Below are positions 1-64,000 of a DNA stretch of 64,000 nucleotides, one piece after another. The stretch lies in NCBI GenBank assembly GCA_002070115.1, contig MWCO01000009.1:1-64000 (forward strand). Direction: 5' to 3'. Numbering within the stretch: position 1 is the stretch's first letter; the number at the start of each line of letters is the position of its first letter. Position numbers and translations under genes: made by a program. Below the pieces are notes generated by a model, which was not told the DNA's origin, ran no database searches, and saw only the letters and a list, made by a program, of their open reading frames with translations. The stretch comes from Deltaproteobacteria bacterium ADurb.Bin207 (GTDB lineage Bacteria > Myxococcota_A > Polyangia > Polyangiales > Polyangiaceae).

Positions 1-2
1 TT

Positions 3-563
3 CGGGGGTTGAGCGGTCGTATGCAAAAGGGGGTATTGCATCTTTTGGTGGGGCCGAATGGATCGGGCAAGTCGACGTTGCTGCGGATTGTGGCGGGGCT
101 ATTGAGTCCGTCGTTTGGGCAAGTCGAATATGAGGGCGTGGCGAGGAGTCGGATTAGGGAGGCGATTGGGTTGGTGTCGCACGAGTTGCTGACGTACGGG
201 GAGTTGACAGTGGAGGAGAATTTGCGGCTTGGGTCGGGGCTATACGCAGCGGGGGAGCAAGACGTAGAGCAGGCGATGAATAGATTTGGTCTTGGGGCGG
301 TCAGGGATCGTATGGTGTCGAAGCTATCACGGGGACAAAGGCAGAGGGTATCGCTCGCGCGGGCGTTGTTGCATAGACCGTCGCTCGTGCTGCTAGATGA
401 GCCAACGACGGGATTGGACGAGCAAGGGGTCGCGGCGATCGTGCGAGTAGTGCGGCAGGAGGTGGCGTCTGAACGGGTGGTGATTGTGGTGACGCATGAT
501 CCATCGTATTTTGACATAAGGGAGCGTCAGATTTGGCGATTGGAGAAGGGGCGGTGGGCGTAG
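3..563 (+). CDS. ABC transporter ATP-binding protein, CcmA-like (5' partial)
   Basis: This is the C-terminal part of an ABC ATPase. The reading frame is open to the left edge, so the true start lies outside the window; the TTG at 9 is only the first start-like codon. Visible motifs are Walker A (GPNGSGKST), a signature loop (LSRGQRQRVSLARALL), Walker B with catalytic Glu (LVLLDEPTTGLD) and the H-loop (VTHD). The compact size, about 190 residues of one nucleotide-binding domain, fits CcmA, which energises haem delivery for cytochrome c maturation, but no ccmB or ccmC is in view. A parS palindrome follows the stop by 13 bases. The ABC ATPase call is secure; the substrate is inferred. Confidence 0.85.
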   Translation, partial: RGLSGRMQKGVLHLLVGPNGSGKSTLLRIVAGLLSPSFGQVEYEGVARSRIREAIGLVSHELLTYGELTVEENLRLGSGLYAAGEQDVEQAMNRFGLGAVRDRMVSKLSRGQRQRVSLARALLHRPSLVLLDEPTTGLDEQGVAAIVRVVRQEVASERVVIVVTHDPSYFDIRERQIWRLEKGRWA

Positions 564-576
564 GGAGCGTGAGGAT

Positions 577-592
577 TGTTTCACGTGAAACA
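577..592. promoter_or_regulatory. parS: parS site 1 (ParB-binding palindrome)
   Basis: The 16 bases TGTTTCACGTGAAACA match the well-known chromosomal parS consensus exactly and are fully palindromic. The site lies between the ABC ATPase stop and the end of zapA, outside coding sequence. ParB-CTP clamps load at such sites, recruit SMC and work with ParA in origin segregation. parS sites normally cluster near oriC, so this suggests an origin-proximal position; parAB themselves are not in the window. Confidence 0.9.
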
Positions 593-636
593 TACCGGGG
601 GATTGGGGCGTCGTTTTATGTAGAATAGGGCACACA

Positions 637-1035
637 CTACGTTGCGTCGTTCGGATCTGGCGTGATTAATTGGTGTTCGCAGGACTCGAGATCGTCGTCA
701 ACCATGGATTCTGCTTGAAGGTCGGCGCTTTCGTCGTGCTCAGATGGCAAGTCGAGGGCAGATTCGACGCGATTAAGGAGCGTTTGGGCGGTTTGCTGCG
801 CCATGGAAAGGATACGGTCCGCGCGAGCGCGCGCCTCGGCAGCCTCTTCGGCAAAAGACATGGCGACGAGTAAAAAAGTGTCAGGCGTCAAGGGCTTTCC
901 AGCAGCGATGGCGTTAGCCCGCGCTTCGATCATGCCGACGATTCGGGCCAGGTGATGGTCCGAGGCGTTGGTGCGGACCCTTAGGTGCCGTCCGGCGAGG
1001 CGAATGGAGGTTAGCCTTTTCGGACGATCGCTCAC
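637..1035 (-). CDS. zapA: Cell division protein ZapA
   Basis: A 132-residue protein with a ZapA domain: the N-terminal strand region (SIRLAGRHLRVRTN) and a long helix of the type AARARADRILSMAQQTAQTLLNRV that forms the dimeric and tetrameric coiled coil. ZapA crosslinks FtsZ protofilaments at the division site. The acidic C-terminal tail of about 35 residues is longer than in E. coli ZapA. The GTG start overlaps the upstream gene's stop (GTGA), with GGAGG six bases before it inside that gene, so the two are translationally coupled. Confidence 0.85.
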   Translation of the reverse strand: MSDRPKRLTSIRLAGRHLRVRTNASDHHLARIVGMIEARANAIAAGKPLTPDTFLLVAMSFAEEAAEARARADRILSMAQQTAQTLLNRVESALDLPSEHDESADLQAESMVDDDLESCEHQLITPDPNDAT

Positions 1036-1598
1036 GGCTCGCCTCCGGTGATGGCGCCGTATGCGAGCAAGAGCGGGAGCGCAAAAGCTTGGCCGTCGAT
1101 GCGAAATCCAAGGATGAGGGCTCGATCGGGCTCGGCCCCGAATGCCGTACGCCCTTGCAAGATCAGACCAAAAGCCATTGCGTAGGAGCCGTGGTAGTTG
1201 AAGCTCCGGGAGCCCCAGAATAGGTCGGTGGAAAGACCGATAGACTCGCGGGAGTCAAAGGCGCGAACAAAGGGTCCAGCCGAAAGGACAATCGGAAGGG
1301 CATCGTGGATGGGTAGGAGCAGGGAAGCTCCGGTACCCACGGAAAAATCGTTCCAGGCGGTGGCAAGATCGGCGTAAGGCCCGATGCCAAAATCCCAAGG
1401 GCTGGTGCGTCCGAAAAGAATATCGCCGTGCAATGCGGTGTGGAAACGCGTAGCGGACGGGTTTTGCGTAAGGGCCGCGCCGAGCGTGACGGCCAGATTG
1501 GATTGCGGCTGTGCGTGGGCGTAAGAGGCGAAAGAGGCGAAAGAGCCAAAGAATAATGTGGCGATAATAAGCAGAGCCAGGAGCTTGCACGGTCGCAT
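1032..1598 (-). CDS. Secreted hypothetical protein, possible small outer-membrane barrel
   Basis: No family is recognised. The first about 30 residues (MRPCKLLALLIIATLFFGSF and on to AHA) form a signal peptide, so the mature 155-residue product is exported. The rest is rich in alternating Gly and aromatic residues (FGIGPYADLATAWNDFSVG, FNYHGSYAMAFGLILQG), which fits a small beta-barrel. A GTG at 1634 would add 12 residues; I prefer the ATG at 1598 because it gives a clean signal peptide, though neither has a strong ribosome site. It is upstream of and coupled to zapA, and parS site 2 sits just before it. Confidence 0.6.
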   Translation of the reverse strand: MRPCKLLALLIIATLFFGSFASFASYAHAQPQSNLAVTLGAALTQNPSATRFHTALHGDILFGRTSPWDFGIGPYADLATAWNDFSVGTGASLLLPIHDALPIVLSAGPFVRAFDSRESIGLSTDLFWGSRSFNYHGSYAMAFGLILQGRTAFGAEPDRALILGFRIDGQAFALPLLLAYGAITGGEP

Positions 1599-1645
1599 GG
1601 CACGCAGACTATCGGTTTCGCGAAGCGCTGTCACGCCCCCTTGCC

Positions 1646-1661
1646 CGTTTCACGTGAAACG
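1646..1661. promoter_or_regulatory. parS: parS site 2 (ParB-binding palindrome)
   Basis: A second copy of the GTTTCACGTGAAAC core, 1.07 kb from the first. The outermost base pair is C/G instead of T/A, so the 16-mer is still a perfect palindrome. It lies in the narrow gap between a secreted-protein gene and the end of a lipoprotein gene, close enough to the former's start that ParB occupancy could affect its transcription. Confidence 0.85.
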
Positions 1662-1692
1662 TCGGTTTCGAAACGATTCCGGGTGTTGTTGG

Positions 1693-2448
1693 TCAAGGAT
1701 TACAGAGGGAAGCAGGTGCTCCCTGGGCCTGGCAAAGTCGACAATCGACAGGTTCATCCTGGCCAATCATGCAAGGAACCGTACCCGTCGATTTCGACAC
1801 ATTCGCACAATTCGGAAGCGGAAGATCCGGGTCCACCGACTCTGGTGGAAAGTCGACGAGACACCCATAACAAATACTGATTGGAAACCGGTACTTTCCG
1901 CTGTCCAATTCCTTTCCACCGAGGGTATGCCCAAACACCTTGACGACCGCCACGACCAATCCTTCGACGGTACTTCTTTGACCTTCCGGGAATCCTGCCG
2001 CCAAGCCCTGTCCGGTTCCAGAATCGATCAGGGTAGCTGTCACCACCCCCCAGCCCGGTTCCGTCCCTGTGCTTGGATCGACGAAGCCGCTCACTGGGAC
2101 GGTAAAAGAGTTGATCCCCTTTCCGTCGGTCGTTTCGAGCTCCACCTCTGCGCCCTCGGCGAGGAATCTGGCTGTTTCCGTACGTAGCTGATCCGCTGAT
2201 CCTCGCTCCACCAATTGGTTGCCGAGCAATAACCCCGCTTGGTATTCCCTGGTAAACGCCAGATCCATCACGCCCGTCGATAAGGCTGATCCCCCTGGCT
2301 CGGCGGAAAACGAACAGTCCGCGCCCGAGGGTTTGAGAACCTGCCGGATGAAAATGCTCGATTCGTTTTCCGAGCACGAGGCGATCGAGGTGATGATACC
2401 TCCCATCATCACCGACAACACCCATCCACGCTTCCACGCGCCGTTCAT
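1693..2448 (-). CDS. Hypothetical lipoprotein
   Basis: A 251-residue exported lipoprotein: after MNGAWKRGWVLSVMMGGIIT comes a lipobox ending SIASC, placing lipidated Cys at about residue 24. The mature part has no recognised domain but carries paired Cys motifs (ICYGCLVDFP near the middle of the C-terminal half, DCRLCQAQG near the end) that suggest disulfides. The ATG at 2448 was chosen because CGGAG lies about seven bases upstream; two earlier in-frame ATGs (2496, 2472) lack this. Function unknown; this Cys-rich lipoprotein style is common in Myxococcota. Confidence 0.7.
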   Translation of the reverse strand: MNGAWKRGWVLSVMMGGIITSIASCSENESSIFIRQVLKPSGADCSFSAEPGGSALSTGVMDLAFTREYQAGLLLGNQLVERGSADQLRTETARFLAEGAEVELETTDGKGINSFTVPVSGFVDPSTGTEPGWGVVTATLIDSGTGQGLAAGFPEGQRSTVEGLVVAVVKVFGHTLGGKELDSGKYRFPISICYGCLVDFPPESVDPDLPLPNCANVSKSTGTVPCMIGQDEPVDCRLCQAQGAPASLCNP

Positions 2449-2740
2449 TGTTGATCTCCGAACCCTCTTCATTGGTAAGCGCCTTGCCAGCACCAATTAT
2501 CCTACCTCCCCCGAACCAATAGCGCCAACTTTGCAACCATGAATCCCCCACCATTTTCTTGGTGCTGCCCGAAGACCTGCTCCAAAGGTTCGTCGGTATC
2601 CCCGCAGCCCTCGCTGCCCCAGCCACCGAAAAGACCCTTCCCCAAAGCTCCTTCGAGCCAAGGGTGACCGAAGTCCCACGGCAGCAGGCTATCCATTAAT
2701 GGAAAGGGAGTTTTTCATGGAAAGGGAGGCCACATGAGTG
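2449..2740. other. Intergenic region with short direct repeat
   Basis: About 290 bases between the lipoprotein start and the mglA stop. The part next to 2448 must carry the minus-strand lipoprotein promoter, but I see no clear -35/-10 pair. The end next to mglA has a direct repeat ATGGAAAGGGAG (2699-2710 and 2717-2728) and half of a hairpin listed separately. Short open frames here lack a ribosome site. Confidence 0.4.
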
Positions 2741-2750
2741 TCAGCCTCCC
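2724..2750 (-). terminator. Possible terminator of the mglBA operon
   Basis: GGGAGGC (2724-2730) and GCCTCCC (2744-2750) form a perfect 7-bp stem with a 13-base loop that includes the mglA stop codon. On the minus strand only a short T run follows (TTTCC), so this is a weak intrinsic terminator or a 3' stabilising hairpin. Confidence 0.3.
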
Positions 2751-3328
2751 CGCTTGAGTTCCGTCAATACCAACTTTGCCACCGCCTTGAGCGTTTCGAA
2801 AACCCCCACGCCCGTGCGCGCCACCGCCTCGAAATCCGGTACCCCATCCGGATTGAGCATTTCCCGGAGTTCGTCGACGTCCGCTACCGCCGGCAAGTCA
2901 CGCTTGTTGTACTGTACTACGTATGGGAGTTTTTCAAGCGCGTAGCCCTGCTCAGCCAAGTTGACTCGTAGATTGTCCACGCTTTCCATATTCGCTTCCA
3001 TGCGCATAATTTGCGAATCAGCGACAAATACGACACCGTCCACCCCTTTGAGAATAAGCTTGCGACTGGCGTCGTAAAAAACCTGTCCCGGCACGGTGTA
3101 CAAATGAAAACGCGTCTTGAACCCACGAATTTCGCCCAGCGACAAAGGTAAAAAGTCAAAGAACAACGTCCGCTCAGTCTCTGTGGCCAGCGAGATCATC
3201 TTCCCTTTCGCGTCGGGATTGGTCCGATCATAAATATACTGCAGGTTCGTCGTCTTTCCGCATAAGCCTGGACCGTAATAGACGATCTTGCAGTTGATCT
3301 CGCGCGCCATGTAGTTGATGAAGCTCAT
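2741..3328 (-). CDS. mglA: Polarity and gliding-motility GTPase MglA
   Basis: A 195-residue Ras-like GTPase. P-loop GPGLCGKT at residues 19-26; TVPGQ at 78-82, where Thr78 replaces the usual Asp of the second phosphate motif, as in Myxococcus xanthus MglA; guanine motif NKRD at 141-144. In myxobacteria MglA-GTP marks the leading pole and drives polarity reversal and motility with its GAP MglB. mglB lies 9 bases upstream in the same operon, so switch and regulator are co-expressed. Length and motifs are full and normal. Confidence 0.95.
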
Positions 3329-3337
3329 CGCGCGCCC

Positions 3338-3820
3338 TTAGTCGTTGAAAAGGTTATCGATATCCTCGTCTGTGATTTCGGCAAAAGGAGATTCACCGCC
3401 TGGCTCTTGGACTTTTCGTAACAACGCCTCGAAAATGCGGTTGAGTTCATCGCTCGCCTTCTTCACCCGCAACCGTACGAGCCCCAAGCTCGAACGCGCG
3501 TCGAAGATAACCACCAAAATCACGCGGTTACCTACGAGTTGGATATGGATATTGGCTTTTTCGCCTTCGTGAAACTGCGTCGCGAACTCGTTTTCCTTGA
3601 GCAGTTTCGCCATACCTCCGGTCGCCGCAATATTTCCAGCCGTCAACGAAGCCAGAGATGTCGTATCCAGATTCTCGACGTCACCACTAGCCGCAATGAG
3701 CTGACCGTTCTTGTCGACGATGAACACGACTTTAGCGTTCGCGTCCCTGACAAGACGGTCTACGACTGTCTGAATCTGGTTGAACTCCTCCTCGTACATC
3801 ACCATCTGGGGATTGACCAT
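3338..3820 (-). CDS. mglB: GTPase-activating protein MglB (roadblock/LC7)
   Basis: A 160-residue roadblock/LC7 protein, the expected length for MglB. The N terminus (MVMYEEEFNQIQTVVDRLV), the block KVVFIVDKNGQLIAASG and the C-terminal SPFAEITDEDIDNLF closely resemble M. xanthus MglB. MglB dimers stimulate GTP hydrolysis by MglA and define the lagging pole. The ATG at 3820 is preceded by GGAGG with 5-base spacing; the open frame runs 33 codons further upstream, but those residues do not look like MglB. First gene of the mglBA operon. Confidence 0.95.
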   Translation of the reverse strand: MVNPQMVMYEEEFNQIQTVVDRLVRDANAKVVFIVDKNGQLIAASGDVENLDTTSLASLTAGNIAATGGMAKLLKENEFATQFHEGEKANIHIQLVGNRVILVVIFDARSSLGLVRLRVKKASDELNRIFEALLRKVQEPGGESPFAEITDEDIDNLFND

Positions 3821-4036
3821 CCATGCCTCCGCCAGCACACCAGCCGACTCGAACGCGATTAGACGAAACGACACGGTTCGACCAACGAACCGCTGACTCC
3901 CTGACAAGGGAAAACCCAATCAGGTCCTTCCTTGTATCCGATGCCCCTTGGCAACGGCAAGCCGCACAAGCCTTTTCCGGGGCCACTTTTTCAAAAAAAC
4001 GAAAATTCTCAACGAACGCACATGGTTACAGATTTG

Positions 4037-5860
4037 TCAGGATTCCGATCCGTACATGGACTCGGCAATTCTAAAGGCCGCGGATTCCAATTCTTGATAA
4101 GCGCTTCGAATATCCTCAAAACTTCCACTCGATTTCAATAGTCCACGCAAGGTTTCCGCTTGACCTCTCACCTCGGCCACCACCTGCTCATCGAGCAGGT
4201 CCGCGTACCCGTCCAACGCTTGCTCGGTGGTGTACAACAACGTTTCCGCCTGATTACGCATTTCCGCCAGTTCCTTCCGCAACGAATCCGTTTCGCGGAA
4301 CTTATCTCCCTCCTGCACTAGCCGATCGATTTCATCTTGCGACAGTCCACTGGTTGGCGTCACCTTGATCGCCTGCGATCGGTTGGTTCCAAGATCCCGC
4401 GCTTCCACATGCAAAATGCCGTTCGCGTCGACTCGAAACGTCACTTGAATTTTGGGTACACCCCGCGGAGCCGGTGGGATTCCGGTGAGTTCGAAGTGAG
4501 CCAAACTCCTATTGTCCGCCGCCATCTCCCTTTCGCCTTGCAGCACGTGTACGGGGACGAACGATTGGTTGTCCACGCTGGTGGTGAACACACCCGAGGC
4601 CTCGGTGGGAATGGTGCGATTTCTTTCGATCATCCGGAAAAATACGCCCCCTCCCGTCTCGACACCGATGGACAGTGGCGCGACATCCAACAACAAAACC
4701 TCGTCGACCTCTCCTGCCAACGCCGCTGCTTGAATCGCCGCCCCCACCGCCACCACCTCGTCGGGATTGACACTCCGACAAGGTTCTTTTCCAAAAAACT
4801 CTTTCACTGATTTTTGAACCGCTGGCATTCGCGTCATGCCCCCGACCAACACCACATTGTCGATGTCTCGAGCGCTCAACTTCGCATCCTGAAGCGCTGC
4901 ACGACAGGCATCGAGCGTACGGTCGATCAGGTCAGAGGTCAGAATTTCCAAGTCCGAACGCTTCATCGTGCGCTGCAAATGCAACGGCCCCGTCGGCCCC
5001 GTGGCGATGAAAGGGATGTTGATTTCGGTCTCCAACGAACTGCTCAGTTCGTGTTTGGCCTTTTCCGCTGCCTCCTTCAATCTTTGTAACGCCATCCGAT
5101 CCTTGCGAAGATCGACCTGGTTTTCCATCTCGAACTCTTCCGCCAGCGTGTCGATGATTCTCTGGTCGAAGTCCTCACCCCCCAAATGCGTATCGCCCCC
5201 GGTGGCTCGCACTCCGAAAACTCCCCCCTCGATCTGCAGCACAGAAATATCGAACGTCCCGCCCCCCAAGTCATAAACCGCAATGGTTTCGCGCTCCTTC
5301 AAGCTAAGCCCATACGCAAGCGCTGCCGCCGTCGGCTCATTGATGATTCGCTTGACCTCCAATCCCGCGATGCGCCCGGCATCCTTCGTGGCTTGCCTCT
5401 GCGCATCATCGAAATAAGCCGGCACCGTGACCACCACCTCCGTCAGCTTCTCGCCCAGATAGGTTTCGGCAACCTCCCGCATTTTATCGAGAACAATCGA
5501 GGAAATCTCCGGCGGCGAATACTCCCGATCCCTGCCTCGAATCCAAGCGTCGCCATTGCTCGCTTCGATCACCCGGTAAGGAGCCAACTCGATCTGACGA
5601 CGCACCTCCCGGTCCGAGAATTTTCTTCCCATCAAGCGTTTGACCGCAAAGACGGTGTGCTCCGGGTTGGTAATTCCTTGCCGCTTGGCCACATGACCCA
5701 CCAGTCGCTCCCCGCTGGTGGTGAAGGCAACGACCGATGGTGTCGTTCGAGCGCCTTCGCTGTTAGGAATAACCACTGGCTTCGCATCCGCGGCCCCGTC
5801 TTCCAAGACCGCCACGCACGAATTGGTCGTCCCAAGATCAATACCGATTATCTTCCCCAT
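4037..5860 (-). CDS. dnaK: Hsp70 chaperone DnaK
   Basis: A 607-residue Hsp70. The N-terminal ATPase domain starts with GKIIGIDLGTTNSCVAV and has the phosphate loops DLGGGTFDIS and VVLVGGMTRMPAVQ; the substrate-binding domain (DVAPLSIGVETGGG, then VHVLQGEREMAADN) follows. It is about 30 residues shorter than E. coli DnaK and ends MYGSES, without the acidic EEVDDK-like tail, so the lid and tail are reduced. grpE is 62 bases upstream on the same strand; no dnaJ is near. An ATG five codons earlier (5875) is possible. It may be one of several DnaK paralogues. Confidence 0.93.
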   Translation of the reverse strand: MGKIIGIDLGTTNSCVAVLEDGAADAKPVVIPNSEGARTTPSVVAFTTSGERLVGHVAKRQGITNPEHTVFAVKRLMGRKFSDREVRRQIELAPYRVIEASNGDAWIRGRDREYSPPEISSIVLDKMREVAETYLGEKLTEVVVTVPAYFDDAQRQATKDAGRIAGLEVKRIINEPTAAALAYGLSLKERETIAVYDLGGGTFDISVLQIEGGVFGVRATGGDTHLGGEDFDQRIIDTLAEEFEMENQVDLRKDRMALQRLKEAAEKAKHELSSSLETEINIPFIATGPTGPLHLQRTMKRSDLEILTSDLIDRTLDACRAALQDAKLSARDIDNVVLVGGMTRMPAVQKSVKEFFGKEPCRSVNPDEVVAVGAAIQAAALAGEVDEVLLLDVAPLSIGVETGGGVFFRMIERNRTIPTEASGVFTTSVDNQSFVPVHVLQGEREMAADNRSLAHFELTGIPPAPRGVPKIQVTFRVDANGILHVEARDLGTNRSQAIKVTPTSGLSQDEIDRLVQEGDKFRETDSLRKELAEMRNQAETLLYTTEQALDGYADLLDEQVVAEVRGQAETLRGLLKSSGSFEDIRSAYQELESAAFRIAESMYGSES

Positions 5861-5922
5861 TGGCGTGCCAAGCATACTCCATCGGTTGGAGCCTGTCGCG
5901 GCCGATGTTGGATGAATGGTGA

Positions 5923-6786
5923 CTAGCTCTCCGCGGTGGGGTCCTCGTCGTTTTGTTCAAACACCGCGGATTCGCCCGTCGACTCGCTCTTTTCGGAATC
6001 TTGTTCCGACTCTGCCTGCTCCGCTTGCTCCCCCGCTGCCTCCGTGTCCGACGCTGTCTCGTGTTCGCCCGAAGCACGCTCCTGCGCGGGAGCTTTCGAA
6101 ACCACCACCATCGCCGCGCGAAGCAAACGGTCGCCCCAACGATACCCCCCAAGCACCTCCGCCATGACGGTCCCGGGAGATTGTTCTTTCGTTTCAAGCA
6201 TTTGGATGGCTTCGTGGATGACAGGATCGAAAGGTTGGCCGACGGATTTCACGCGTTCGACACCAAACTTCCCGATAATATCCTCGAACTGACGAATGAC
6301 CATCGCCACCCCCGTGGCCACCGCCTGCACGTCCGTCGCCTGCTTGGCATGCGTTTCAGCTCTTTCCAAATTGTCAAATACAGGAAGCAGGTCTCGCAGC
6401 ACGTCCATTTTGGCACCCCGTGCCGCATCCTCGATGTCGCGTCGCGATCGTTTGCGAAAATTGTCGAAATCCGCAGCCAATCGAAGCATTTGCTCCCGCA
6501 ACGCCTTGTTTTCATCCCGCGCCACCTGCAAGGGATCTTCGATCACTTCCTCTTCGATGGCGATGGCTTCCTCATCGGATTCCTCGACGGTTTCCGCTGT
6601 GGCTTCGTGTGGCCCAGCTTTTTCGCCCGACGCTTCGGATTCCGATGGCGATGGCTCGTTATCGCTCGGTGCGTCCGCTATCTCTTTTGACGGAATATTC
6701 GAGGGAATTCGGTCTTGGGATGCCGCCGTTTCCTCGGTTTGCACGGTCTCAGCTTCACCTTTTGAGGCGATATCTTGATTCGTCAT
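5923..6786 (-). CDS. grpE: Nucleotide exchange factor GrpE
   Basis: A 287-residue GrpE homologue. The long dimerisation helix and head (LRLAADFDNFRKRSRRD, LLPVFDNLERA, then GQPFDPVIHEAIQ and VLGGYRWGDRLLRAAMVVV) are typical. It is much longer than E. coli GrpE (197 residues) because of about 80 acidic, low-complexity residues at the N terminus and about 65 Glu/Ser-rich residues at the C terminus. GrpE releases ADP from DnaK, whose gene follows at once in the same direction. Confidence 0.92.
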   Translation of the reverse strand: MTNQDIASKGEAETVQTEETAASQDRIPSNIPSKEIADAPSDNEPSPSESEASGEKAGPHEATAETVEESDEEAIAIEEEVIEDPLQVARDENKALREQMLRLAADFDNFRKRSRRDIEDAARGAKMDVLRDLLPVFDNLERAETHAKQATDVQAVATGVAMVIRQFEDIIGKFGVERVKSVGQPFDPVIHEAIQMLETKEQSPGTVMAEVLGGYRWGDRLLRAAMVVVSKAPAQERASGEHETASDTEAAGEQAEQAESEQDSEKSESTGESAVFEQNDEDPTAES

Positions 6787-6913
6787 GGCACTGCCGCTCC
6801 CCTATAGTCAGGATCGGTTCCCGAAGCAATTGCTCCTCCGTTTCCGTATCCCTTGCTTTCCCACCGGCCGCCATAGGTCTATGCGCTCGAGCACGAAGTC
6901 CCACGCTCAGCCC

Positions 6914-7162
6914 TCATTCTTCATACGGACGAGTGATGGGAGAGCCGTCGGGTTCCACGGCAAGAAGCTCTTCCACCTTCTTTTCCGCTCGCTGAAGCAA
7001 CGCTTGGGAGTGTTTCGCTAGTTTCATCCCTTTTTCGAAGAGCGCCACGGATTCGTCGAGCGGAAGGTCCCCTCCCTCGAGTTTATCGACGATCTCGGCG
7101 AGTTGTTGGAGTGATTGTTCGAAAGTAGCGTTCTCGTCGGTAGGTTGCTTTTTGGGACTCAT
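6914..7162 (-). CDS. xseB: Exodeoxyribonuclease VII small subunit
   Basis: An 82-residue XseB with the family core ATFEQSLQQLAEIVDKLEGG, DLPLDESVALFEKGMKL and the coiled-coil AKHSQALLQRAEKKVEEL. Several small subunits pack on XseA to form exonuclease VII, which degrades single-stranded DNA. The ATG at 7162 overlaps the upstream stop (ATGA) and has GGAGG nine bases before it. A longer in-frame ORF to 7543 is a shadow of the HEAT-repeat gene. xseA is not in the window. Confidence 0.9.
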   Translation of the reverse strand: MSPKKQPTDENATFEQSLQQLAEIVDKLEGGDLPLDESVALFEKGMKLAKHSQALLQRAEKKVEELLAVEPDGSPITRPYEE

Positions 7163-9198
7163 CGTTGCCCCTCCTGCGTTCGTGATGACGTGAACTGCCA
7201 AGGCACGCCGTCGACCCGTAGCCGCGTTTCCGCATAGGTTACGCCAGGGACAAGGGCCATTCCATCCTCCGCGGTAATGATGACCGACGCGCTCCCATGG
7301 GGCAGCATCACGCGCACTGCATGAGACGCCGTTTGCGTCGCTTGCGACTCGCCGAGCCGCAGCCAAAACCATTGTTGTTGTTGCGTGATTGGGCGAGCGA
7401 AGGGGTGTGGGCGCGCGAGCGAGCGAACGATCGGGTCGGGATCGAGGTGCGCGGCCTGGTTCAGCCACTTTTGTCCGAGGGTGCTTTGCCTCCTCTGAAG
7501 GGCGGTCACGATGGCACGACGTACCATGGGTTCGGTTTCCCATGTCAGGGCCTCGCCGAGCAGCGAAAGAGCAGAAGGTTGTGGACTATGGGCAAGGCCC
7601 AACGCGACTTGGGCCCGCATGTCCGGGTCGCTGGAGGCGAGGAGGCGTTCGATGCGTTTGCGCGACGATTCGCTATCTCTGACGCCGAGCAACCGGCCGA
7701 AAACGGGAGCTGAGATCCTTTCGCTTTCCGCCCACTCGAAAAGGGTGGCCGTGGAAAGCCCATCGATGGAGTCGATATCGTGCAAACAGCCGGCGAGCCC
7801 ATCACGCATCGCCGGATCCCTCGTGCCCTTCAGTTTTTCGATACATGGTTCTCTTTTGTCAGCCGACAAAGTGGATGCGGCATTGCACGCGGCGACAACC
7901 GCAACGGGATCCTGCGCCGCCTCGATTCGTTGTACATCCCCAAGCAAAACAAGTCCAAACACCCCAATGAATCGATCGGCAGGCGCGTGGGACGACGCCA
8001 GCGATGTGAGCGCATCCCCGAGGCCCTCGGCAATGATTGCCATCTCCGTATAGCGAAGCACTCCCGCCCAAGCCGCCAGTCTTTTCGTTTTTGGGTCCGC
8101 CAACGCTCGACTCAACGCTTGCGAGGCTTCCGGCCCGCGACATTGCGCGAGGGCGAAAGCGGCATCGGTATTGCCATCGCGCAGCAACGATTCAAGTGTC
8201 CGGGCGGCAAGGGGGCCACCACAACGAGCGAGAGCAGCGATGACCCGGACGCGCTCCCTATCTTCCGCAATGGTGAGCAATCCCGCGAGGGTTGGTGAAC
8301 ACTGGGCCGTTGGAGCGATCTCCACGAGATCCAGCCCTTGTTGTCGCGTCGCGGGATCTGCCAGCAAAATCGCCATCGCTCGAGGCGCCCAGGGGTCTCT
8401 GCACAACACCAGCGTTTGGGTTGCACCGACTCTCAACGCGTGTGTCGAACCCTCTTGTCGAATCCAGTCTTTCGCCTTCCCGCAGCCGGACGCGTCCCCT
8501 AGACGGGCAAGAGCGATGGCTGCGGCAACCTGTACGTTGAGATCCGCGTTGTGGAGAAGCTTCCGAAGGGCCGGAATCGCTCGCAAATCCCCGAGATGTC
8601 CGATCAGGTCGATCACCTGCGTCGACTCGCGAAAACGCGCTTGGAGCAATGGTTCGAGGTTCGCTGGTGGATGCGCTCGCAAAGCTTGCACGGCCCTGGG
8701 CTGATCATTTTCCGCAAGGGCCATGACCAACTGTTCGATGGCTCGTGTATTGCCCGACGCAGCCAAGGCCATCGACGCCTGATCGGCGGCAAGGTTGATC
8801 AGGGGATTCGCAAGCTGATTGTTCGGCGGCGTCATCCATCCGGTGAGCAGTATCCGCACGGGATCTCTGGACACAAACGGAGCCAACGCGCGTACGCTTT
8901 CAAGGCGAATTTGCGGGGATGATGCCAACGCTGGGTCATCGGTCAATGCCTGAACAAGAATCTGCACCGAGGTGTAATCGTTTTGGCTGCCGATTCGCCG
9001 CACGGCACGGAGTCGATCTTCGAAACGCCCTGATCGAAGCCATCGACGGGCAACGTTCGGACCAAATCTCGTCGTCCACGACCGCGACGCCACGCTCTCT
9101 TGGGTATCGTCAGAAGCTTGGGCACGGGCGGTGGTCGGTGCTGCCGCCATGAGTAAGGCCGCCCCCACACACCATGCCGAAATAGGGTTGCGTTTCAC
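7159..9198 (-). CDS. Exported HEAT-repeat protein
   Basis: A 679-residue protein with a signal peptide (KRNPISAWCVGAALLMAAAP, cut near ARAQA) followed by tandem helical repeats of HEAT/PBS-lyase type, for example DLRAIPALRKLLHNADLNVQ and LNVQVAAAIALARLGDAS. Such alpha-solenoids usually scaffold other proteins. The start is a GTG at 9198 whose sequence GTGA overlaps the stop of the preceding gene, with GAGG seven bases upstream; the ATG at 9306 would bury the signal peptide. The stop overlaps xseB. It probably acts in the periplasm with the upstream thrombospondin-3 protein. Confidence 0.8.
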   Translation of the reverse strand: MKRNPISAWCVGAALLMAAAPTTARAQASDDTQESVASRSWTTRFGPNVARRWLRSGRFEDRLRAVRRIGSQNDYTSVQILVQALTDDPALASSPQIRLESVRALAPFVSRDPVRILLTGWMTPPNNQLANPLINLAADQASMALAASGNTRAIEQLVMALAENDQPRAVQALRAHPPANLEPLLQARFRESTQVIDLIGHLGDLRAIPALRKLLHNADLNVQVAAAIALARLGDASGCGKAKDWIRQEGSTHALRVGATQTLVLCRDPWAPRAMAILLADPATRQQGLDLVEIAPTAQCSPTLAGLLTIAEDRERVRVIAALARCGGPLAARTLESLLRDGNTDAAFALAQCRGPEASQALSRALADPKTKRLAAWAGVLRYTEMAIIAEGLGDALTSLASSHAPADRFIGVFGLVLLGDVQRIEAAQDPVAVVAACNAASTLSADKREPCIEKLKGTRDPAMRDGLAGCLHDIDSIDGLSTATLFEWAESERISAPVFGRLLGVRDSESSRKRIERLLASSDPDMRAQVALGLAHSPQPSALSLLGEALTWETEPMVRRAIVTALQRRQSTLGQKWLNQAAHLDPDPIVRSLARPHPFARPITQQQQWFWLRLGESQATQTASHAVRVMLPHGSASVIITAEDGMALVPGVTYAETRLRVDGVPWQFTSSRTQEGQR

Positions 9199-11144
9199 GG
9201 CGCAGCCTCTTCTTGGTCGGATGCCGTTGTCTCCGCAGCACCATAAAGTACAAGAAATCCAACACCTTGCGCGATTGCCCCCGGTTGGGTTCGAACGGCT
9301 TCCCAACTCACGGTTTCGGCGACCCCATCACGAAACGTATACGATTGCAAGGCCAGCACGATCGCGAATGCGCGCGATAGCGAGTGGGTGGAATCAAGAG
9401 GACCGTCGATCGGGTTGGGTTTGGTACCGACGGCCAACACCCAGTCCGGATGGCGATTGAGAATAGTCGCGATCGCACGCACGGTGGGAACACTATCGGC
9501 GTGAATGGACGGAGCATGGGTTGGGCCTACGAATCGAATGGGAGTCCGAATGACCAGCGAGGGGCCCTCCCGCGTCGTTTGCTCGCGAGCTAGCCAAAGC
9601 CCTCCTTGATCCGGACATCCGTCATCGTCTTCGACACCATTCCAGGTCTCTGGCTCCTGGGGGCACTTGTCGTGTTCGTCGTCAAACGTATCCCCGTCCT
9701 GGTCCGGCACTGGGCAGCCATGCCATTTCGTGGCTGGCGAAGCTGGTCCGGGGATGAGGGGACACTGGTCCTCGGCATCAGGGATTCCATCCCCATCATT
9801 ATCCAGATCCGGACACCCATCCTCATCCTGGAATCCGTCTTTGTCCTCGGGTTCGTCGGGGCATTGGTCCAGGTCGTCGGGGATTCCATCACTGTCGCGG
9901 TCAAGAACGGGACATCCATGTTTGCTGGGGTCTTGCGACGGCAAGCCCCACACATCGGGACAGGCATCGTTTTCATCGAGGATACCATCGCGATCGTTAT
10001 CCGGATCGGGACATCCGTCATCGTCTTCGAAGTCGTCCAGGTCTTCCGGCTCGTTGGGGCACTGATCCATCGCATCCGGAACGCCATCGGCATCATTGTC
10101 ATAGTCAGGGCATCCATCGTCGTCTTCGAAGCCGTCGAAATCTTCCGCCAATTCGGGGCATTGATCGATGTCATCGGGGATTCCATCGCCGTCCATGTCA
10201 TGATTGCGTGGCGCGTAAGAGATGCCCACGAGGACACGAGTTAGAGGGACCCCCACCGCCCCGTCGAGGGGAGCCTCCACGCCACCGGCAAGCGTAAGGT
10301 CCGTTCCGATCCGATAACGAGCCGAGGCTCCAAGCAGTGCGGGGCTGAGCGCCACCGATGAAAACGGGTTAGCGGGACCGGCGGGCAGCGCTCCATGGGC
10401 CTCGAGGCTCCATGTCCAACGACCAGAATCATCGAGTCCGATGGCTTGAGGCAACACCTTGACCCCTATTCCCCAAGGGATTTCATTGCCGTACGTCACT
10501 CCAGCGAACGTGCGCTCCTGCGTGCGCAATTTGAAACCTGTCGTTGCTAGGACAGAAGCGGCGAGCAGATCGTATTCAGCCAGGAAACGTAGTTCGCTCG
10601 TGAGTGCTCCCTCGCCAACATAAGCGGTTCGGCTGCCCGTTGGCGCAGTGACACGGGCCAGTGCGGCGAACCCCCACCCCCCCATCGGCTCGATAGCCAT
10701 CAGCGTCACCTTTCCGGTGAGCGCAATATCCCCCAATGCTTGGCTCGAAAGCGTGGATCCGTGCAGGACAGTGTTCGTGTACTCGTTCGAATCGCCCGTC
10801 TGAGCAAGGACCGCTGGTACGGCTAGACCGATGGCCGCATGGCGTGTCACTCCGATACTTCCCAAAAGGTCGAGGGATAGCTGCTGGGATATGAGATTGG
10901 CAACGACGTCATCGTTGCCATCCCGCAGCACGACAGGCCGAAAACTCCAAGACAACCATGAGCCCACATTCCACTGACTAGCTCCGGGACTGTTGGTCGT
11001 TTCCACGTACAGCGACCCATCCGGTGAGGTGGGAGGTTGAAAATGCCGTACATCGAGCGATGGTGTCTGCGCTTTCGCAAGGATTGGTAAAGAACCCAGG
11101 GTGAATAAGGCAGAACCTACGATCCAGTGGCGAAAAGAGCCCAT
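9195..11144 (-). CDS. Outer-membrane protein with thrombospondin type-3 repeats and OmpA-like tail
   Basis: A 649-residue exported protein. Signal peptide at residues 1-26 (to AKAQ); a region at about 30-310 rich in alternating hydrophobic and Gly residues that looks like an outer-membrane barrel; then about seven calcium-binding type-3 repeats of the form DxDxDGIPDxxDxCPxxPED at about 310-520; and a C-terminal region (about 540-640) resembling a degenerate OmpA peptidoglycan-binding domain. This order is typical of OmpA-family proteins in Myxococcota. First gene of a coupled run with the HEAT protein and xseB. Confidence 0.8.
   Translation of the reverse strand: MGSFRHWIVGSALFTLGSLPILAKAQTPSLDVRHFQPPTSPDGSLYVETTNSPGASQWNVGSWLSWSFRPVVLRDGNDDVVANLISQQLSLDLLGSIGVTRHAAIGLAVPAVLAQTGDSNEYTNTVLHGSTLSSQALGDIALTGKVTLMAIEPMGGWGFAALARVTAPTGSRTAYVGEGALTSELRFLAEYDLLAASVLATTGFKLRTQERTFAGVTYGNEIPWGIGVKVLPQAIGLDDSGRWTWSLEAHGALPAGPANPFSSVALSPALLGASARYRIGTDLTLAGGVEAPLDGAVGVPLTRVLVGISYAPRNHDMDGDGIPDDIDQCPELAEDFDGFEDDDGCPDYDNDADGVPDAMDQCPNEPEDLDDFEDDDGCPDPDNDRDGILDENDACPDVWGLPSQDPSKHGCPVLDRDSDGIPDDLDQCPDEPEDKDGFQDEDGCPDLDNDGDGIPDAEDQCPLIPGPASPATKWHGCPVPDQDGDTFDDEHDKCPQEPETWNGVEDDDGCPDQGGLWLAREQTTREGPSLVIRTPIRFVGPTHAPSIHADSVPTVRAIATILNRHPDWVLAVGTKPNPIDGPLDSTHSLSRAFAIVLALQSYTFRDGVAETVSWEAVRTQPGAIAQGVGFLVLYGAAETTASDQEEAAP
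9600..10190 (-). repeat. Calcium-binding type-3 repeat tract in coding sequence
   Basis: The DNA here encodes repeated Asp-rich units (DGDGIPD, DDDGCPD and similar) and is internally repetitive, with recurring words such as GGACATCCGTCATCGTCTTC on the plus strand. Units are about 40-50 codons apart in pairs and diverged, so the tract is old rather than a recent tandem expansion. Confidence 0.6.
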
Positions 11145-11318
11145 GGGCCCAAAGGGTAATCCAGAACCTTGGCAAAACGCTGTGCAAAATGCGTGGACGA
11201 AGGGGAACCGTTCCGTGGGGTCGCTGTCCTTCGTTGACCTGACGTCCCGTTCGCTCTAGGGCGGAGAAACAGACCGGTACGCCAATCGCGAAGACCCACC
11301 GGTTCGAGAGGAACGCAA

Positions 11319-12335
11319 ATGAGTCTCGCCGTCGTGAGCGGTGCCCCTGGATGGCTCGGCACATCATTGACCGAGGCGCTTGTGCAAGGCGCACGTTTTC
11401 GAAGCATTTCCACGGAACCGCGAAGGGTACGATGCATCGTGCAGCCCCAGGCCGATCCCGCGCCCCTGTTGGCCTTGGGCGACAAGGTCGAGATTGTCCG
11501 GGCAGACCTGCGCGATCGGCGTTCTCTCGTGGGATTGTGCAAAGACGCCGACACGGTCTTTCACTGTGCAGGAATCATTCACCCCCATCGAATCCAGGAT
11601 CTGTACGATATCAACGTTCGCGGGACCCAGAATCTTTTGGATCAGGCCGTTGAGGCTGGCGTACGTCGATTTCTATTCGTTTCGTCCAACTCACCGGCGG
11701 GTTTGAACGCTACGCCATCGATTTTGATGGTGGAGCAAGATCCTCCGCGGCCTTACTTGAACTATGGATTGTCGAAACTGCAGTCCGAATGGTTGATCAA
11801 CGATGCTCATCGTTCGGGAAAGATCGAGACGGTCATCCTTCGTCCGTGCTGGTTTTACGGTCCCAATCAGCCTGAACGGCAGTCCCGATTTTTTCAGATG
11901 ATCAAAGGAGGTCATCCGATCATCGTCGGCAAGGGCGATAACCTGCGGAGCATGAGCTATATCGACAACATCGTGCAGGCGTTGCTGCTGGCGGAAAAAG
12001 AGCAGAAGGCGGGGGGAAAAACCTATTGGATCGCGGATCGTCGTCCCTATTCGTTCATTGAAATCATCCAAACCGTGGCTCGTGTTCTGGACGTTGCCGT
12101 TCGGCCCCGATACTTGCCCCGCGTGACCTCGGACATGGCTCGATTCGTGGACTCGTTGATGCAGATGTCCGGCTTGTATAACCAAGAGATTCACGTAGCC
12201 GGCGAGCTTGCGGCCACGATTGCGGTGTCGATTGAGGCCGCACAGCGGGATCTGGGTTACGACCCGGAAATAGAGTTGGAAGAAGGGATGATTCGTTCGA
12301 TCGCCTGGTGTCGCGCCCACGGGCAGCCATTGTAA
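11319..12335 (+). CDS. NAD-dependent epimerase/dehydratase family protein (SDR)
   Basis: A 338-residue extended SDR. The nucleotide loop is GAPGWLG (residues 8-14) in place of the common GxxGxxG with Thr or Ala; the catalytic pair YGLSK (Tyr with Lys four residues on) is present after the SSNSP strand. The body resembles 3-beta-hydroxysteroid dehydrogenase/isomerase and sugar epimerases (DTVFHCAGIIHP, NVRGTQNLLDQAVEAGVRRF). The substrate cannot be read from sequence. GAGAGGAACGCAA precedes the ATG. A second SDR gene follows after 12 bases. Confidence 0.8.
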   Translation: MSLAVVSGAPGWLGTSLTEALVQGARFRSISTEPRRVRCIVQPQADPAPLLALGDKVEIVRADLRDRRSLVGLCKDADTVFHCAGIIHPHRIQDLYDINVRGTQNLLDQAVEAGVRRFLFVSSNSPAGLNATPSILMVEQDPPRPYLNYGLSKLQSEWLINDAHRSGKIETVILRPCWFYGPNQPERQSRFFQMIKGGHPIIVGKGDNLRSMSYIDNIVQALLLAEKEQKAGGKTYWIADRRPYSFIEIIQTVARVLDVAVRPRYLPRVTSDMARFVDSLMQMSGLYNQEIHVAGELAATIAVSIEAAQRDLGYDPEIELEEGMIRSIAWCRAHGQPL

Positions 12336-12347
12336 AGGAGGTTGCCG

Positions 12348-13400
12348 TTGCATCCGGATAACCACCGCTCCGAACCCGTTTTGGTTACTGGCGGGTCAGG
12401 CTATTTCGGCTGTTTGCTGGTGAGTCATCTTCGCCGCCATGGGCATCGGGTTCGCGTCTTCGATCGGGTGGATGTTGCCGATCGGCCCGCCGATGTGGAA
12501 TTCATGCAAGGCGATATTCGAGACGAACATGCGGTGCGACGAGCTTGTCAAGGGATGGCGGTCGTTCACCACAATGTGGCGCAAGTACCCCTCGCAAAAG
12601 ATCGTGATTTGTTCGAAACGGTGAATGTGGGGGGAACCCGGGTGCTGCTCGAGGCCTGTCGACGCGAAAACGTGCGCAAAGTGGTTCACGTGTCCTCGAG
12701 CGCCGTGTTTGGTGTACCCCGAACCAATCCCGTCGATGAAAAGCAACCACCGCATCCTCAAGAAGCTTATGGCAAGGCAAAACATCGCGCCGAACAAGTC
12801 GTGGAATCCTATGTCGACCGCGGCTTGGATGTAACCATCATCCGCCCAAGGACGATCCTTGGACATGGTCGCTTGGGTATTTTTCAAATACTATTTGAAT
12901 TGGTGAGAAGGGGAAAACCTATCTACGTGTTGGGAAGAGGCAACAACCGATACCAATTCGTGCATGCGGATGACCTGGCCGATGCATGTATTCTGGCTGG
13001 GCAACGACAGGGCCCGGATTTGTTTCACATCGGCGCCGAACGATTCGGAACCATGCGTGCCCTGCTGACGGCGCTCGTGAATCACGCGGCCACCGGCACT
13101 CGTCTTCGATCGCTACCCATGCGTCTGACGACCGCGGCCATGAGTCTGACGAGCGCTTTGGGATTGTCTCCCCTCGGCCCTTATCATGCGCTGATGTACG
13201 GAAGAGAAATGTTTTTTGACGGAACGAAAGCCAAGGAGCGATTGGGATTTCATCCGCGTCATTCCAATGAAGATATGATCTGCGAATCCTATGATGATTA
13301 TCTGCAGCATCGCGAACAGGTATTGTCTCGCGCGGGAGCTTCGCACCATCGTTCCGCGGTGCGAGCCGGAGTCCTTTCCTTGCTCTATTATCTGCCTTAA
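12348..13400 (+). CDS. NAD-dependent epimerase/dehydratase family protein (SDR)
   Basis: A 350-residue extended SDR with a canonical TGGSGYFG loop at residues 13-20, the strand-4 block VVHVSSSAVFG and the catalytic motif YGKAK. It resembles sterol or sugar 3-beta-dehydrogenase/4-epimerase enzymes. AGGAGG at 12336-12341 lies six bases before a TTG at 12348, so I use that start and not the TTG at 12342, which touches the ribosome site. It is paired with the preceding SDR, which suggests two steps of one pathway, perhaps lipid or surface-sugar modification; this is inference. Confidence 0.8.
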   Translation: MHPDNHRSEPVLVTGGSGYFGCLLVSHLRRHGHRVRVFDRVDVADRPADVEFMQGDIRDEHAVRRACQGMAVVHHNVAQVPLAKDRDLFETVNVGGTRVLLEACRRENVRKVVHVSSSAVFGVPRTNPVDEKQPPHPQEAYGKAKHRAEQVVESYVDRGLDVTIIRPRTILGHGRLGIFQILFELVRRGKPIYVLGRGNNRYQFVHADDLADACILAGQRQGPDLFHIGAERFGTMRALLTALVNHAATGTRLRSLPMRLTTAAMSLTSALGLSPLGPYHALMYGREMFFDGTKAKERLGFHPRHSNEDMICESYDDYLQHREQVLSRAGASHHRSAVRAGVLSLLYYLP

Positions 13401-13443
13401 ATGCTTGAGACGGGATGGTGTTGGAGTGCTATAGGGACGCGCC

Positions 13444-13869
13444 ATGGGTGCACGCACCAGTGGAAGACAGGCTGCTTTGCAGATGCTATTTGGGCTCGAT
13501 GCCGTGACGGACGCGGACATCGAAGCCGAAATCCGTAGTTTTTGGCGAGAATTCGAAGCGGATCCGGAAGGAAGAACCTATGCGGATTCCTTGGTGCGCG
13601 GCGTCATGAACTGCCGAGAACGTGTCGATGAACTCATCCGAACGTCCAGCACGAATTGGCGCCTGGAGCGAATGGCTCGAGTGGATCGGAACCTGTTGAG
13701 AATGGCTGCCTACGAGCTGCTGGAGCAGACATCCGTGCCGCGTGCCGTCATCCTCGATGAAGCGATCGAACTTGCCAAACTATTCGGTTCCGAGGATTCC
13801 GGCGCCTTCGTCAACGGAGTGCTCGACCGGATTGCCGAAGAAGTAGGCCGGGTCGACTTGGACCGGTAA
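13444..13869 (+). CDS. nusB: Transcription antitermination factor NusB
   Basis: A 141-residue all-helical NusB. Diagnostic blocks are RTSGRQAALQMLFGLD at the N terminus, NWRLERMARVDRNLLRMAAYEL in the centre and DEAIELAKLFGSEDSGAFVNGVLDRI at the C terminus. With NusE (S10) it binds boxA in rRNA leaders and supports antitermination. AGGGACGCGCC precedes the ATG. It begins a plus-strand run of six genes with gaps of at most about 60 bases. Confidence 0.95.
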   Translation: MGARTSGRQAALQMLFGLDAVTDADIEAEIRSFWREFEADPEGRTYADSLVRGVMNCRERVDELIRTSSTNWRLERMARVDRNLLRMAAYELLEQTSVPRAVILDEAIELAKLFGSEDSGAFVNGVLDRIAEEVGRVDLDR

Positions 13870-13873
13870 TGGC

Positions 13874-14392
13874 ATGGATTTTCGATTCGTCAGTCCTGAC
13901 CTGCGGCAGTTGGACTCGGTGGGCAGCGAGGTGCTCGCATGCTGCCTGTTCGAGGATGAACGCCCCGTGCGGGGATTGGCGGGTTTGCTGGATTGGCGGA
14001 TGGCCGCACGATTGTCGCGATGGATGGCCTCGGAGGCGCTGACAGGCAAGTCGGGAGAAGTGGTCCTCATCTCCGGAAAGCCACGAATTCCTTTTGAAAA
14101 ACTCCTGCTTTTCGGATTGGGACCCGTGAGCCGATTCGACGAAACCGTGTACCTCGAGATCATGCATCGCATGATCGACACGCTTACCGGTTTGCGTGTG
14201 CGAATGGCCGTGATCGAACGCCCCGGACGTCATCAAGATGCGCTCGACGCGCTTCGAGCCCTGGATTTGATCCTGGAGGTTTGCGAGGAACACGGCGGAC
14301 AAGACCTATGGACGTTGGTGGAAGAGCTTCCAGATCAGAAAAGAATGACGCAACACCTGGCGGAAGAACGTCGCCGCAAGCGTTTGCGATGA
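13874..14392 (+). CDS. Stand-alone leucyl aminopeptidase N-terminal-like domain protein
   Basis: A 172-residue protein resembling only the N-terminal macro-like domain of M17 leucyl aminopeptidases: DVLACCLFEDERPVRGLAG-like start, then GKSGEVVLISGKPRIPFEKLLLFGLG. The metal-binding catalytic C-terminal domain is absent, so it cannot be a peptidase by itself. It starts four bases after the nusB stop, so co-translation is likely. A ligand-binding or protein-interaction role is possible but unproven. Confidence 0.65.
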   Translation: MDFRFVSPDLRQLDSVGSEVLACCLFEDERPVRGLAGLLDWRMAARLSRWMASEALTGKSGEVVLISGKPRIPFEKLLLFGLGPVSRFDETVYLEIMHRMIDTLTGLRVRMAVIERPGRHQDALDALRALDLILEVCEEHGGQDLWTLVEELPDQKRMTQHLAEERRRKRLR

Positions 14393-14449
14393 CTGTAGTC
14401 GTCCGAGATTTCCTGCTTGGCCTAACGGGCTTGGTCTAGGCGAATAGGT

Positions 14450-14671
14450 ATGGGAAGATGGATTTCGGACCTCGCATGGTTGGACGAACGCATGGGAAGA
14501 GTGCTCGACATCGTGGCGCTGGTATTGCTTGTCATGGCCGTAGGCGTTTTGGTTTTTGGCATTTATGTCCTGGGTCACCGAGACGATCTCAGCGCGATAT
14601 ACTGTTTTGCTTGTGGAGCGGTGTTGCTTCGCTCCTCGGTTGATCTGCTTCGACCTAGGAGTGCGGGATGA
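14450..14671 (+). CDS. Small membrane protein
   Basis: A 73-residue protein with two predicted membrane segments (IVALVLLVMAVGVLVFGIYV at about 20-40, and AIYCFACGAVLLRSSVDLL at about 49-67) joined by a short polar hairpin. No family is recognised. Its stop overlaps the next ATG (ATGA, 14668-14671), so it is coupled to the SurA-like lipoprotein gene, which supports it being real. Confidence 0.6.
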   Translation: MGRWISDLAWLDERMGRVLDIVALVLLVMAVGVLVFGIYVLGHRDDLSAIYCFACGAVLLRSSVDLLRPRSAG

Positions 14672-15651
14672 CAGCCGTTGATCGTGGGTATGCGCCGATG
14701 TTGGGCGTGCTGTTGGGCTTGCTTGCCGGCTGTACGGCGTCTGAATCCGCAGCCCATCGTGAGCGTGTTTCCACGTTGGATCGAGGTGTCGCGGCGCAGC
14801 TGGACGATCAGATCATCACGATGGACGAGGTTCGTGAGTTGTCGAAAGCCAGGAACCTTCCTGTTGCCCAAGCGCGAGCCCATCTCGTATTCGATGCTCT
14901 TTTGGCTACAGCCGCCCATGAACGAGGTCTCGATAGGACTCCCGCGCTTTTGGTACAACGTCGAGCGGTGCTGGCCCGAGCGTTGATCGATCAGATGAAA
15001 CAAGAATCGAAAGCCCATGCGATCACCGACGAGGAAGTGGCCAAACATACGCAAATGCATTGGCTAGATCTGGATCGTCCCGTGGCGCGTCGATCGACCC
15101 ACGCGGTGGTCATGCCCAAGGATCCGGATAACGAAGCCGATTGGAAAGCGGTGGATCGCGTGGCCGCGCGAATCGCCGATGCCGTGCGAGGGGAAAAAGA
15201 CGCGGAAGCTTTCAAAAAGAAAGCGGAAGCGGTCGACAAAGAAGGGTTGGAGGTAGTGATTCAAGACCTGCCTCCTGTCACTGAGGACGGTCGTGTCGCG
15301 GACCTGACGCAACGCCTCGCCCCAGGACAACCCCCTGCCACCTTTGATTCCACTTTCGTAAAAATACTGTTTCGTCTCGATGCCGTGGGTGATCAAAGCA
15401 CACCGTCGCGTTCTCCTTTCGGTTCCCATGTCATTTTATGGGTGGCCACGCAGGAGGCGTCGCAACTTCCTTGGGAGCGAAGGAAAGAGATGTTGACCGA
15501 GGAGATCCTTGCCACGCGAATGCGAGAGCAACTCGAAGCGCTGTTGTCATCGTTGCGAGCGCAGTCCCCCGTGAGTGTGGAGCGTAATGCGGAAACCGTG
15601 ATGCTGTTGTTGCCTGATGATTTCGTAGGGACGGATCCGCGAGGACAATGA
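14668..15651 (+). CDS. Lipoprotein resembling SurA/PrsA peptidyl-prolyl isomerase
   Basis: A 327-residue lipoprotein: signal peptide with lipobox LLAGC around residue 22. The layout fits SurA/PrsA chaperones: an N-terminal helical part (VAAQLDDQIITMDEVRELSKAR) and a central region where a parvulin domain would sit (RSTHAVVMPKDPDN, KKKAEAVDKEGLEV, then FGSHVILWV). FGSHVILWV matches the end of a parvulin fold (usually GyHIi), but the rest is diverged, so isomerase activity is doubtful. Likely role: outer-membrane protein folding in the periplasm. Confidence 0.65.
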   Translation: MTAVDRGYAPMLGVLLGLLAGCTASESAAHRERVSTLDRGVAAQLDDQIITMDEVRELSKARNLPVAQARAHLVFDALLATAAHERGLDRTPALLVQRRAVLARALIDQMKQESKAHAITDEEVAKHTQMHWLDLDRPVARRSTHAVVMPKDPDNEADWKAVDRVAARIADAVRGEKDAEAFKKKAEAVDKEGLEVVIQDLPPVTEDGRVADLTQRLAPGQPPATFDSTFVKILFRLDAVGDQSTPSRSPFGSHVILWVATQEASQLPWERRKEMLTEEILATRMREQLEALLSSLRAQSPVSVERNAETVMLLLPDDFVGTDPRGQ

Positions 15652-15652
15652 G

Positions 15653-16288
15653 ATGCCGCTGCGACCTGGGGTGCCAGCGCGGGACCAGGACACGACGGGA
15701 TTTACCCGGATTCTGCAGAACTTGGTGGAAGCTCTTCCGGGATTGGCTGGTGTGGCGTTGGTCGACGAACTCGGGGAGTGTGTCGACTATGCTGGGGTGT
15801 TGGAACCCTTCGAGATTCGATTGACTTCGGCACATTTACAAATCGAGCTTCGCCATGCGACGGAACGATTGAGCGGGGCTCTCGGGGGATTGCGCGAACT
15901 GGCTGTATATGCGCGAAAAAGAACGTTTTTTGCGGTTCACCTCGTGGATGGCTACGACTTGATCCTGGTGTTCACCGCGGGTAGCCCATGGCCCTTGTCG
16001 TCGAGAGCCATCGCGCAAGCGGAGTATGACATTCGCGTCGAAGGAGGTTGGGATCCTCCCGCGGATTTGGAACGTTGGATTCATTTGGTGGTGGATGCCC
16101 GCCCGCACGATCGTTGGCGGCCCCACCGGGTTCGACTCGCCGGCGAATGGCACGAGGTTGAGGTCATGGGAACCGTGGTGGGCCTCGCGGAAGGGGAGCG
16201 AGGTTTTCGCGTTCGGACTCGAACCGGCGCGGAGATGACGCTCGTTCGTGAGCGTTTCGGACATTGGTATGCCGATGTCCGCTACTGA
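15653..16288 (+). CDS. Roadblock/LC7-like protein
   Basis: A 211-residue protein. Residues about 15-110 look like a roadblock fold (TRILQNLVEALPGLAGVALVDELGECVDYAG, then LRELAVYARKRTFFAVHLVDGYDLILVF), the same class as MglB, with a C-terminal addition of about 90 residues holding a small beta-rich segment (GEWHEVEVMGTVVGLAEGE). It starts one base after the preceding stop. Roadblock proteins regulate small GTPases, so it could modulate MglA or another Ras-like GTPase; this is an inference from fold only. Confidence 0.5.
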   Translation: MPLRPGVPARDQDTTGFTRILQNLVEALPGLAGVALVDELGECVDYAGVLEPFEIRLTSAHLQIELRHATERLSGALGGLRELAVYARKRTFFAVHLVDGYDLILVFTAGSPWPLSSRAIAQAEYDIRVEGGWDPPADLERWIHLVVDARPHDRWRPHRVRLAGEWHEVEVMGTVVGLAEGERGFRVRTRTGAEMTLVRERFGHWYADVRY

Positions 16289-16356
16289 ACCCACCCTCGG
16301 ATGACCGTAGGGAGCTGATCCAAAGGGTATCTGCCTGGCGTTGCGTAGTCCGTCGG

Positions 16357-16680
16357 TCAATCGACCCGTTGGACAAGCAGTCGCTCGATCAAATTCTTTG
16401 AGTATCCCGTGAGATCCCGAAAGACGACACCCATTCCCGTCTCATCGATTCGGACTACCTCTCCTGTGCCTTCAATGGTCTCGATATCATCCATGATGAC
16501 CGTGAACCGCAAGTTGACTTTGGTGCCGATCGGCAAAGGTGTTTTGGATCGAATGAACACGCCTGAGCGCGAGATATTGGATACGTATTCTTGAATGAAA
16601 GCGTCGAACGATTCGAACTCCTTGTTGATGGTAATCCGTTCTGCGCGCCGCAAATCCTGATCCGTGGTCTGATCCGCCAT
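16357..16680 (-). CDS. PilZ domain protein (c-di-GMP receptor)
   Basis: A 107-residue single PilZ domain. Both ligand motifs are present: RxxxR (RRAER, residues 11-15) and N-x-S-x-x-G (NISRSG, about 35-40), so c-di-GMP binding is plausible. The TPLPIGTKVNLRF and GTGEVVRI blocks resemble the stand-alone PilZ subfamily common in deltaproteobacteria and Myxococcota. It lies 2 bases after the RNase G stop, a tight operon. Confidence 0.85.
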   Translation of the reverse strand: MADQTTDQDLRRAERITINKEFESFDAFIQEYVSNISRSGVFIRSKTPLPIGTKVNLRFTVIMDDIETIEGTGEVVRIDETGMGVVFRDLTGYSKNLIERLLVQRVD

Positions 16681-16682
16681 AT

Positions 16683-18272
16683 TTACTTTCCCTGTAGATC
16701 GAATTGCTCGATGTGATACTCGCGTCGTGGAACCAACTCGATACGACGCATGAGACGGTTTTCTGTTGCGGCCAAAGCCTCCCGTTCTTCGTTTTTGAGT
16801 ATGTCGACAACGGCAGGATGGGCGTTGACGGTCACTTGATAGCCGGTGAGCGTGGGGTGCTCTCTTCGGATTTGTCGAAGGATTTCAAGGGCAATGGTGG
16901 TACGGGATTGCAACTGCCCGGTGCCATCGCAGTAGAAACATGGTTCGTGAAGCATCCGGCCCAGGCTTTCCCGGGTGCGTTTTCTCGTCATCTCGATGAG
17001 ACCCAATTCCGATACGGGATTGAGGGTGGTTTGTGCTTTGTCTTTTTGAAGCAACTCAGCGAGACGTTTAAGCACGAACTCTCGATTGGCTGCACGATCC
17101 ATGTCGATCACATCGAGCACGATAAGGCCTCCCAAGTTGCGAAATCGAAGCTGATACGCAATTTCCTCCACAGCTTCCAAATTGGTTTTCAGAATCGTTT
17201 CCTCGAGATCCTTCGAGCCCTTTCCGACAAAACGACCCGTGTTGACGTCGATCGCGGTGAGGGCTTCCGCCTGATCAATGACCAAGTAACCCCCCGAAGG
17301 CAAAGGTACCTTGCGACTCAACGCGCGCGTGATTTCATCCTCGATACCGTAAGCGTCGAAGATGGGCTCATTGCCTTCGTATAGCTGGATACAAGCGACG
17401 CGCTCGGGCATGAACGTCTCTACGAAACGTTTCAACTGTTCACATCGCTGTGGGTCATCGATGACGATCTGTTCGATGTCGTCGGTGAGCCGATCGCGTG
17501 CGGATCGCAGCACGATGTCGAGTTCCGTATACAGGCAGCACGGCGGTTTCGGATGCGTATCTCGTTTGCGAACGATTTCCCCCCACAACCGAACGAGGTA
17601 TCCGATATCGGCCTTGAGCTGTTTTTTCAGCAACCCTTCCGCAACCGTGCGAACGATGAGCCCCCCTTTGGGCGGGCGCATGGTTTCGATGACGTCGCGA
17701 AGGCGCTGGCGTTCGACCGCCGAACCAATTCGTCGTGATATCCCGATATGATCGATGGTGGGCGTGTACACCACGAAACGACCAGGAAGAGAAATATGGC
17801 TGGTTATCCGAGCCCCTTTCGTACCGATGGGGTCTTTGGAAACCTGCACGATGACCTCTTGCCCCTCCCGAAGAACCTCTCGAATTGGCGTTTCCCGCGA
17901 AACCCGGGCGGGTTTGGAACGGCTTTTCTCCGGCGAACCCCCTACGGTCGTATCGACCCCCGCCTCGTCGTCCGACTCCGATTCGGACCCATCAGCCGTG
18001 GCGTACGAATCCCCACCCGCCAAATATTGCTCAAAGTCATCGGGACGAATCACGTCTTCCACATGAAGAAACGCGGCCTTGTCCTGGCCGATATCGACGA
18101 AAGCGGCCTGCATTCCCGGAAGCACACGGGTCACCTTTCCCAGGTAGACGTTGCCTACCATGGTTTTTCCACGCGTTCGCTCCGTCTGTAGCTCCGTGAG
18201 GATCCCCTCCTCGATCAGCGCTACACGCGTTTCGCTGTACTCGACATTGACCACAAGCAAGTTGTTCGGCAT
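16683..18272 (-). CDS. rng: Ribonuclease G/E family endoribonuclease
   Basis: A 529-residue Rne/Rng enzyme of about RNase G length. The S1 domain (KVTRVLPGMQAAFVDIGQD) is split by an acidic insert around residues 90-130; then the 5'-sensor/RNase H-like part and the catalytic Asp pair around DVNTGRF and IVLDVIDMD; the Zn-link cysteines are in CFYCDGTGQ. It cleaves AU-rich single-stranded RNA and matures 16S rRNA 5' ends in other bacteria. The ATG at 18272 is used; a TTG four codons earlier is the alternative. The pilZ gene follows directly. Confidence 0.92.
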   Translation of the reverse strand: MPNNLLVVNVEYSETRVALIEEGILTELQTERTRGKTMVGNVYLGKVTRVLPGMQAAFVDIGQDKAAFLHVEDVIRPDDFEQYLAGGDSYATADGSESESDDEAGVDTTVGGSPEKSRSKPARVSRETPIREVLREGQEVIVQVSKDPIGTKGARITSHISLPGRFVVYTPTIDHIGISRRIGSAVERQRLRDVIETMRPPKGGLIVRTVAEGLLKKQLKADIGYLVRLWGEIVRKRDTHPKPPCCLYTELDIVLRSARDRLTDDIEQIVIDDPQRCEQLKRFVETFMPERVACIQLYEGNEPIFDAYGIEDEITRALSRKVPLPSGGYLVIDQAEALTAIDVNTGRFVGKGSKDLEETILKTNLEAVEEIAYQLRFRNLGGLIVLDVIDMDRAANREFVLKRLAELLQKDKAQTTLNPVSELGLIEMTRKRTRESLGRMLHEPCFYCDGTGQLQSRTTIALEILRQIRREHPTLTGYQVTVNAHPAVVDILKNEEREALAATENRLMRRIELVPRREYHIEQFDLQGK

Positions 18273-18405
18273 GCCAACCTTCAAGTCCTGACCGGACGAT
18301 TAGACCTATCTTCTCTAGGGTCGAGAGGCAACGGCCTCCAACCTTTCGCCGGAGGAATCCGTCGGACCCTCTCCCCAAACCACGGTTGCATGTATGCTAT
18401 CCAGC

Positions 18406-19113
18406 ATGCCCGCCTCATTTCTGGTCATCGATATCGAAACCATCGTGGATCCTACGTTGCCGATGCCAGCCAAAGCGGAGGGGTCGTCCTTGCCTCCCGC
18501 GCCGTTTCACCAAATTGTCGCTATCGGAGCGTTGTGGATGAGCGACGAATACCGTCCCATCAAACTTGGCGTGGTGGGCCCTCGAAAAACAGAACCGGAA
18601 GTCCTCGAGGATTTCGTTCGATTCGTCGAAGAACGACGCCCCGATCTGGTGACCTACAATGGCAGGGGCTTCGACCTGCCCGTCATCGTCGCCCGGTGTT
18701 TGCGCCATGGAATTGCTTTTCGACACTACTTTCAACCTTCCGGAATGCGTTATCGGTACTCGGCGCAAGGGCACCTCGACCTGATGGATTACTTGACCGA
18801 TCACGGAGCTTCGCGCCCCGTGCCCCTCGATACCCTCACCAAATTGATTGGATTGCCCGGAAAAGTAGGGGTGGACGGCAAAGACGTGGGACCGTTGATT
18901 CACGCGGGCATGCTCGAACAAGTACATGCCTATTGCCTGTGCGATGTCGTGCAAACTGCCGGGCTTTTTCTTCGGGTCCAATTGTTGCGAGGATTGCTGG
19001 ATCGAGACCAGTATCGTGCCGCCATGGAAGTATTGCTTCAATGGATGCGTGACGATGAAAGGCTTCGCGCCGTGTACGACGGTGTGAATCAGGATCTGCT
19101 GTTGCTGCGCTAG
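18406..19113 (+). CDS. DEDD-type 3'-5' exonuclease related to PolB exonuclease domain
   Basis: A 235-residue nuclease. Exo I is FLVIDIETI near the N terminus; Exo II is VTYNGRGFDLPVI; Exo III falls in HAYCLCDVVQTAGLFLRVQ, with Tyr and Asp spaced as in the DEDDy class. It matches the predicted PolB-like exonuclease family often found alone in proteobacteria. Probable role is single-stranded DNA end trimming in repair. The second ATG (18406) gives the usual N terminus directly before the first strand. Confidence 0.85.
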   Translation: MPASFLVIDIETIVDPTLPMPAKAEGSSLPPAPFHQIVAIGALWMSDEYRPIKLGVVGPRKTEPEVLEDFVRFVEERRPDLVTYNGRGFDLPVIVARCLRHGIAFRHYFQPSGMRYRYSAQGHLDLMDYLTDHGASRPVPLDTLTKLIGLPGKVGVDGKDVGPLIHAGMLEQVHAYCLCDVVQTAGLFLRVQLLRGLLDRDQYRAAMEVLLQWMRDDERLRAVYDGVNQDLLLLR

Positions 19114-19185
19114 GTTTTTGTCGAGAATCGATCGAAATCGCGACATGGCTTTTCGTCCGGTACGATCCCGTGGTACGCGCGGGAT

Positions 19186-20739
19186 ATGAGCCAATCGAGC
19201 CGTCCTGAGTTGGTCACGTTGGATGAAACCAACGAAAAAGCGTTGAAAGGGGATCCAAAGCGAATCGAAAAACAACACGAGGCGGGAAAACGCACCGCCC
19301 GAGAACGCATCGATCTGCTTCTCGATCCAGATTCATTCGTGGAATTGGATCGGTTCGTCACGCACCGCTGCACCGACTTTGGCATGCAGGACACCAAAAT
19401 ACTCGGCGATGGCGTGGTCACGGGGTGGGGGACCGTGGATGGCCGAAAAGTCTTCGTGTTCGCACAAGACTTCACCGTCTTCGGAGGGTCCCTGTCCGGC
19501 GCCTACGCCCAAAAAATCTGCAAAGTGATGGACCATGCGATGAAAGTCGGCGCCCCCATCATCGGCTTGAATGACTCAGGAGGTGCCCGAATCCAGGAAG
19601 GCGTCGAATCGCTCGGTGGATACGCGGATATATTTCTACGCAATACCTTGGCTTCCGGCGTCGTTCCCCAAATCAGCGCCATCCTCGGTCCTTGCGCGGG
19701 AGGCGCGGTCTACTCCCCAGCCATCACCGACTTCATCCTCATGGTCCAAAAAACAAGCTATATGTTCATCACCGGACCCGATGTCATCCGCGCCGTTACC
19801 CACGAAGAAGTAACCAAAGAAGCCCTCGGCGGCGCCGCCACACACGCCTCCAAAAGCGGCGTCTGCCATCTCACCGCTCCCGACGATGCCGCCTGTATCG
19901 CCTTGATGCGCGAACTATTGTCATACATCCCTTCCAACAACATGGAAGACCCGCCTCGCTTGCCTTGCTCCGATTCCGTCGAACGAGAAATCCCCGAACT
20001 CGATACGATGGTTCCCGTCGAGTCCCACAAACCCTACGACATCAAAGAAATCATCAAAGCGGTGGTCGACGATGGGCGCCTGCTCGAAATTCACGAGGAT
20101 TACGCGAAAAATATCATCGTGGGATTCGCTCGGGTCGGCGGAAGAACCATCGGCGTGGTGGCCAATAACCCCATGTTCCTCGCGGGATGTCTCGATATCC
20201 ACGCCTCCATCAAAGCCGCTCGCTTCGTCCGGTTTTGCGATTGTTTCAACATCCCCTTGGTCACCCTCGTGGACGTACCCGGCTTCCTGCCCGGAACCGA
20301 TCAGGAATTCGGCGGCATCATCGTTCATGGCGCAAAGCTTCTGTTCGCCTTCGCGGAAGCTACCGTACCCAAAATCACGATCATCACCCGCAAAGCCTAT
20401 GGCGGCGCTTACGACGTCATGGCCTCCAAACACATTCGGGCCGATTATAATATCGCCTTTCCTACCGCCGAAATCGCTGTGATGGGACCGGATGGTGCCG
20501 TCAACATCATCCATCGCAACTACCTCCACCAGGCCCAAGACCCCGAGCAAGAACGCGCCAGGCTCATTGCCGAATACAAAACCGCTTTCGCAAGCCCCTA
20601 CAAAGCCGCCGAACTAGGCTTCATCGATGAAGTCATCTATCCCAGACTGTTGCGTCGACGAATCCACCATGCGCTGGAACTGTTCAAGGACAAAAGACAG
20701 TCCAATCCCTCTCGCAAGCATGGTAATATTCCTCTGTAA
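19186..20739 (+). CDS. Acyl-CoA carboxylase carboxyltransferase (beta) subunit
   Basis: A 517-residue biotin-dependent carboxyltransferase with two crotonase-like halves. Typical blocks are [20 protein letters not shown], the acyl-CoA site [19 protein letters not shown] and [12 protein letters not shown], and the carboxybiotin site [18 protein letters not shown]. It is the size of propionyl-CoA carboxylase PccB and close relatives. It transfers carboxyl from biotin to propionyl- or acetyl-CoA to make methylmalonyl- or malonyl-CoA. No biotin carboxylase or carrier gene is adjacent, so the alpha subunit must be elsewhere. Confidence 0.93.
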
Positions 20740-20749
20740 TATCCAGTAG

Positions 20750-23032
20750 TTACCTCTTTGTCGGCTCGGGCTCCAGGCTGCCCCATACCGTGAGCGCCGC
20801 CACGGTATCGGGATCCAATGTGGCTGGCTCGCGGATAGCCGATGGCGTGAAAACGCGCTCGCTTGCTTGCCGATGATCGAACGTCAGTCGCCACATCCAA
20901 GAAGCAAAAAAAGACTCTCGAGCCGCCATGTCCTCCGTACACTCCAGACCCGGTTGTACCTCGCAGAACTTGGGAGCGCGTGGAGGTACACCCGTGAGAA
21001 GCCAGTTCCCCCACCGGGTCGAATACACCGCCCCTGTCATGGAAAATTGAGGAGCTTGGGCAAAGCGCCCCGGATGTGCCGCAATCTCGAATAAATCCCT
21101 TCCTTCCATGGCCTCCGGCGGTTCGAGCCCCAGACTCTGCAGCGTCGTTCGCGCAACATCCATCGCGGTCGTGGGCACGTGGACCGCACTTCCGCCGAAA
21201 CGATGCCCCGGAAAACGCACAATCAGAGGGATTTCCAAGACATCCTCTCCCATCGGTTCGCCATCACCAAAGGGAACCCGCCCATCCCCTCCCATCGCAA
21301 TGTCCGAGGTGACCATGAACAACGTCGAAGACCACACCCGATGTTGACGAAGCAGTTCGACGAGTTGTCCGAGTTGCGCATCTTCCGCTCGAAGCGCCAA
21401 CCGCACGAAAGCATCGACGCGAACCCGGTCCTCCGCTGTCATGGGCGCCCGCCCATATCGTCGATTGCGCTCCTTCGCCAGCACTTGCCCCCCCCTTCGT
21501 CCTGTCAAAGGTCCCACGTATTCTTTCGGAGGTAGATCCTTGAAATCATCGTCCGAACCTACCCACGGCGGATGTCCCCCTCGTGCATGCACCACAAGAA
21601 AAATCTGACGATCTTTGTCCTTTTTCAAGAGGTTATCGAGCCAGGCCATGGCTTCTCGCAACGGTGTGGCTCGCGACGCCCCGGATACAGGGGAGAAATC
21701 GCGATAGTGACTCCATCCTTGATTGAATCCAAACGCTTCGAACGTTGATGGATTCGCCGTGAACATGGCGGTAGCCACCCGTCGATCGCGACCCATGGCG
21801 CTCAGCATGGATACGCGATCCGGCATCCGGGTTGCGCTATCGGTTACCTTATGCACAGCGGGTGAATACCCCGTGAGCAACGATGCCATGGACCCTGCCG
21901 CCACGGTGGAAGGCGCTCGATGTTGATGAAAAACAACCGATTCTTCCACCACCGACGATAACGCTGGCATGGTCTCCACCGTAGCGTATCCCGGCAAATG
22001 CGTCCGATTCGCACCAGTGAACACCACGAGAACGACAACCTTCGTGTCCGGACGATCGGCAATACGAGGGTCTCGGATACGAAGCATCGGCTCGCCAAAC
22101 AATACCTTTCCCCCCGGCGCTGTCGATGCGGCTACCAAATCCAACGCTACGATTCTTCCCGCAAGTCCTTCCAAGGGGATATCGAGCCCTTCCGTCCTGT
22201 GTCCCTCTCCCCCAACCTTGGCCGCATGCAGAAGCACCGATGGCTTGCCCGGCTCCACGATTTCGATTCGCGCTTCTCCTTCTCCCGCTCCAGCGTAACC
22301 AAGCATCGCCTGCAAACGCATCGTATCGGTGGCCGCAATGGCACATCTCACTCGCCCCGGTGCTCGTAGCGCCAGCGCTCGATAAGGACGCTCCCCTACC
22401 ATCGTATCCGTCGCCAAATCACGTAACGTCGGAGCGGCATACGTCGTCGGATCTTGATCGGGAAGCCCTATGCGAATCCAATCCATCTCCACGACAGGTT
22501 TGTCTTTCCTCGAACGATGGAATTGAAAAGACACCAGATGCTGCCCCGCGGACAGCGGTTCCGAGCTGGTCGCCGTCGATACCACCTGCGTCTCTTCCCG
22601 CGCAAATCGCAAAGTTCCAACAGCTTTTCCATCGATACGCACCGTGGCTGCCCGAGCATCCAGACCACGAATCCGCGTCTCCACAAACACCGGCTCGTCC
22701 TCGAGTTGCTCGAATCGCAACGACACAACACCACCCTTGATGCGGCCCCATGTTGCACCATCGCGTTGAACGTCTTGCACACTCGCCGGCTGATCGAAGG
22801 AATAATCGAACCGGCCATGGCTCAACGACGATCCCATGTCGATGACCGCTCCTCGATGGTATACGTCGCACCGCGCCACCGATGCCAAGAGGTCTTCCGA
22901 CACAATCATGCCGGACGCTTCTGGCGCCGGTGGTGAGGACGACGAGGAGTGGGCAGGAGAGTCCGTGCTTTCCGACGACGATAAGGGCAGGCAGCATCCT
23001 GTCACCGCGAGCATCCACCAGCCCAATGCCAT
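20750..23032 (-). CDS. Sulfatase-fold lipoprotein, probably catalytically inactive
   Basis: A 760-residue lipoprotein (MALGWWMLAVTGC lipobox). An N-terminal beta-rich, carbohydrate-binding-like region (to about residue 320) precedes a C-terminal alkaline-phosphatase/sulfatase fold. The fold is seen from VVLVVFTGANRTHLPGYA, APSTVAAGSMASLLTG, IFLVVHARGGHPPW, LFMVTSDIAMGGDG and PLIVRFPG. The metal-binding Asp of the usual DxxRxDHLG is Thr, the nucleophile position before LTG is Ala, and SDHG reads SDIA, so the active site seems lost. The ATG at 23032 lies 6 bases beyond the upstream stop with GAGGAG close by. Confidence 0.75.
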   Translation of the reverse strand: MALGWWMLAVTGCCLPLSSSESTDSPAHSSSSSPPAPEASGMIVSEDLLASVARCDVYHRGAVIDMGSSLSHGRFDYSFDQPASVQDVQRDGATWGRIKGGVVSLRFEQLEDEPVFVETRIRGLDARAATVRIDGKAVGTLRFAREETQVVSTATSSEPLSAGQHLVSFQFHRSRKDKPVVEMDWIRIGLPDQDPTTYAAPTLRDLATDTMVGERPYRALALRAPGRVRCAIAATDTMRLQAMLGYAGAGEGEARIEIVEPGKPSVLLHAAKVGGEGHRTEGLDIPLEGLAGRIVALDLVAASTAPGGKVLFGEPMLRIRDPRIADRPDTKVVVLVVFTGANRTHLPGYATVETMPALSSVVEESVVFHQHRAPSTVAAGSMASLLTGYSPAVHKVTDSATRMPDRVSMLSAMGRDRRVATAMFTANPSTFEAFGFNQGWSHYRDFSPVSGASRATPLREAMAWLDNLLKKDKDRQIFLVVHARGGHPPWVGSDDDFKDLPPKEYVGPLTGRRGGQVLAKERNRRYGRAPMTAEDRVRVDAFVRLALRAEDAQLGQLVELLRQHRVWSSTLFMVTSDIAMGGDGRVPFGDGEPMGEDVLEIPLIVRFPGHRFGGSAVHVPTTAMDVARTTLQSLGLEPPEAMEGRDLFEIAAHPGRFAQAPQFSMTGAVYSTRWGNWLLTGVPPRAPKFCEVQPGLECTEDMAARESFFASWMWRLTFDHRQASERVFTPSAIREPATLDPDTVAALTVWGSLEPEPTKR

Positions 23033-23037
23033 GCTCC

Positions 23038-26000
23038 TCAACGCTGCCACTCCGCCTCCACGATCCATCGCGTTCGCTTCGAAGCCGTTACTTGAACTTC
23101 TCTTCGAAGACGTTGTCCCCCCATTTCTACGATGATGGGATAGGTTCCCGCGGCCAATGGAAACGCAATGACCTCCCCACGCCCTTGTTTTTCGCCAACA
23201 TACACGATCGCTTGCGGCTCATACGTAACGACTTCCAATAGCCCCTGCCCCGGCGAAAGCTGTGATGGATCGTCGATTTCGAGTTGCTCCAGAACCGTAC
23301 CTGTCACAGCCGGATCAGGTGCTGCCGCGGCTGAATTCGTTGTTGCTGAATCGCTCTGTCCATCCGTCGCTTCCATCGATGGCGAATTCGCGTACAGCAC
23401 ACCCCCTATCACACCCCCCACGATTCCGACTCCCACGACGATAGGCACGAGGTGAGATCGCTTATGGTGTGGCGGAGTGTCCGATGAGGCTCCGTGCCGT
23501 TTTCCGGCCGAATCGGCGCGAGAGTCTTCCCCAACGTCGGAATCGTCATCGGACTCCGAATCGTCATCGGATTCCGACTCGTCATCGGACTCCGAATCGT
23601 CATCGGATTCCGACTCGTCATCGGACTCCGAATCATCATCGGATTCCGAATCCTTGTCATCCCACGATTGGGCTTCTTGTTCTCGAACTCCAGGAACGAC
23701 CGCGTCGGGTGGCAAAGAAGGAATTGGTGAAAGGAAAGGTTGGCTCGCGCGAGGTTTGAGTTCACCAGCATCGAGCATCGGTGTTGGCTCAGTGGGCGCG
23801 GGCGCCTCATGGGGCGCTACACTCCCCGTGGTTCGAATCACAGCTTCGGCAAGAGATGAAGGGGCCACCGAATCGTTGGTAGGTGGGGGATGCGGAGGCT
23901 CGTTGATCTTGGGATCGACAGGTGCGGGTGCCGTGATCTGCTCTGACATTGTCGAGGCAGTCGGCGTAGCGACCGTGATCTCGGCCTCTTGCTGATGGGC
24001 CTGCTGCCGTAGGATAGACTCGAACTGATCGGTGCCGGATTCATCCACGATGGAGACGACAGCGCCTTGCATGGCCGCGTGGGCGAGGATTTGTTCGAGC
24101 GTAGAAGCCGAAGCGATCCCGTTTTCGATGACTTGTCGCGGGGATGCACCATCGACGATCGCCTGCAATGCTGCTCGAGCGGATTGGGGTGTTGCGGGCA
24201 AATCAAGTCGGTCCTCGCGAAGGGCAACCATCCGAACGCGAAGCAAGTTCGCCCCTTCCAGCAAAGCTTGCGCCGCGCGCGTTTCCCTCGCTACGCGTTC
24301 GACGATCGGGAGAAACGCAATGGATGATTTTGGTATGCCGTGGGGTTGTCTCGGCTTGATCTGGAATCTTCCAGAGAAAACACGAAGCAGGGCGACCAAC
24401 GCTTCTTCCCCCTGGCTGGACTCGTTGTTCGCTGCCGTTCGTGTGACCTCGACCACATTGCCGTCCTGAAGATGAATCTCGAAAAGATAACTGGCATCAC
24501 GAATGGTAATCGACGCATTAACAAGGGATTTTGCAGTCAATTTGATCAGAGTGCGCGCGCCAATTCCTTCGAGACGCCCTCTCACTTCCCCTACTTGTTT
24601 GAGACGCTGCTCGATCCGAACACGGGGCCGCAGGCATTCTTGAACGGTCCGAAGGATCGACGAAGAAGTTGCCTCTTTTCTCAAGTATCCATCTGCTTCG
24701 ACCCCAAGGTCCCGTACACGTTGGAGCAGGTCCTCTTTCCATGACAAAACGACGACGGGTACATCTCGCAGCAGCGGGTCTCGTTTGAGTGCCCGACACA
24801 GTCCGAAACCATCCCGTTTAGGCATGAGAATGTCGGTGAACACCAGTTCGGGATCGAAGACGAATGCGGTATCGAGAGCCTGTTGGCCGTCCATGGCTTC
24901 TCGCACTTCGCTTCCATGAGCACGGAACAACCCACTGAGGAACCAAGTCACCCCCGGGTCGTCGTCCACCACGAGAACGCGACGATTCTCGAGGGCGAAT
25001 CGGATTTCGGGATCGTTGTCTCGCGAACCTTGCCGTCGGGCCTGGCCATCAGACAACGCATCGAGCCAAGGCGCGAAAGGGACGGCCCCCAGGGGATTCG
25101 TTTGCGCGAAACGGATCGCTCCTTCGCTCCGGAGCGTGACAATCTCACGGATTCGCGCCACCGCACTCCATACGGCCGCTTGCACTTCCATTCCTTCGCC
25201 CAAGTCCACCGACGATCGTCGAGACTCAGGTCGAACCGTATGCAGCAATTCGGATTTGAGCTGTCGTGCAAGACGTTCGGCCAGTTCTTCCACGGTAAGC
25301 TGTCCAAAGGGATCGGTCGAATCATCCGTGGTCGACGTTTTTGCCGCCGACCGCACCGCGTGTTGAAGCTTGGCGGGTGACACTGGTTTGACCAAGGTTC
25401 GCATCACGCCATGGGCGAGAAACGGTGCGGTTTGATCAGGCAAAGAAAAGGCGCCCACGACGATGACGCGGGTCGAATCGACAAGCGGGTCGAGCGAAAG
25501 TGATTCGCTCAAAGCGACGGCGCCAAGCAGATCGGCATCGAGCACGAGCACATCTGGCGCGAGGGCTCGTGTCAACTCGAGCGCTTGGGACAGGTCATCC
25601 GTCTGTTCCACTTCCAACGAGCCCATGGATGAATCGCTGTCCATGCGAAGCGAGTCGGCAAGGGCAGGTCTCCCAATGACCAGTACGGCAAGCGGTTCTT
25701 CTTTGGATGCGGGGCCGGGAGCAAGCGGCAAAGAAGACGCGCGTGTGACACGCGTGGAATGCGAGGAAAGCGGTGGCTGGCTGTCGGTTCGAGCCCGCTC
25801 GGATTCATGATCGACAGGTTCCCACGTGGGCTCTTGCTGAGAACTTCCTGCTTCATTCCAGGCGAGTTCGGGAAGGTCCCGAAACAAATGGGTGAACTCC
25901 TCGACGTCCTCCGCGTCGATGCCTCCCGCGACCGCCGCCCGCTCTAAATGCTTTTGCGTGCGCTCCAAGCGTCGGGCTACCGCATCGAAGTGCAATACCC

Positions 26001-26199
26001 TCGAACGGCTTGCGAGCGCATGGACGTGACGCCGAAGCTCGTCCAACGAGGCGGTTGAACTGGGATTGTGAGAAAGGGCCTCCCATACCTCGCGCATTTC
26101 GGCCAGTCGCTTTCCTAGATTGGCGACGAAATCCGCGCGCACACCTCCAAGACGAACGCCTTTTTGGGGGTGGGAGCTATTGCCTGCGCTGTTGGGCAT
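23038..26199 (-). CDS. Multi-domain receiver/PATAN regulator with transmembrane segment and PEGA-like tail
   Basis: A 1053-residue signalling protein. In order: an Hpt-like helical bundle (about 15-110); a degenerate receiver (about 155-280, lacking the paired acids); a linker; a full receiver (about 410-530) with DDD, phospho-acceptor in FTDILMP, VVLSW and a Lys in LRKEA; a DUF4388/PATAN domain (about 545-640); helical and Pro-rich linkers; a Ser-Asp repeat (about 850-885); one membrane segment (PIVVGVGIVGGVIGGVLYA); and a PEGA-like beta domain outside. PATAN proteins act in motility and gene control in cyanobacteria and myxobacteria. A TTG at 26235 is a less likely start. Confidence 0.75.
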   Translation of the reverse strand: MPNSAGNSSHPQKGVRLGGVRADFVANLGKRLAEMREVWEALSHNPSSTASLDELRRHVHALASRSRVLHFDAVARRLERTQKHLERAAVAGGIDAEDVEEFTHLFRDLPELAWNEAGSSQQEPTWEPVDHESERARTDSQPPLSSHSTRVTRASSLPLAPGPASKEEPLAVLVIGRPALADSLRMDSDSSMGSLEVEQTDDLSQALELTRALAPDVLVLDADLLGAVALSESLSLDPLVDSTRVIVVGAFSLPDQTAPFLAHGVMRTLVKPVSPAKLQHAVRSAAKTSTTDDSTDPFGQLTVEELAERLARQLKSELLHTVRPESRRSSVDLGEGMEVQAAVWSAVARIREIVTLRSEGAIRFAQTNPLGAVPFAPWLDALSDGQARRQGSRDNDPEIRFALENRRVLVVDDDPGVTWFLSGLFRAHGSEVREAMDGQQALDTAFVFDPELVFTDILMPKRDGFGLCRALKRDPLLRDVPVVVLSWKEDLLQRVRDLGVEADGYLRKEATSSSILRTVQECLRPRVRIEQRLKQVGEVRGRLEGIGARTLIKLTAKSLVNASITIRDASYLFEIHLQDGNVVEVTRTAANNESSQGEEALVALLRVFSGRFQIKPRQPHGIPKSSIAFLPIVERVARETRAAQALLEGANLLRVRMVALREDRLDLPATPQSARAALQAIVDGASPRQVIENGIASASTLEQILAHAAMQGAVVSIVDESGTDQFESILRQQAHQQEAEITVATPTASTMSEQITAPAPVDPKINEPPHPPPTNDSVAPSSLAEAVIRTTGSVAPHEAPAPTEPTPMLDAGELKPRASQPFLSPIPSLPPDAVVPGVREQEAQSWDDKDSESDDDSESDDESESDDDSESDDESESDDDSESDDDSDVGEDSRADSAGKRHGASSDTPPHHKRSHLVPIVVGVGIVGGVIGGVLYANSPSMEATDGQSDSATTNSAAAAPDPAVTGTVLEQLEIDDPSQLSPGQGLLEVVTYEPQAIVYVGEKQGRGEVIAFPLAAGTYPIIVEMGGQRLRREVQVTASKRTRWIVEAEWQR
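23545..23652. repeat. Six 18-bp tandem repeats encoding Ser-Asp/Glu tract
   Basis: Six consecutive 18-base units, alternating GTCATCGGACTCCGAATC and GTCATCGGATTCCGACTC, so the perfect period is 36 bases; the last unit has two changes. They encode alternating SDDDSE and SDDESE blocks just before the membrane segment. The near-identity at the DNA level means a recent expansion that could vary in copy number between strains. Confidence 0.9.
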
Positions 26200-26438
26200 C
26201 CTTGGCCCCGTACCATATCGAGCCTTCCCTCCCAACTAGCCCGTCGGTCCTTCTCCGCAATCCCTTGGCCGGTCAATATTATTCATCAATAAAATCAATA
26301 TGTTATAACTGAGACGGAACAAGATATCCTTCCATGAGGGATCCGCGGGGCAGTTCTGGCGTAATACAACGAGCTGGACAATGATTCGATTGCGCCAATT
26401 GCCGGTTGAGGCTTGGCCGTGTCGTGGAGGCTTAGACA
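26200..26438. other. Divergent promoter region, AT-rich
   Basis: About 240 bases between divergent genes. The stretch 26274-26306 (ATATTATTCATCAATAAAAT then CAATATGTTATAACT) is far more AT-rich than its surroundings. TATAAC near 26300 is a reasonable -10 for the plus-strand lipoprotein gene, but no clear -35 was found. GGAGG nine bases before 26439 is the ribosome site. Confidence 0.4.
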
Positions 26439-27239
26439 ATGACGAACCGCTTGTTGGCATCAGCCGGAATCCTGTTGGGAACCATGGGATGGATGGGGTG
26501 TGGAAGTACGGACAACCCGATCGACAAAACGCCAAAATACAAATATCCAGACGTGTCGTCGTTTTGCGAAGCCAAGGCGAAGTTGGAGTGTACCAACACG
26601 GTGTTGACGCGATGTCAGACCTCCGAGGACGCCTGCGTGATCAAACGTCGCGGGCTGTGCAGTCAAAGCGCTCCCACGGGGGCCAAGTATAGGCCGACCG
26701 AAGCGGAGAAGTGCCTCGCCGCCATCAAAGGCGCGTATGCCGACGATCAATACACGGCGCAAGAGAAGGCTCAGGAGGTCGATGCTTGTGCTTTGCTTTG
26801 GGGAGGATTCGGTGGTGAAGGGGCGTCGTGTGGTTCGAATCACGAATGCGATTTGGACAAAGGGTTGCGTTGTGTGAAGCGAACGGGAGCAGCGACCGGG
26901 CAGTGTTATGAACCGGAGGAAAAGCAATCGGGCCAGTCGTGTGAGGGACCGGATGCGGTATGCATGGACGGGGATTTTTGCACCGTCAGTGAGCCCAATG
27001 TATGTGCCAACAAGCGAGCAGTGGGCAGTACCTGTAGCGAATCGTTGCCTTGCAAAGACGATCTTCGGTGCGTAGGAGACGAAGCACCGACGTGCCAGCT
27101 CAAGCTCGATGTTGGTTCCCCTTGTGGGAGCGATGCCGAATGCGCGAGCGATATGTGTTCTCCCGTGGCATCGACGGATCAGTGTGTGAGCGTGATCATT
27201 CTCGCGCCCAACGAGCCGATCTGCGCGAATTTCCGGTAA
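26439..27239 (+). CDS. Cys-rich lipoprotein
   Basis: A 266-residue lipoprotein (lipobox GWMGC near residue 21) with about 22 Cys residues. The C-terminal half is built of small disulfide-type units (GASCGSNHECDLDKGLRC, GSTCSESLPCKDDLRC, GSPCGSDAECASDMC) that resemble Dickkopf-like Cys repeats in myxobacterial surface proteins. No enzymatic motif. GTGGAGG sits nine bases before the ATG. Likely displayed in the periplasm or on the cell surface. Confidence 0.75.
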   Translation: MTNRLLASAGILLGTMGWMGCGSTDNPIDKTPKYKYPDVSSFCEAKAKLECTNTVLTRCQTSEDACVIKRRGLCSQSAPTGAKYRPTEAEKCLAAIKGAYADDQYTAQEKAQEVDACALLWGGFGGEGASCGSNHECDLDKGLRCVKRTGAATGQCYEPEEKQSGQSCEGPDAVCMDGDFCTVSEPNVCANKRAVGSTCSESLPCKDDLRCVGDEAPTCQLKLDVGSPCGSDAECASDMCSPVASTDQCVSVIILAPNEPICANFR

Positions 27240-27298
27240 TTATCGCGATTGACGGGTTCGGATGACGGTGTGTTCCCGCTGGAGTACACTGCCCGCCC

Positions 27299-28066
27299 AT
27301 GGCGCACCTTTCCCAAATATCGATCCTCTTTCCCCTTGTCTTTGCTCTTGGCGTTGCGGCTTGTGACGAAGAGAAAAAGGCCGTGGACGTGGTCAAGCCC
27401 GCCGCTTCCGTGTCAGCGGCACCTACGACGACCGTGGAAGCCCCCAAGCGTATGCCCGAGGTGACCCTGCATTCTTCCGCGGTCACGGTGGGAATCGACG
27501 AAATGGCTCTGACCACGCCTTCGTTCGATCAGGCGTTTTCGAGCATGCTCAAGAAGTTTCCGGTAAGCGAACCGGACGTATTGATTTTCAATGTCGATCG
27601 GAAGGTCAAGACACCGGTGGTTACGAAGGTGTTTTATGCGTTGGTCGATGCCGGTGCGAAAAGCATCGAGGTGAGGACCAAGCCTCGGGGATCATTCCCG
27701 GACCGTCTCGTGTTGTTATCCGAAAAGGTGGTTGGCGACGATCTGCCTGGCTGTACCTACGTGGGGATGGTGCTCGATAATCTAGGCGCCACGTTTTGGA
27801 AAAAACAGGGTGGGACTGCGAAGCGGTACACCAAAGGAATGGCGGGTCCCGATTTCAGCGCCATGCACGAGGTCATGAGCAAAGAAGCCAAATCATGTAC
27901 CTCCAAAGTATTTCTTTTCTCGTCCTCTGCCGAAATCGATTGGGGTCATTGCTTCGATATCGCGGGCTCGGTGAAAGCTGCCGATCCGCCTTACGAACAC
28001 ATCGACAAACTCGTGTTGCTTCGGGAAGCTCCCGTTCCCGGCAAGCCCGTCAAACTCAACCCCTAA
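27299..28066 (+). CDS. Lipoprotein with ExbD/TolR-like C-terminal region
   Basis: A 255-residue lipoprotein (lipobox GVAAC near residue 22) followed by an Ala/Thr/Pro linker. The section DVLIFNVDRKVKTPVVTKVFYALVDAGAKSIEV resembles the periplasmic domain of ExbD/TolR proteins, which usually have a membrane helix in place of the lipid anchor. Several Cys residues are in the last 100 positions. No exbB or tolQ is adjacent. The similarity is weak and the function is unknown. Its stop overlaps the end of the convergent glutaredoxin gene by 4 bases. Confidence 0.6.
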   Translation: MAHLSQISILFPLVFALGVAACDEEKKAVDVVKPAASVSAAPTTTVEAPKRMPEVTLHSSAVTVGIDEMALTTPSFDQAFSSMLKKFPVSEPDVLIFNVDRKVKTPVVTKVFYALVDAGAKSIEVRTKPRGSFPDRLVLLSEKVVGDDLPGCTYVGMVLDNLGATFWKKQGGTAKRYTKGMAGPDFSAMHEVMSKEAKSCTSKVFLFSSSAEIDWGHCFDIAGSVKAADPPYEHIDKLVLLREAPVPGKPVKLNP

Positions 28067-28344
28067 TGGTTTCCCTCGGATAACTTCGTTTCCCCTATCA
28101 TCTCGTCCAATTGGCCCGATGCGTCGAGCGCGTGTAGGTCGTCGGATCCTCCAATACTTCGACCATCGATAAAAATCTGAGGGACCGTTCGACGTCCTGT
28201 GACATCCCTTAACCACGCCCGGCGTTCGGGATCGTGGGTGACATCGATGCGTTCGTAGGGAACTTGTTTTTGGTCCAGCAAGCGCATGGCCCGATGACAG
28301 TGGCCGCAGTAGGTCGCGAAGTAGATTTCGATCTTGACGGGCAT
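28063..28344 (-). CDS. Glutaredoxin (GrxC-like)
   Basis: A 93-residue thioredoxin-fold protein of GrxC size. The redox site is CGHC (residues 13-16) in place of the usual CPYC, which is likely to alter its redox potential; the cis-Pro motif RTVPQIFIDGRSIGGSDDL is canonical for glutathione binding. It reduces protein disulfides or mixed disulfides with glutathione. It is convergent with the ExbD-like gene and divergent from clpB. Confidence 0.88.
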   Translation of the reverse strand: MPVKIEIYFATYCGHCHRAMRLLDQKQVPYERIDVTHDPERRAWLRDVTGRRTVPQIFIDGRSIGGSDDLHALDASGQLDEMIGETKLSEGNH

Positions 28345-28479
28345 GGCCTAACCTTCCGAAAGGGACGATGGCGCCATGATGACATGCGTCCAGGTCGGGA
28401 TGAAGGGCGGGGTGTGGTGCATCCGCTGGCCTTTCCGCGGACGAAGGTGATAGATTTTGCGCGAAAGAAAGGTGAACCG

Positions 28480-31095
28480 ATGGGAGACAAGGCAACGACG
28501 TTCCAGCTCGAGGGGTATACGCCCGAAGCGCAAAGCCTCGTGGCGGCGGCGCAAGGGTTGGCGGATGAACGTGGGCATGCGCAGGTAGAGCCCTTGCACT
28601 TGTTGGCTCGCGCCTTGGATACCGTTCCGGGCATCGATGAGCTGTTTCGCAAGGTGGGCGCCGACCCTGCGGAACTGATGAACACCGTGGAAAACGCTCT
28701 CAAACGATTGCCGAAAGGAACAGGGGGTGTGGCCTACCTATCGGCGCGTCTCATCGATTTGTTGGGACGCGCCAAGCGCGATGCGGAACGGGAGAAGGCC
28801 GCCGCGGTCGACGTGGAGCACCTGCTGCACGCGCTTTCCCAGGAAATTCGCGGTGCCGCGGGCGACGTGCTCGCCTCTTTCCAACTCGGTCCCGGCGTAT
28901 TTCGCCCGCATATTTCCATTCTCCAATCCGCACGCGAAGCCGCTGCTTCCCGCGGCTTGAAACAAAATGATTCGGTTCAGACCTCCCTTGAATCCTTCAC
29001 CCGTGACCTCGTCGCCATCGCCAAACTACCCACGGCCGATCCGGTGATTGGCCTCGATGCTCAGGTGCGACGATTGCTGCAAGTCCTCGAGCGAAGAAGC
29101 AAAAACCATCCGCTCATCGTGGGAGAACCGGGAGTCGGAAAAACAGCATTAATTCGCGCACTTGCGTCTAGAATCGCCCATGGGGACGTTCCTCCGAACC
29201 TGGTGGGACTGCGGTTGCTCGAATTGGATACGGGTGCCTTGGTAGCAGGGGCTCGCCTTCGTGGTGAGTTGGAAGAACGCGTCAAATCTCTCGTTTCGAC
29301 CTTGACCTCGGATCAACAACGCCACGAAGCCCTCCTCGTTGTGGAGAACTTCGACGCCATTCTCGGCCAGGGCGCCGTGGGCTCGGGGGTAGGCGAGCTT
29401 CTCAAACCCGTGCTCGCTCGCGGTCAGCTTCGCTTTCTTGGTACGACTACGCCAGAAGGCATCCGAAAGATTCAGGATCGCGACGCAGCCTTGTTGCGTC
29501 GCTTGACCTTCATCACCCTCGACCCTCCCACGGTCGAACAAGCCGTAGAGATTTTACGGGGAATCACCACACGCTACGAGCAACACCATCACGTACGGAT
29601 TGGAGAATCCGCGATTGTCGCTGCCGTGAACCTTGCGAAGCGTTACTTGCAAGACCGTGAGTTGCCCGATAGCGCCATTGACCTTCTCGATGAGACGGCA
29701 TCGCGCAAACGTGTCGAGACGGAGGGCATTCCTCCTGAATTGGATGATTTGATTCGACGTTTGGAGTCGGTTCGTGCGCAAGAGGCGGCGCTTGCCGACG
29801 ATGAGGATGAGGCGAGCGTTGCGACTCGCGCACGTCTCGAGCGCGAGCGTGCGGAATTGGAACCGAAAGTGCGTGATGCCAAGGCGGCCGTCGAATCCAG
29901 GCGAGGGGCCTTCGCCTTCGTGCAGGCGTTACGAAAAGAATTGGAGCAAGCCAATACCAACCTCGAGCAAGCGCGTGGCCAAAGAGACGATAAACGGCTT
30001 GGCGAATTGAATCTCGTGACCATTCCCGATTTGAAGCGCCGATTGGCCGCGGCCGAAGAGGCTATGAAAGCCACCGGTGGTGAAGCATCCAACCGTGTCA
30101 CCGATCAAGATGTGGCCATCACCCTCGGCGCTTGGACCGGCATTCCCGTGGCAAAAATGCTCGAAGCGGAAACCGAAAAACTCCTTCGGATGGAAGATCG
30201 TCTGAAGATGCGTGTCGTGGGGCAGGATGAAGCGTTGTTGGCCGTGAGTCGCGCCGTGCGACGAGGACGGGTTGGACTGCGCGATCCAAAACGCCCGATC
30301 GGTTCCTTTCTTTTTCTTGGACCCAGTGGCGTCGGAAAAACCGAACTCGCCAAGGCTTTGGCCGAATTTCTGTTCGATGACGAGCAAGCGCTGACCCGTC
30401 TCGACATGAGCGAGTTCATGGAACGTCACATGGCCCAACGTCTGCTTGGCGCTCCTCCGGGATATGTCGACAGTGAGCAAGGAGGTTTTCTCACCGAGGC
30501 CGTGCGACGTCGTCCTTATTCCGTGCTTCTTTTCGATGAAGTCGAAAAGGCTCATGGTGATGTGTTCAACCTATTGCTGCAGCTCCTCGACGATGGTCGG
30601 TTGACCGATGGACGGGGTCGCACCGCGGACTTTTCGAATACGGTCGTGATCATGACATCCAATATCGGTGCAAAGCGGATCTTGGAGGCAGGGCCGACAT
30701 CGTTTGAAACCGAAGAGGGGCGAGAGGCCTTGCGCGATGTGCTGCTCGATGAGTTGCGCGGGTTTTTCCGTCCCGAATTTCTCAACCGCATCGATGATGT
30801 CGTGGTGTTTCGGCATCTGACGCGGGAGCATCTTCGAGGGATCGTAGACATACAGCTTCGACAACTCGATCGGTTGCTCGCCGATCGGGGGCTACGCGTG
30901 CAGTTGACCGAGGCGGCGAAAATGCGTCTGGTCGACTTGGGATACGATCCTGCCTTTGGCGCTCGTCCTGTGCGACGAGCGTTGTTGCGGGAAGTTCAGA
31001 ATCCGCTGGCTGAACACTTGCTCTCTGGCACCTATGAAGCCGGGCATGTGGTGATGGTCGACGTGCGTGATGACGTATTTGTGTTTGAAGGATGA
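28480..31095 (+). CDS. ClpB-type AAA+ disaggregase with altered first Walker B
   Basis: An 871-residue Clp/Hsp100 protein with Clp-N repeats (1-150), AAA1 with Walker A GEPGVGKT (about 215-222), a coiled-coil middle domain (about 410-530, shortened) and AAA2 with GPSGVGKT (about 614-621), Walker B LLFDEVEK and C-terminal D2 small domain. In AAA1 the Walker B reads VVENFDAILGQG where ClpB has hxIDELHTIVGAG, so the catalytic Asp-Glu pair is Glu-Asn. AAA2 looks intact. It probably threads or remodels protein aggregates with DnaK, but its first ring may not hydrolyse ATP. The ATG at 28480 has AAAGGTG eight bases before it. Confidence 0.88.
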   Translation: MGDKATTFQLEGYTPEAQSLVAAAQGLADERGHAQVEPLHLLARALDTVPGIDELFRKVGADPAELMNTVENALKRLPKGTGGVAYLSARLIDLLGRAKRDAEREKAAAVDVEHLLHALSQEIRGAAGDVLASFQLGPGVFRPHISILQSAREAAASRGLKQNDSVQTSLESFTRDLVAIAKLPTADPVIGLDAQVRRLLQVLERRSKNHPLIVGEPGVGKTALIRALASRIAHGDVPPNLVGLRLLELDTGALVAGARLRGELEERVKSLVSTLTSDQQRHEALLVVENFDAILGQGAVGSGVGELLKPVLARGQLRFLGTTTPEGIRKIQDRDAALLRRLTFITLDPPTVEQAVEILRGITTRYEQHHHVRIGESAIVAAVNLAKRYLQDRELPDSAIDLLDETASRKRVETEGIPPELDDLIRRLESVRAQEAALADDEDEASVATRARLERERAELEPKVRDAKAAVESRRGAFAFVQALRKELEQANTNLEQARGQRDDKRLGELNLVTIPDLKRRLAAAEEAMKATGGEASNRVTDQDVAITLGAWTGIPVAKMLEAETEKLLRMEDRLKMRVVGQDEALLAVSRAVRRGRVGLRDPKRPIGSFLFLGPSGVGKTELAKALAEFLFDDEQALTRLDMSEFMERHMAQRLLGAPPGYVDSEQGGFLTEAVRRRPYSVLLFDEVEKAHGDVFNLLLQLLDDGRLTDGRGRTADFSNTVVIMTSNIGAKRILEAGPTSFETEEGREALRDVLLDELRGFFRPEFLNRIDDVVVFRHLTREHLRGIVDIQLRQLDRLLADRGLRVQLTEAAKMRLVDLGYDPAFGARPVRRALLREVQNPLAEHLLSGTYEAGHVVMVDVRDDVFVFEG

Positions 31096-31098
31096 ACC

Positions 31099-31170
31099 GT
31101 GCCCGTTGCGTCGATGGTGAGCGAGCAATTCGCTCGCGCTCCCTGGTGTTCTTTCCCATTGCGAGTATGA
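31099..31170 (+). CDS. Candidate 23-residue peptide upstream of radical SAM genes
   Basis: A short ORF with a GTG start three bases after the clpB stop, preceded by GAAGGA with six-base spacing. The product is MPVASMVSEQFARAPWCSFP plus LRV; it has one Cys, one Trp and two Phe residues in the last 13 positions. It ends 15 bases before a radical SAM gene. Position, ribosome site and a compact C-terminal core fit a ribosomally made precursor peptide. It could also be a leader ORF or chance; codon evidence is too short to decide. Confidence 0.35.
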   Translation: MPVASMVSEQFARAPWCSFPLRV

Positions 31171-31185
31171 ATATACGTACGGTCC

Positions 31186-32001
31186 ATGCGGATTCTCCAA
31201 CTCGGCCCGCGGTGCAATAACGCGTGCATATTCTGCGCGAATGCATTGGATCGTACCGCACCCGCGGTAGCGACCCGCGAGTGGATGGAGCGACTCGCGG
31301 CTCTTGTGCCCACCGAAGAACTTGGCGTGATGGGTGGAGAGCCAACCCTTCGTGAGGACTTGTTCGATATCGTTCGACACGCCAAACGACTCGGTGTGGG
31401 TCGCATTGTGCTTCGGACCAACGCAAGACGGTTTACGTATGTCTCGTATGCGCAGCAGCTTGCTTCCGCTGGAGTTTCGGGGCTCGACGTGGGCCTTTAC
31501 GGTTCTTCGCCCGCGATGCACGACTATCACACCGATGTGCCCGGTTCATTTTTGCAGACCCTTCGAGGAATCAAACACGCCACCGCCGTGGGAATGAACG
31601 TGATCACCACGTGTGTGGTCACCCGTTCGAATTATCGACATCTGGTCGATATCGCGCGGTTAGCCGGTTCGCTGGGTGCGCAAGGGGTCCGATTTCGAGC
31701 ACCCGAGGTGATTGGACGTGCCGCCGCCACGCGCAGCCGTATCGTTGCCCCCCCTGAACTCGCGATGGTCCATTTGCGGCGTGTGCGAGCGCAAGCACAA
31801 CGTTCGGGGCTCGACGTATCGATCGATCGAGCCTTGACCGTTGCCGTCGATGGTTCGTCGGGTGTGCAAGCCGTGGACATGGATAGGACCGCAAAAGCCT
31901 GGCCGGCTCGTCAAGAGCAACGAAGTCGTGAGCGCCGTTCCGGTGACGAGTTGCGAGATATCCTTCCCTCCCTCTTTGACTCCAGCGAGGATGAGTCCTA
32001 G
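31186..32001 (+). CDS. Radical SAM protein 1
   Basis: A 271-residue radical SAM enzyme whose CNNACIFC cluster (Cys10, 14, 17) lies almost at the N terminus. GGEPTLRED follows the first strands (SAM-binding GGE motif). The C-terminal third is basic and polar, with no SPASM Cys cluster, so only one iron-sulfur cluster is apparent. The N terminus resembles that of the dual-domain protein at 44916 (MRVLIKVGRRCNNDCVFC). Its stop overlaps the next start by one base (TAGTG). Confidence 0.88.
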   Translation: MRILQLGPRCNNACIFCANALDRTAPAVATREWMERLAALVPTEELGVMGGEPTLREDLFDIVRHAKRLGVGRIVLRTNARRFTYVSYAQQLASAGVSGLDVGLYGSSPAMHDYHTDVPGSFLQTLRGIKHATAVGMNVITTCVVTRSNYRHLVDIARLAGSLGAQGVRFRAPEVIGRAAATRSRIVAPPELAMVHLRRVRAQAQRSGLDVSIDRALTVAVDGSSGVQAVDMDRTAKAWPARQEQRSRERRSGDELRDILPSLFDSSEDES

Positions 32002-32930
32002 TGGCAAACCTCGGTTATTTGCAGCTCGTTCGTCACTGCAATCAGTATTGCCGCATTTGTTCCAATCCGGAAACGCCGTGGGTCTTGGACTTGGATGCGG
32101 CGATCCGTGCGCTCGACGACTTCGCCCAACGCGGATACGCGGGTGTCATTCTCACCGGGGGGGAGCCTTCGCTTTCGGAGATCGTCGAGCCCGTGGTCAT
32201 GCATGCCACGCAAAGGGGATTGTCTGTCCGCATGATCACCAATGGAAGTCGATTGGCGGACAAATCCTTGGCTCAGCGTTGGATCGAGGCCGGATTACGG
32301 CATTTTCACGTTTCGTTGTATTCGAGTCGTCGTGAGGTTCACGATCATATCACGTGTGTGAAGGGTTCTTTTGACCTCGCTCGCCACGCCATTCGCAACC
32401 TTGGTGAGGGGGGTGCGGTGTTGAACCTCAATACCGTCATCAATCGATTCAACTGTGATCACTTGCACGAGCTTGCCCAATTGGTGGTCGACGAAATGCC
32501 TTGGGTGAGCCATGTCGTGATCAACAATCTGGACCCGTCGATGGGAAGGGCGGAAACCAATCGGCAGGCTCTTCATCGTCTCGTGGACATGGAAGTATCT
32601 CTACACAAGGCGCTCGGGATTCTGACCGCGGGAGCCAGAACCTTCCGGGTAGAACGTGTGCCCCTGTGTTTCATGGTCGATTACGCTCATTGCTCCACCG
32701 AAACGCGAAAGATCATCAAAGCGGAAGAGCGAATCATCCACTTTTTGGATGAAAAAGGAACGGTTCGTCAGACGAGTTTCCGCCATCATAAGGCGGCGGT
32801 CTGTGCCCATTGCTCGTTGGATCCCATTTGCGCCGGATTATTCGAAATGGGGCATGGCTTCGATGAAACGGAGTTGGCCCCGGTGTTCGTCGATCCGGCC
32901 GCCATCATTCGTCGCGTTCTACGACAGTGA
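32001..32930 (+). CDS. Radical SAM protein 2
   Basis: A 309-residue radical SAM enzyme with CNQYCRIC at Cys13, 17 and 20, and the SAM motif TGGEPSLSE. A short C-terminal Cys motif (CAHCSLDPICAGL, about residues 272-284) may ligate an auxiliary cluster, SPASM-like. It is too short at the N terminus to be a typical HxsC, the usual radical SAM partner of HxsB, but may fill that place. GTG start overlapping the previous stop, so translation is coupled. Confidence 0.85.
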   Translation: MANLGYLQLVRHCNQYCRICSNPETPWVLDLDAAIRALDDFAQRGYAGVILTGGEPSLSEIVEPVVMHATQRGLSVRMITNGSRLADKSLAQRWIEAGLRHFHVSLYSSRREVHDHITCVKGSFDLARHAIRNLGEGGAVLNLNTVINRFNCDHLHELAQLVVDEMPWVSHVVINNLDPSMGRAETNRQALHRLVDMEVSLHKALGILTAGARTFRVERVPLCFMVDYAHCSTETRKIIKAEERIIHFLDEKGTVRQTSFRHHKAAVCAHCSLDPICAGLFEMGHGFDETELAPVFVDPAAIIRRVLRQ

Positions 32931-32991
32931 ATTTACCATCCAGCACCGAGAGGCTTGTCCGCTCGTCGGCACTTCACTAAACCGATGCATC

Positions 32992-33549
32992 ATGAGCGAC
33001 AACCATCAGGTGCATGCAGAATCGACCGAAGAGGGTGTGGTACTGCGTTTCGAAGAGTCGATCTATCCGAAGGATGCCGTATTCGGTGCGGCCTACACGC
33101 TTCTCGATCGATGTTTCGTTCACATCGATCGGGAAGACTCGAAGCTGCTCGTGAAGCTTCGAGCGAAACCGGGGATCACGTTGTCCGCGGACTTGCTGGC
33201 GGGCGAATTCGAGGCTGAGGCTCTCACCCAAGCCTGGCGAAGAGATATCGTTCGGGAGAACCAGGCGTGGCTCGAGAGCGTGACGGCGCGTGCCCTTTCG
33301 GGCGCGGCCGGGCCTCCAGGTCTCGATGACTTGCTCGAGGACGACCTCGGCGATTTGGGAGATGCTTTTGATGATCCCTTGGGAATCGCTGTGAGCTGGG
33401 AAGAGAAGTACGGCAAAGGCGAGCAAGCCGACCAGCCCATGAAATCCTCCGCGGCTCCGTCCGAAAGCTCGGAATCGTCGGTACCCCAAGAGTCGAAGCC
33501 TTCCTCTGACGAACCCGAAGCTTCCGATGAGCAAGGGGAACACTCATGA
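32992..33549 (+). CDS. HxsD-family His-Xaa-Ser system protein (1)
   Basis: A 185-residue protein. Residues about 15-75 (FEESIYPKDAVFGAAYTLLD then RCFVHIDREDSKLLVKLRAK) closely resemble the HxsD family of His-Xaa-Ser systems, including the motif YPxxAVxxAAYxxxDRxxVHxD and the later AGEFEAEAL. After about residue 120 comes an acidic Ser/Glu-rich tail of 50-60 residues not usual in HxsD. HxsD is thought to help precursor handling in radical SAM peptide maturation; its mechanism is unknown. ATG at 32992 lacks a clear Shine-Dalgarno sequence. Confidence 0.7.
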   Translation: MSDNHQVHAESTEEGVVLRFEESIYPKDAVFGAAYTLLDRCFVHIDREDSKLLVKLRAKPGITLSADLLAGEFEAEALTQAWRRDIVRENQAWLESVTARALSGAAGPPGLDDLLEDDLGDLGDAFDDPLGIAVSWEEKYGKGEQADQPMKSSAAPSESSESSVPQESKPSSDEPEASDEQGEHS

Positions 33550-33779
33550 CAGAACTTCGCTTCAGAATGAGTTTGTATTCATCCTCCGCGCTCGATCGGG
33601 CCCTCGAGGCCTTCGCCTCTCTTATCGACTACGAGCGCGAGAGCCGCGATGAGATGGAAGTCATTCGGTTGACCGCCCGAGCTGGTGAGGACGAGTCGTG
33701 GATCGCCGGCGAGTTTGCCAATTTCGTGCTTGGGGCGACCGTGGATGGCGTGGACGCGACACGTGTGGAGGAAGCGTGA
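33546..33779 (+). CDS. HxsD-like small protein (2)
   Basis: A 77-residue protein overlapping the HxsD gene stop (ATGA) and the following HxsB start (TGATG). Its parts FRMSLYSSSALDRALEAFAS, then RLTARAGEDESWIAGEFANF, follow the same order as the adjacent HxsD (SIYPKDAVFGAAYTLLDR, then LRAKPG and LLAGEFEAEAL). I read it as a diverged HxsD paralogue; the aromatic DRxxVHxD core is altered. Its size would also suit a precursor peptide, but it lacks His-Xaa-Ser repeats and a Gly/Cys-rich core. Confidence 0.55.
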   Translation: MTELRFRMSLYSSSALDRALEAFASLIDYERESRDEMEVIRLTARAGEDESWIAGEFANFVLGATVDGVDATRVEEA

Positions 33780-35281
33780 TGTCGGAACTCGTTCCGTTAC
33801 GGACAGGGGAAGCGACGGCGGCTGGTTTGGTGCCGTTTCGAGTTCGCAAAATCGGTCCTGACGTCCTGCTCACCAATCCTTGGGGGGATTGGGTTTTCGT
33901 GACACCGTCGGAATTGGACATTCTCGCTTCTCGATCGTTGCAGGTCGGTTCCGCGTTATACGAAAAACTTGCGGAGCGGGGGTTCCTGCGGGATCGACTG
34001 GATCCGGCGGTGGTCGCCGAACGATGGAATCGTCGAAAACGATTTCTCGACGCTGGCCCCAACTTGCACATCATCATCGCGACGTTGCGATGCAATCAGA
34101 CCTGTGTGTATTGCCACGCAAGTCGCGCACAATGGTCGGATACATCGACGGATATGTCGTTGGAAACGGCGGCCAAGGTGGTCGATTTCATCTTTCAGAG
34201 CACCTCGCCTCGTTTGACCATCGAGTTTCAGGGAGGCGAGCCCCTCGCCCACTTCGACCTTGTGAAGTATGTCATCGAACGGGCCAAGGAAAAGAATCGC
34301 CAGGAAGATAAAAACCTAGAATTTACCTTGGTTTCGAACCTCTCCCTGCTCGATGACGAAAAACTCGACTACCTGGTGAATAACAAGGTTCAGATATGCA
34401 CGAGCATTGATGGACCCGCGGAACTACATGACCGTCAGCGGGTGCTTGCGTCGGGAAGTTCCTTCACGGAAGCGGTCCGATGGATCGAGCGAATCAACCA
34501 ACGCTATGTCCAGATGGGGCTCGATCCCGTTCTTTATCATGTGGAAGCATTGATTACGACCACACGGGCCGCCTTGGCGATGCCCAAACGGATCGTGGAT
34601 ACGTACGTGGACCTCGGATGCCGAGCGATTTTTTTACGTCCGGTCGATCCTTTTGGTTTTGCCGCACAGACAGGGAAAACCATTGACTATGACCGCGCGG
34701 CGTTTCTCGATTTTTATCGACAAGCGGTGGAGCACATCCTCGACCTCAACCGTCAGGGTGTCCAGGTTCTCGAGCGGTACGCGGCCATCTTTCTCACCAA
34801 GATATTGGGTGATGAAGATCCCAACTTCCTCGATATCCGATCGCCTTGCGGCGCAGGGATCGGACAACTCGCCTACAACTATGATGGGAAGATCTTCACC
34901 TGCGACGAGGGGCGCATGCTTCATCAGATGGGCGATTCGTTCTTCCAACTCGGATCCATCGATGACGCCCGGTATCGCAAGATCATGCTCACCGATACGG
35001 TGCGAGCCATGACGATGGCATCCAACCTCGATGCCCAACCCGATTGTGTGGTGTGCGCTTACAATCCTTATTGCGGAGTGTGCCCCGTTCACAACTATGC
35101 AACCCAAGGGAGCATTTTTGGACGAATGCGAGAAAGCGCTTGGTGCGCTGTCCATAAAGGGATACAGGATTACCTATTTGACCTGTTGCGACAAAACGAT
35201 CCGACTACCATGGAAATCCTTCGTCGCTGGACTACCCTTCGTGAACGCGATCACTTTATTCAACCAACCTGTGCAGAATAG
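33779..35281 (+). CDS. HxsB-like radical SAM/SPASM maturase
   Basis: A 500-residue enzyme. An N-terminal domain of about 90 residues (LVPFRVRKIGPDVLLTNPWG then DWVFVTPSEL) precedes the radical SAM cluster CNQTCVYC (Cys105, 109, 112), the GGEP motif and a C-terminal SPASM region with CGAG, CDEG, CVVCAYNPYCGVCPVH and a late Cys. This order matches HxsB of His-Xaa-Ser systems, which with HxsC is expected to install crosslinks in a repeat peptide. ATG overlaps the previous stop, with GGAGG eight bases upstream. HxsA (the repeat precursor) is not seen. Confidence 0.75.
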   Translation: MSELVPLRTGEATAAGLVPFRVRKIGPDVLLTNPWGDWVFVTPSELDILASRSLQVGSALYEKLAERGFLRDRLDPAVVAERWNRRKRFLDAGPNLHIIIATLRCNQTCVYCHASRAQWSDTSTDMSLETAAKVVDFIFQSTSPRLTIEFQGGEPLAHFDLVKYVIERAKEKNRQEDKNLEFTLVSNLSLLDDEKLDYLVNNKVQICTSIDGPAELHDRQRVLASGSSFTEAVRWIERINQRYVQMGLDPVLYHVEALITTTRAALAMPKRIVDTYVDLGCRAIFLRPVDPFGFAAQTGKTIDYDRAAFLDFYRQAVEHILDLNRQGVQVLERYAAIFLTKILGDEDPNFLDIRSPCGAGIGQLAYNYDGKIFTCDEGRMLHQMGDSFFQLGSIDDARYRKIMLTDTVRAMTMASNLDAQPDCVVCAYNPYCGVCPVHNYATQGSIFGRMRESAWCAVHKGIQDYLFDLLRQNDPTTMEILRRWTTLRERDHFIQPTCAE

Positions 35282-35392
35282 GCTCCCATCGCCTTCCGAT
35301 CGAACCGCCGCACGATGACATCTCCCACCCATCATCGATACAATCCGTAAACGGATATTACTTGCGACGACCCGATCATCGGCTCGTTGGGT

Positions 35393-35758
35393 TCAGTCCC
35401 GTTGTGCCGAGCGAAGGCACCCCACACAAGCTTGTTCGCGAACCCACGCCAAGTAACCTTCCAATCCACCTCGCACCGGCAGGGACACCAACTCCGGCGT
35501 TTCATACGGATGAAGAGATTTCACCCGTTTGGCAATTTCCTCCGTGCGACTCCGAACCGTCTTCATCATCAACATGACCTCGGAGTCCTCACAGATCTCC
35601 CCTTTCCAGCGATAGATGGACTGAAGGCCTGGAATGAGGTTCACGCACGCCACCAAGCCTTCCTGCACCAACACCCGTGCCACGGAAGACCCCACCTCCA
35701 GGTTGGGTACCGTGCAATACAATACCACCACATCCCGAACGTCGTCTTTCCACACCAT
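35393..35758 (-). CDS. cutA: Divalent-cation tolerance protein CutA
   Basis: A 121-residue CutA with a ferredoxin-like trimer core (VVVLYCTVPNLEVGSSVARV, LVACVNLIPGLQSIYRWKGE and HPYETPELVSLPV). The motif VNLIPxxxSxYxW is diagnostic. Linked to copper and other metal tolerance in E. coli, though its biochemical role is unsettled. The ATG at 35758 follows GGAGG; the open frame beyond it overlaps the start of the kinase gene and is not CutA-like. It opposes that kinase gene. Confidence 0.92.
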   Translation of the reverse strand: MVWKDDVRDVVVLYCTVPNLEVGSSVARVLVQEGLVACVNLIPGLQSIYRWKGEICEDSEVMLMMKTVRSRTEEIAKRVKSLHPYETPELVSLPVRGGLEGYLAWVREQACVGCLRSAQRD

Positions 35759-35848
35759 GGCTCCTCCGACGTCTCCACAAACGTTTTCAAGCCTCCCGCA
35801 TCGTGCCACACTCTGCTCACTTCGTCGCCTGTTCGGATCGAACTCGTC

Positions 35849-37693
35849 ATGATCGATTGCCCTGCTTGCCATCAAACCAACCCGTTAGGTGCCACCTTCT
35901 GCATCTATTGTGGGGATGTTTTACCCGACTCGACCCCCGACTCGGCTCCCGCCTCGGCCGACGGTACCGTGCCCGGAGTCCCGATGAGCGGAGCCCTGCA
36001 CCCCAATCTGACTCCTGGATCCGCATCCTTGACCACCGGCCATATCGTCGATGGAAAATATTCCATCGATTCGATCCTAGGCGAAGGGGGAATGGGGGTC
36101 GTCTACCTCGCTACCGATATCCACACCAATGTCCCCGTCGTCGTCAAAGCCATCCGATCCGAATACGCTCACCGAGAAGAATTCCGTAATCGAATCTTGG
36201 CCGAGGGACGGGCCTTGGCGAGAATCGATCACCAAAACGTCGTGCGGCTCAACGCTGTCGTCGTCGAACCTGATGGCCTTTTTCTCGTCATGCAATACAT
36301 CGACGGGGAATCCTTGGATAAAACGATCAGTCGTTATGTCGCGCAACAAACACCGATGCCCGTGCCGCTGGTGCTCAAGATTTTCCATCAGGTGCTCGAT
36401 GGTGTGGGAGCGGCTCACGCGGAAGGCGTCATTCATCGCGACCTGAAACCCGCGAATATCTTGATTCGGCGTCGTGATGCGGTTGCGAAGGTGACGGACT
36501 TCGGTATTGCCAAGGCCGAGGAGGACATTCAAGCGGGGCGAGGGCAAACCAAGGGAATCATTGGGTCCTTGCTATACATGGCGCCGGAACAGATCAAAGG
36601 GCTGCGGGACCTGGATAATCGAGTGGATATCTATGGGCTCGGTATTTTGCTGTACGAGATGCTCGTGGGAAGAGTCCCCTTCGATGCGCCCAGCGAATTC
36701 GAGATCATGAAGCTCCATTTGGAAGCTGAAATCCCCTTGATTTCACGCATGCGCTCCGACGTCCCCGCTTATCTCGATACGGCCATTCACAGAGCATGCG
36801 CCAAGAATCGAGAGGATCGTTTCACCACGACCGCGGAGATGGCGGCGGCTTTGCAGGCGGATTCGACGCTTCGTGGGCCTTCCCACGATGATTCCGCTTC
36901 GGCGTATCCCGTGGGGCTGGCCTCTCCCATGGGTCGTCCCGGTCCAGCGTTCGATCCTCCCGCTCGCACGGTGACCGCGGAGAGCGCCGAGTTCGAACAG
37001 CCCAAAGGCCGTTCGCCTCTGTTTTGGATCGTCTTGTCGTTGAGCCTTTTTCTGCTCGGTGCAGGAGCGGTTTTCGGCGCTGCGTACGGAGGCCTGTTCT
37101 CCCCCAAACCTCCCAAACGCCGCACCTCCCCCACCACTTCCGCCCCTTGGGTTCCCCCCACACCGAGCGTATCTCAAATGCCTTCCGCAGCGGTCACGCC
37201 GCCTGTGGCTCCGCCTGCTGCAACGCCTGTCGCACCTGTCGTCAACCCCCTCGAAACGCTGGTGGGATCATGGAAAAGCGACACAGGACGAGTCTACGAC
37301 GCGGTGATGAGTGGCCGCGCGTTGGAGTTTCGAATCCATGATGCTCGTGGGATGGAACAAGATGGGTATGTGACGGGCGAGGAACGATTCGTCCTCGAAG
37401 CCATCGAAGGGCAGCCAACCGTGTTTTCCGTGAAGGATAAAATACGCCCCGCTCTTCCCGCGGACTTGTCCTACGACTTGACTCGCTCGCGTTCCTCTTG
37501 CCAGGAAGTGCGCACGGAACTCAATGGTAAGCCATTGCGCGCGCGTTTCGATGGCGCTCGTCTTACTGTCGAGGTGGTCAAGCTGGCACCAGACCGCAGC
37601 ATGTTTTTACGGGAAGGTTCGAAAGTAAACGGCTGTGTTCGTCTACGGGAAGCCAAAGCCTCGATGCTGCAAAGCACCCTCGTTCGCCCTTGA
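35849..37693 (+). CDS. Membrane Ser/Thr protein kinase with zinc ribbon
   Basis: A 614-residue kinase. An N-terminal zinc ribbon (CPAC then CIYC, about 4-22); a eukaryotic-like kinase domain about 70-330 with GEGGMGVVY, catalytic HRDLKPANI (about 195) and DFG; one membrane helix (WIVLSLSLFLLGAGAVFGAA, about 392-414); and a periplasmic Pro-rich linker with a small C-terminal domain. The kinase site is complete. It is probably a sensor that phosphorylates Ser/Thr of cytosolic targets; the target is unknown. A Cys-rich lipoprotein gene converges on it with no gap. Confidence 0.9.
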   Translation: MIDCPACHQTNPLGATFCIYCGDVLPDSTPDSAPASADGTVPGVPMSGALHPNLTPGSASLTTGHIVDGKYSIDSILGEGGMGVVYLATDIHTNVPVVVKAIRSEYAHREEFRNRILAEGRALARIDHQNVVRLNAVVVEPDGLFLVMQYIDGESLDKTISRYVAQQTPMPVPLVLKIFHQVLDGVGAAHAEGVIHRDLKPANILIRRRDAVAKVTDFGIAKAEEDIQAGRGQTKGIIGSLLYMAPEQIKGLRDLDNRVDIYGLGILLYEMLVGRVPFDAPSEFEIMKLHLEAEIPLISRMRSDVPAYLDTAIHRACAKNREDRFTTTAEMAAALQADSTLRGPSHDDSASAYPVGLASPMGRPGPAFDPPARTVTAESAEFEQPKGRSPLFWIVLSLSLFLLGAGAVFGAAYGGLFSPKPPKRRTSPTTSAPWVPPTPSVSQMPSAAVTPPVAPPAATPVAPVVNPLETLVGSWKSDTGRVYDAVMSGRALEFRIHDARGMEQDGYVTGEERFVLEAIEGQPTVFSVKDKIRPALPADLSYDLTRSRSSCQEVRTELNGKPLRARFDGARLTVEVVKLAPDRSMFLREGSKVNGCVRLREAKASMLQSTLVRP

Positions 37694-38701
37694 TCACAAT
37701 CCTCCGGATTCCGGAACGGGGGCCGGAGCCGCCGCGTTGACGATGGTGCAACCCACGGAGGTACGAGCGGATTCTGTCGCCGTTTTGCCGCCTTGCACCA
37801 ACAAGCTTGCCAGTATCTCTTGGGCTACCCGCTGAATCTCCGCAGCCCCCTGCGGCGTGACAGGCCCCCCATGGCTCTGCATTCGACCATTCGTCGAAAC
37901 TTGCGCTTGCATGACCGACCGACCTGGCGCTTGAACCTGAACGTCGATCAACACTTGTGCCCGGCCGCCCGGACCTACCCCAAACGTTCTCGGTTTTTTG
38001 TTGAAACCCGAGCAAAAAGCAAAGCTCCCGGGACCTCCAGAAGCGCCATAGCTCGCGGACGTCCAGGCTTGTAGATCGATGGTGTAATCCGATTCGCTCG
38101 TGCTCACCGCGATGCATTGACCCGAAACCGAATCGAAAATCCAACCCGGCGCGCATTGGTAAGCTTTGACGCACGCTTGGCCATTCCATGTCTCGTCGCG
38201 TGAGCAGGTGCTTTCTGGCGGCACACACGATGCGTTGCGCGCATCTTCAACCACGAGGATCAGACCCGGTGGGCAGCCGAGTTTCTGCCCTTCCCCCACT
38301 TGAACCCCCATACTTTCAGCCACTTTATCCACCTGCTGCTTGGCAAGGCAACTGCCCGTGGCCATATCGAGTTCCTGCCCCGCTGGACATACGATTCGGA
38401 CGCAACCATACCCATCGAACCGCGCCCCCGCGCCGCAATACGCATCGGCTTCCGCCTGGGTCATGCAGGAACTATTGAGAGATACTCTCCCCGGATTACA
38501 CACACATGTATCGCGCTGTGTGTCGAATGTGCTGCCACTAGGACAAGTATCCCAGGAGCATCGGCAGTTCGATGAGTTGCCCTTGCAGACTTTCACCAGA
38601 CACAAGCCCGATGGACAGCCAGAGGTGCCTAGGGGGACCAGACCAAGGACCACGAGCCTACCCACCACAGTTCCAAGCTTCGAAAAAAGCCAGCGCATCA
38701 T
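37694..38701 (-). CDS. Cys-rich lipoprotein
   Basis: A 335-residue lipoprotein (lipobox GTSGC near residue 28) with many Cys residues in short, EGF-like units (CPSGLCLVKVCKGNSSNCRC, then DTCVCNPGR, CPAGQELDMATGSC, CAPGWIFDSVSGQC). The final 110 residues are different, with a Gly-rich and helical part. No enzyme motif. The ATG at 38701 (or 38698) follows CGGAGTAAG; earlier in-frame ATGs would place the signal peptide too far from the start. Similar in style to the Cys-rich lipoprotein at 26439. Confidence 0.7.
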   Translation of the reverse strand: MMRWLFSKLGTVVGRLVVLGLVPLGTSGCPSGLCLVKVCKGNSSNCRCSWDTCPSGSTFDTQRDTCVCNPGRVSLNSSCMTQAEADAYCGAGARFDGYGCVRIVCPAGQELDMATGSCLAKQQVDKVAESMGVQVGEGQKLGCPPGLILVVEDARNASCVPPESTCSRDETWNGQACVKAYQCAPGWIFDSVSGQCIAVSTSESDYTIDLQAWTSASYGASGGPGSFAFCSGFNKKPRTFGVGPGGRAQVLIDVQVQAPGRSVMQAQVSTNGRMQSHGGPVTPQGAAEIQRVAQEILASLLVQGGKTATESARTSVGCTIVNAAAPAPVPESGGL

Positions 38702-38821
38702 CTTACTCCGTGGTCCGAACGCTAGCACCCTAACCGCCATCCGGGTAGCCATGCCGCTGTGCCTATCGTCACGACCCACGAGACGCAAGGCAAGCTTGCG
38801 CTACAATGAAAATCAACGGCG

Positions 38822-39889
38822 TTGACCATGATGCGTGGACATCACGACGAATCGATTCGTTTGGCACTCGTCGGAACGACCGAGTCGCAAAGTTGTGCTT
38901 CCATACATCCTAAAATTCGCTGGTTCATCAGAGCCTCGTTCGCCCTTACCCTGGCGTTGGGGCTCGCTTCGTTGTGGTTTGCTCGCACGTCGCTCATCGT
39001 TGCGACGTGTGTGGTGGCAGCCGCTTTTCTCGCTGCCCTGACAAACTACGTTCGAAAGACCCGGCGGTTCTCGAAGCCGCACGCTTCCTTGACCATGAGC
39101 CGTTCTTGTATCGCCCTGGAACGTCAAGGTGCGCCCTCGGAGGAGGTGTTTTCATTCCTTCCCCAATTCGGATTCGTATTGCTTGCGACTGCCGATCGCT
39201 CCGTTTGGGTGGTAGCGTTGACGAATCGATGGCAGACATTTTGTGTCGGATCGATCGTGGGCCCATCAGATAAGTGGCGATTCCGCAAGCTGATTTCTCG
39301 GGCTGTCACCACTTGCCGAAGCGAACTCACCCGTGCCGTGCAATCCTCCAAGAGCATCTCGATGCACGTGGAGGCACAATCATTGATTCGCCTCATCGAA
39401 TGGGCGAAGACTCTCGATGCCGCATCGCTCGGGCGGATCCTGCTGACCGATGGGCTGGGCAATGACGTCGTGCTCGAGCAAGATCAGGTGTTGACGTCCC
39501 GGGGCATTTTTCGATTGGATCAACCGTTGGACTGGCGCGGTCTCGTTTTTCATCAAGGCAACGATAGCCTCGCGGTAGAGTATCAAGGAACTTGGGTTCG
39601 TCAGGGCCGCAGCGAAATGGTGTTGGTGTCTTTGCGGGGAGACGATGTTCGCCAATCGATTCACGATGTTGCGGCCGTCTCCAGCTTCCGTGCGGACGGT
39701 GCGTTGAAACAGGATGCAAGACTTGCTGCGAGCGCTGCATCCGATCCCCCCGCCATTGAGCAACGAGTTGCCGTGGATCGACTGTTCATGCTGCCATTTC
39801 GACGCGCCCTCGACACGGCGCCTTCTGAAATACCGAAGTCGATTCCCGAAGTTTTCAGAGGCGACGCTACCAGACCGGATGAACGATGA
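38822..39889 (+). CDS. Hypothetical membrane protein with two helices
   Basis: A 355-residue protein. Two adjacent membrane helices (about 33-52 and 57-75; WFIRASFALTLALGLASLWF, then IVATCVVAAAFLAALTNYV) precede a cytoplasmic or exoplasmic domain of about 280 residues that alternates short strands and helices with no known motif. The amount of beta structure and the GIFRLDQPLDWRGLVF section give no family match I can name. The first ATG is at 38822, a second at 38831. Confidence 0.55.
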   Translation: MTMMRGHHDESIRLALVGTTESQSCASIHPKIRWFIRASFALTLALGLASLWFARTSLIVATCVVAAAFLAALTNYVRKTRRFSKPHASLTMSRSCIALERQGAPSEEVFSFLPQFGFVLLATADRSVWVVALTNRWQTFCVGSIVGPSDKWRFRKLISRAVTTCRSELTRAVQSSKSISMHVEAQSLIRLIEWAKTLDAASLGRILLTDGLGNDVVLEQDQVLTSRGIFRLDQPLDWRGLVFHQGNDSLAVEYQGTWVRQGRSEMVLVSLRGDDVRQSIHDVAAVSSFRADGALKQDARLAASAASDPPAIEQRVAVDRLFMLPFRRALDTAPSEIPKSIPEVFRGDATRPDER

Positions 39890-39935
39890 CTCGATAGTGC
39901 TTGACCTGCAGCCCCCGGGCGCATGGTCCGATGCA

Positions 39936-41228
39936 CTAGATTTTGTTCAACTCTTCGAGCAATTCATCCTCCGTGATCAAACCTTTTCGAATCAACAAAG
40001 ATAAAACAACAGCCAGTATGGCTTCCGATTTGGCTTGATTCCCAAGAGCTTCGGACGGGGCGGCACCGCGAGCGGCCGCGCGCAATGCGGCAATGATGTC
40101 CCGTATTGGCACGGCGTCCTCGCCTGCATCCCGCCCAACGTCCAGCGCTGCCGGCGCGGACTTCTCCTCCGCCAACGAGTCCACAAGGCTTTCCTTACGT
40201 CGGCCTCGACGACGCATGGGAAGAGCGAGTGTCGTCCCATCCAAGAGCGTCAAACTCATCAGCTTGTTTCGCTTCATACGCTGGGCATGGGACGGCACCA
40301 ATTCCTCCAGGGCCACGGCTTCGCCCATTTCGATTTCGACGATGTCCTGTTGTGCGGTGGGAATCGACGCACTCGCACTTTCCACCGCAGGACGTACTTC
40401 ATCGTCTACCGGTACTTCGTGAATGGAATCACGACGTTCGGCCATCTCTGGGGTGTGGTTCGCGACCTCGGAGGACGCTTCCAGGCGTGTTTCGTCGGCA
40501 TCTTGCATGGCCGAGGTGGTCGCGGGCTGCTCGGCGGAGAGTGACTCGTTCGAAAAGTCCGTTGGTTGAGCTGCTGAGGTGGTTTCCGGCTGCTGGATGG
40601 ACGGCTGCTCGCTTGCCTGTTCCGTGCGGGATTCTGCGGCCAATGGTTCGTGGGACGGTTCGTCCGATTGGATTTCCGGTGGCTCGTCGGCGATGGCAGG
40701 TGTGGTGGCTTGCGCCGCAGGGGAAGGAGCGGGAGTGTGCGAGGTGCCTTCTCGAACGGTTTCCGCGCAAGACGAAGCCACGCCGTAGTAAATCTCGATG
40801 GCTTGCAGGATGTCGGAAGGGGAGGCGATCATGGCTCTTGTGGGCAAGCCGGACCAACTGGCGCACTCGTGTAACGCCGTGGCGTTGGTGGGATCGTCCA
40901 TGGCCACATATAAGGTGTTGCCCTGTCCCCGCAGATGGCGAACGTAAATGGGGATCAGGCAATACTTCTGAGCCACATGCGAGGGCACCAAGCTCAACAG
41001 CTTTTTCGAAAAGTCCACGTGGTACAGAGAAACCCACGGGACCGCCAGTTGTTGCGACAGGATTTGCGTGAGTTGTGTCTCATTGATCAATCCTTGCTCG
41101 ACCAACAGCGACCCCAGCCGTCGACCGTCTTTCTTTTGCAGTTGCAATACCGATTCGAGTTGTTCTCGAGAGATGATGCGCGCATCCACCAACAACTCAC
41201 CAAGACGTAGTCGGCCAGTTTCCATCAT
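39936..41228 (-). CDS. MshEN (PilB/GspE N-terminal) domain protein
   Basis: A 430-residue protein. Residues about 1-150 form a GspE/PilB N-terminal domain (MshEN), with LRLGELLVDARIISREQLES, QKKDGRRLGSLLVEQGLI and VPWVSLYHVDFSKKLLSLVP. In other proteins this domain binds c-di-GMP and regulates type IV pilus or secretion ATPases. A long Glu/Ser/Thr/Ala-rich linker and a C-terminal helical part with IRKGLITEDELLEELNKI follow. The ATPase domain is missing, so this is a regulatory or scaffold protein. Confidence 0.75.
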   Translation of the reverse strand: MMETGRLRLGELLVDARIISREQLESVLQLQKKDGRRLGSLLVEQGLINETQLTQILSQQLAVPWVSLYHVDFSKKLLSLVPSHVAQKYCLIPIYVRHLRGQGNTLYVAMDDPTNATALHECASWSGLPTRAMIASPSDILQAIEIYYGVASSCAETVREGTSHTPAPSPAAQATTPAIADEPPEIQSDEPSHEPLAAESRTEQASEQPSIQQPETTSAAQPTDFSNESLSAEQPATTSAMQDADETRLEASSEVANHTPEMAERRDSIHEVPVDDEVRPAVESASASIPTAQQDIVEIEMGEAVALEELVPSHAQRMKRNKLMSLTLLDGTTLALPMRRRGRRKESLVDSLAEEKSAPAALDVGRDAGEDAVPIRDIIAALRAAARGAAPSEALGNQAKSEAILAVVLSLLIRKGLITEDELLEELNKI

Positions 41229-41291
41229 GGATCAGGGTAGCGCAACCCCGCGAAAGTGGCCGAATTGTTGATGATATTGTGGATGAGGGGC

Positions 41292-41391
41292 AGAAAGGAA
41301 TATTTTCCAGCCATATCGGAACTGTTATCCTTTCTCCTCGAATCGCCGCCAGTTGTTTCCTAAACGCGAGATCATGGTAAGGTGCGAGATC
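41292..41391. promoter_or_regulatory. Inverted and direct repeats before the kinase gene
   Basis: In the divergent gap between the MshEN and kinase genes, AGAAAGGA (41292-41299) and TCCTTTCT (41328-41335) are an inverted pair 28 bases apart. GCGAGATC occurs twice, at 41366 and 41384, 18 bases apart and directly before the ATG at 41396. They could be operator halves; no factor is implied. Confidence 0.25.
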
Positions 41392-41395
41392 TCAG

Positions 41396-44041
41396 ATGCG
41401 AATATGCCCGCAATGTTCGGAAGGGTGTGATGCTTCACACCGGTTTTGCCCTGCCTGTGGCTATCCGGTTGGTGCGGTTAGCGCCTCGGATTCCGATCCG
41501 CTGATCGGAACGACACTTCCGGGAGGCTACGTCATCCTTGAAGTCATCGGTGTGGGCGGAATGGGCAAGGTGTATCGCGCCGAGCAAACAGCCTTGGGGC
41601 GTACGGTTGCCGTCAAAATCGTCCACCCCTCCCTTTTGTCGGACGAAAACGCTTCGGCACGATTCATCACCGAGGCCCGGACATCGAGTTTGCTCAATCA
41701 TCCCAACTCCGTATCCGTCATTGACTTCGGAAAAAGGGAAGCGGGTCAACTCTATTTGGTCATGGAATACTTGCGGGGGCGTGACCTGGCCCGCGTCATG
41801 TACGAAGAAGGACCGCTGTCTTTCATCCGCATCATCGATATTTTGAGGCAAGTGCTGGCGGCTCTGTCCGAAGCCCACCACCTTGGAATTATTCACCGAG
41901 ACTTGAAACCCGAAAACATCGTCATCGAGCCCATGCGCACGGGGGGAGATTTCGTCAAGGTCGTTGATTTCGGGTTGGCCAAGATTCTTTCCGGAGACAA
42001 AAACCCCGGCATTACCGCCACCGGGATTGTTTGCGGAACGCCGGATTATATGTCGCCGGAACAGGGCCGCGGTGATCCTCTCGATGCAAGGAGTGACCTG
42101 TATTCCGTCGGTGTGATCCTATTCCAGTTATTGACGGGAAGACTGCCGTTCGAGGCGGAATCTCCGACGCAGGTGGTGCTGATGCATTTGACGACCCCCG
42201 CGCCGGACCCGCGTGCGGTGGCTCCCGAGCGTGACATTCCGCCGGCCCTCGCGTTGGTGGCGACGAGTGCTTTGGCGAAAAAACGCGAGGATCGGTATCA
42301 GGATGCCGACGCTTTTTCCGCGGCGCTCATGGCCGTCAAAGCGCAATTCCAGCCGGCGCCGATCGTTTCCGGGTTCCCGAACGATGCCACGACTTCATGT
42401 GCCGTCTGCGGCGCGACGGTGCCACGAACCCAGCGGTTTTGTGGCGAATGCGGAGCGCCCACCGGGATCTCCTCGAAACCCACCCCTCGGATGTCCATCG
42501 AACCAACCCACCTCGCCCTTCCGGACTCCGGGGTTCATCTGCCCTTGGTGGGGCGCGACGAAGACCTGGCATGGCTTGCGGACCGCCATCGTGAAGCGTC
42601 GGAAAAGCTCGTGGCAGCCCGCGTGATCGGACCTTCCGGCGTCGGAAAAACCCGATTGATCGAAACGTTCGTTGATGGTTTGTCCCCCGACCACCATCTC
42701 ATTGTCGTGACCGGCCCTGACCCATGGTGGGCGGGAGTAGCGTTTTATGCGCTTCAAAAAGTCATCCGTGACTTGACCGAACCGCTTGGTCTTGGTGTAT
42801 CCAACGGGCTGGCGGACGTGCCCGAAGACGTTCACGAAGGACTCGCGGTGATTCGCCAGCGATCTTCACCGAGTGGGGTCGACTCCTTACAGGTTCGACG
42901 ATCCGTGGCGGCGGCGTTGCGTTGGTCCTTGAGAAAAGCCGCGGACCACCATCCTGGACACCGCCTTGTCGTCTGCATTCACGACTTGCATCGTATCGAT
43001 GGACCGAGCCGCAACGCCTTCGCCGATGTGGTGGGGGAGGCCCTGGACCGTTCCGTGCTTGTGATCGCTGAGCACATTACGGGATTTGATGCTCACTGGC
43101 CGGGGCATCATCCGGCTCGTTTGTTACAAGGGCTGTCGCCTGAAACCGTCGAACCTTTGCTTTCCGGCAAAGGAGGGCTGGTCATTCTGGCGCCAGGCAG
43201 AAGCGTGTTGCCGATGTTCGTCGAGCAGATGGTCCGTTTCACCGAGGAGGCAGGAACGGCCCCGCCCAACCATCTGGCCGACCTCGTGGCTTTGCGTGTG
43301 GAAAGACTCCACGCCGGCGCTCGAAAAGTCCTACAGGCAATCGCCGTATTGGGTCATCGAGCCACCGTATCGAACATCGCCACCCTGGCCGTGGATACGG
43401 ATATCGAACGCGGCGTGAATGAATTGATCGCTGCCGGTCTGATTCACAAAAATGACTCCGGTATCGTCATTTCTCATTCCCTGATCCGAGAAGTCGCAAG
43501 CGCCACCATTCCGGCTGCCGTACGACGCGAGCTACACGCACACGCTGCCAACCTTGCGCTCGACCTCGAGATGCCCATGGAAGCCAGAGGCTTGCATGCG
43601 TTGCTGGCGCAAGACTCCTTTGAAGCCTTGCTCTTGCTCGACCAGATGGGCGAAGCCGCCATGCGATGGGACGATGTGGATGGCGCTGTCCTCGCCTTCC
43701 GCCGATGCCTCGAAGTGGCGCGTCGCGAAATCTTCCGCGGTGAACTCGATGACCCCCTTCGTGCCGTTGTTATTTTTAGCCGAAAACTGGGAGATGCGCT
43801 CTCCCGCTCCGGGGATATTACGGATGCCGACGGTGTGTTGAGGGAGGCCCTGGATCTCACCGATCCCATGGGGGAAGATCGATCTAAACTATTGTTTTCT
43901 TTGGCAAATCTTGAGATGCGACGCAGCCGATCTTCGGATGCGCAGCGGTACTTGCGTCAGGCCATCGACGTGGCGCATCGCTCGGGGCTGCATGGATTGG
44001 TGCAGCAATACGAGCTTATGAGTCGGGATTGGGCCAGTTGA
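41396..44041 (+). CDS. Ser/Thr protein kinase fused to AAA/TPR module
   Basis: An 881-residue kinase. An N-terminal zinc ribbon (CPQC, CPAC), a kinase domain at about 38-310 with GVGGMGKVY, HRDLKPENI and DFG, a second zinc ribbon (CAVCGAT, CGECGAP, about 337-358), an AAA/STAND-type ATPase (Walker A GPSGVGKT about 412) and C-terminal TPR-like helices. This layout is the PknK/AAA-kinase type seen in myxobacteria. No membrane helix, so it works in the cytosol. It likely integrates signal or partner binding at the TPR part with phosphorylation. Confidence 0.9.
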   Translation: MRICPQCSEGCDASHRFCPACGYPVGAVSASDSDPLIGTTLPGGYVILEVIGVGGMGKVYRAEQTALGRTVAVKIVHPSLLSDENASARFITEARTSSLLNHPNSVSVIDFGKREAGQLYLVMEYLRGRDLARVMYEEGPLSFIRIIDILRQVLAALSEAHHLGIIHRDLKPENIVIEPMRTGGDFVKVVDFGLAKILSGDKNPGITATGIVCGTPDYMSPEQGRGDPLDARSDLYSVGVILFQLLTGRLPFEAESPTQVVLMHLTTPAPDPRAVAPERDIPPALALVATSALAKKREDRYQDADAFSAALMAVKAQFQPAPIVSGFPNDATTSCAVCGATVPRTQRFCGECGAPTGISSKPTPRMSIEPTHLALPDSGVHLPLVGRDEDLAWLADRHREASEKLVAARVIGPSGVGKTRLIETFVDGLSPDHHLIVVTGPDPWWAGVAFYALQKVIRDLTEPLGLGVSNGLADVPEDVHEGLAVIRQRSSPSGVDSLQVRRSVAAALRWSLRKAADHHPGHRLVVCIHDLHRIDGPSRNAFADVVGEALDRSVLVIAEHITGFDAHWPGHHPARLLQGLSPETVEPLLSGKGGLVILAPGRSVLPMFVEQMVRFTEEAGTAPPNHLADLVALRVERLHAGARKVLQAIAVLGHRATVSNIATLAVDTDIERGVNELIAAGLIHKNDSGIVISHSLIREVASATIPAAVRRELHAHAANLALDLEMPMEARGLHALLAQDSFEALLLLDQMGEAAMRWDDVDGAVLAFRRCLEVARREIFRGELDDPLRAVVIFSRKLGDALSRSGDITDADGVLREALDLTDPMGEDRSKLLFSLANLEMRRSRSSDAQRYLRQAIDVAHRSGLHGLVQQYELMSRDWAS

Positions 44042-44263
44042 CTGCCGGCGAGAGAAGGGGAAACGTCAATTTTTAGCGTAAATTACGGTCGGGGGCAGGG
44101 TGAGATTCCTGTTTTGGCTTTGGTGCTTCGATGTGTCGTTGGGTCCGTGGCGTGAGGCATCGTCATAATTTGATAGTTGCCCCCTTCGCTCCGGAGGCAA
44201 CTTGCGATAGACTCTTCCGCCCTGCATAGCCGCGTACCTTTTTTCTTCTAAGAGGGTTCAACG
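44042..44263. other. Intergenic region with hairpin
   Basis: About 220 bases between the kinase and the SMI1/KNR4 gene. AGTTGCC and GGCAACT (around 44176-44203) make a 7-bp stem with a 14-base loop; it could be an attenuator or the kinase terminator, though no T run follows. AGAGGGTTCAACG precedes the GTG at 44264. A 22-codon ORF at 44100 is noted among the rejected items. Confidence 0.35.
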
Positions 44264-44869
44264 GTGGACAGCGATCTGGTCGAGGCCGTTGATAAGCTCA
44301 AGGCCATTTTAGACAAACGGACGATTTCATTCTCTCTCGGCGCAGCATCGAGAGACGTTGTGGACCGCGTTACGCAACGGTTGAAACTTCCACCTCGTTA
44401 TCGCTCCTTCTTGTTGGAGGCGAACCCGACAGAACTGCAAACGGTGACTCCGGTCGAGAGTGTCCAGTTCATTCCCGCTGAGGAGTTGCTTCAAGAACAG
44501 GTGGGCTTCTCCCTATCCGAGGACCTCAAACACCTGTCTCCCGGCAAAGATGGCTCGTGGCGTCGAAGTTGGATCATCATCGCCTACGGTGTGCTTGGGG
44601 ACCCATACTTTTTAGACACCTCCCAAGGTGATGCCGAAGGAGATTGTCCCGTATTTACCGCCATGAGCGGAACGGAACGATGGGATCCCAGCCTCGCGGC
44701 CTCCAGTTTCGTTCAATTCCTTCAAATCCTGACGACCGCCATGGAGGTTGCCGACGGGTTTGGGGAAGCCGAGCTTGGGGTCGACGATGAGGACGTGTTT
44801 CGGGAAGCGTTGGCGCCACGAATTCGAACGCTCGATCCGGCCGCCCTGCGTGCGGGCCATTGGACGTAA
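44264..44869 (+). CDS. SMI1/KNR4 (SUKH) family protein
   Basis: A 201-residue protein whose central part, LPPRYRSFLLEANPTELQTV, then SVQFIPAEELLQEQVGFSLS and DPYFLDTSQGDAEGDCPVFT, fits the SMI1/KNR4 fold. Many SUKH proteins are immunity proteins against secreted toxins, but others are housekeeping. No toxin gene is adjacent; instead a radical SAM gene begins 46 bases downstream on the same strand, so the two may be co-transcribed. GTG start with AGAGGG upstream. Confidence 0.65.
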   Translation: MDSDLVEAVDKLKAILDKRTISFSLGAASRDVVDRVTQRLKLPPRYRSFLLEANPTELQTVTPVESVQFIPAEELLQEQVGFSLSEDLKHLSPGKDGSWRRSWIIIAYGVLGDPYFLDTSQGDAEGDCPVFTAMSGTERWDPSLAASSFVQFLQILTTAMEVADGFGEAELGVDDEDVFREALAPRIRTLDPAALRAGHWT

Positions 44870-44915
44870 TTCGCCGTCGCTGGCTTCTATCCTCCGCATG
44901 TTCTAAACCGTTGTT

Positions 44916-47414
44916 GTGCGTGTTCTGATCAAGGTTGGCCGTCGCTGCAACAACGATTGCGTTTTCTGTCACGCCGCCGACCGACGGCGCGGGATCGAAC
45001 CGCTGGCCTTGCTCGAAAGCAAAATACGCCGGGCCCGCGACAAAGGCGCGACCATGGTCATCCTGTCGGGGGGTGAACCCACCGTGCATCCGGACCTGCT
45101 ACCACTTGCCGAATGTGTGGCTCACCACGGGTTGCAACTTGGTCTCGTCACCAACGGTCGACGTCTTGCCGATGCTTCCCTGGTCGACGATCTGCTGCGG
45201 CACAATTTAACATTCGTCTACGTTTCGTTGCACGGCGCGCGCGCTTCTCTGCACGATGCCATGGTTCGCACAAAGGCTTTTGAACAGACGCTCCGCGGGA
45301 TTCATCAGGTTGCTGGACGCGTGCAAGAGCTGACTGTCAACACGGTCGTCACGCGGGACAACCTCTTCGAGCTTCGACAAATCGTCGAATTGCTCGAGCC
45401 CCTTCCCAATATCGGTGTCAAATTCACCTTCCCCCAGCCCAAGGGTGCTGCCTTCGAGCATTTCGATGCCGTGATTCCCTCCCTGTCGGAAGCCGCCCAC
45501 TATGTCGCGGACGCCATCTCTTCCGCCCAGGCCCGCGGTTCTCCTGTGCGATTCGGATTCGAAGGTTTTCCCCTGTGTCTCATGCCAAGACTCGAAAGCC
45601 TTCACGACGATCTGCTCACGCGCAACATTCGCAGCATGATGGAACCCGAGGACGAGGACCTGTTCCCGGTCGATGACCTCTTGTTCACCAAACTGCCTCA
45701 ATGCGAAAATTGCGAGAATCGTGCTGCATGTCCCGGCGTGTACCGTGAGTACATTCGTCGAAGAGGGGATGAGGAAATCGTTGGTGATGCCCACGCGGCC
45801 ACGAGCCACATCGTTGTGGAACAGGCCCACCTACGCGAGCAAGCTGCGCATGAACGACGCCATTGGGTGCGGTTGTCATGGGCTTGCAACAATCGTTGTC
45901 GATTCTGTCTCGATCGGGAACTGTCTCGTGCTTCTCATCGCTCCGAGCAGGATATTGGAAACGATATCCTTCAGGGACGTCGTGAGGGCGCCGAACGTTT
46001 GATCCTGTCCGGAGGAGAGCCCACGACCCACCCGAAATTCATATCATGGATTCGGTTTGGAAAGCGTGCGGGCTATGGTTGGGTGCAAGCCATTACGAAC
46101 GGACGGATGCTGAGTTATCCGCGATTTCTCGCCGAGGCGATTCGAGCCGGCCTCGATGAGATCACGGTATCCCTTCACGGACACACGGCATCCTTGCACG
46201 ATCAGCTCGTGGGTGTTTCAGGCGCATTCGAACAAGCCGTGCGCGGCCTTCGATCGGCCCTCGCGTCCAAACGACTCGTGGTCAATGTCGATATCGTCGT
46301 CAACGCCCATAACGTCGACCATTTACCCGAAATGCTAGAAACCTTCGTAGGTTGGGGAGTTCGGGAATTCGACCTGCTTCATCTCATTCCGTTCGGTGGC
46401 GCTTGGGAATCCACGTCTGGCGACCTGTTTTACGACCTTGCCCAACACGGGGATTCGATTCGACGCGCCCTCGAATTTTGCCGAGAGCAAGGCGTGCAGG
46501 TATGGCTCAATCGATTTCCTCCACCCCATGCCGAAGGGTTCGAGTATCTCATTCAAGATCCGGTCAAACTCCAAGATGAAGTGCGAGGAAGAGCCTCGTC
46601 CTTCGAGGCGCTCGTGACCGGAGGACCCCATCTTCCTTGCCGAGACCCCAAACGCTGTCGGCTTTGTTACTTACAAGGATTATGCGACGATTTTGAGCGG
46701 TTCGTGGCCTTGTCTCGAGAATCATTCGTCCCGGCGCTTCGCGTGGATGAAAACGTTCCGAAAGAACTGCTTGCACGATTGCCGAAAACCGATCGACTCG
46801 AAATTGTAGCCGCCGACCCGCAATCCGCCCTTGCGCTCGCTTCCACACTCCACGCTCGTAGCGTGTCGTTGCGGTTGGACGATTACGAGGATTTATCGAA
46901 ATACGTCGATGACGGCGGGTGCTTCGGAGGGATGGCGCTACGCGAAGTCGTTGTATCCCGATCGGGTCAATGGAAAGCGGCGCTCGAAGGTGCCAACACC
47001 GATCTCGTCGTGCTCCTTCACCGTGACCTGATGCCCCTGTTTGCTTCCTTCCACGAATGCGCAAATCGTCTCATCCTCGAGCAACCGACGTATCACAAAC
47101 TTACGACATCCCTTCGAAATGATGTCGATTTGCGTTCGTTGTTTCAGACTCTCGGCAAAGCAATTCGCACTCGCGGTATCGCCCGTTGTCTTTCCGGCCT
47201 GGAACCGTTGAAACGATGGGACTGGCTCGAAGCGAGGTTCATGCGACCCGATGGTACGATTGATCCGCAACAGTTGACCCGTTGGTATGGTCGAGACAGA
47301 TTTTTCGCGAAAAGCCTACGATGCAAGGATTGTCGCTGGAATGACGATTGCGTGGGAATGCATATCAATTGGTTGCGTGCCCACGGATTCGCACAGTTGA
47401 TCCCCCAGCACTGA
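44916..47414 (+). CDS. Dual radical SAM domain protein
   Basis: An 832-residue protein with two full radical SAM domains in tandem. Domain 1: CNNDCVFC (Cys11, 15, 18), SGGEPTVHPD, then C-terminal CENCENRAAC. Domain 2: CNNRCRFC (Cys324, 328, 331), SGGEPTTHPK and CRDPKRCRLCYLQGLC. A last section of about 200 residues ends with CKDCRWNDDC. The two halves share the same order of motifs, so they look like an ancient duplication. The enzyme could act twice on one substrate. GTG start at 44916. Confidence 0.85.
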   Translation: MRVLIKVGRRCNNDCVFCHAADRRRGIEPLALLESKIRRARDKGATMVILSGGEPTVHPDLLPLAECVAHHGLQLGLVTNGRRLADASLVDDLLRHNLTFVYVSLHGARASLHDAMVRTKAFEQTLRGIHQVAGRVQELTVNTVVTRDNLFELRQIVELLEPLPNIGVKFTFPQPKGAAFEHFDAVIPSLSEAAHYVADAISSAQARGSPVRFGFEGFPLCLMPRLESLHDDLLTRNIRSMMEPEDEDLFPVDDLLFTKLPQCENCENRAACPGVYREYIRRRGDEEIVGDAHAATSHIVVEQAHLREQAAHERRHWVRLSWACNNRCRFCLDRELSRASHRSEQDIGNDILQGRREGAERLILSGGEPTTHPKFISWIRFGKRAGYGWVQAITNGRMLSYPRFLAEAIRAGLDEITVSLHGHTASLHDQLVGVSGAFEQAVRGLRSALASKRLVVNVDIVVNAHNVDHLPEMLETFVGWGVREFDLLHLIPFGGAWESTSGDLFYDLAQHGDSIRRALEFCREQGVQVWLNRFPPPHAEGFEYLIQDPVKLQDEVRGRASSFEALVTGGPHLPCRDPKRCRLCYLQGLCDDFERFVALSRESFVPALRVDENVPKELLARLPKTDRLEIVAADPQSALALASTLHARSVSLRLDDYEDLSKYVDDGGCFGGMALREVVVSRSGQWKAALEGANTDLVVLLHRDLMPLFASFHECANRLILEQPTYHKLTTSLRNDVDLRSLFQTLGKAIRTRGIARCLSGLEPLKRWDWLEARFMRPDGTIDPQQLTRWYGRDRFFAKSLRCKDCRWNDDCVGMHINWLRAHGFAQLIPQH

Positions 47415-47418
47415 TGCA

Positions 47419-48009
47419 TCAGGGGACGTTGGTCGTTTCGCTTCCCGTCCCGATCTTGCACAAACCTCGAAGCCCACGTCCTGCCTCGGGGCGACCGTAC
47501 GGCGCTTTGCCTTGAGCGCGAAGATAAATCGAACCCGAGGGACCAGGATTGGGGATGATGGCTCCCGCCGCGATCGGGCGCGTGTCCTTGAACTCCTCGA
47601 GAACGATCACGACGTCTTGCCCTTCCCGATCCACGGCGGCAATCGATGGCCCCCTTCCTCGATGCTCACACGGAATCCCTTCCGCACTAACCCCCACCAC
47701 GAGCGCATCGGGCCCAATATCGGGCTTGTCTCCATACCACTCGAAGTTGGGATCATCGCCCGAACCCACCACCGCGGCGACGCAGGAACAGGTCGCGGTT
47801 CGCTGTGCCGGGCGAAGTGTCATACGCCTCGCGATACCGAAATACTCCGTTCGAAGAGTCGGTTGGACATCGGCGACCCGAGGCGCCTCGTCAAATTCGT
47901 CTGCCTGCTGCGCCGACTCGTGAGTTCCCACGTGAACATCGGTTTGCACCGAGGCTTTGCAGGACATCGGGACGATAGCCAGAAATGGGATGACAAATAG
48001 AATTCGCAC
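47419..48009 (-). CDS. Hypothetical lipoprotein
   Basis: A 196-residue lipoprotein with signal peptide MRILFVIPFLAIVPMSC and lipid-linked Cys at about residue 17. The mature part has a charged N-terminal linker and a folded domain with CSCVAAVVGSG and GPDALVVGVSAEGIPC; no family is recognised. The start chosen is GTG at 48009; a GTG at 48027 would add six residues and overlap the opposite gene's start. Convergent with the dual radical SAM gene and divergent from the ATPase gene. Confidence 0.6.
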   Translation of the reverse strand: MRILFVIPFLAIVPMSCKASVQTDVHVGTHESAQQADEFDEAPRVADVQPTLRTEYFGIARRMTLRPAQRTATCSCVAAVVGSGDDPNFEWYGDKPDIGPDALVVGVSAEGIPCEHRGRGPSIAAVDREGQDVVIVLEEFKDTRPIAAGAIIPNPGPSGSIYLRAQGKAPYGRPEAGRGLRGLCKIGTGSETTNVP

Positions 48010-48018
48010 GCCGATACA

Positions 48019-49374
48019 ATGGCACACTCCGCCGTGCTGTGGCCAATGAGCGACGAAACCAGATACACTGCCGGAGTGGATCTCGGCGGGTTGAAAGATC
48101 GGCTGAAGAACACTTCGGTGTTGCTACCCGAGGGCCGCGTTCAATCCGTCGTGGGCCTGTCCATTCGCGTAACCCTTCCCGGTGCCAGGGTGGGCGACGC
48201 CGTGACGATTCATCGGCAACCGACAGCTTTGCTCGGACAAGTCGTGGGGTTGGATGGGGGCGAGGCGATCGTTATGCCGCTCGGGGATGCGCAAGGGATT
48301 GGCGTGGACGATCTGGTGCAATCCCACGGTCGACCGCTGCATGTAGCGGTATCCTCAGGGCTGTTGGGACGGGTCGTGGACGGTCTTGGTCGCCCCATCG
48401 ACGGGGGCCCAGCCGTGCAGGATTGGGTAGACCGACCCTTGGACATCCCCGCTCCACCAGCCTTGCAGCGTCGCCCCATTACCCGTGCGCTTGGCACGGG
48501 CGTTCGGGTTCTCGATGGCCTGTTGACGTTGGGGGAGGGGCAACGGGTGGGATTGTTTGCGGGCTCAGGAGTGGGAAAATCCACATTATTAGGAGAAATG
48601 GCCCGAGGAACCGTGGCGGATATCGTGGTGGTCGCGTTGGTGGGGGAGCGTGGACGAGAGGTTGGGGAGTTTTTGACGAAAACGTTGGGGGAGCAAGGAC
48701 GTCGCAAGTCCGTGGTGGTGGTAGCGACGAGCGATGCTCCGGCGATGGAACGATTGCGAGCCGCGCAAACGGCTACCGCGATCGCGGAATACTTCAGAGA
48801 TTTGGGAAAAAAAGTCTTGTTGTTGGTGGATTCCATCACGCGATTCGCTCGGGCGCAGCGGGAAGTCGGATTGGCGGCTGGGGAGTTGCCCGCGAGAAGA
48901 GGCTATCCCCCCAGTGTTTTTGCGATGTTGCCTCGGCTTTTGGAGCGGTCCGGGCAGGGTGCCGACGGCTCCATCACCGCGGTGTATACGGTGCTTGTGG
49001 AAGGGGGGGATATGGAAGAGCCCATCGCTGATGAGGTTCGCGGCATTCTCGATGGTCACATTGTGCTCGATCGGGAAATGGCTGCCCGAGGGCATTATCC
49101 CGCGGTGAATGTGTTGCAATCTCTGTCTCGGGTGATGGATCAAGTGGTGGAAAAGGAGCATTGGCAAGCAGCGCGAAGCTTACGACGCTTGCTCGCGGCG
49201 TATGAATCCAAACGAGACCTCATCGTGTTGGGGGCTTACAGCCGTGGCTCGGACCCCTTGGTCGACGAAGCAATTCGTAAGATGCCGAAATTAGAGGCTT
49301 TTTTGACGCAATGGCCCGACGAGGTGGTGGACTTCGAGCAGGTAGTGCGACAATTGACGACAGCCGTTCAATAG
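48019..49374 (+). CDS. FliI/SctN-type rotary secretion ATPase
   Basis: A 451-residue ATPase of the flagellar/type III export family. N-terminal beta-barrel (VQSVVGLSIRVTLPG), catalytic domain with Walker A GSGVGKST (about 193-200), Walker B LLLVDSITRFA and the family sequence GELPARRGYPPSVFAMLPRL. It energises substrate unfolding at a type III export gate. No other type III or flagellar genes are in the window, so it stands alone. The ATG at 48046 (MSDETRY) is an alternative start; neither has a good ribosome site. Confidence 0.88.
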   Translation: MAHSAVLWPMSDETRYTAGVDLGGLKDRLKNTSVLLPEGRVQSVVGLSIRVTLPGARVGDAVTIHRQPTALLGQVVGLDGGEAIVMPLGDAQGIGVDDLVQSHGRPLHVAVSSGLLGRVVDGLGRPIDGGPAVQDWVDRPLDIPAPPALQRRPITRALGTGVRVLDGLLTLGEGQRVGLFAGSGVGKSTLLGEMARGTVADIVVVALVGERGREVGEFLTKTLGEQGRRKSVVVVATSDAPAMERLRAAQTATAIAEYFRDLGKKVLLLVDSITRFARAQREVGLAAGELPARRGYPPSVFAMLPRLLERSGQGADGSITAVYTVLVEGGDMEEPIADEVRGILDGHIVLDREMAARGHYPAVNVLQSLSRVMDQVVEKEHWQAARSLRRLLAAYESKRDLIVLGAYSRGSDPLVDEAIRKMPKLEAFLTQWPDEVVDFEQVVRQLTTAVQ

Positions 49375-49458
49375 CAGGCTCATCAAGAATCGAAAGCCGT
49401 TCTCTGGACGAATACGGTTCTTGTCGCTATGCCTTTGCATCTACACAAAGGGGAAGGG

Positions 49459-50259
49459 ATGCAAGCCCGATCCAAATCCAAACGGAAACTCAATCTCCGA
49501 AAAACCCTGTTCCTGCTTCCGTCGCTCATCACCTTATCAAGCGTGTTTTGTGGGGTTGATGCGATCCGGATCACGTCGGAGGCAACGACATCGGAGGATT
49601 ATTATCGAGCGGCCGTGCTGATCGTCTTCGCCATGTTTTTCGACATGCTCGATGGGCGAGTGGCTCGAATGACGCGAACACAGTCGGTATTTGGCTTACA
49701 ACTCGACTCGTTGGCGGACGTGGTTTCGTTCGGCGTGGCGCCAGCCGTTTTGGTGTACCACTGGTCCCTTAAGCAAGTGCCCACACTCGGGTCGGTTGTC
49801 GCTTTCCTATTCGTGGCGGCCGGTGCGGTGCGTTTGGCGCGGTTCAACGTGCTGTCGATGAGCGATGACGGCGAGCCGAAAAAAAACAGCCAATACTTTT
49901 TGGGCCTGCCCATCCCGGCTGCCGCGGGCGGGATTGTCGCTCTGGTGATTGCGAGCCAATCCGGTAAGCTCGACGTCGCTTCCCATGCCTGGGTGATGAT
50001 GGGAGTGACGCTTGGGTTGGGGATTCTGATGGTTTCGAACGTTCGCTTCCGATCGTTCAAACAGGTACGGTTGGAATTGTGGACGGTGCTATTGATGACC
50101 TTTGTGGTTGGGTCCACCTTGGCCGTCGGCGTTCAATTGGGTGGGGCCTTCGTGTTGGTTTGGATGGCCACCGTCTACATCACGATGGGTTTGATCGAAT
50201 CCGTAATCGGTTTGCCTCGTCGATGGCGGGAAAACTCCAAAAGCATCCCGCCCTCCTGA
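49459..50259 (+). CDS. pssA: CDP-diacylglycerol-serine O-phosphatidyltransferase
   Basis: A 266-residue integral membrane enzyme with the CDP-alcohol phosphatidyltransferase motif DGRVARMTRTQSVFGLQLDS (DG-x2-AR-x8-G-x3-D-x3-D continues with LAD). Several membrane helices surround it. The N-terminal FLLPSLITLSSVFCG stretch is typical of the PssA subtype rather than PgsA. It makes phosphatidylserine, the precursor of phosphatidylethanolamine. ATG at 49459 has AAGGGG nearby; one at 49429 would add ten residues. It is 84 bases after the ATPase gene, so it may be co-transcribed. Confidence 0.9.
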   Translation: MQARSKSKRKLNLRKTLFLLPSLITLSSVFCGVDAIRITSEATTSEDYYRAAVLIVFAMFFDMLDGRVARMTRTQSVFGLQLDSLADVVSFGVAPAVLVYHWSLKQVPTLGSVVAFLFVAAGAVRLARFNVLSMSDDGEPKKNSQYFLGLPIPAAAGGIVALVIASQSGKLDVASHAWVMMGVTLGLGILMVSNVRFRSFKQVRLELWTVLLMTFVVGSTLAVGVQLGGAFVLVWMATVYITMGLIESVIGLPRRWRENSKSIPPS

Positions 50260-50404
50260 GCCCTCACCCAATCTGGCTTGGCGACAGACGTCCTTTCAGG
50301 AGATATCCTCGACCGCATGGACTTCTTTCTCCCATTCTGTTGGAACCACCTTGGGTCTTGGTGCCAGCGACAGTCGACCATGCGCCCTTTCGTAGGATGA
50401 GTCC

Positions 50405-51013
50405 GTGGTGTCTTGGAGCGAACCCGATGAAAAGACTTTCGTAGCGCGCCTTCAGGCGCGAGATGAACGTGCCTTCAACGACTTGGTTCACCACTTCGAA
50501 CGTCGCGTCTTCGCGCTCGTTTTCCGAATGCTTGGCAACCGCGTCGAAGCAGAGGACTTGACCCAAGAGGTCTTCGTTCAAGTCTTCAAGGCGATCGATC
50601 AGTTCCGAGGAGATTCGAAACTATCTACCTGGATCTTTCGAATCGCTGTCAACTTATGCAAAAACCGAAACAAATACCTGAAGCGTCGCCATTCCAATCG
50701 ACAAGACGATATCGATTCGTTGGGCGATCGCTCCGCCATGAATCAGGCGAAAGGAACCACCTCCGGCTCCATCGATCGTCCCGATGACATGCTCGTAGGT
50801 CGTCAACTCGAGCGGATCGTTCAGCTAGCGATTCAACAGCTCGAAGAAGACTTCCGTGAGGCGCTCGTCCTGCGCGATGTCGAAGACATGAGCTACGAGG
50901 AAATCAGCGAAATCACAGGGCTTCCCATCGGTACGGTCAAAAGCCGAATTCATCGAGCCCGAGAACGGCTTCGAGAAGCGATCGAGAGCATGCTTGGGGA
51001 GAAGGTATCATGA
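50405..51013 (+). CDS. ECF-type RNA polymerase sigma factor
   Basis: A 202-residue sigma factor with region 2 (about 24-90: FNDLVHHFERRVFALVFRML, AEDLTQEVFVQVFKAI, LSTWIFRIAVNLCKNR) and region 4 (about 145-195: EDFREALVLRDVEDMSYEEI then GTVKSRIHRARERL). It resembles the RpoE-like group. The 30-residue linker is polar. GTG start. Its stop overlaps the start of a small membrane protein gene (ATGA), which is probably its anti-sigma partner. GGAACC at 50342 could be part of an autoregulated -35 element, but I could not pair it with a -10. Confidence 0.9.
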   Translation: MVSWSEPDEKTFVARLQARDERAFNDLVHHFERRVFALVFRMLGNRVEAEDLTQEVFVQVFKAIDQFRGDSKLSTWIFRIAVNLCKNRNKYLKRRHSNRQDDIDSLGDRSAMNQAKGTTSGSIDRPDDMLVGRQLERIVQLAIQQLEEDFREALVLRDVEDMSYEEISEITGLPIGTVKSRIHRARERLREAIESMLGEKVS

Positions 51014-51309
51014 GCGACCTCGAACCGGATCGGGACCAAGAGCCTGAGCGTGAGTCGATGCATCTCGATGACGACGAGGTTCGCTCGCTGTTGCGAAAGG
51101 CCATGCGGGTAGAGCCGCGAACGACCGCAAGTGTGTTGCCTGAAGTCCAACGCAAGATTCGACAACGCTCCCGCGGAAAATTTTTCGCCGACGGCTGGAG
51201 TACGGCTAGCTCGCCGTCCTCAACCTACATCGTCACGAGCATCGTGATGCTTGTCGTGCTTGCCATCATGTATTGGGCGCTCGTCCCAGGCGGATGGGGA
51301 ACCCCCTGA
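51010..51309 (+). CDS. Small membrane protein, possible anti-sigma factor
   Basis: A 99-residue protein with a soluble acidic N terminus of about 70 residues and a single C-terminal membrane helix (YIVTSIVMLVVLAIMYWALV, about 73-92). It overlaps the ECF sigma gene by four bases, the standard position for an anti-sigma factor, but it lacks the HxxxCxxC zinc motif of the ZAS type. Either it is a non-canonical anti-sigma or an unrelated partner. Confidence 0.55.
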   Translation: MSDLEPDRDQEPERESMHLDDDEVRSLLRKAMRVEPRTTASVLPEVQRKIRQRSRGKFFADGWSTASSPSSTYIVTSIVMLVVLAIMYWALVPGGWGTP

Positions 51310-51328
51310 GCACAAAAAACGCGAGGAC

Positions 51329-51367
51329 AAAAAAATACGAGCGCGAATCGTTTGCCATTCGCGCTCG
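51329..51367 (-). terminator. Intrinsic terminator of tRNA-Ala
   Basis: CGAGCGCGAAT (51338-51348) and ATTCGCGCTCG (51357-51367) make a perfect 11-bp stem with an 8-base loop. On the minus strand it is followed by TATTTTTTT (complement of 51329-51337). It starts four bases after the tRNA 3' end, so it ends the tRNA transcript. It could also insulate the opposite gene. Confidence 0.85.
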
Positions 51368-51370
51368 TTG

Positions 51371-51443
51371 TGGAGCTGAAGAGACTTGAACTCTCTACCT
51401 TCTGACTGCCAGTCAGACGCTCTCCCAGATGAGCTACAGCCCC
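51371..51443 (-). tRNA. tRNA-Ala (anticodon GGC)
   Basis: A 73-nt cloverleaf: acceptor GGGGCTG with CAGCTCC, including the G3-U70 wobble that identifies alanine tRNAs; D arm GCTC/GAGC; anticodon stem TCTGA/TCAGA with loop CTGGCAG, anticodon GGC; five-base variable region; T stem GAGAG/CTCTT with loop TTCAAGT; discriminator A73. The 3' CCA is not encoded (CAAC follows), so it must be added by nucleotidyltransferase. It reads GCC and GCU codons. Confidence 0.95.
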
Positions 51444-51513
51444 ATGAGGGAAGCTTCCCCATCGACAGAACCGCCAACAGGGATGCGTAATCTAGCCGTT
51501 AACCCAGCGTATG

Positions 51514-52326
51514 TCACGTACTTTTTTTGGTGGGCATCTTGGGCGGCGGCTCCGTTTTCTGCCCCCCTCTTTCCGTCGGCCGCTTCACCACGCTCTGCCT
51601 GGCCGTCGGTTTGCGTTTCGCCGGTGGAGAAACAGCCGTTTGCGACGATGGCTCCGACCCCTCGGCCGGAGCCGGCTTTGCCACGTCTTTTTGTTTTCGT
51701 CGGTTGGCTGCCTTCTTTTCCGCTCCGCGGGCGGCATTCGCGGACTTGGTGGTCTTGGCCGGTGATTTCTTCGCCGCCTTTTTCGGCTTGTCCTTGGCTC
51801 GCGAATCCTTCGACGGCTTGTCCTTCCGCGCTGTCGATGCTGCCGATGGAGCCGACGCACTTTCGGCTACCCAATCCTCTTCCTCATGCCCTTCGAACGG
51901 AAGACGATGCTCCTCTGCCTCTTCTTCGCTGACCTGGGTGTCAGGCGGAGTCTGTAGGTCCGCTTGACCCTCCAAATCACGTACCGCCGCCAAACCTTCT
52001 CCGTCGTCCATCTCCACCCCCTCTGCTCCCTGCTCGTCCCAATACCCCTCCACGCTCGGATGAATCGACGGAATCGGCGTGTCCGCATCGAAGCTGACGG
52101 CAGAAACATCATCGATGCCCTCTCGTTGCGTCTCCCGTGGATCAGTGTCGCTCAACAACGCCGCCAAAATACCTGCCGAACCCGCGATGACCCGTGGCAC
52201 CATCTCCTGGTCCGCCACCCAAGAAGCGCCATCGCGAATACGACCCTTTACTTGTTGGATCGCCTCACTTTCAGCGATGTGTCGGAGAATTGCCAATCTG
52301 CTTTCCAGCGTCTTTTTCGATACCAC
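51514..52326 (-). CDS. Histone-H1-like Lys/Ala/Pro-rich protein
   Basis: A 270-residue protein of two parts. The first 160 residues are acidic and include a helix and short hydrophobic section (VPRVIAGSAGILAALLSDTD). The last about 110 residues are a Lys/Ala/Pro/Ser-rich tail (KDKPKKAAKKSPAKTTKSAN and similar), like histone H1 tails found in myxobacteria and chlamydia. A DNA-compaction or nucleoid role is probable from composition only. No other domain found. Confidence 0.65.
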   Translation of the reverse strand: MVSKKTLESRLAILRHIAESEAIQQVKGRIRDGASWVADQEMVPRVIAGSAGILAALLSDTDPRETQREGIDDVSAVSFDADTPIPSIHPSVEGYWDEQGAEGVEMDDGEGLAAVRDLEGQADLQTPPDTQVSEEEAEEHRLPFEGHEEEDWVAESASAPSAASTARKDKPSKDSRAKDKPKKAAKKSPAKTTKSANAARGAEKKAANRRKQKDVAKPAPAEGSEPSSQTAVSPPAKRKPTARQSVVKRPTERGGQKTEPPPKMPTKKST

Positions 52327-52562
52327 GGGCGCCTTCTTTCACCTGGGTATGGCCGCGCACGGCTTTACAAGCCTCTATTGTCTCACCGTGATGGGCCATG
52401 GCGTCAACCGCCTATTCCTACCCCCTTGACCCTGCCTCGCTCCCCCCTCATGACCTCGTCTTTCCGTCATCAATAATGATTGAATAAATTCAATTGGTTA
52501 CAAATGAGTCGGCCACAAAGTGGGCCGACCGACTCCCCGGCTGATAAGAGCCATCAAGCTGT
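52327..52562. other. Divergent promoter region with palindrome and hairpin
   Basis: About 236 bases between the H1-like gene and the diguanylate cyclase gene. At 52479-52494 lies a perfect inverted repeat ATTGAAT-AA-ATTCAAT in an AT-rich stretch, a good operator or -10 candidate. At 52508-52529, GTCGGCC and GGCCGAC flank an 8-base loop, a hairpin in the probable leader of the cyclase gene. I could not fit it to a known c-di-GMP riboswitch. Confidence 0.4.
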
Positions 52563-54713
52563 ATGGACTCGCTCGTCCGCACGATACTCCTCGCACGAAG
52601 CGCCCTGCGTCACGGTCTTGGCGTTATCCTCGCTTTGGCCCTTTCCGTATTCCTTGTCACGGACCTGACGTGGAACTTCGACCCTCGGTTTCGGTACCCC
52701 GCGGCCTTGCTGTTTGCGGTTGCTTTCGGGGCTTCCGCTCGCGCGCGGTATCGTCAGTCCGATCTCGTCTCCTCGCGAGGATGGCAAGAAACCGAACTCG
52801 GCATGTTCTCCGTGCTTGGTTTGCTAGGTCTCGCGGCATACGTCGACGGCAATCTCGATGGGTCTACCTACCCGGTCATGTTCATCTTTTTGGTTCTGCT
52901 GTCGGTGCTTGCGGTTCCTTGGGCGACAGCCGTCACCGTTGGCTTTGCGATTTCGGTGGAAGCCGCCGTTCGATTCATTGCCTTCGGTGAAGATGCCCTT
53001 CGATCCTTGTTGCTCCACGGGGTGCTAGCCTCTGCGTTTTCTCTCGTGGGAACCATCGTGATTCGTGCGGAAGTGGCTCGCATCCGAACCCATTCCCGCA
53101 ATCGTCTCGATGCGGAAATCGAACGCATGCATTCTGCCGCGCGGTCCTATCGTCTTCTCGGCGCGACCGCTCGTGTCGATGATCTGAGTGACGAAAATAC
53201 CCCTCCATCATCGGACTTGGATGCGAATCGGCTCGCCCGCTCGAGCGTGGAGGAAATCCATCAAGCCGTGCTCTTTGCTCTTCAGTTGCTCCATCGATCC
53301 CTGGGATTGCACACCGCCATGCTGTTATGGCTTTCGGATGCAAGTCCCCACCTTCGCATCAGCGAACTATCGTCCGATGCGGACAACCTGCTCGAAGGGC
53401 CATTTCCGATGAACGATGGCATCTTTGGTGCCGTCGTCACGGAAAAAAATACCCTTACCCTCTCCAACCTGAAAGCTTCCTACTCGCTTCCCTACTACAC
53501 GGGAGCATGTCCGGTCCGGGCCCTTGCGGCCGTTCCTGTCATGGAAAACGACCAACTGCGCGGGCTCTTGGTGACCGACCGAAAAGACAACGTGGCGTTT
53601 TCTTCCTCAGAACAAGACCTGCTGCTTGCGGCTACGAGGTACATGCTCCGTGCCATCCAAAACGAACGCGTTTTCGTGCAACTCGAACGGGCGAAAGTGG
53701 AACAAGGAAAACTGTACCGTGCTGCGCGAGCCCTTGGCTCCGCCATGAGCGAGCGAGACGTTGTCGAAGCTGGTGTGCGGAGCGCTCGCGAAATCGCTTC
53801 TTTCGACTTCGCTGCCGTGACCCTTTTCGATGAAGCGAAGAAGATGCACGTGATTCGCGCGGTAAGTGGCGATTCCGTACAAGGCCTCGTGGGGGTGAAG
53901 TTTCGACATAACGCGGGCCTCGTATCCATGGTCGTCCAAAACAAACATCCGCTGCCCTATCGGGGTCACTACGATCCAAACAGACAAGTTGTTTTCGCTC
54001 CCCGCGTGGCCCCTGCCCCCATGTCTTCCTTGCTCGTGCTTCCCCTGCTCGTTCATGAACGTCCCTTAGGCACCCTCGTGCTCGGCGCACGAAGACCCGG
54101 CGCTCTTGGCGAGGCCGTCCGTCCCACCCTGGAAGTGCTGGCCAGTCATGTCGCCGTGTCCTTGTCCGGCGCTCGTATGATGAAACGCCTCGAAGAACTC
54201 GCCACCCGTGATGGCCTTACGGGATTGTTCAACAAACGGGCCTTGCTCGAAATGTCCCAGGACAAACTGGCCGCGGCAAAGAGATTCTCGCGAAAACTAA
54301 GCTTGCTCGTCGTGGATATCGACCACTTCAAAAAAGTCAACGACACCTACGGTCACGATCAGGGCGACGTCGTGCTCAAGGGATTGGGCGTCATTTTGCG
54401 AAAAGCAAAGCGAACGACCGACGCCGTCGCGCGTTTTGGCGGCGAGGAATTCATCATCCTTTGTGAAGAAACGGATCGCGAGGGAGCCATGCTCCTTGCC
54501 GAGAGAATTCGTGAAGAACTTCAGCAAACGACCTTCCAAACGCCAAAAGGCGAATTGTCCGTGACTTGCTCCATCGGCATCGCCACCTTCCCGGACGCGG
54601 GTACGGATTGGGATACGCTTTTCAAAGCAGCCGATGAAGCCTTGTACGTTTCCAAACGCTCCGGCCGAAATCGTTGTACCGCCTGGTCTTCCCGACGCGG
54701 CAAAGCCGCTTGA
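52563..54713 (+). CDS. Membrane diguanylate cyclase with GAF domains
   Basis: A 716-residue enzyme. Five to six membrane helices (about 18-180), two GAF-like domains (about 235-385 and 400-545) and a C-terminal GGDEF domain (about 550-705). The active motif is GGEEF (about 626-630), and an inhibitory site RTTD lies five residues before it, so product inhibition is expected. It makes c-di-GMP; the GAF domains probably sense a small ligand or redox state. The pilZ and MshEN proteins elsewhere in the window are possible receptors. Confidence 0.9.
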   Translation: MDSLVRTILLARSALRHGLGVILALALSVFLVTDLTWNFDPRFRYPAALLFAVAFGASARARYRQSDLVSSRGWQETELGMFSVLGLLGLAAYVDGNLDGSTYPVMFIFLVLLSVLAVPWATAVTVGFAISVEAAVRFIAFGEDALRSLLLHGVLASAFSLVGTIVIRAEVARIRTHSRNRLDAEIERMHSAARSYRLLGATARVDDLSDENTPPSSDLDANRLARSSVEEIHQAVLFALQLLHRSLGLHTAMLLWLSDASPHLRISELSSDADNLLEGPFPMNDGIFGAVVTEKNTLTLSNLKASYSLPYYTGACPVRALAAVPVMENDQLRGLLVTDRKDNVAFSSSEQDLLLAATRYMLRAIQNERVFVQLERAKVEQGKLYRAARALGSAMSERDVVEAGVRSAREIASFDFAAVTLFDEAKKMHVIRAVSGDSVQGLVGVKFRHNAGLVSMVVQNKHPLPYRGHYDPNRQVVFAPRVAPAPMSSLLVLPLLVHERPLGTLVLGARRPGALGEAVRPTLEVLASHVAVSLSGARMMKRLEELATRDGLTGLFNKRALLEMSQDKLAAAKRFSRKLSLLVVDIDHFKKVNDTYGHDQGDVVLKGLGVILRKAKRTTDAVARFGGEEFIILCEETDREGAMLLAERIREELQQTTFQTPKGELSVTCSIGIATFPDAGTDWDTLFKAADEALYVSKRSGRNRCTAWSSRRGKAA

Positions 54714-54766
54714 TATCTCTTCTCCAAAGCCTCGAAAACCGCCGACCCCAGGTCGTTGCGCCGCGA

Positions 54767-55798
54767 TTATGGCTCGTGGTTTGGCTCCGCCTCGCGTTTT
54801 TGCGCCTTGTCCCGTGACTCATAGGCAAGGATGATCTTCTGTACGAGAGGGTGCCGGACCACATCCACCTCGGTGAATGTGCAAAAGCTAATCCCTTCGA
54901 TATGACCAAGCAAAGAACGGGCTTCCACCAGCCCGCTGCAATGGCCCGAAGGTAAATCCACCTGCGTGATGTCTCCCGTCACCACCGCTTTCGAAGCATG
55001 CCCAAGACGTGTCAAAAACATTCGCATCTGATCGCTCGTCGCGTTCTGTGCTTCATCAAGAATGACGAAACAATCGTTGAGCGTTCTGCCACGCATGAAG
55101 GCGAGCGGTGCCACTTCGATCTGACCTCGTTGAATCAGCGCTTGCGCCTTCTCAAAATCCATCATGTCGTGCAACGCATCGTATAAGGGCCTCAAGTAGG
55201 GATTTACTTTCTCCGCGAGATCTCCCGGTAAAAACCCAAGTTTTTCTCCCGCTTCCACGGCGGGACGCGCCAGGATGATCCGCTTGACCTTGTGTTCAGC
55301 CAACGATTGGACCGCCATGGCCATGGCTAGATAGGTTTTCCCAGTGCCCGCTGGACCAATTCCGAACGTCAGGTCATGCGTGCGTATGCTTTGTAAGTAT
55401 CGCTTTTGATTAGGAGTTTTGGGCGAGATGGTGCGCTTGTTGGGCGTCACGACCAAAAGATCCGTAAACATCTCTCGCAGCGATAAACTCCCATCCCTGC
55501 GCATGAAACGAAGCCCCCGAATCATGTCCGCAGTCGTCAAACGAATCCCAGAAGACAGGGTATCGACGGCTTCCAAAAGAAAACGCTCCACGAGGGCGAC
55601 TCGATCGCCTTGCCCGGAAACATGAATGACCGTTCCCCGAAGGCCGATTTCTACGTCCAACTCGGCAGCAATGGCTTTGAAAGTGGCCTCGGAAGCCCCC
55701 GCCAGAGCCAGCAACACCGAGGTGTCTTCCACTTCGACTTCCGCACGCACATGCGTGGCTGAATGAGAATGTACGTTCGACAGGGAGCTGCGCGTCAT
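54767..55798 (-). CDS. PhoH family ATPase
   Basis: A 343-residue PhoH-like protein: an N-terminal KH-like domain (about 10-90), then a P-loop ATPase with GIGPAGTGKTYLAMA, LARPAVEAGEKLGFLPGD, Walker B VILDEAQNATSDQM and TGDITQVDLP. It is of the PhoH1/YbeZ type that works with the YbeY ribonuclease in RNA metabolism, but ybeY is not seen here. ATG at 55798; the longer frame to 55936 is not PhoH-like and would enter the porin promoter region. Confidence 0.9.
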   Translation of the reverse strand: MTRSSLSNVHSHSATHVRAEVEVEDTSVLLALAGASEATFKAIAAELDVEIGLRGTVIHVSGQGDRVALVERFLLEAVDTLSSGIRLTTADMIRGLRFMRRDGSLSLREMFTDLLVVTPNKRTISPKTPNQKRYLQSIRTHDLTFGIGPAGTGKTYLAMAMAVQSLAEHKVKRIILARPAVEAGEKLGFLPGDLAEKVNPYLRPLYDALHDMMDFEKAQALIQRGQIEVAPLAFMRGRTLNDCFVILDEAQNATSDQMRMFLTRLGHASKAVVTGDITQVDLPSGHCSGLVEARSLLGHIEGISFCTFTEVDVVRHPLVQKIILAYESRDKAQKREAEPNHEP

Positions 55799-55965
55799 TG
55801 AAAACGAGCTTATCGCTAGAAATGCGCCGACGCACGCTCCGTCTGGTTGGCAAGCCTTTGCGCCCATTTCCCCAAGCGACCGCCCGGAAGCTAGACATAC
55901 TTGACGCGGCTGCTGGCAACCAAGCACGATGCGCAAACAATTCGTATTCCCAGGAGGTTGCCCTG

Positions 55966-57786
55966 ATGCGCACTGCTCCCGTGCTTGCCTTCGCTGCGCT
56001 TGTCTTGTCCTTCAGTGGTTCCGCCGCGGCCCAGCCCACCGACGACGTCCCCCAGGCTTCACCGTCTTCCCAAGAGGCTCCGGACAACGAACGAGCAGAG
56101 CCATCACCGCATCGGAGAGTGCGACGATTGCGGCTCCCTCCTTTTACCCGATCGGTACGAGGTCCGGTTTTTACCCCTGCGCCTCTCGCTCCGACGCATG
56201 GCTCGCCTCCAGCTTCGGAACCCGAGCCCAACACCCAACCTCCGCCCGTTTCCGCCGATCCCTCTTTCCCGATGACCACGGACGATGCCCTTTCCCATGG
56301 CGGAAAACCACCAACACAGGCCTTCGAGTTCGGCGATCCAAGCGTCGGCGTGGATGGACTTCCCCTGGCAGGCTATCACGATGGCCGCTTCTATCTTCGA
56401 AATCGCACGGATTATTTTCGTTTGTTTTTACGATCTCGCCTTCATCTCGACGCCCACAGCGCGTTCGGACCGGGTGTGGAGCATACGGACCTGAAACCGA
56501 CCTTGCTCTTGCGGCGTGCTCGGATAGAGCTAGCCGGCGAAATCATGGGGCATTGGCAATGGGAACTCCAATTCGAAGCAGGTCCCACCGCCTTCAACAA
56601 TGCGTCGGGCACCACCGAAGCCAGCGCGGCACCCGCCGGCGTCCAACCCACCGCCGAAACCGCTGCCTATGCCCCCGTTCAGACCGCCGGCTACAGCACT
56701 CGCCCTTTGAACGCGTACGTCAACTATCGCGCCTCCGACCATTTCAATATCAAAATCGGACAGTTCAACATCCCCTTCACCGCGGAGAACCGTACCTCCA
56801 CCAATAACATTTCCTTCTTGGAGCGCGCCATGCCCACCCGCGCGTGGGGAGCCCCAGAAACCCAGGATATCGGAGCCATGGTGTGGGGTCATCTCGACCA
56901 ACGAACCCTGTTTTGGAGCTGGGCCGTCTTGCAAGGCGATGGCCCCAATCGTCCCAATGCGGATAGTCGCGCGATGACCGCCGCGCGGGTATATACGCGC
57001 CCCCTCGCAACGGAAAAGGGCCCTCTGCAACTGCTCCAAATTGGCGCAAGCTTCAAATATGCCATGCATGACAAGAACTTCGTCGCCTACGACTACCCCT
57101 CCATGGGCACGCAAAGCGGATATCGATTCTGGACTCCCAGCTATACGGATTCGGTTGGTATGGGACGTAAAATCCACGTCATCCCTTCGGGAGCGCAAAT
57201 CGGTGTCGCCGGCGAACTTCGGGTCCCCTTCGATCGATGGGACCTGCGATCCGAAGTCGTGTACTTGAACAACAACACCCGAGAAGGAGTCGACGGCTTC
57301 CAAAAACAATATACCGAACGCTTCGGAACGATGAAGGGCGTTGCCTATCACGTCACCGCATCCTACTGGCTCTTGGGAAAACCTTTCTTTCCGGGCATCG
57401 TGGGTGATCGACAGCCCTCACGCTTACAACTCGACAAACCCGACCCGGGAGTCCCGCCCCACGGTGTCGAATTGGCACTCAAATGGGAACAGCTCATCGC
57501 CAATTACCAAAGCGCGGCGCGAAGCGGACAGGTCGATGAGAACAACATCGATGGCGATATCCGCGTCAATGCCGTGTCCGCAGCCGCGAGTTATTGGGCT
57601 TCCAAACACCTGCGCGTATCACTCAACTACGTCCTGAACCACTTTCCAGAGGCAAGTGCGACGGGTTCCTCGGAACAACGTGCCAAGGCTCCAGGAAATC
57701 GAATCGCACCGGGACTCGATAATGAGGCGAGACAATCCGCTACGACCTTGCACGAAGTCGCCGCACGGATCGCAGTGGCATTCTGA
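55966..57786 (+). CDS. Outer-membrane porin, phosphate-selective OprO/OprP-like
   Basis: A 606-residue exported protein with signal peptide MRTAPVLAFAALVLSFSGSA (to AAAQ). After a long Pro/Ser/Thr linker (about 24-130), the barrel starts around FRLFLRSRLHLDAHSAFG and LLLRRARIELAGEIMGHWQWE, as in the OprO/OprP family, and ends with a C-terminal aromatic residue (Phe) usual in outer-membrane proteins. It may take up phosphate or other anions. AGGAGG lies eight bases before the ATG at 55966. Divergent from phoH. Confidence 0.85.
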   Translation: MRTAPVLAFAALVLSFSGSAAAQPTDDVPQASPSSQEAPDNERAEPSPHRRVRRLRLPPFTRSVRGPVFTPAPLAPTHGSPPASEPEPNTQPPPVSADPSFPMTTDDALSHGGKPPTQAFEFGDPSVGVDGLPLAGYHDGRFYLRNRTDYFRLFLRSRLHLDAHSAFGPGVEHTDLKPTLLLRRARIELAGEIMGHWQWELQFEAGPTAFNNASGTTEASAAPAGVQPTAETAAYAPVQTAGYSTRPLNAYVNYRASDHFNIKIGQFNIPFTAENRTSTNNISFLERAMPTRAWGAPETQDIGAMVWGHLDQRTLFWSWAVLQGDGPNRPNADSRAMTAARVYTRPLATEKGPLQLLQIGASFKYAMHDKNFVAYDYPSMGTQSGYRFWTPSYTDSVGMGRKIHVIPSGAQIGVAGELRVPFDRWDLRSEVVYLNNNTREGVDGFQKQYTERFGTMKGVAYHVTASYWLLGKPFFPGIVGDRQPSRLQLDKPDPGVPPHGVELALKWEQLIANYQSAARSGQVDENNIDGDIRVNAVSAAASYWASKHLRVSLNYVLNHFPEASATGSSEQRAKAPGNRIAPGLDNEARQSATTLHEVAARIAVAF

Positions 57787-57801
57787 ACGACAATTGACCC
57801 A

Positions 57802-58794
57802 TCAGCGCGGAAGAGCAACCCAATCGAGCGTTCCCCCTTGGTACGCTGGAGGTTGCACTTCCGGCCTGGTGAGAAAGTACGTGGCCGTGACACCGCCAGC
57901 GATGATCGCCGCCGCCCCACCCCAAAACCACCATTTTTTCGTCATCGGCTCCGTTTCCACGACAAGCTTCGCGCGAAGATTGGCCTTTTGACCAGGCGCC
58001 ACCTCCAAAGCCGACTCGTACGTCATGAACCCCTTTTTTACCACCTGCACACGGTAAGTCCCCGCAGGACGCGTCAGATCGACGGGCGCCAATCCCACGT
58101 CATGACCATCCACCATCACCACCGCACGAGGCTGATCACTCTCCACGTGAATCGTCGCGGGAAGCTCATCAAGCTCCAACTTCAATCTCTCCCTCGCGTT
58201 GGGCGCAAACGTCTTGTTCACCAACACATCCTCATGACCAGGACGGGATGCCTGAATGAGATGTACCCCCGGATCGATCACCACCTCGAACGTCGCCGAC
58301 GGCGGCACACCCGCGACGAGCACTCCCGGTTCCCCCCCCTCATAGGGAAGCAAAGGACGCCCGTCGATGGCAATGCGCGCTGAAGAAGGCAGCAACGTTA
58401 TCGTGACTCGAGCAAGCACCTGGGTTTCTATGCTCTCGAGCAACGCCCGGGCTTCTTCGAGTTGTGCCTCGGGTAACCCCGATGGATCCGATAGCACTTT
58501 GCGAAACGACGATCGGGCCAGGATGTAGCGTCCGAGCGCACGCTGACAATACCCGATGTTGAAGGTCACGACGGGAGCAGGCTTGAGTTGGTCGGCTTTT
58601 TCGAAATGAACGAGGGCTTCCGACCATTGACCGGCTTTGACCGCGCTCGTTCCCGCAATGAATGCCTCCCGAGCCGCGAGCGTCACAGGATCTTCCGTGG
58701 TGGGAGCCGCCTTTTTCTTCTGGGCATGAACGGGCCCCATGGTGAACAACACACCACAAGCGACGACCGTGACAAGAAGTGCGCGATAACGCAT
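57802..58794 (-). CDS. TPR and PEGA domain protein
   Basis: A 330-residue exported protein: a signal peptide (MRYRALLVTVVACGVLFTMG, cut after HAQ), a TPR-like helical section (about 40-130: AAREAFIAGTSAVKAGQWSE, FEKADQLKPAPVVTFNIGYC), then two PEGA beta domains (about 150-270), a membrane helix (WWFWGGAAAIIAGGVTATYF) and a short tail. Such TPR-PEGA proteins are frequent in Myxococcota and probably bind cell-wall or envelope partners. ATG at 58794; an extended frame upstream is a shadow of the POT gene. Confidence 0.75.
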   Translation of the reverse strand: MRYRALLVTVVACGVLFTMGPVHAQKKKAAPTTEDPVTLAAREAFIAGTSAVKAGQWSEALVHFEKADQLKPAPVVTFNIGYCQRALGRYILARSSFRKVLSDPSGLPEAQLEEARALLESIETQVLARVTITLLPSSARIAIDGRPLLPYEGGEPGVLVAGVPPSATFEVVIDPGVHLIQASRPGHEDVLVNKTFAPNARERLKLELDELPATIHVESDQPRAVVMVDGHDVGLAPVDLTRPAGTYRVQVVKKGFMTYESALEVAPGQKANLRAKLVVETEPMTKKWWFWGGAAAIIAGGVTATYFLTRPEVQPPAYQGGTLDWVALPR

Positions 58795-59031
58795 CAAAGA
58801 TAAGAATGCCCTGTTCTGGCCCGGTTCACAACCCACAAGCCCATTTCGCAACGAAAGCCTTGGAAGGCCGCCCCTTGTCCCGCCATCGATTCGTGCCGCT
58901 TGCCTGGGGCCTGCTCCCACGAGTCCCCCAGCCGTCCAACGAAATACACCCTTTGGATGAGGCCAGTGGCAGCACTGCTTCGCTTCCGTAATCCCGTGCC
59001 CATGACACGACGGTAATGGTATGGGACGGCC

Positions 59032-60426
59032 ATGACCCAACCCCGCACGTCTTCCACGACCCCGGAGCCTTTCCATCGCAGTTTTTGGACGGCGAATGCC
59101 ACCGAACTGCTGGAGCGAGGCGCGTATTACGCGATGGCCTCGTTCGTGGTGATCTACTTGGGTCGCCTCGGCATGGGGAATTATTGGCCGAGCACCCTCA
59201 ATAGCTTGCTTTGGACCCTCGTGTACTTCTTGCCCATCTTGTCGGGAACGATCGCGGACCACATCGGCTTTCGAAAAGCTCTGCTCATCGCTTTCGTATT
59301 GCTTACCGCGGGCTACTTGCTCATGGGTGCCCCCGTCTGGATAGGAGGTGCGCAACTTGCCGAAAAAGCAACCGATGAGGTGACCGCTCCCATCTGGATC
59401 GGCCTATGTGTCGCGGGCGCGATCCTGCTCATCGGATTGGGGGGATCGGTCGTAAAACCCTGTATTTCAGGGACCGTGCAAAAAACCGCGGGACAGCGCG
59501 CCACCCTTGCCTTCGCCATCTTCTACATGGTCATCAACATCGGTTCGCTTTTTGGACGCGGCGCCGCTTATGTGGTGCGAACCCACTCCACCCTCGTATC
59601 CATTTTCGCCGTCGCCGCCGCTTGCTCGACCGCTGCCTTTCTCACCGTGCTTTTCGTTTTTCGTGACCCCGAAAAAGACCTAGGTGCCTCGGCCTCGGAC
59701 AAACCAAAACGATCCGTAGGGCGAATCCTCCTCGATATGCTTTTGGTGCTGAAAAACGTGCGGTTCTCGTTGTTTTTGCTCGCGAACTCCGGGTTCACCT
59801 TCCTGTACGCTCAAGTCTATAACGTGATGCCCCTCTACCTCGAAAAAGTCCTGGAGCATAAACCACCCGTCGACATCTATACGATGGCAAATCCGTTCAC
59901 CATCGTGTTCTTCCAACTCGCCATTACAAAAATGTTCGGAAAAATAAAGCCGATCGTGTCGATCGTCATCGGTACCTTGCTCATCGGCGCCTCCATGATC
60001 ATCAACCTCATCCCCATCTTCGTCCAAGGAGGCCCCCGCATCACCGTCGCCAACCTCCTGCCCCTCGGCTCCCTGTTCATCGTGTTGACCGTCGCTCTCG
60101 TTGCCTTCGGAGAACTATTTGCCCAAGCTCGTACCTACGAGTACATCGGCGCTCTCGCCCCCAAAGGCCAAGAAGGCCTTTTCCTGGGCTATGCCAACCT
60201 GCCCATGGCCATTGGCGCCTTGGTCGGTGGGCCGGTCGGAGCCTTCCTGTTCAACGAAATCATGTGCAAAAACGCGGTAAAACAAGAGGATGGCTTGCTC
60301 CACCTCGATACGACCTACGCGAGCCTCGGGTGGGGAATCCTCATGGGCGTAGGTCTCTTCTCCGCCGCGATGATGTGGCTTTACAATCGATGGGTGACCC
60401 ACAGTCCCCAGCCATCACATAACTAA
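59032..60426 (+). CDS. POT/PTR family peptide transporter
   Basis: A 464-residue major facilitator with about 12 helices. The N-terminal motif ELLERGAYYAMASFVVIYL corresponds to the proton-coupling ExxER region of POT transporters, and GTVQKTAGQRATLAFAIFYM is the second family motif. It imports di- and tripeptides with protons. The loop with PEKDLGASASDKPKRS is polar. The start ATG at 59032 lies in a divergent region with the TPR-PEGA gene. Confidence 0.85.
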   Translation: MTQPRTSSTTPEPFHRSFWTANATELLERGAYYAMASFVVIYLGRLGMGNYWPSTLNSLLWTLVYFLPILSGTIADHIGFRKALLIAFVLLTAGYLLMGAPVWIGGAQLAEKATDEVTAPIWIGLCVAGAILLIGLGGSVVKPCISGTVQKTAGQRATLAFAIFYMVINIGSLFGRGAAYVVRTHSTLVSIFAVAAACSTAAFLTVLFVFRDPEKDLGASASDKPKRSVGRILLDMLLVLKNVRFSLFLLANSGFTFLYAQVYNVMPLYLEKVLEHKPPVDIYTMANPFTIVFFQLAITKMFGKIKPIVSIVIGTLLIGASMIINLIPIFVQGGPRITVANLLPLGSLFIVLTVALVAFGELFAQARTYEYIGALAPKGQEGLFLGYANLPMAIGALVGGPVGAFLFNEIMCKNAVKQEDGLLHLDTTYASLGWGILMGVGLFSAAMMWLYNRWVTHSPQPSHN

Positions 60427-60651
60427 GCGTAATTATAGGTTTTTTTCGGATACTTGAGCCTCGCTGGCCTTCAGCCCTCCATGGCCTTGTCAGAAAAGCC
60501 AAGCCCAAAACGGGACCCCTCCCCCAGGCACCGTCAAGCCCGAAGCAATGGTTGTCTGGATCAAGGGAGGAGAACCACGAACTCGCCCAAGAATGGACAA
60601 GCCGTCATGCTCAAAGCCACTGTCGCCAAAAACGGCATGAGCGACGATACG
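60427..60651. other. Intergenic region between convergent genes
   Basis: About 225 bases between the ends of the transporter and EF-G-like genes. A run of seven T bases follows the transporter stop (GGTTTTTTTCGG near 60440) without a clear stem before it, so it is at most a weak terminator. The remaining sequence has short open frames but no ribosome site or known RNA. Confidence 0.4.
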
Positions 60652-62739
60652 TTACTCTTCTTCGTCGATAGCCTTGAACCCGGAATCCTTGATGATCTTT
60701 TCCTGTAGCTGGGCAGGTACCGGCTCGTAACGGTCCATCGTCATCGAATACGTCCCCGTGCCTTGCGTAAGCGCACGCAATTTGGGCTCGTATTCGAGCA
60801 CCTCGACCAACGGTGCCTGCGCATTGACGACACTGAACTGATCTTGTGTTTCGCTGCCAAGGATTCGGCCGCGACGACTGTTCAAATCGCCCATGATGTC
60901 GCCCAGCGCCGCGGTCGGAACAGTGATTTCCATCTTGACCATAGGCTCGAGCAAGATCGGACCCGCTTTGGCCATGGCCGCCTTGAAGGCCTTGGAACCA
61001 GCAAGCTGGAAAGCTGCATCCGAGGAATCCACATCGTGATACTTGCCGTCGAATAAACGGACCTTGAAGTCGACCACCTGGAATCCCGCGAGGAAGCCTC
61101 GCGCTGCGCTCTTGACGATTCCTTTCTCGACACTCGGGATGAAGTTGCGAGGAATCGCTCCACCGACGATGGCATCGTCGAAAACGAATCCTTCGCCGCG
61201 ACTCGTGGGCTCCATATCAATGAGGCATACACCAAACTGTCCGTGACCACCGGTCTGCTTCTTATGCTTCCCTTCGATGTTCGTCACCTTGCGTGTGATG
61301 GTTTCGAGGTAGGGGATCTTGGGCGGACCAAGGGTGATGTCCGTTCCAAAACGACGACGCAGACGCTCGCCCGTCACGTCGAGATGAAGCTGGCTGAGGC
61401 CAGCACAGATGAGGTCGTGGGTTTGCTCATCATGATAGACTTTCAGCGAGTTGTCTTCTTCGGAGAGTTTGGAAAGCCCCTGGGCTATCTTCTCTCCACT
61501 ACCACGATCGCTGAGAATGACGACACGGGCAAATAGGGCGGGCGGAACCTCGGGCGCGTCGAAAACGAACGGCTTCTTGTCTTCCGTAATCGTATCGCCC
61601 GTTTTCACCGTCTTGAGCTTGGCGATGGATACGATGTCTCCCGCATACGCTTCACCCAACGCACTTCCCGCAGGCTTGCCCACCACATTGAAAATTCCAC
61701 CCACCCGCTCCTTGGAGTCACCATTGAGAATGTAGGCGTCGCTCTTGAGCGTACCCGAAAGAATACGCACGATGGCATTTCTACCCGCGTGCTGATCAAT
61801 CGTGGTTTTGAAGCAAAACGCCGTCAGAGCAGCCTCCGGCTTGGCCTCTCGAATCTCCGGCTCTTGCCCCTTGCTCCGCACCTCGGTACGCGTCGTCGCA
61901 GGCGGAAAGTAATCGACAATCGCATCCAGCAACGGAATGACACCGTAAGGGGAACCTCCCGCAAAGTAGTAAAGAGGAACGAGCGACCCGGAAGAAATGG
62001 CCTTGTGCATGCCCGCTTCCATTTCCTTGTCGGATAAATCGCCTTGATCCAAGTACTTCTCCGTCAGCTCATCATCCGTGGACGCAATCTCATCCACCAA
62101 ACGCATCCGAGCTTCCTCCACCACATCCTTGACCTCTTCCGGGATCGCATCGCTTGCTTTGGTTTTCGGCCCATCCGGTGTGCCCACATAAACCTTGCGG
62201 CCCAGCAAATCGACCAACCCCTTGAGATCCGAACCTTCACCCACCGTCACTTGCATGTGCGCAAGCGAAAGCTTCAAACGCTTCTTCACGGATTCGATGA
62301 CCGGCTCGAGATGGATATGCTCGAGATCGCACTTCGAAAAAACAAGGAACCGAGGCAACCCCATTTCGATCGCCCAATGATTCAGACGATCTGTCATCGG
62401 CTGCACACCGTCTTTGCCCGAAACTACGAGAATCACCGCATCCGCCGCCGCCATGGCAAGACGCGTATCACCAAAAAACGATCCCTCTCCTGGCGTGTCG
62501 ATGATGTTGATCTTCGTGTCGTTCCATACCACGTGGCCTACGCTGGTCGAAAGCGTCCCCTCGCGCGTAATCTCCTCGGGCTCATCATCCAAAACGCTCG
62601 TCTTGGTCGCGATGCTCCCCATCGCAGGAGTCGAGCCCCCCACGTACAGCATGCCCTCGATGAGCGTCGTCTTCCCAACGCCCTTGTGACCTACCACGAC
62701 AACGTTTCGGATCTTCTGGGGTTCGAACCCGTTGGCCAT
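60652..62739 (-). CDS. Elongation factor G-like GTPase (FusA2-type)
   Basis: A 695-residue translational GTPase with five EF-G-like domains. G1 is GHKGVGKT (17-24). The G3 loop is DTPGEGSF (81-88): the His that activates water in EF-G (DTPGHVDF) is Glu. G4 reads SKCD in place of NKxD. These changes match the EF-G-like paralogue group (FusA2/EF-G-II) and not the main translocase. It may act in ribosome recycling or stress. AGGAGAGCAGGAAC precedes the ATG. Confidence 0.88.
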   Translation of the reverse strand: MANGFEPQKIRNVVVVGHKGVGKTTLIEGMLYVGGSTPAMGSIATKTSVLDDEPEEITREGTLSTSVGHVVWNDTKINIIDTPGEGSFFGDTRLAMAAADAVILVVSGKDGVQPMTDRLNHWAIEMGLPRFLVFSKCDLEHIHLEPVIESVKKRLKLSLAHMQVTVGEGSDLKGLVDLLGRKVYVGTPDGPKTKASDAIPEEVKDVVEEARMRLVDEIASTDDELTEKYLDQGDLSDKEMEAGMHKAISSGSLVPLYYFAGGSPYGVIPLLDAIVDYFPPATTRTEVRSKGQEPEIREAKPEAALTAFCFKTTIDQHAGRNAIVRILSGTLKSDAYILNGDSKERVGGIFNVVGKPAGSALGEAYAGDIVSIAKLKTVKTGDTITEDKKPFVFDAPEVPPALFARVVILSDRGSGEKIAQGLSKLSEEDNSLKVYHDEQTHDLICAGLSQLHLDVTGERLRRRFGTDITLGPPKIPYLETITRKVTNIEGKHKKQTGGHGQFGVCLIDMEPTSRGEGFVFDDAIVGGAIPRNFIPSVEKGIVKSAARGFLAGFQVVDFKVRLFDGKYHDVDSSDAAFQLAGSKAFKAAMAKAGPILLEPMVKMEITVPTAALGDIMGDLNSRRGRILGSETQDQFSVVNAQAPLVEVLEYEPKLRALTQGTGTYSMTMDRYEPVPAQLQEKIIKDSGFKAIDEEE

Positions 62740-62767
62740 GTTCCTGCTCTCCTTACAATGAATCCTT

Positions 62768-62783
62768 CTCCGGGACCCCGGAG
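62768..62783 (-). promoter_or_regulatory. Leader hairpin of the EF-G-like gene
   Basis: CTCCGGG and CCCGGAG are a near-gapless perfect palindrome (CTCCGGGACCCCGGAG) 29 bases before the EF-G-like start, in its mRNA leader. It could be a protein-binding operator or a stem that limits translation. There is no T run, so it is not an intrinsic terminator by itself. Confidence 0.3.
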
Positions 62784-62977
62784 GACGGAAGGCGGTATCC
62801 TAATCAAGCGAGGCGCGAAAGCTAGCGGACCATGGCACCCCAGTCCACGACACCGTACGAATTTTTGCCCCATGCCTCCCCCAAGCCGTTTTCATACCTG
62901 CTACCACCGCTATTTGACGCAATGCGTAATATCTTGCGCATTCCCCCCTGACCCTTCGCCGGTGTAGTGCCACTGCC

Positions 62978-64000
62978 ATGACCGCCCGAATAACGTTTCT
63001 ACACGTATCGCTGCTTGTCCTGGCAAGGCTTGCGATGACGGCGGTCGTAGGGCTGTTCGGCTTCGATGCCGTGTCCGATGATGATTTCGCTCGGGTGGTG
63101 ATTTCACAAGGATTTGCATCGACACCCAAACTCGACCCCAGCGCAACCAGTTGGCTGCCCTTTCCGTTTTGGCTCACAGGGACCGCCATGATCCTGACCA
63201 AACCGACCGTGGTCGTGGCCAAAATACTCTCGGTTGTCTTGGCATGTGGTTCGGGGTTGCTTGTCTATGGTGCCGCCCGGCTTTGCAAAATCACCCCAGA
63301 ATCCGCACTGTTAGGAACATTGGGGTGGACGGTTGTGCCGACGGGCGTGCTTTTGGGTGCCGCGACAGTCCCCGAATTGCCCACGGCTGCCTTGTGCGCT
63401 TCGGCGCTACTGCTTCTTCGCCGTTCCGACATCGCCTCGGCTTTCATGGCCAGCGCTTTGGTTTTCCCCGCGACGCTGTCTCGCTACGAAGCCTGGCCGG
63501 TCGCGTTTTGCGTGGCCGCGGCCACCCTTCGCAACGCATGGAAATCGGATGCCACCCGTGGTGCGCTCGCAGCCTCTCTCGGCGTTGCTTGCCTTGCTTG
63601 CCTCGGCCCCCTGAGCTGGATGGGGTGGAATCACGTAGCCCACGGTGATGCTCTCCACTTTCACGCGCGTGTCTCCTCGTATTGGTTTGCCTGGGGTGGC
63701 GCATCCAACATCGTAGATTTTTGGCTCACCTTCGCCAAACCACTGGCCGTCGATGCGATCGTCCTTGCCGTGTTCGTAGCCGCAGTGGCGTACAACGCGC
63801 GCCATAGTCCAAAAATCATTACCTGGTGGGTACCGGCGATATCGAGCGTAGTCGTCGTAGCCGCTTTGATCGCGGCTCAATGCGCTGGAGCCGCTCCCAC
63901 GCACCATCCCGATCGTTCGTTGTTGTTCCTTTGGGCCGTGGGTTGGATGGCCGTGATGGATAGGGGGCTAACGGCGAAACCTCTGCGCTACACCCTGTTT
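62978..64000 (+). CDS. GT-C-like membrane glycosyltransferase (3' partial)
   Basis: The first 341 codons of a polytopic membrane protein, open to the right edge; the stop is outside the window. The N-terminal membrane helix (ITFLHVSLLVLARLAMTAVV) is followed by an acidic loop SDDDFAR, as in the DD/DE catalytic loop of GT-C glycosyltransferases such as ArnT and mannosyltransferases, then at least eight further hydrophobic helices. It is likely to transfer a sugar from a polyprenyl-phosphate donor. The acceptor cannot be inferred. Confidence 0.7.
   Translation, partial: MTARITFLHVSLLVLARLAMTAVVGLFGFDAVSDDDFARVVISQGFASTPKLDPSATSWLPFPFWLTGTAMILTKPTVVVAKILSVVLACGSGLLVYGAARLCKITPESALLGTLGWTVVPTGVLLGAATVPELPTAALCASALLLLRRSDIASAFMASALVFPATLSRYEAWPVAFCVAAATLRNAWKSDATRGALAASLGVACLACLGPLSWMGWNHVAHGDALHFHARVSSYWFAWGGASNIVDFWLTFAKPLAVDAIVLAVFVAAVAYNARHSPKIITWWVPAISSVVVVAALIAAQCAGAAPTHHPDRSLLFLWAVGWMAVMDRGLTAKPLRYTLF

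Follow-up and report, generated by a model that had tools for sequence, protein, structure and literature searches.

Analysis of a 64,000-nucleotide stretch of contig C9 (the window) of a myxobacterial assembly, 6.5 Mb in 220 contigs, suggests that its cluster of radical SAM genes very probably supplies the enzymes of a His-Xaa-Ser RiPP system of the HxsA4 type, the precursor gene of which lies unlinked. With the same high probability, judged from sequence, HxsA4 is the substrate of the enzymes of this locus. Since HxsA4 is unlinked in this genome, the enzyme–substrate pairing is drawn from co-inheritance and from the arrangement in relatives. A complete set composed of HxsA4, HxsB, HxsD, an HxsD-like protein, two short radical SAM proteins (rS1 and rS2), an HxsC4 homologue, and a Tat-type protein was found on three contigs. 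The putative "Hxs locus without a substrate" is thereby turned into a testable enzyme–substrate set.

The cluster occupies the plus strand between clpB, which ends at 31095, and a minus-strand gene that was read as CutA. All five genes named in the preliminary description, i.e., the two compact radical SAM genes, HxsD, the second HxsD-like gene and HxsB, exist there. The locus had been set to start at 31099, which is just past the end of clpB, but its first gene begins only at 31186 (Table 1). Four of the joints were said to overlap or nearly so; this holds for rS1/rS2 (1 base), HxsD/HxsD-like (4 bases) and HxsD-like/HxsB (1 base) but not for rS2 and HxsD, which are 61 bases apart. The HxsB and HxsD assignments withstood comparison with the NCBIfam models, as HxsB, HxsD-like, and, at the borderline, HxsD exceeded their cut-offs; the HxsD score requires the ATG at 32992 as the start. 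At least seven further members of the family (L043, L050, L065, L081, L105, L106, and L107) have the five genes together in their genomes, so this arrangement is not due to chance. The named relatives were Myxococcota MAGs.

Table 1. Genes assigned to the proposed HxsA4-type system. Positions refer to the window unless a contig is given; bit-score cut-offs are those of NCBIfam.
Gene	Position	Strand	Start	Length (aa)	Description	Match
rS1	31186..32001	+	ATG	271	radical SAM	PF04055, E 2.5e-20
rS2	32001..32930	+	GTG	309	radical SAM	PF04055, E 1.4e-18
HxsD	32992..33549	+	ATG	185		TIGR03976, 50.9 bits (cut-off 50)
HxsD-like paralogue	33546..33779	+	ATG	77		NF038315, 56.9 bits (cut-off 41)
HxsB	33779..35281	+	ATG	500	radical SAM/SPASM maturase	TIGR03978, 559.6 bits (cut-off 370), full length
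HxsA4	C107, 10570-10806	-			precursor peptide	NF038313, 95.4 bits (cut-off 55)
HxsC4 homologue	C3:20085-21050				best HxsC4 match in the genome	HxsC4, 380 bits (cut-off 500), full length

The His-Xaa-Ser repeat protein had been regarded as missing. Within the window this is correct, no His-Xaa-Ser repeat array being present in any of the six frames, but the genome as a whole (G000) does encode such a peptide, on contig C107. The family was recognized in relatives, where a short gene beside HxsB specifies a peptide ending in HCS(HGS)nW that bears the NCBIfam name HxsA4. In the HxsA4 of the analyzed genome, the sequence MASQRKAPPRYERRPRGMLSEDENRSIDRARDACNGEVMGDPNDPTFPAQ precedes the array, which reads HCS HAS (HGS)10 W. 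The leader is 50 residues long, and the H-x-S units number 12, of which one is HCS, one HAS, and ten HGS; a final Trp closes the peptide. The leader is conserved (LPSF or PPxY, then R...GMLSxxE) and is followed by the PAQ|HCS junction, the His-Gly-Ser array, and the final Trp. The arrays consist almost solely of HGS and vary from 7 to 53 units. HxsA itself (TIGR03979) was not found above its cut-off in the whole genome, the best hit (11.4 bits versus 121.65) being a chance match.

Contamination as the source of HxsA4 is argued against by the composition of C107 and by its nearest relatives. The tetranucleotide use of C107 correlated with that of the window with r 0.958, versus 0.59–0.78 for other genomes, and the HxsA4 leader most resembled that of HxsA4 in G015, G022, and G061, which are also the nearest genomes for rS2 and HxsB. 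Both observations tie contig C107 to the genome of the window. G015 (L050) has one HxsA4 copy at the syntenic position, flanked by HxsB and CutA, and another that is unlinked; the analyzed genome, G022, and G061 have the unlinked copy only. HxsA4 directly follows HxsB in L050, L054, L058, L060, L062, and L105. Of 54 genomes, 26 had HxsA4 solely at a place remote from HxsB, mostly on another contig and often in a fragmented assembly; in G075, 209 kb separate the two on the same contig. Just upstream of HxsA4, contig C107 encodes a Tat-type exported protein of ~170 aa with no Pfam or NCBIfam match, and its family is the one that stands before rS1 in relatives.

HxsA4, HxsB, and rS2 are inherited together over the phylum. 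Among 145 genomes, with HxsA4 taken above the curated cut-off, HxsA4 and HxsB occurred together in 53, HxsA4 only in 1, HxsB only in 8, and neither in 83 (p 1e-29, calculated on raw counts uncorrected for shared ancestry, as are all those given here). The corresponding numbers for HxsA4 and rS2 were 53, 1, 6 (rS2 only), and 85. Of the eight genomes with HxsB only, four (G018, G019, G078, and G092) possess an HxsB/HxsC locus of classical appearance, and of the six with rS2 only, five (G064, G090, G105, G106, and G137) gave weaker or split HxsA4 matches. In the phylum sample of 379 genomes, the threshold for counting HxsA4 was E 1e-9, so that some of the matches fall under the curated cut-off (114 genomes have HxsA4 above it). 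At this threshold, HxsA4 and HxsB were both present in 118 genomes and both absent from 247 (HxsA4 only, 6; HxsB only, 8), HxsA4 and rS2 were both present in 113 and both absent from 245 (HxsA4 only, 11; rS2 only, 10), and for HxsB and rS2 the counts were 117 and 247 (HxsB only, 9; rS2 only, 6). All three were found in 81 genomes outside the order, and both their presence and absence were seen within the window's own family. The locus had been described as a variant peptide-modification system with a different substrate; the Hxs-type variant is retained, but the different substrate is not, since HxsA4 is encoded in the same genome and co-occurs with HxsB.

The short radical SAM proteins differ in their cysteine motifs. 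rS1 contains CNNACIFC and no C-terminal Cys cluster, and rS2 contains CNQYCRIC, in which CNxxCxxC is kept, and at its C-terminal end a Cys group, CxxCx5C, that is conserved. Neither of them passes the cut-off of any NCBIfam model: rS1 scored 103 bits with HxsC4 (cut-off 500) and 100 bits with HxsC (cut-off 267.9), and rS2 scored 107 bits with HxsC and 61 bits with HxsC4. In a FastTree phylogeny of 126 domains, separate clades were formed by rS1 (17 rows, support 99), rS2 (22 rows, 99), HxsC4 (19 rows, 100), and classical HxsC (6 rows, 100), the deep joins being unsure because of the method. Assignment of rS1 to HxsC4 was ruled out by the score and by the tree. Full-length homologues of rS2 with 48–77% identity were detected in 59 of the 145 genomes. 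The suggestion that two short radical SAM proteins replace the classical HxsC is thus right in that neither is a classical HxsC, but it is incomplete, as a full-length HxsC4 homologue is encoded on contig C3.

The doubling of HxsD was borne out: both proteins pass their models, and the profile–profile comparison of HxsD with HxsD-like gave E 4.6e-13 (probability 97.9). HxsD additionally has a C-terminal tail, beyond the reach of the TIGR03976 model (90 positions), that carries FDDPLGIAVSWEEKYGK as its conserved motif and is rich in Ser and Glu at its end. The tail consensus, PPGLDxLL...F(D/E)DPLGIAxSWEEKY, was found in most of ~50 relatives aligned. Predicted structures of HxsD and HxsD-like (four sequences each; AF2 pLDDT 88.5 for the HxsD-like protein) have a common beta-alpha-beta-beta-alpha core. 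Foldseek gave no match for either fold in the PDB at E <0.001, and the HxsD profile had no match among PDB sequences. The best VIA-align Z scores against the PDB, 7.2 and 7.9, are in the range of common arrangements, and the Pcc1 and ferredoxin-like fold matches were discounted as evidence.

We infer that HxsD and HxsD-like, two homologous small alpha/beta proteins, may act as an adaptor holding the HxsA4 leader. Elsewhere, the leader-holding role is played by RRE domains. The adaptor would dock the leader, perhaps via the DPLGIAxSWEEKY tail of HxsD, both on HxsB and on the short radical SAM enzymes; since no confident Foldseek relative of HxsD was found, the fold lends this role no support. 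HxsB together with these short enzymes would then act repetitively on the HGS array. The simplest outcome for each three-residue repeat would be one His(i)–Ser(i+2) link with the geometry of the known three-residue cyclophanes. Such cross-linking is our best guess, made by analogy, though less likely than not, and homology does not favor it, since HxsB is nearer to PapB (128 bits) than to the cyclophane maturases (71 bits with YhhB). Other positions (the first HCS or the last Trp) or later steps might be the task of rS1, rS2, and the HxsC4 homologue, which is unlinked, and export of the product may be helped by the Tat-type protein adjoining HxsA4. In the literature searched, we found neither biochemistry for any Hxs system nor a description of HxsA4 or HxsC4. 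The chances appear evenly balanced that these elements make up a multi-locus Myxococcota RiPP pathway, with one (His-Gly-Ser)n-Trp peptide worked on by two HxsD paralogues and by no fewer than four radical SAM enzymes (HxsB, rS1, rS2, and the HxsC4 homologue), rS2 being an unmodelled core enzyme and the HxsD tail docking the partners.

The same system and substrate would also be compatible with other chemistry, such as thioether formation, epimerization, or Ser oxidation as in the anaerobic sulfatase maturases, perhaps yielding a His-rich metal-binding peptide. The scores of HxsB with PapB-type thioether maturases (given above) and with the anaerobic sulfatase maturase (91 bits) speak for this, as does the His-rich, very regular array, and we regard it as a serious prospect, just short of an even one. 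The HxsA4 core has only one Cys (in HCS), however, so thioethers cannot account for action on every repeat. The division of labor might also be different, with HxsB and HxsD/HxsD-like alone acting on HxsA4 and with rS1 and rS2 belonging to another pathway that has the operon, and perhaps also the regulation, in common with it. The separate clades of rS1 and rS2, their lack of linkage to HxsB in many genomes, and the grouping of the Tat-type protein, rS1, and rS2 into a separate module in L042, L066, L085, and L162 fit such a division. Yet in these four loci the module is near HxsA4, and the distribution of rS2 over the phylum matches those of HxsA4 and HxsB nearly one for one, which makes a separate pathway unlikely.

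An altogether different protein could be the target, e.g., the lipoprotein that combines CDGxDNNCDGxVDEG (MopE) repeats (PF11617, E 4.2e-22) with a shared domain at the C-terminus, and the gene of which lies inside the cluster in L043, L050, L054, L058, L060, L062, L081, and L105. No match to this C-terminal domain was found in the window's genome, where MopE repeats occur at many other places, and the lipoprotein is missing from the clusters L065, L106, and L107. It cannot, therefore, be the general substrate, and modification of such a protein by the locus is very improbable.

The system is of a kind already known, as NCBIfam has models for HxsA4, HxsC4, and HxsD-like proteins. The novelty lies in the standing of rS1 and rS2 as clades separate from HxsC and HxsC4, the phylum-wide tie of rS2 to HxsA4 and HxsB, the frequently unlinked precursor, and the conserved C-terminal tail of HxsD. 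rS2 is nominated as a core radical SAM enzyme for which there is no family model. Because Hxs precursors and maturases are often unlinked, RiPP mining based on gene neighborhood misses such precursors. The near-perfect HGS array of 7–53 units makes HxsA4 a good substrate for finding the chemistry of Hxs enzymes.

Among known systems, triceptide and other three-residue cyclophane RiPPs (XncB, OscB, MscB, HaaB, and YhhB) may be likened to the present one in having a SPASM radical SAM maturase and three-residue motifs. SPASM radical SAM enzymes make His C2–C-beta(i+2) and Phe–C-beta Ser(i+2) cyclophanes, and HaaB and YhhB form His-to-C-beta(i+2) links (PMC11002830). The HGS repeat of HxsA4 would be compatible with an i to C-beta(i+2) bond, whereas the homology of HxsB to these maturases is weak (56–71 bits) and several radical SAM enzymes here accompany one substrate. 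The classical HxsA/B/C/D system (TIGR03976–TIGR03979) shares HxsB and HxsD and the plan of a SPASM enzyme, a short radical SAM enzyme, HxsD, and a His-Xaa-Ser substrate. It differs in that here HxsA is absent from the genome, no HxsC above the cut-off is encoded at the locus, and HxsD is duplicated and bears the added C-terminal tail. From the HxsA4-type His-Xaa-Ser system (NF038313, NF038332, NF038315, TIGR03978, and TIGR03976) the present one departs in the two extra radical SAM proteins, rS1 and rS2, that pass no model, in the HxsC4 homologue, whose 380 bits fall under the curated cut-off of 500, and in the location of the substrate and this homologue on contigs other than that of HxsB. With that system, however, it shares HxsB, HxsD, and HxsD-like proteins that pass their models, as well as HxsA4 and a full-length HxsC4 homologue encoded in the same genome.

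The window also encodes a protein of 832 aa that carries a tandem pair of radical SAM domains and is closest to HxsC4 (247 bits) and HxsC (172 bits). Its gene is immediately preceded by that of a SUKH-1 protein. In relatives that carry HxsB, there are further long frames whose radical SAM matches are HxsC4-like.

HxsA4, the His-Gly-Ser repeat peptide and proposed substrate, comprises 53 (L092) and 42 (L090) H-x-S units in two relatives versus 12 in the window's genome. The Tat-type exported protein encoded at the HxsA4 locus of that genome (L108) was without a match in Pfam or NCBIfam; a protein of the same family precedes rS1, a short radical SAM gene, in the related loci L043, L050, and L105. 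The MopE-repeat lipoproteins of the relatives' clusters have a C-terminal domain in common, and this domain is absent from the window's genome. In one relative (L094), a peptide beta-hydroxylase gene lies immediately upstream of HxsD, and a protein of similar appearance is encoded close to HxsD in L042.

Features of the window and of related Hxs loci
Feature	Position	Strand	Remarks
SUKH-1 (SMI1/KNR4) protein	window 44264-44869	+	PF09346, E 6e-10
Tandem radical SAM protein	window 44916-47414	+	
HxsA4 peptide	L092:10059-10751		53 units
HxsA4 peptide	L090:11100-11693		42 units
Tat-type exported protein, ~170 aa	L108:1802-2305	-	adjoins HxsA4 or rS1
aKG-HExxH-type peptide beta-hydroxylase	L094:359-1447		TIGR04267, 96 bits
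Lipoprotein with MopE-type CDGxDNNCDGxVDEG repeats	L043, L050, L054, L058, L060, L062, L081, L105		upstream of HxsD, inside cluster

A second, classical-looking type of Hxs locus occurs in the same phylum (L034-L040). Its HxsB scores higher (about 590 bits), and its HxsC forms a clade of its own. A mixed H-x-S run, HRSHSSHRSHAS, was seen in L034.
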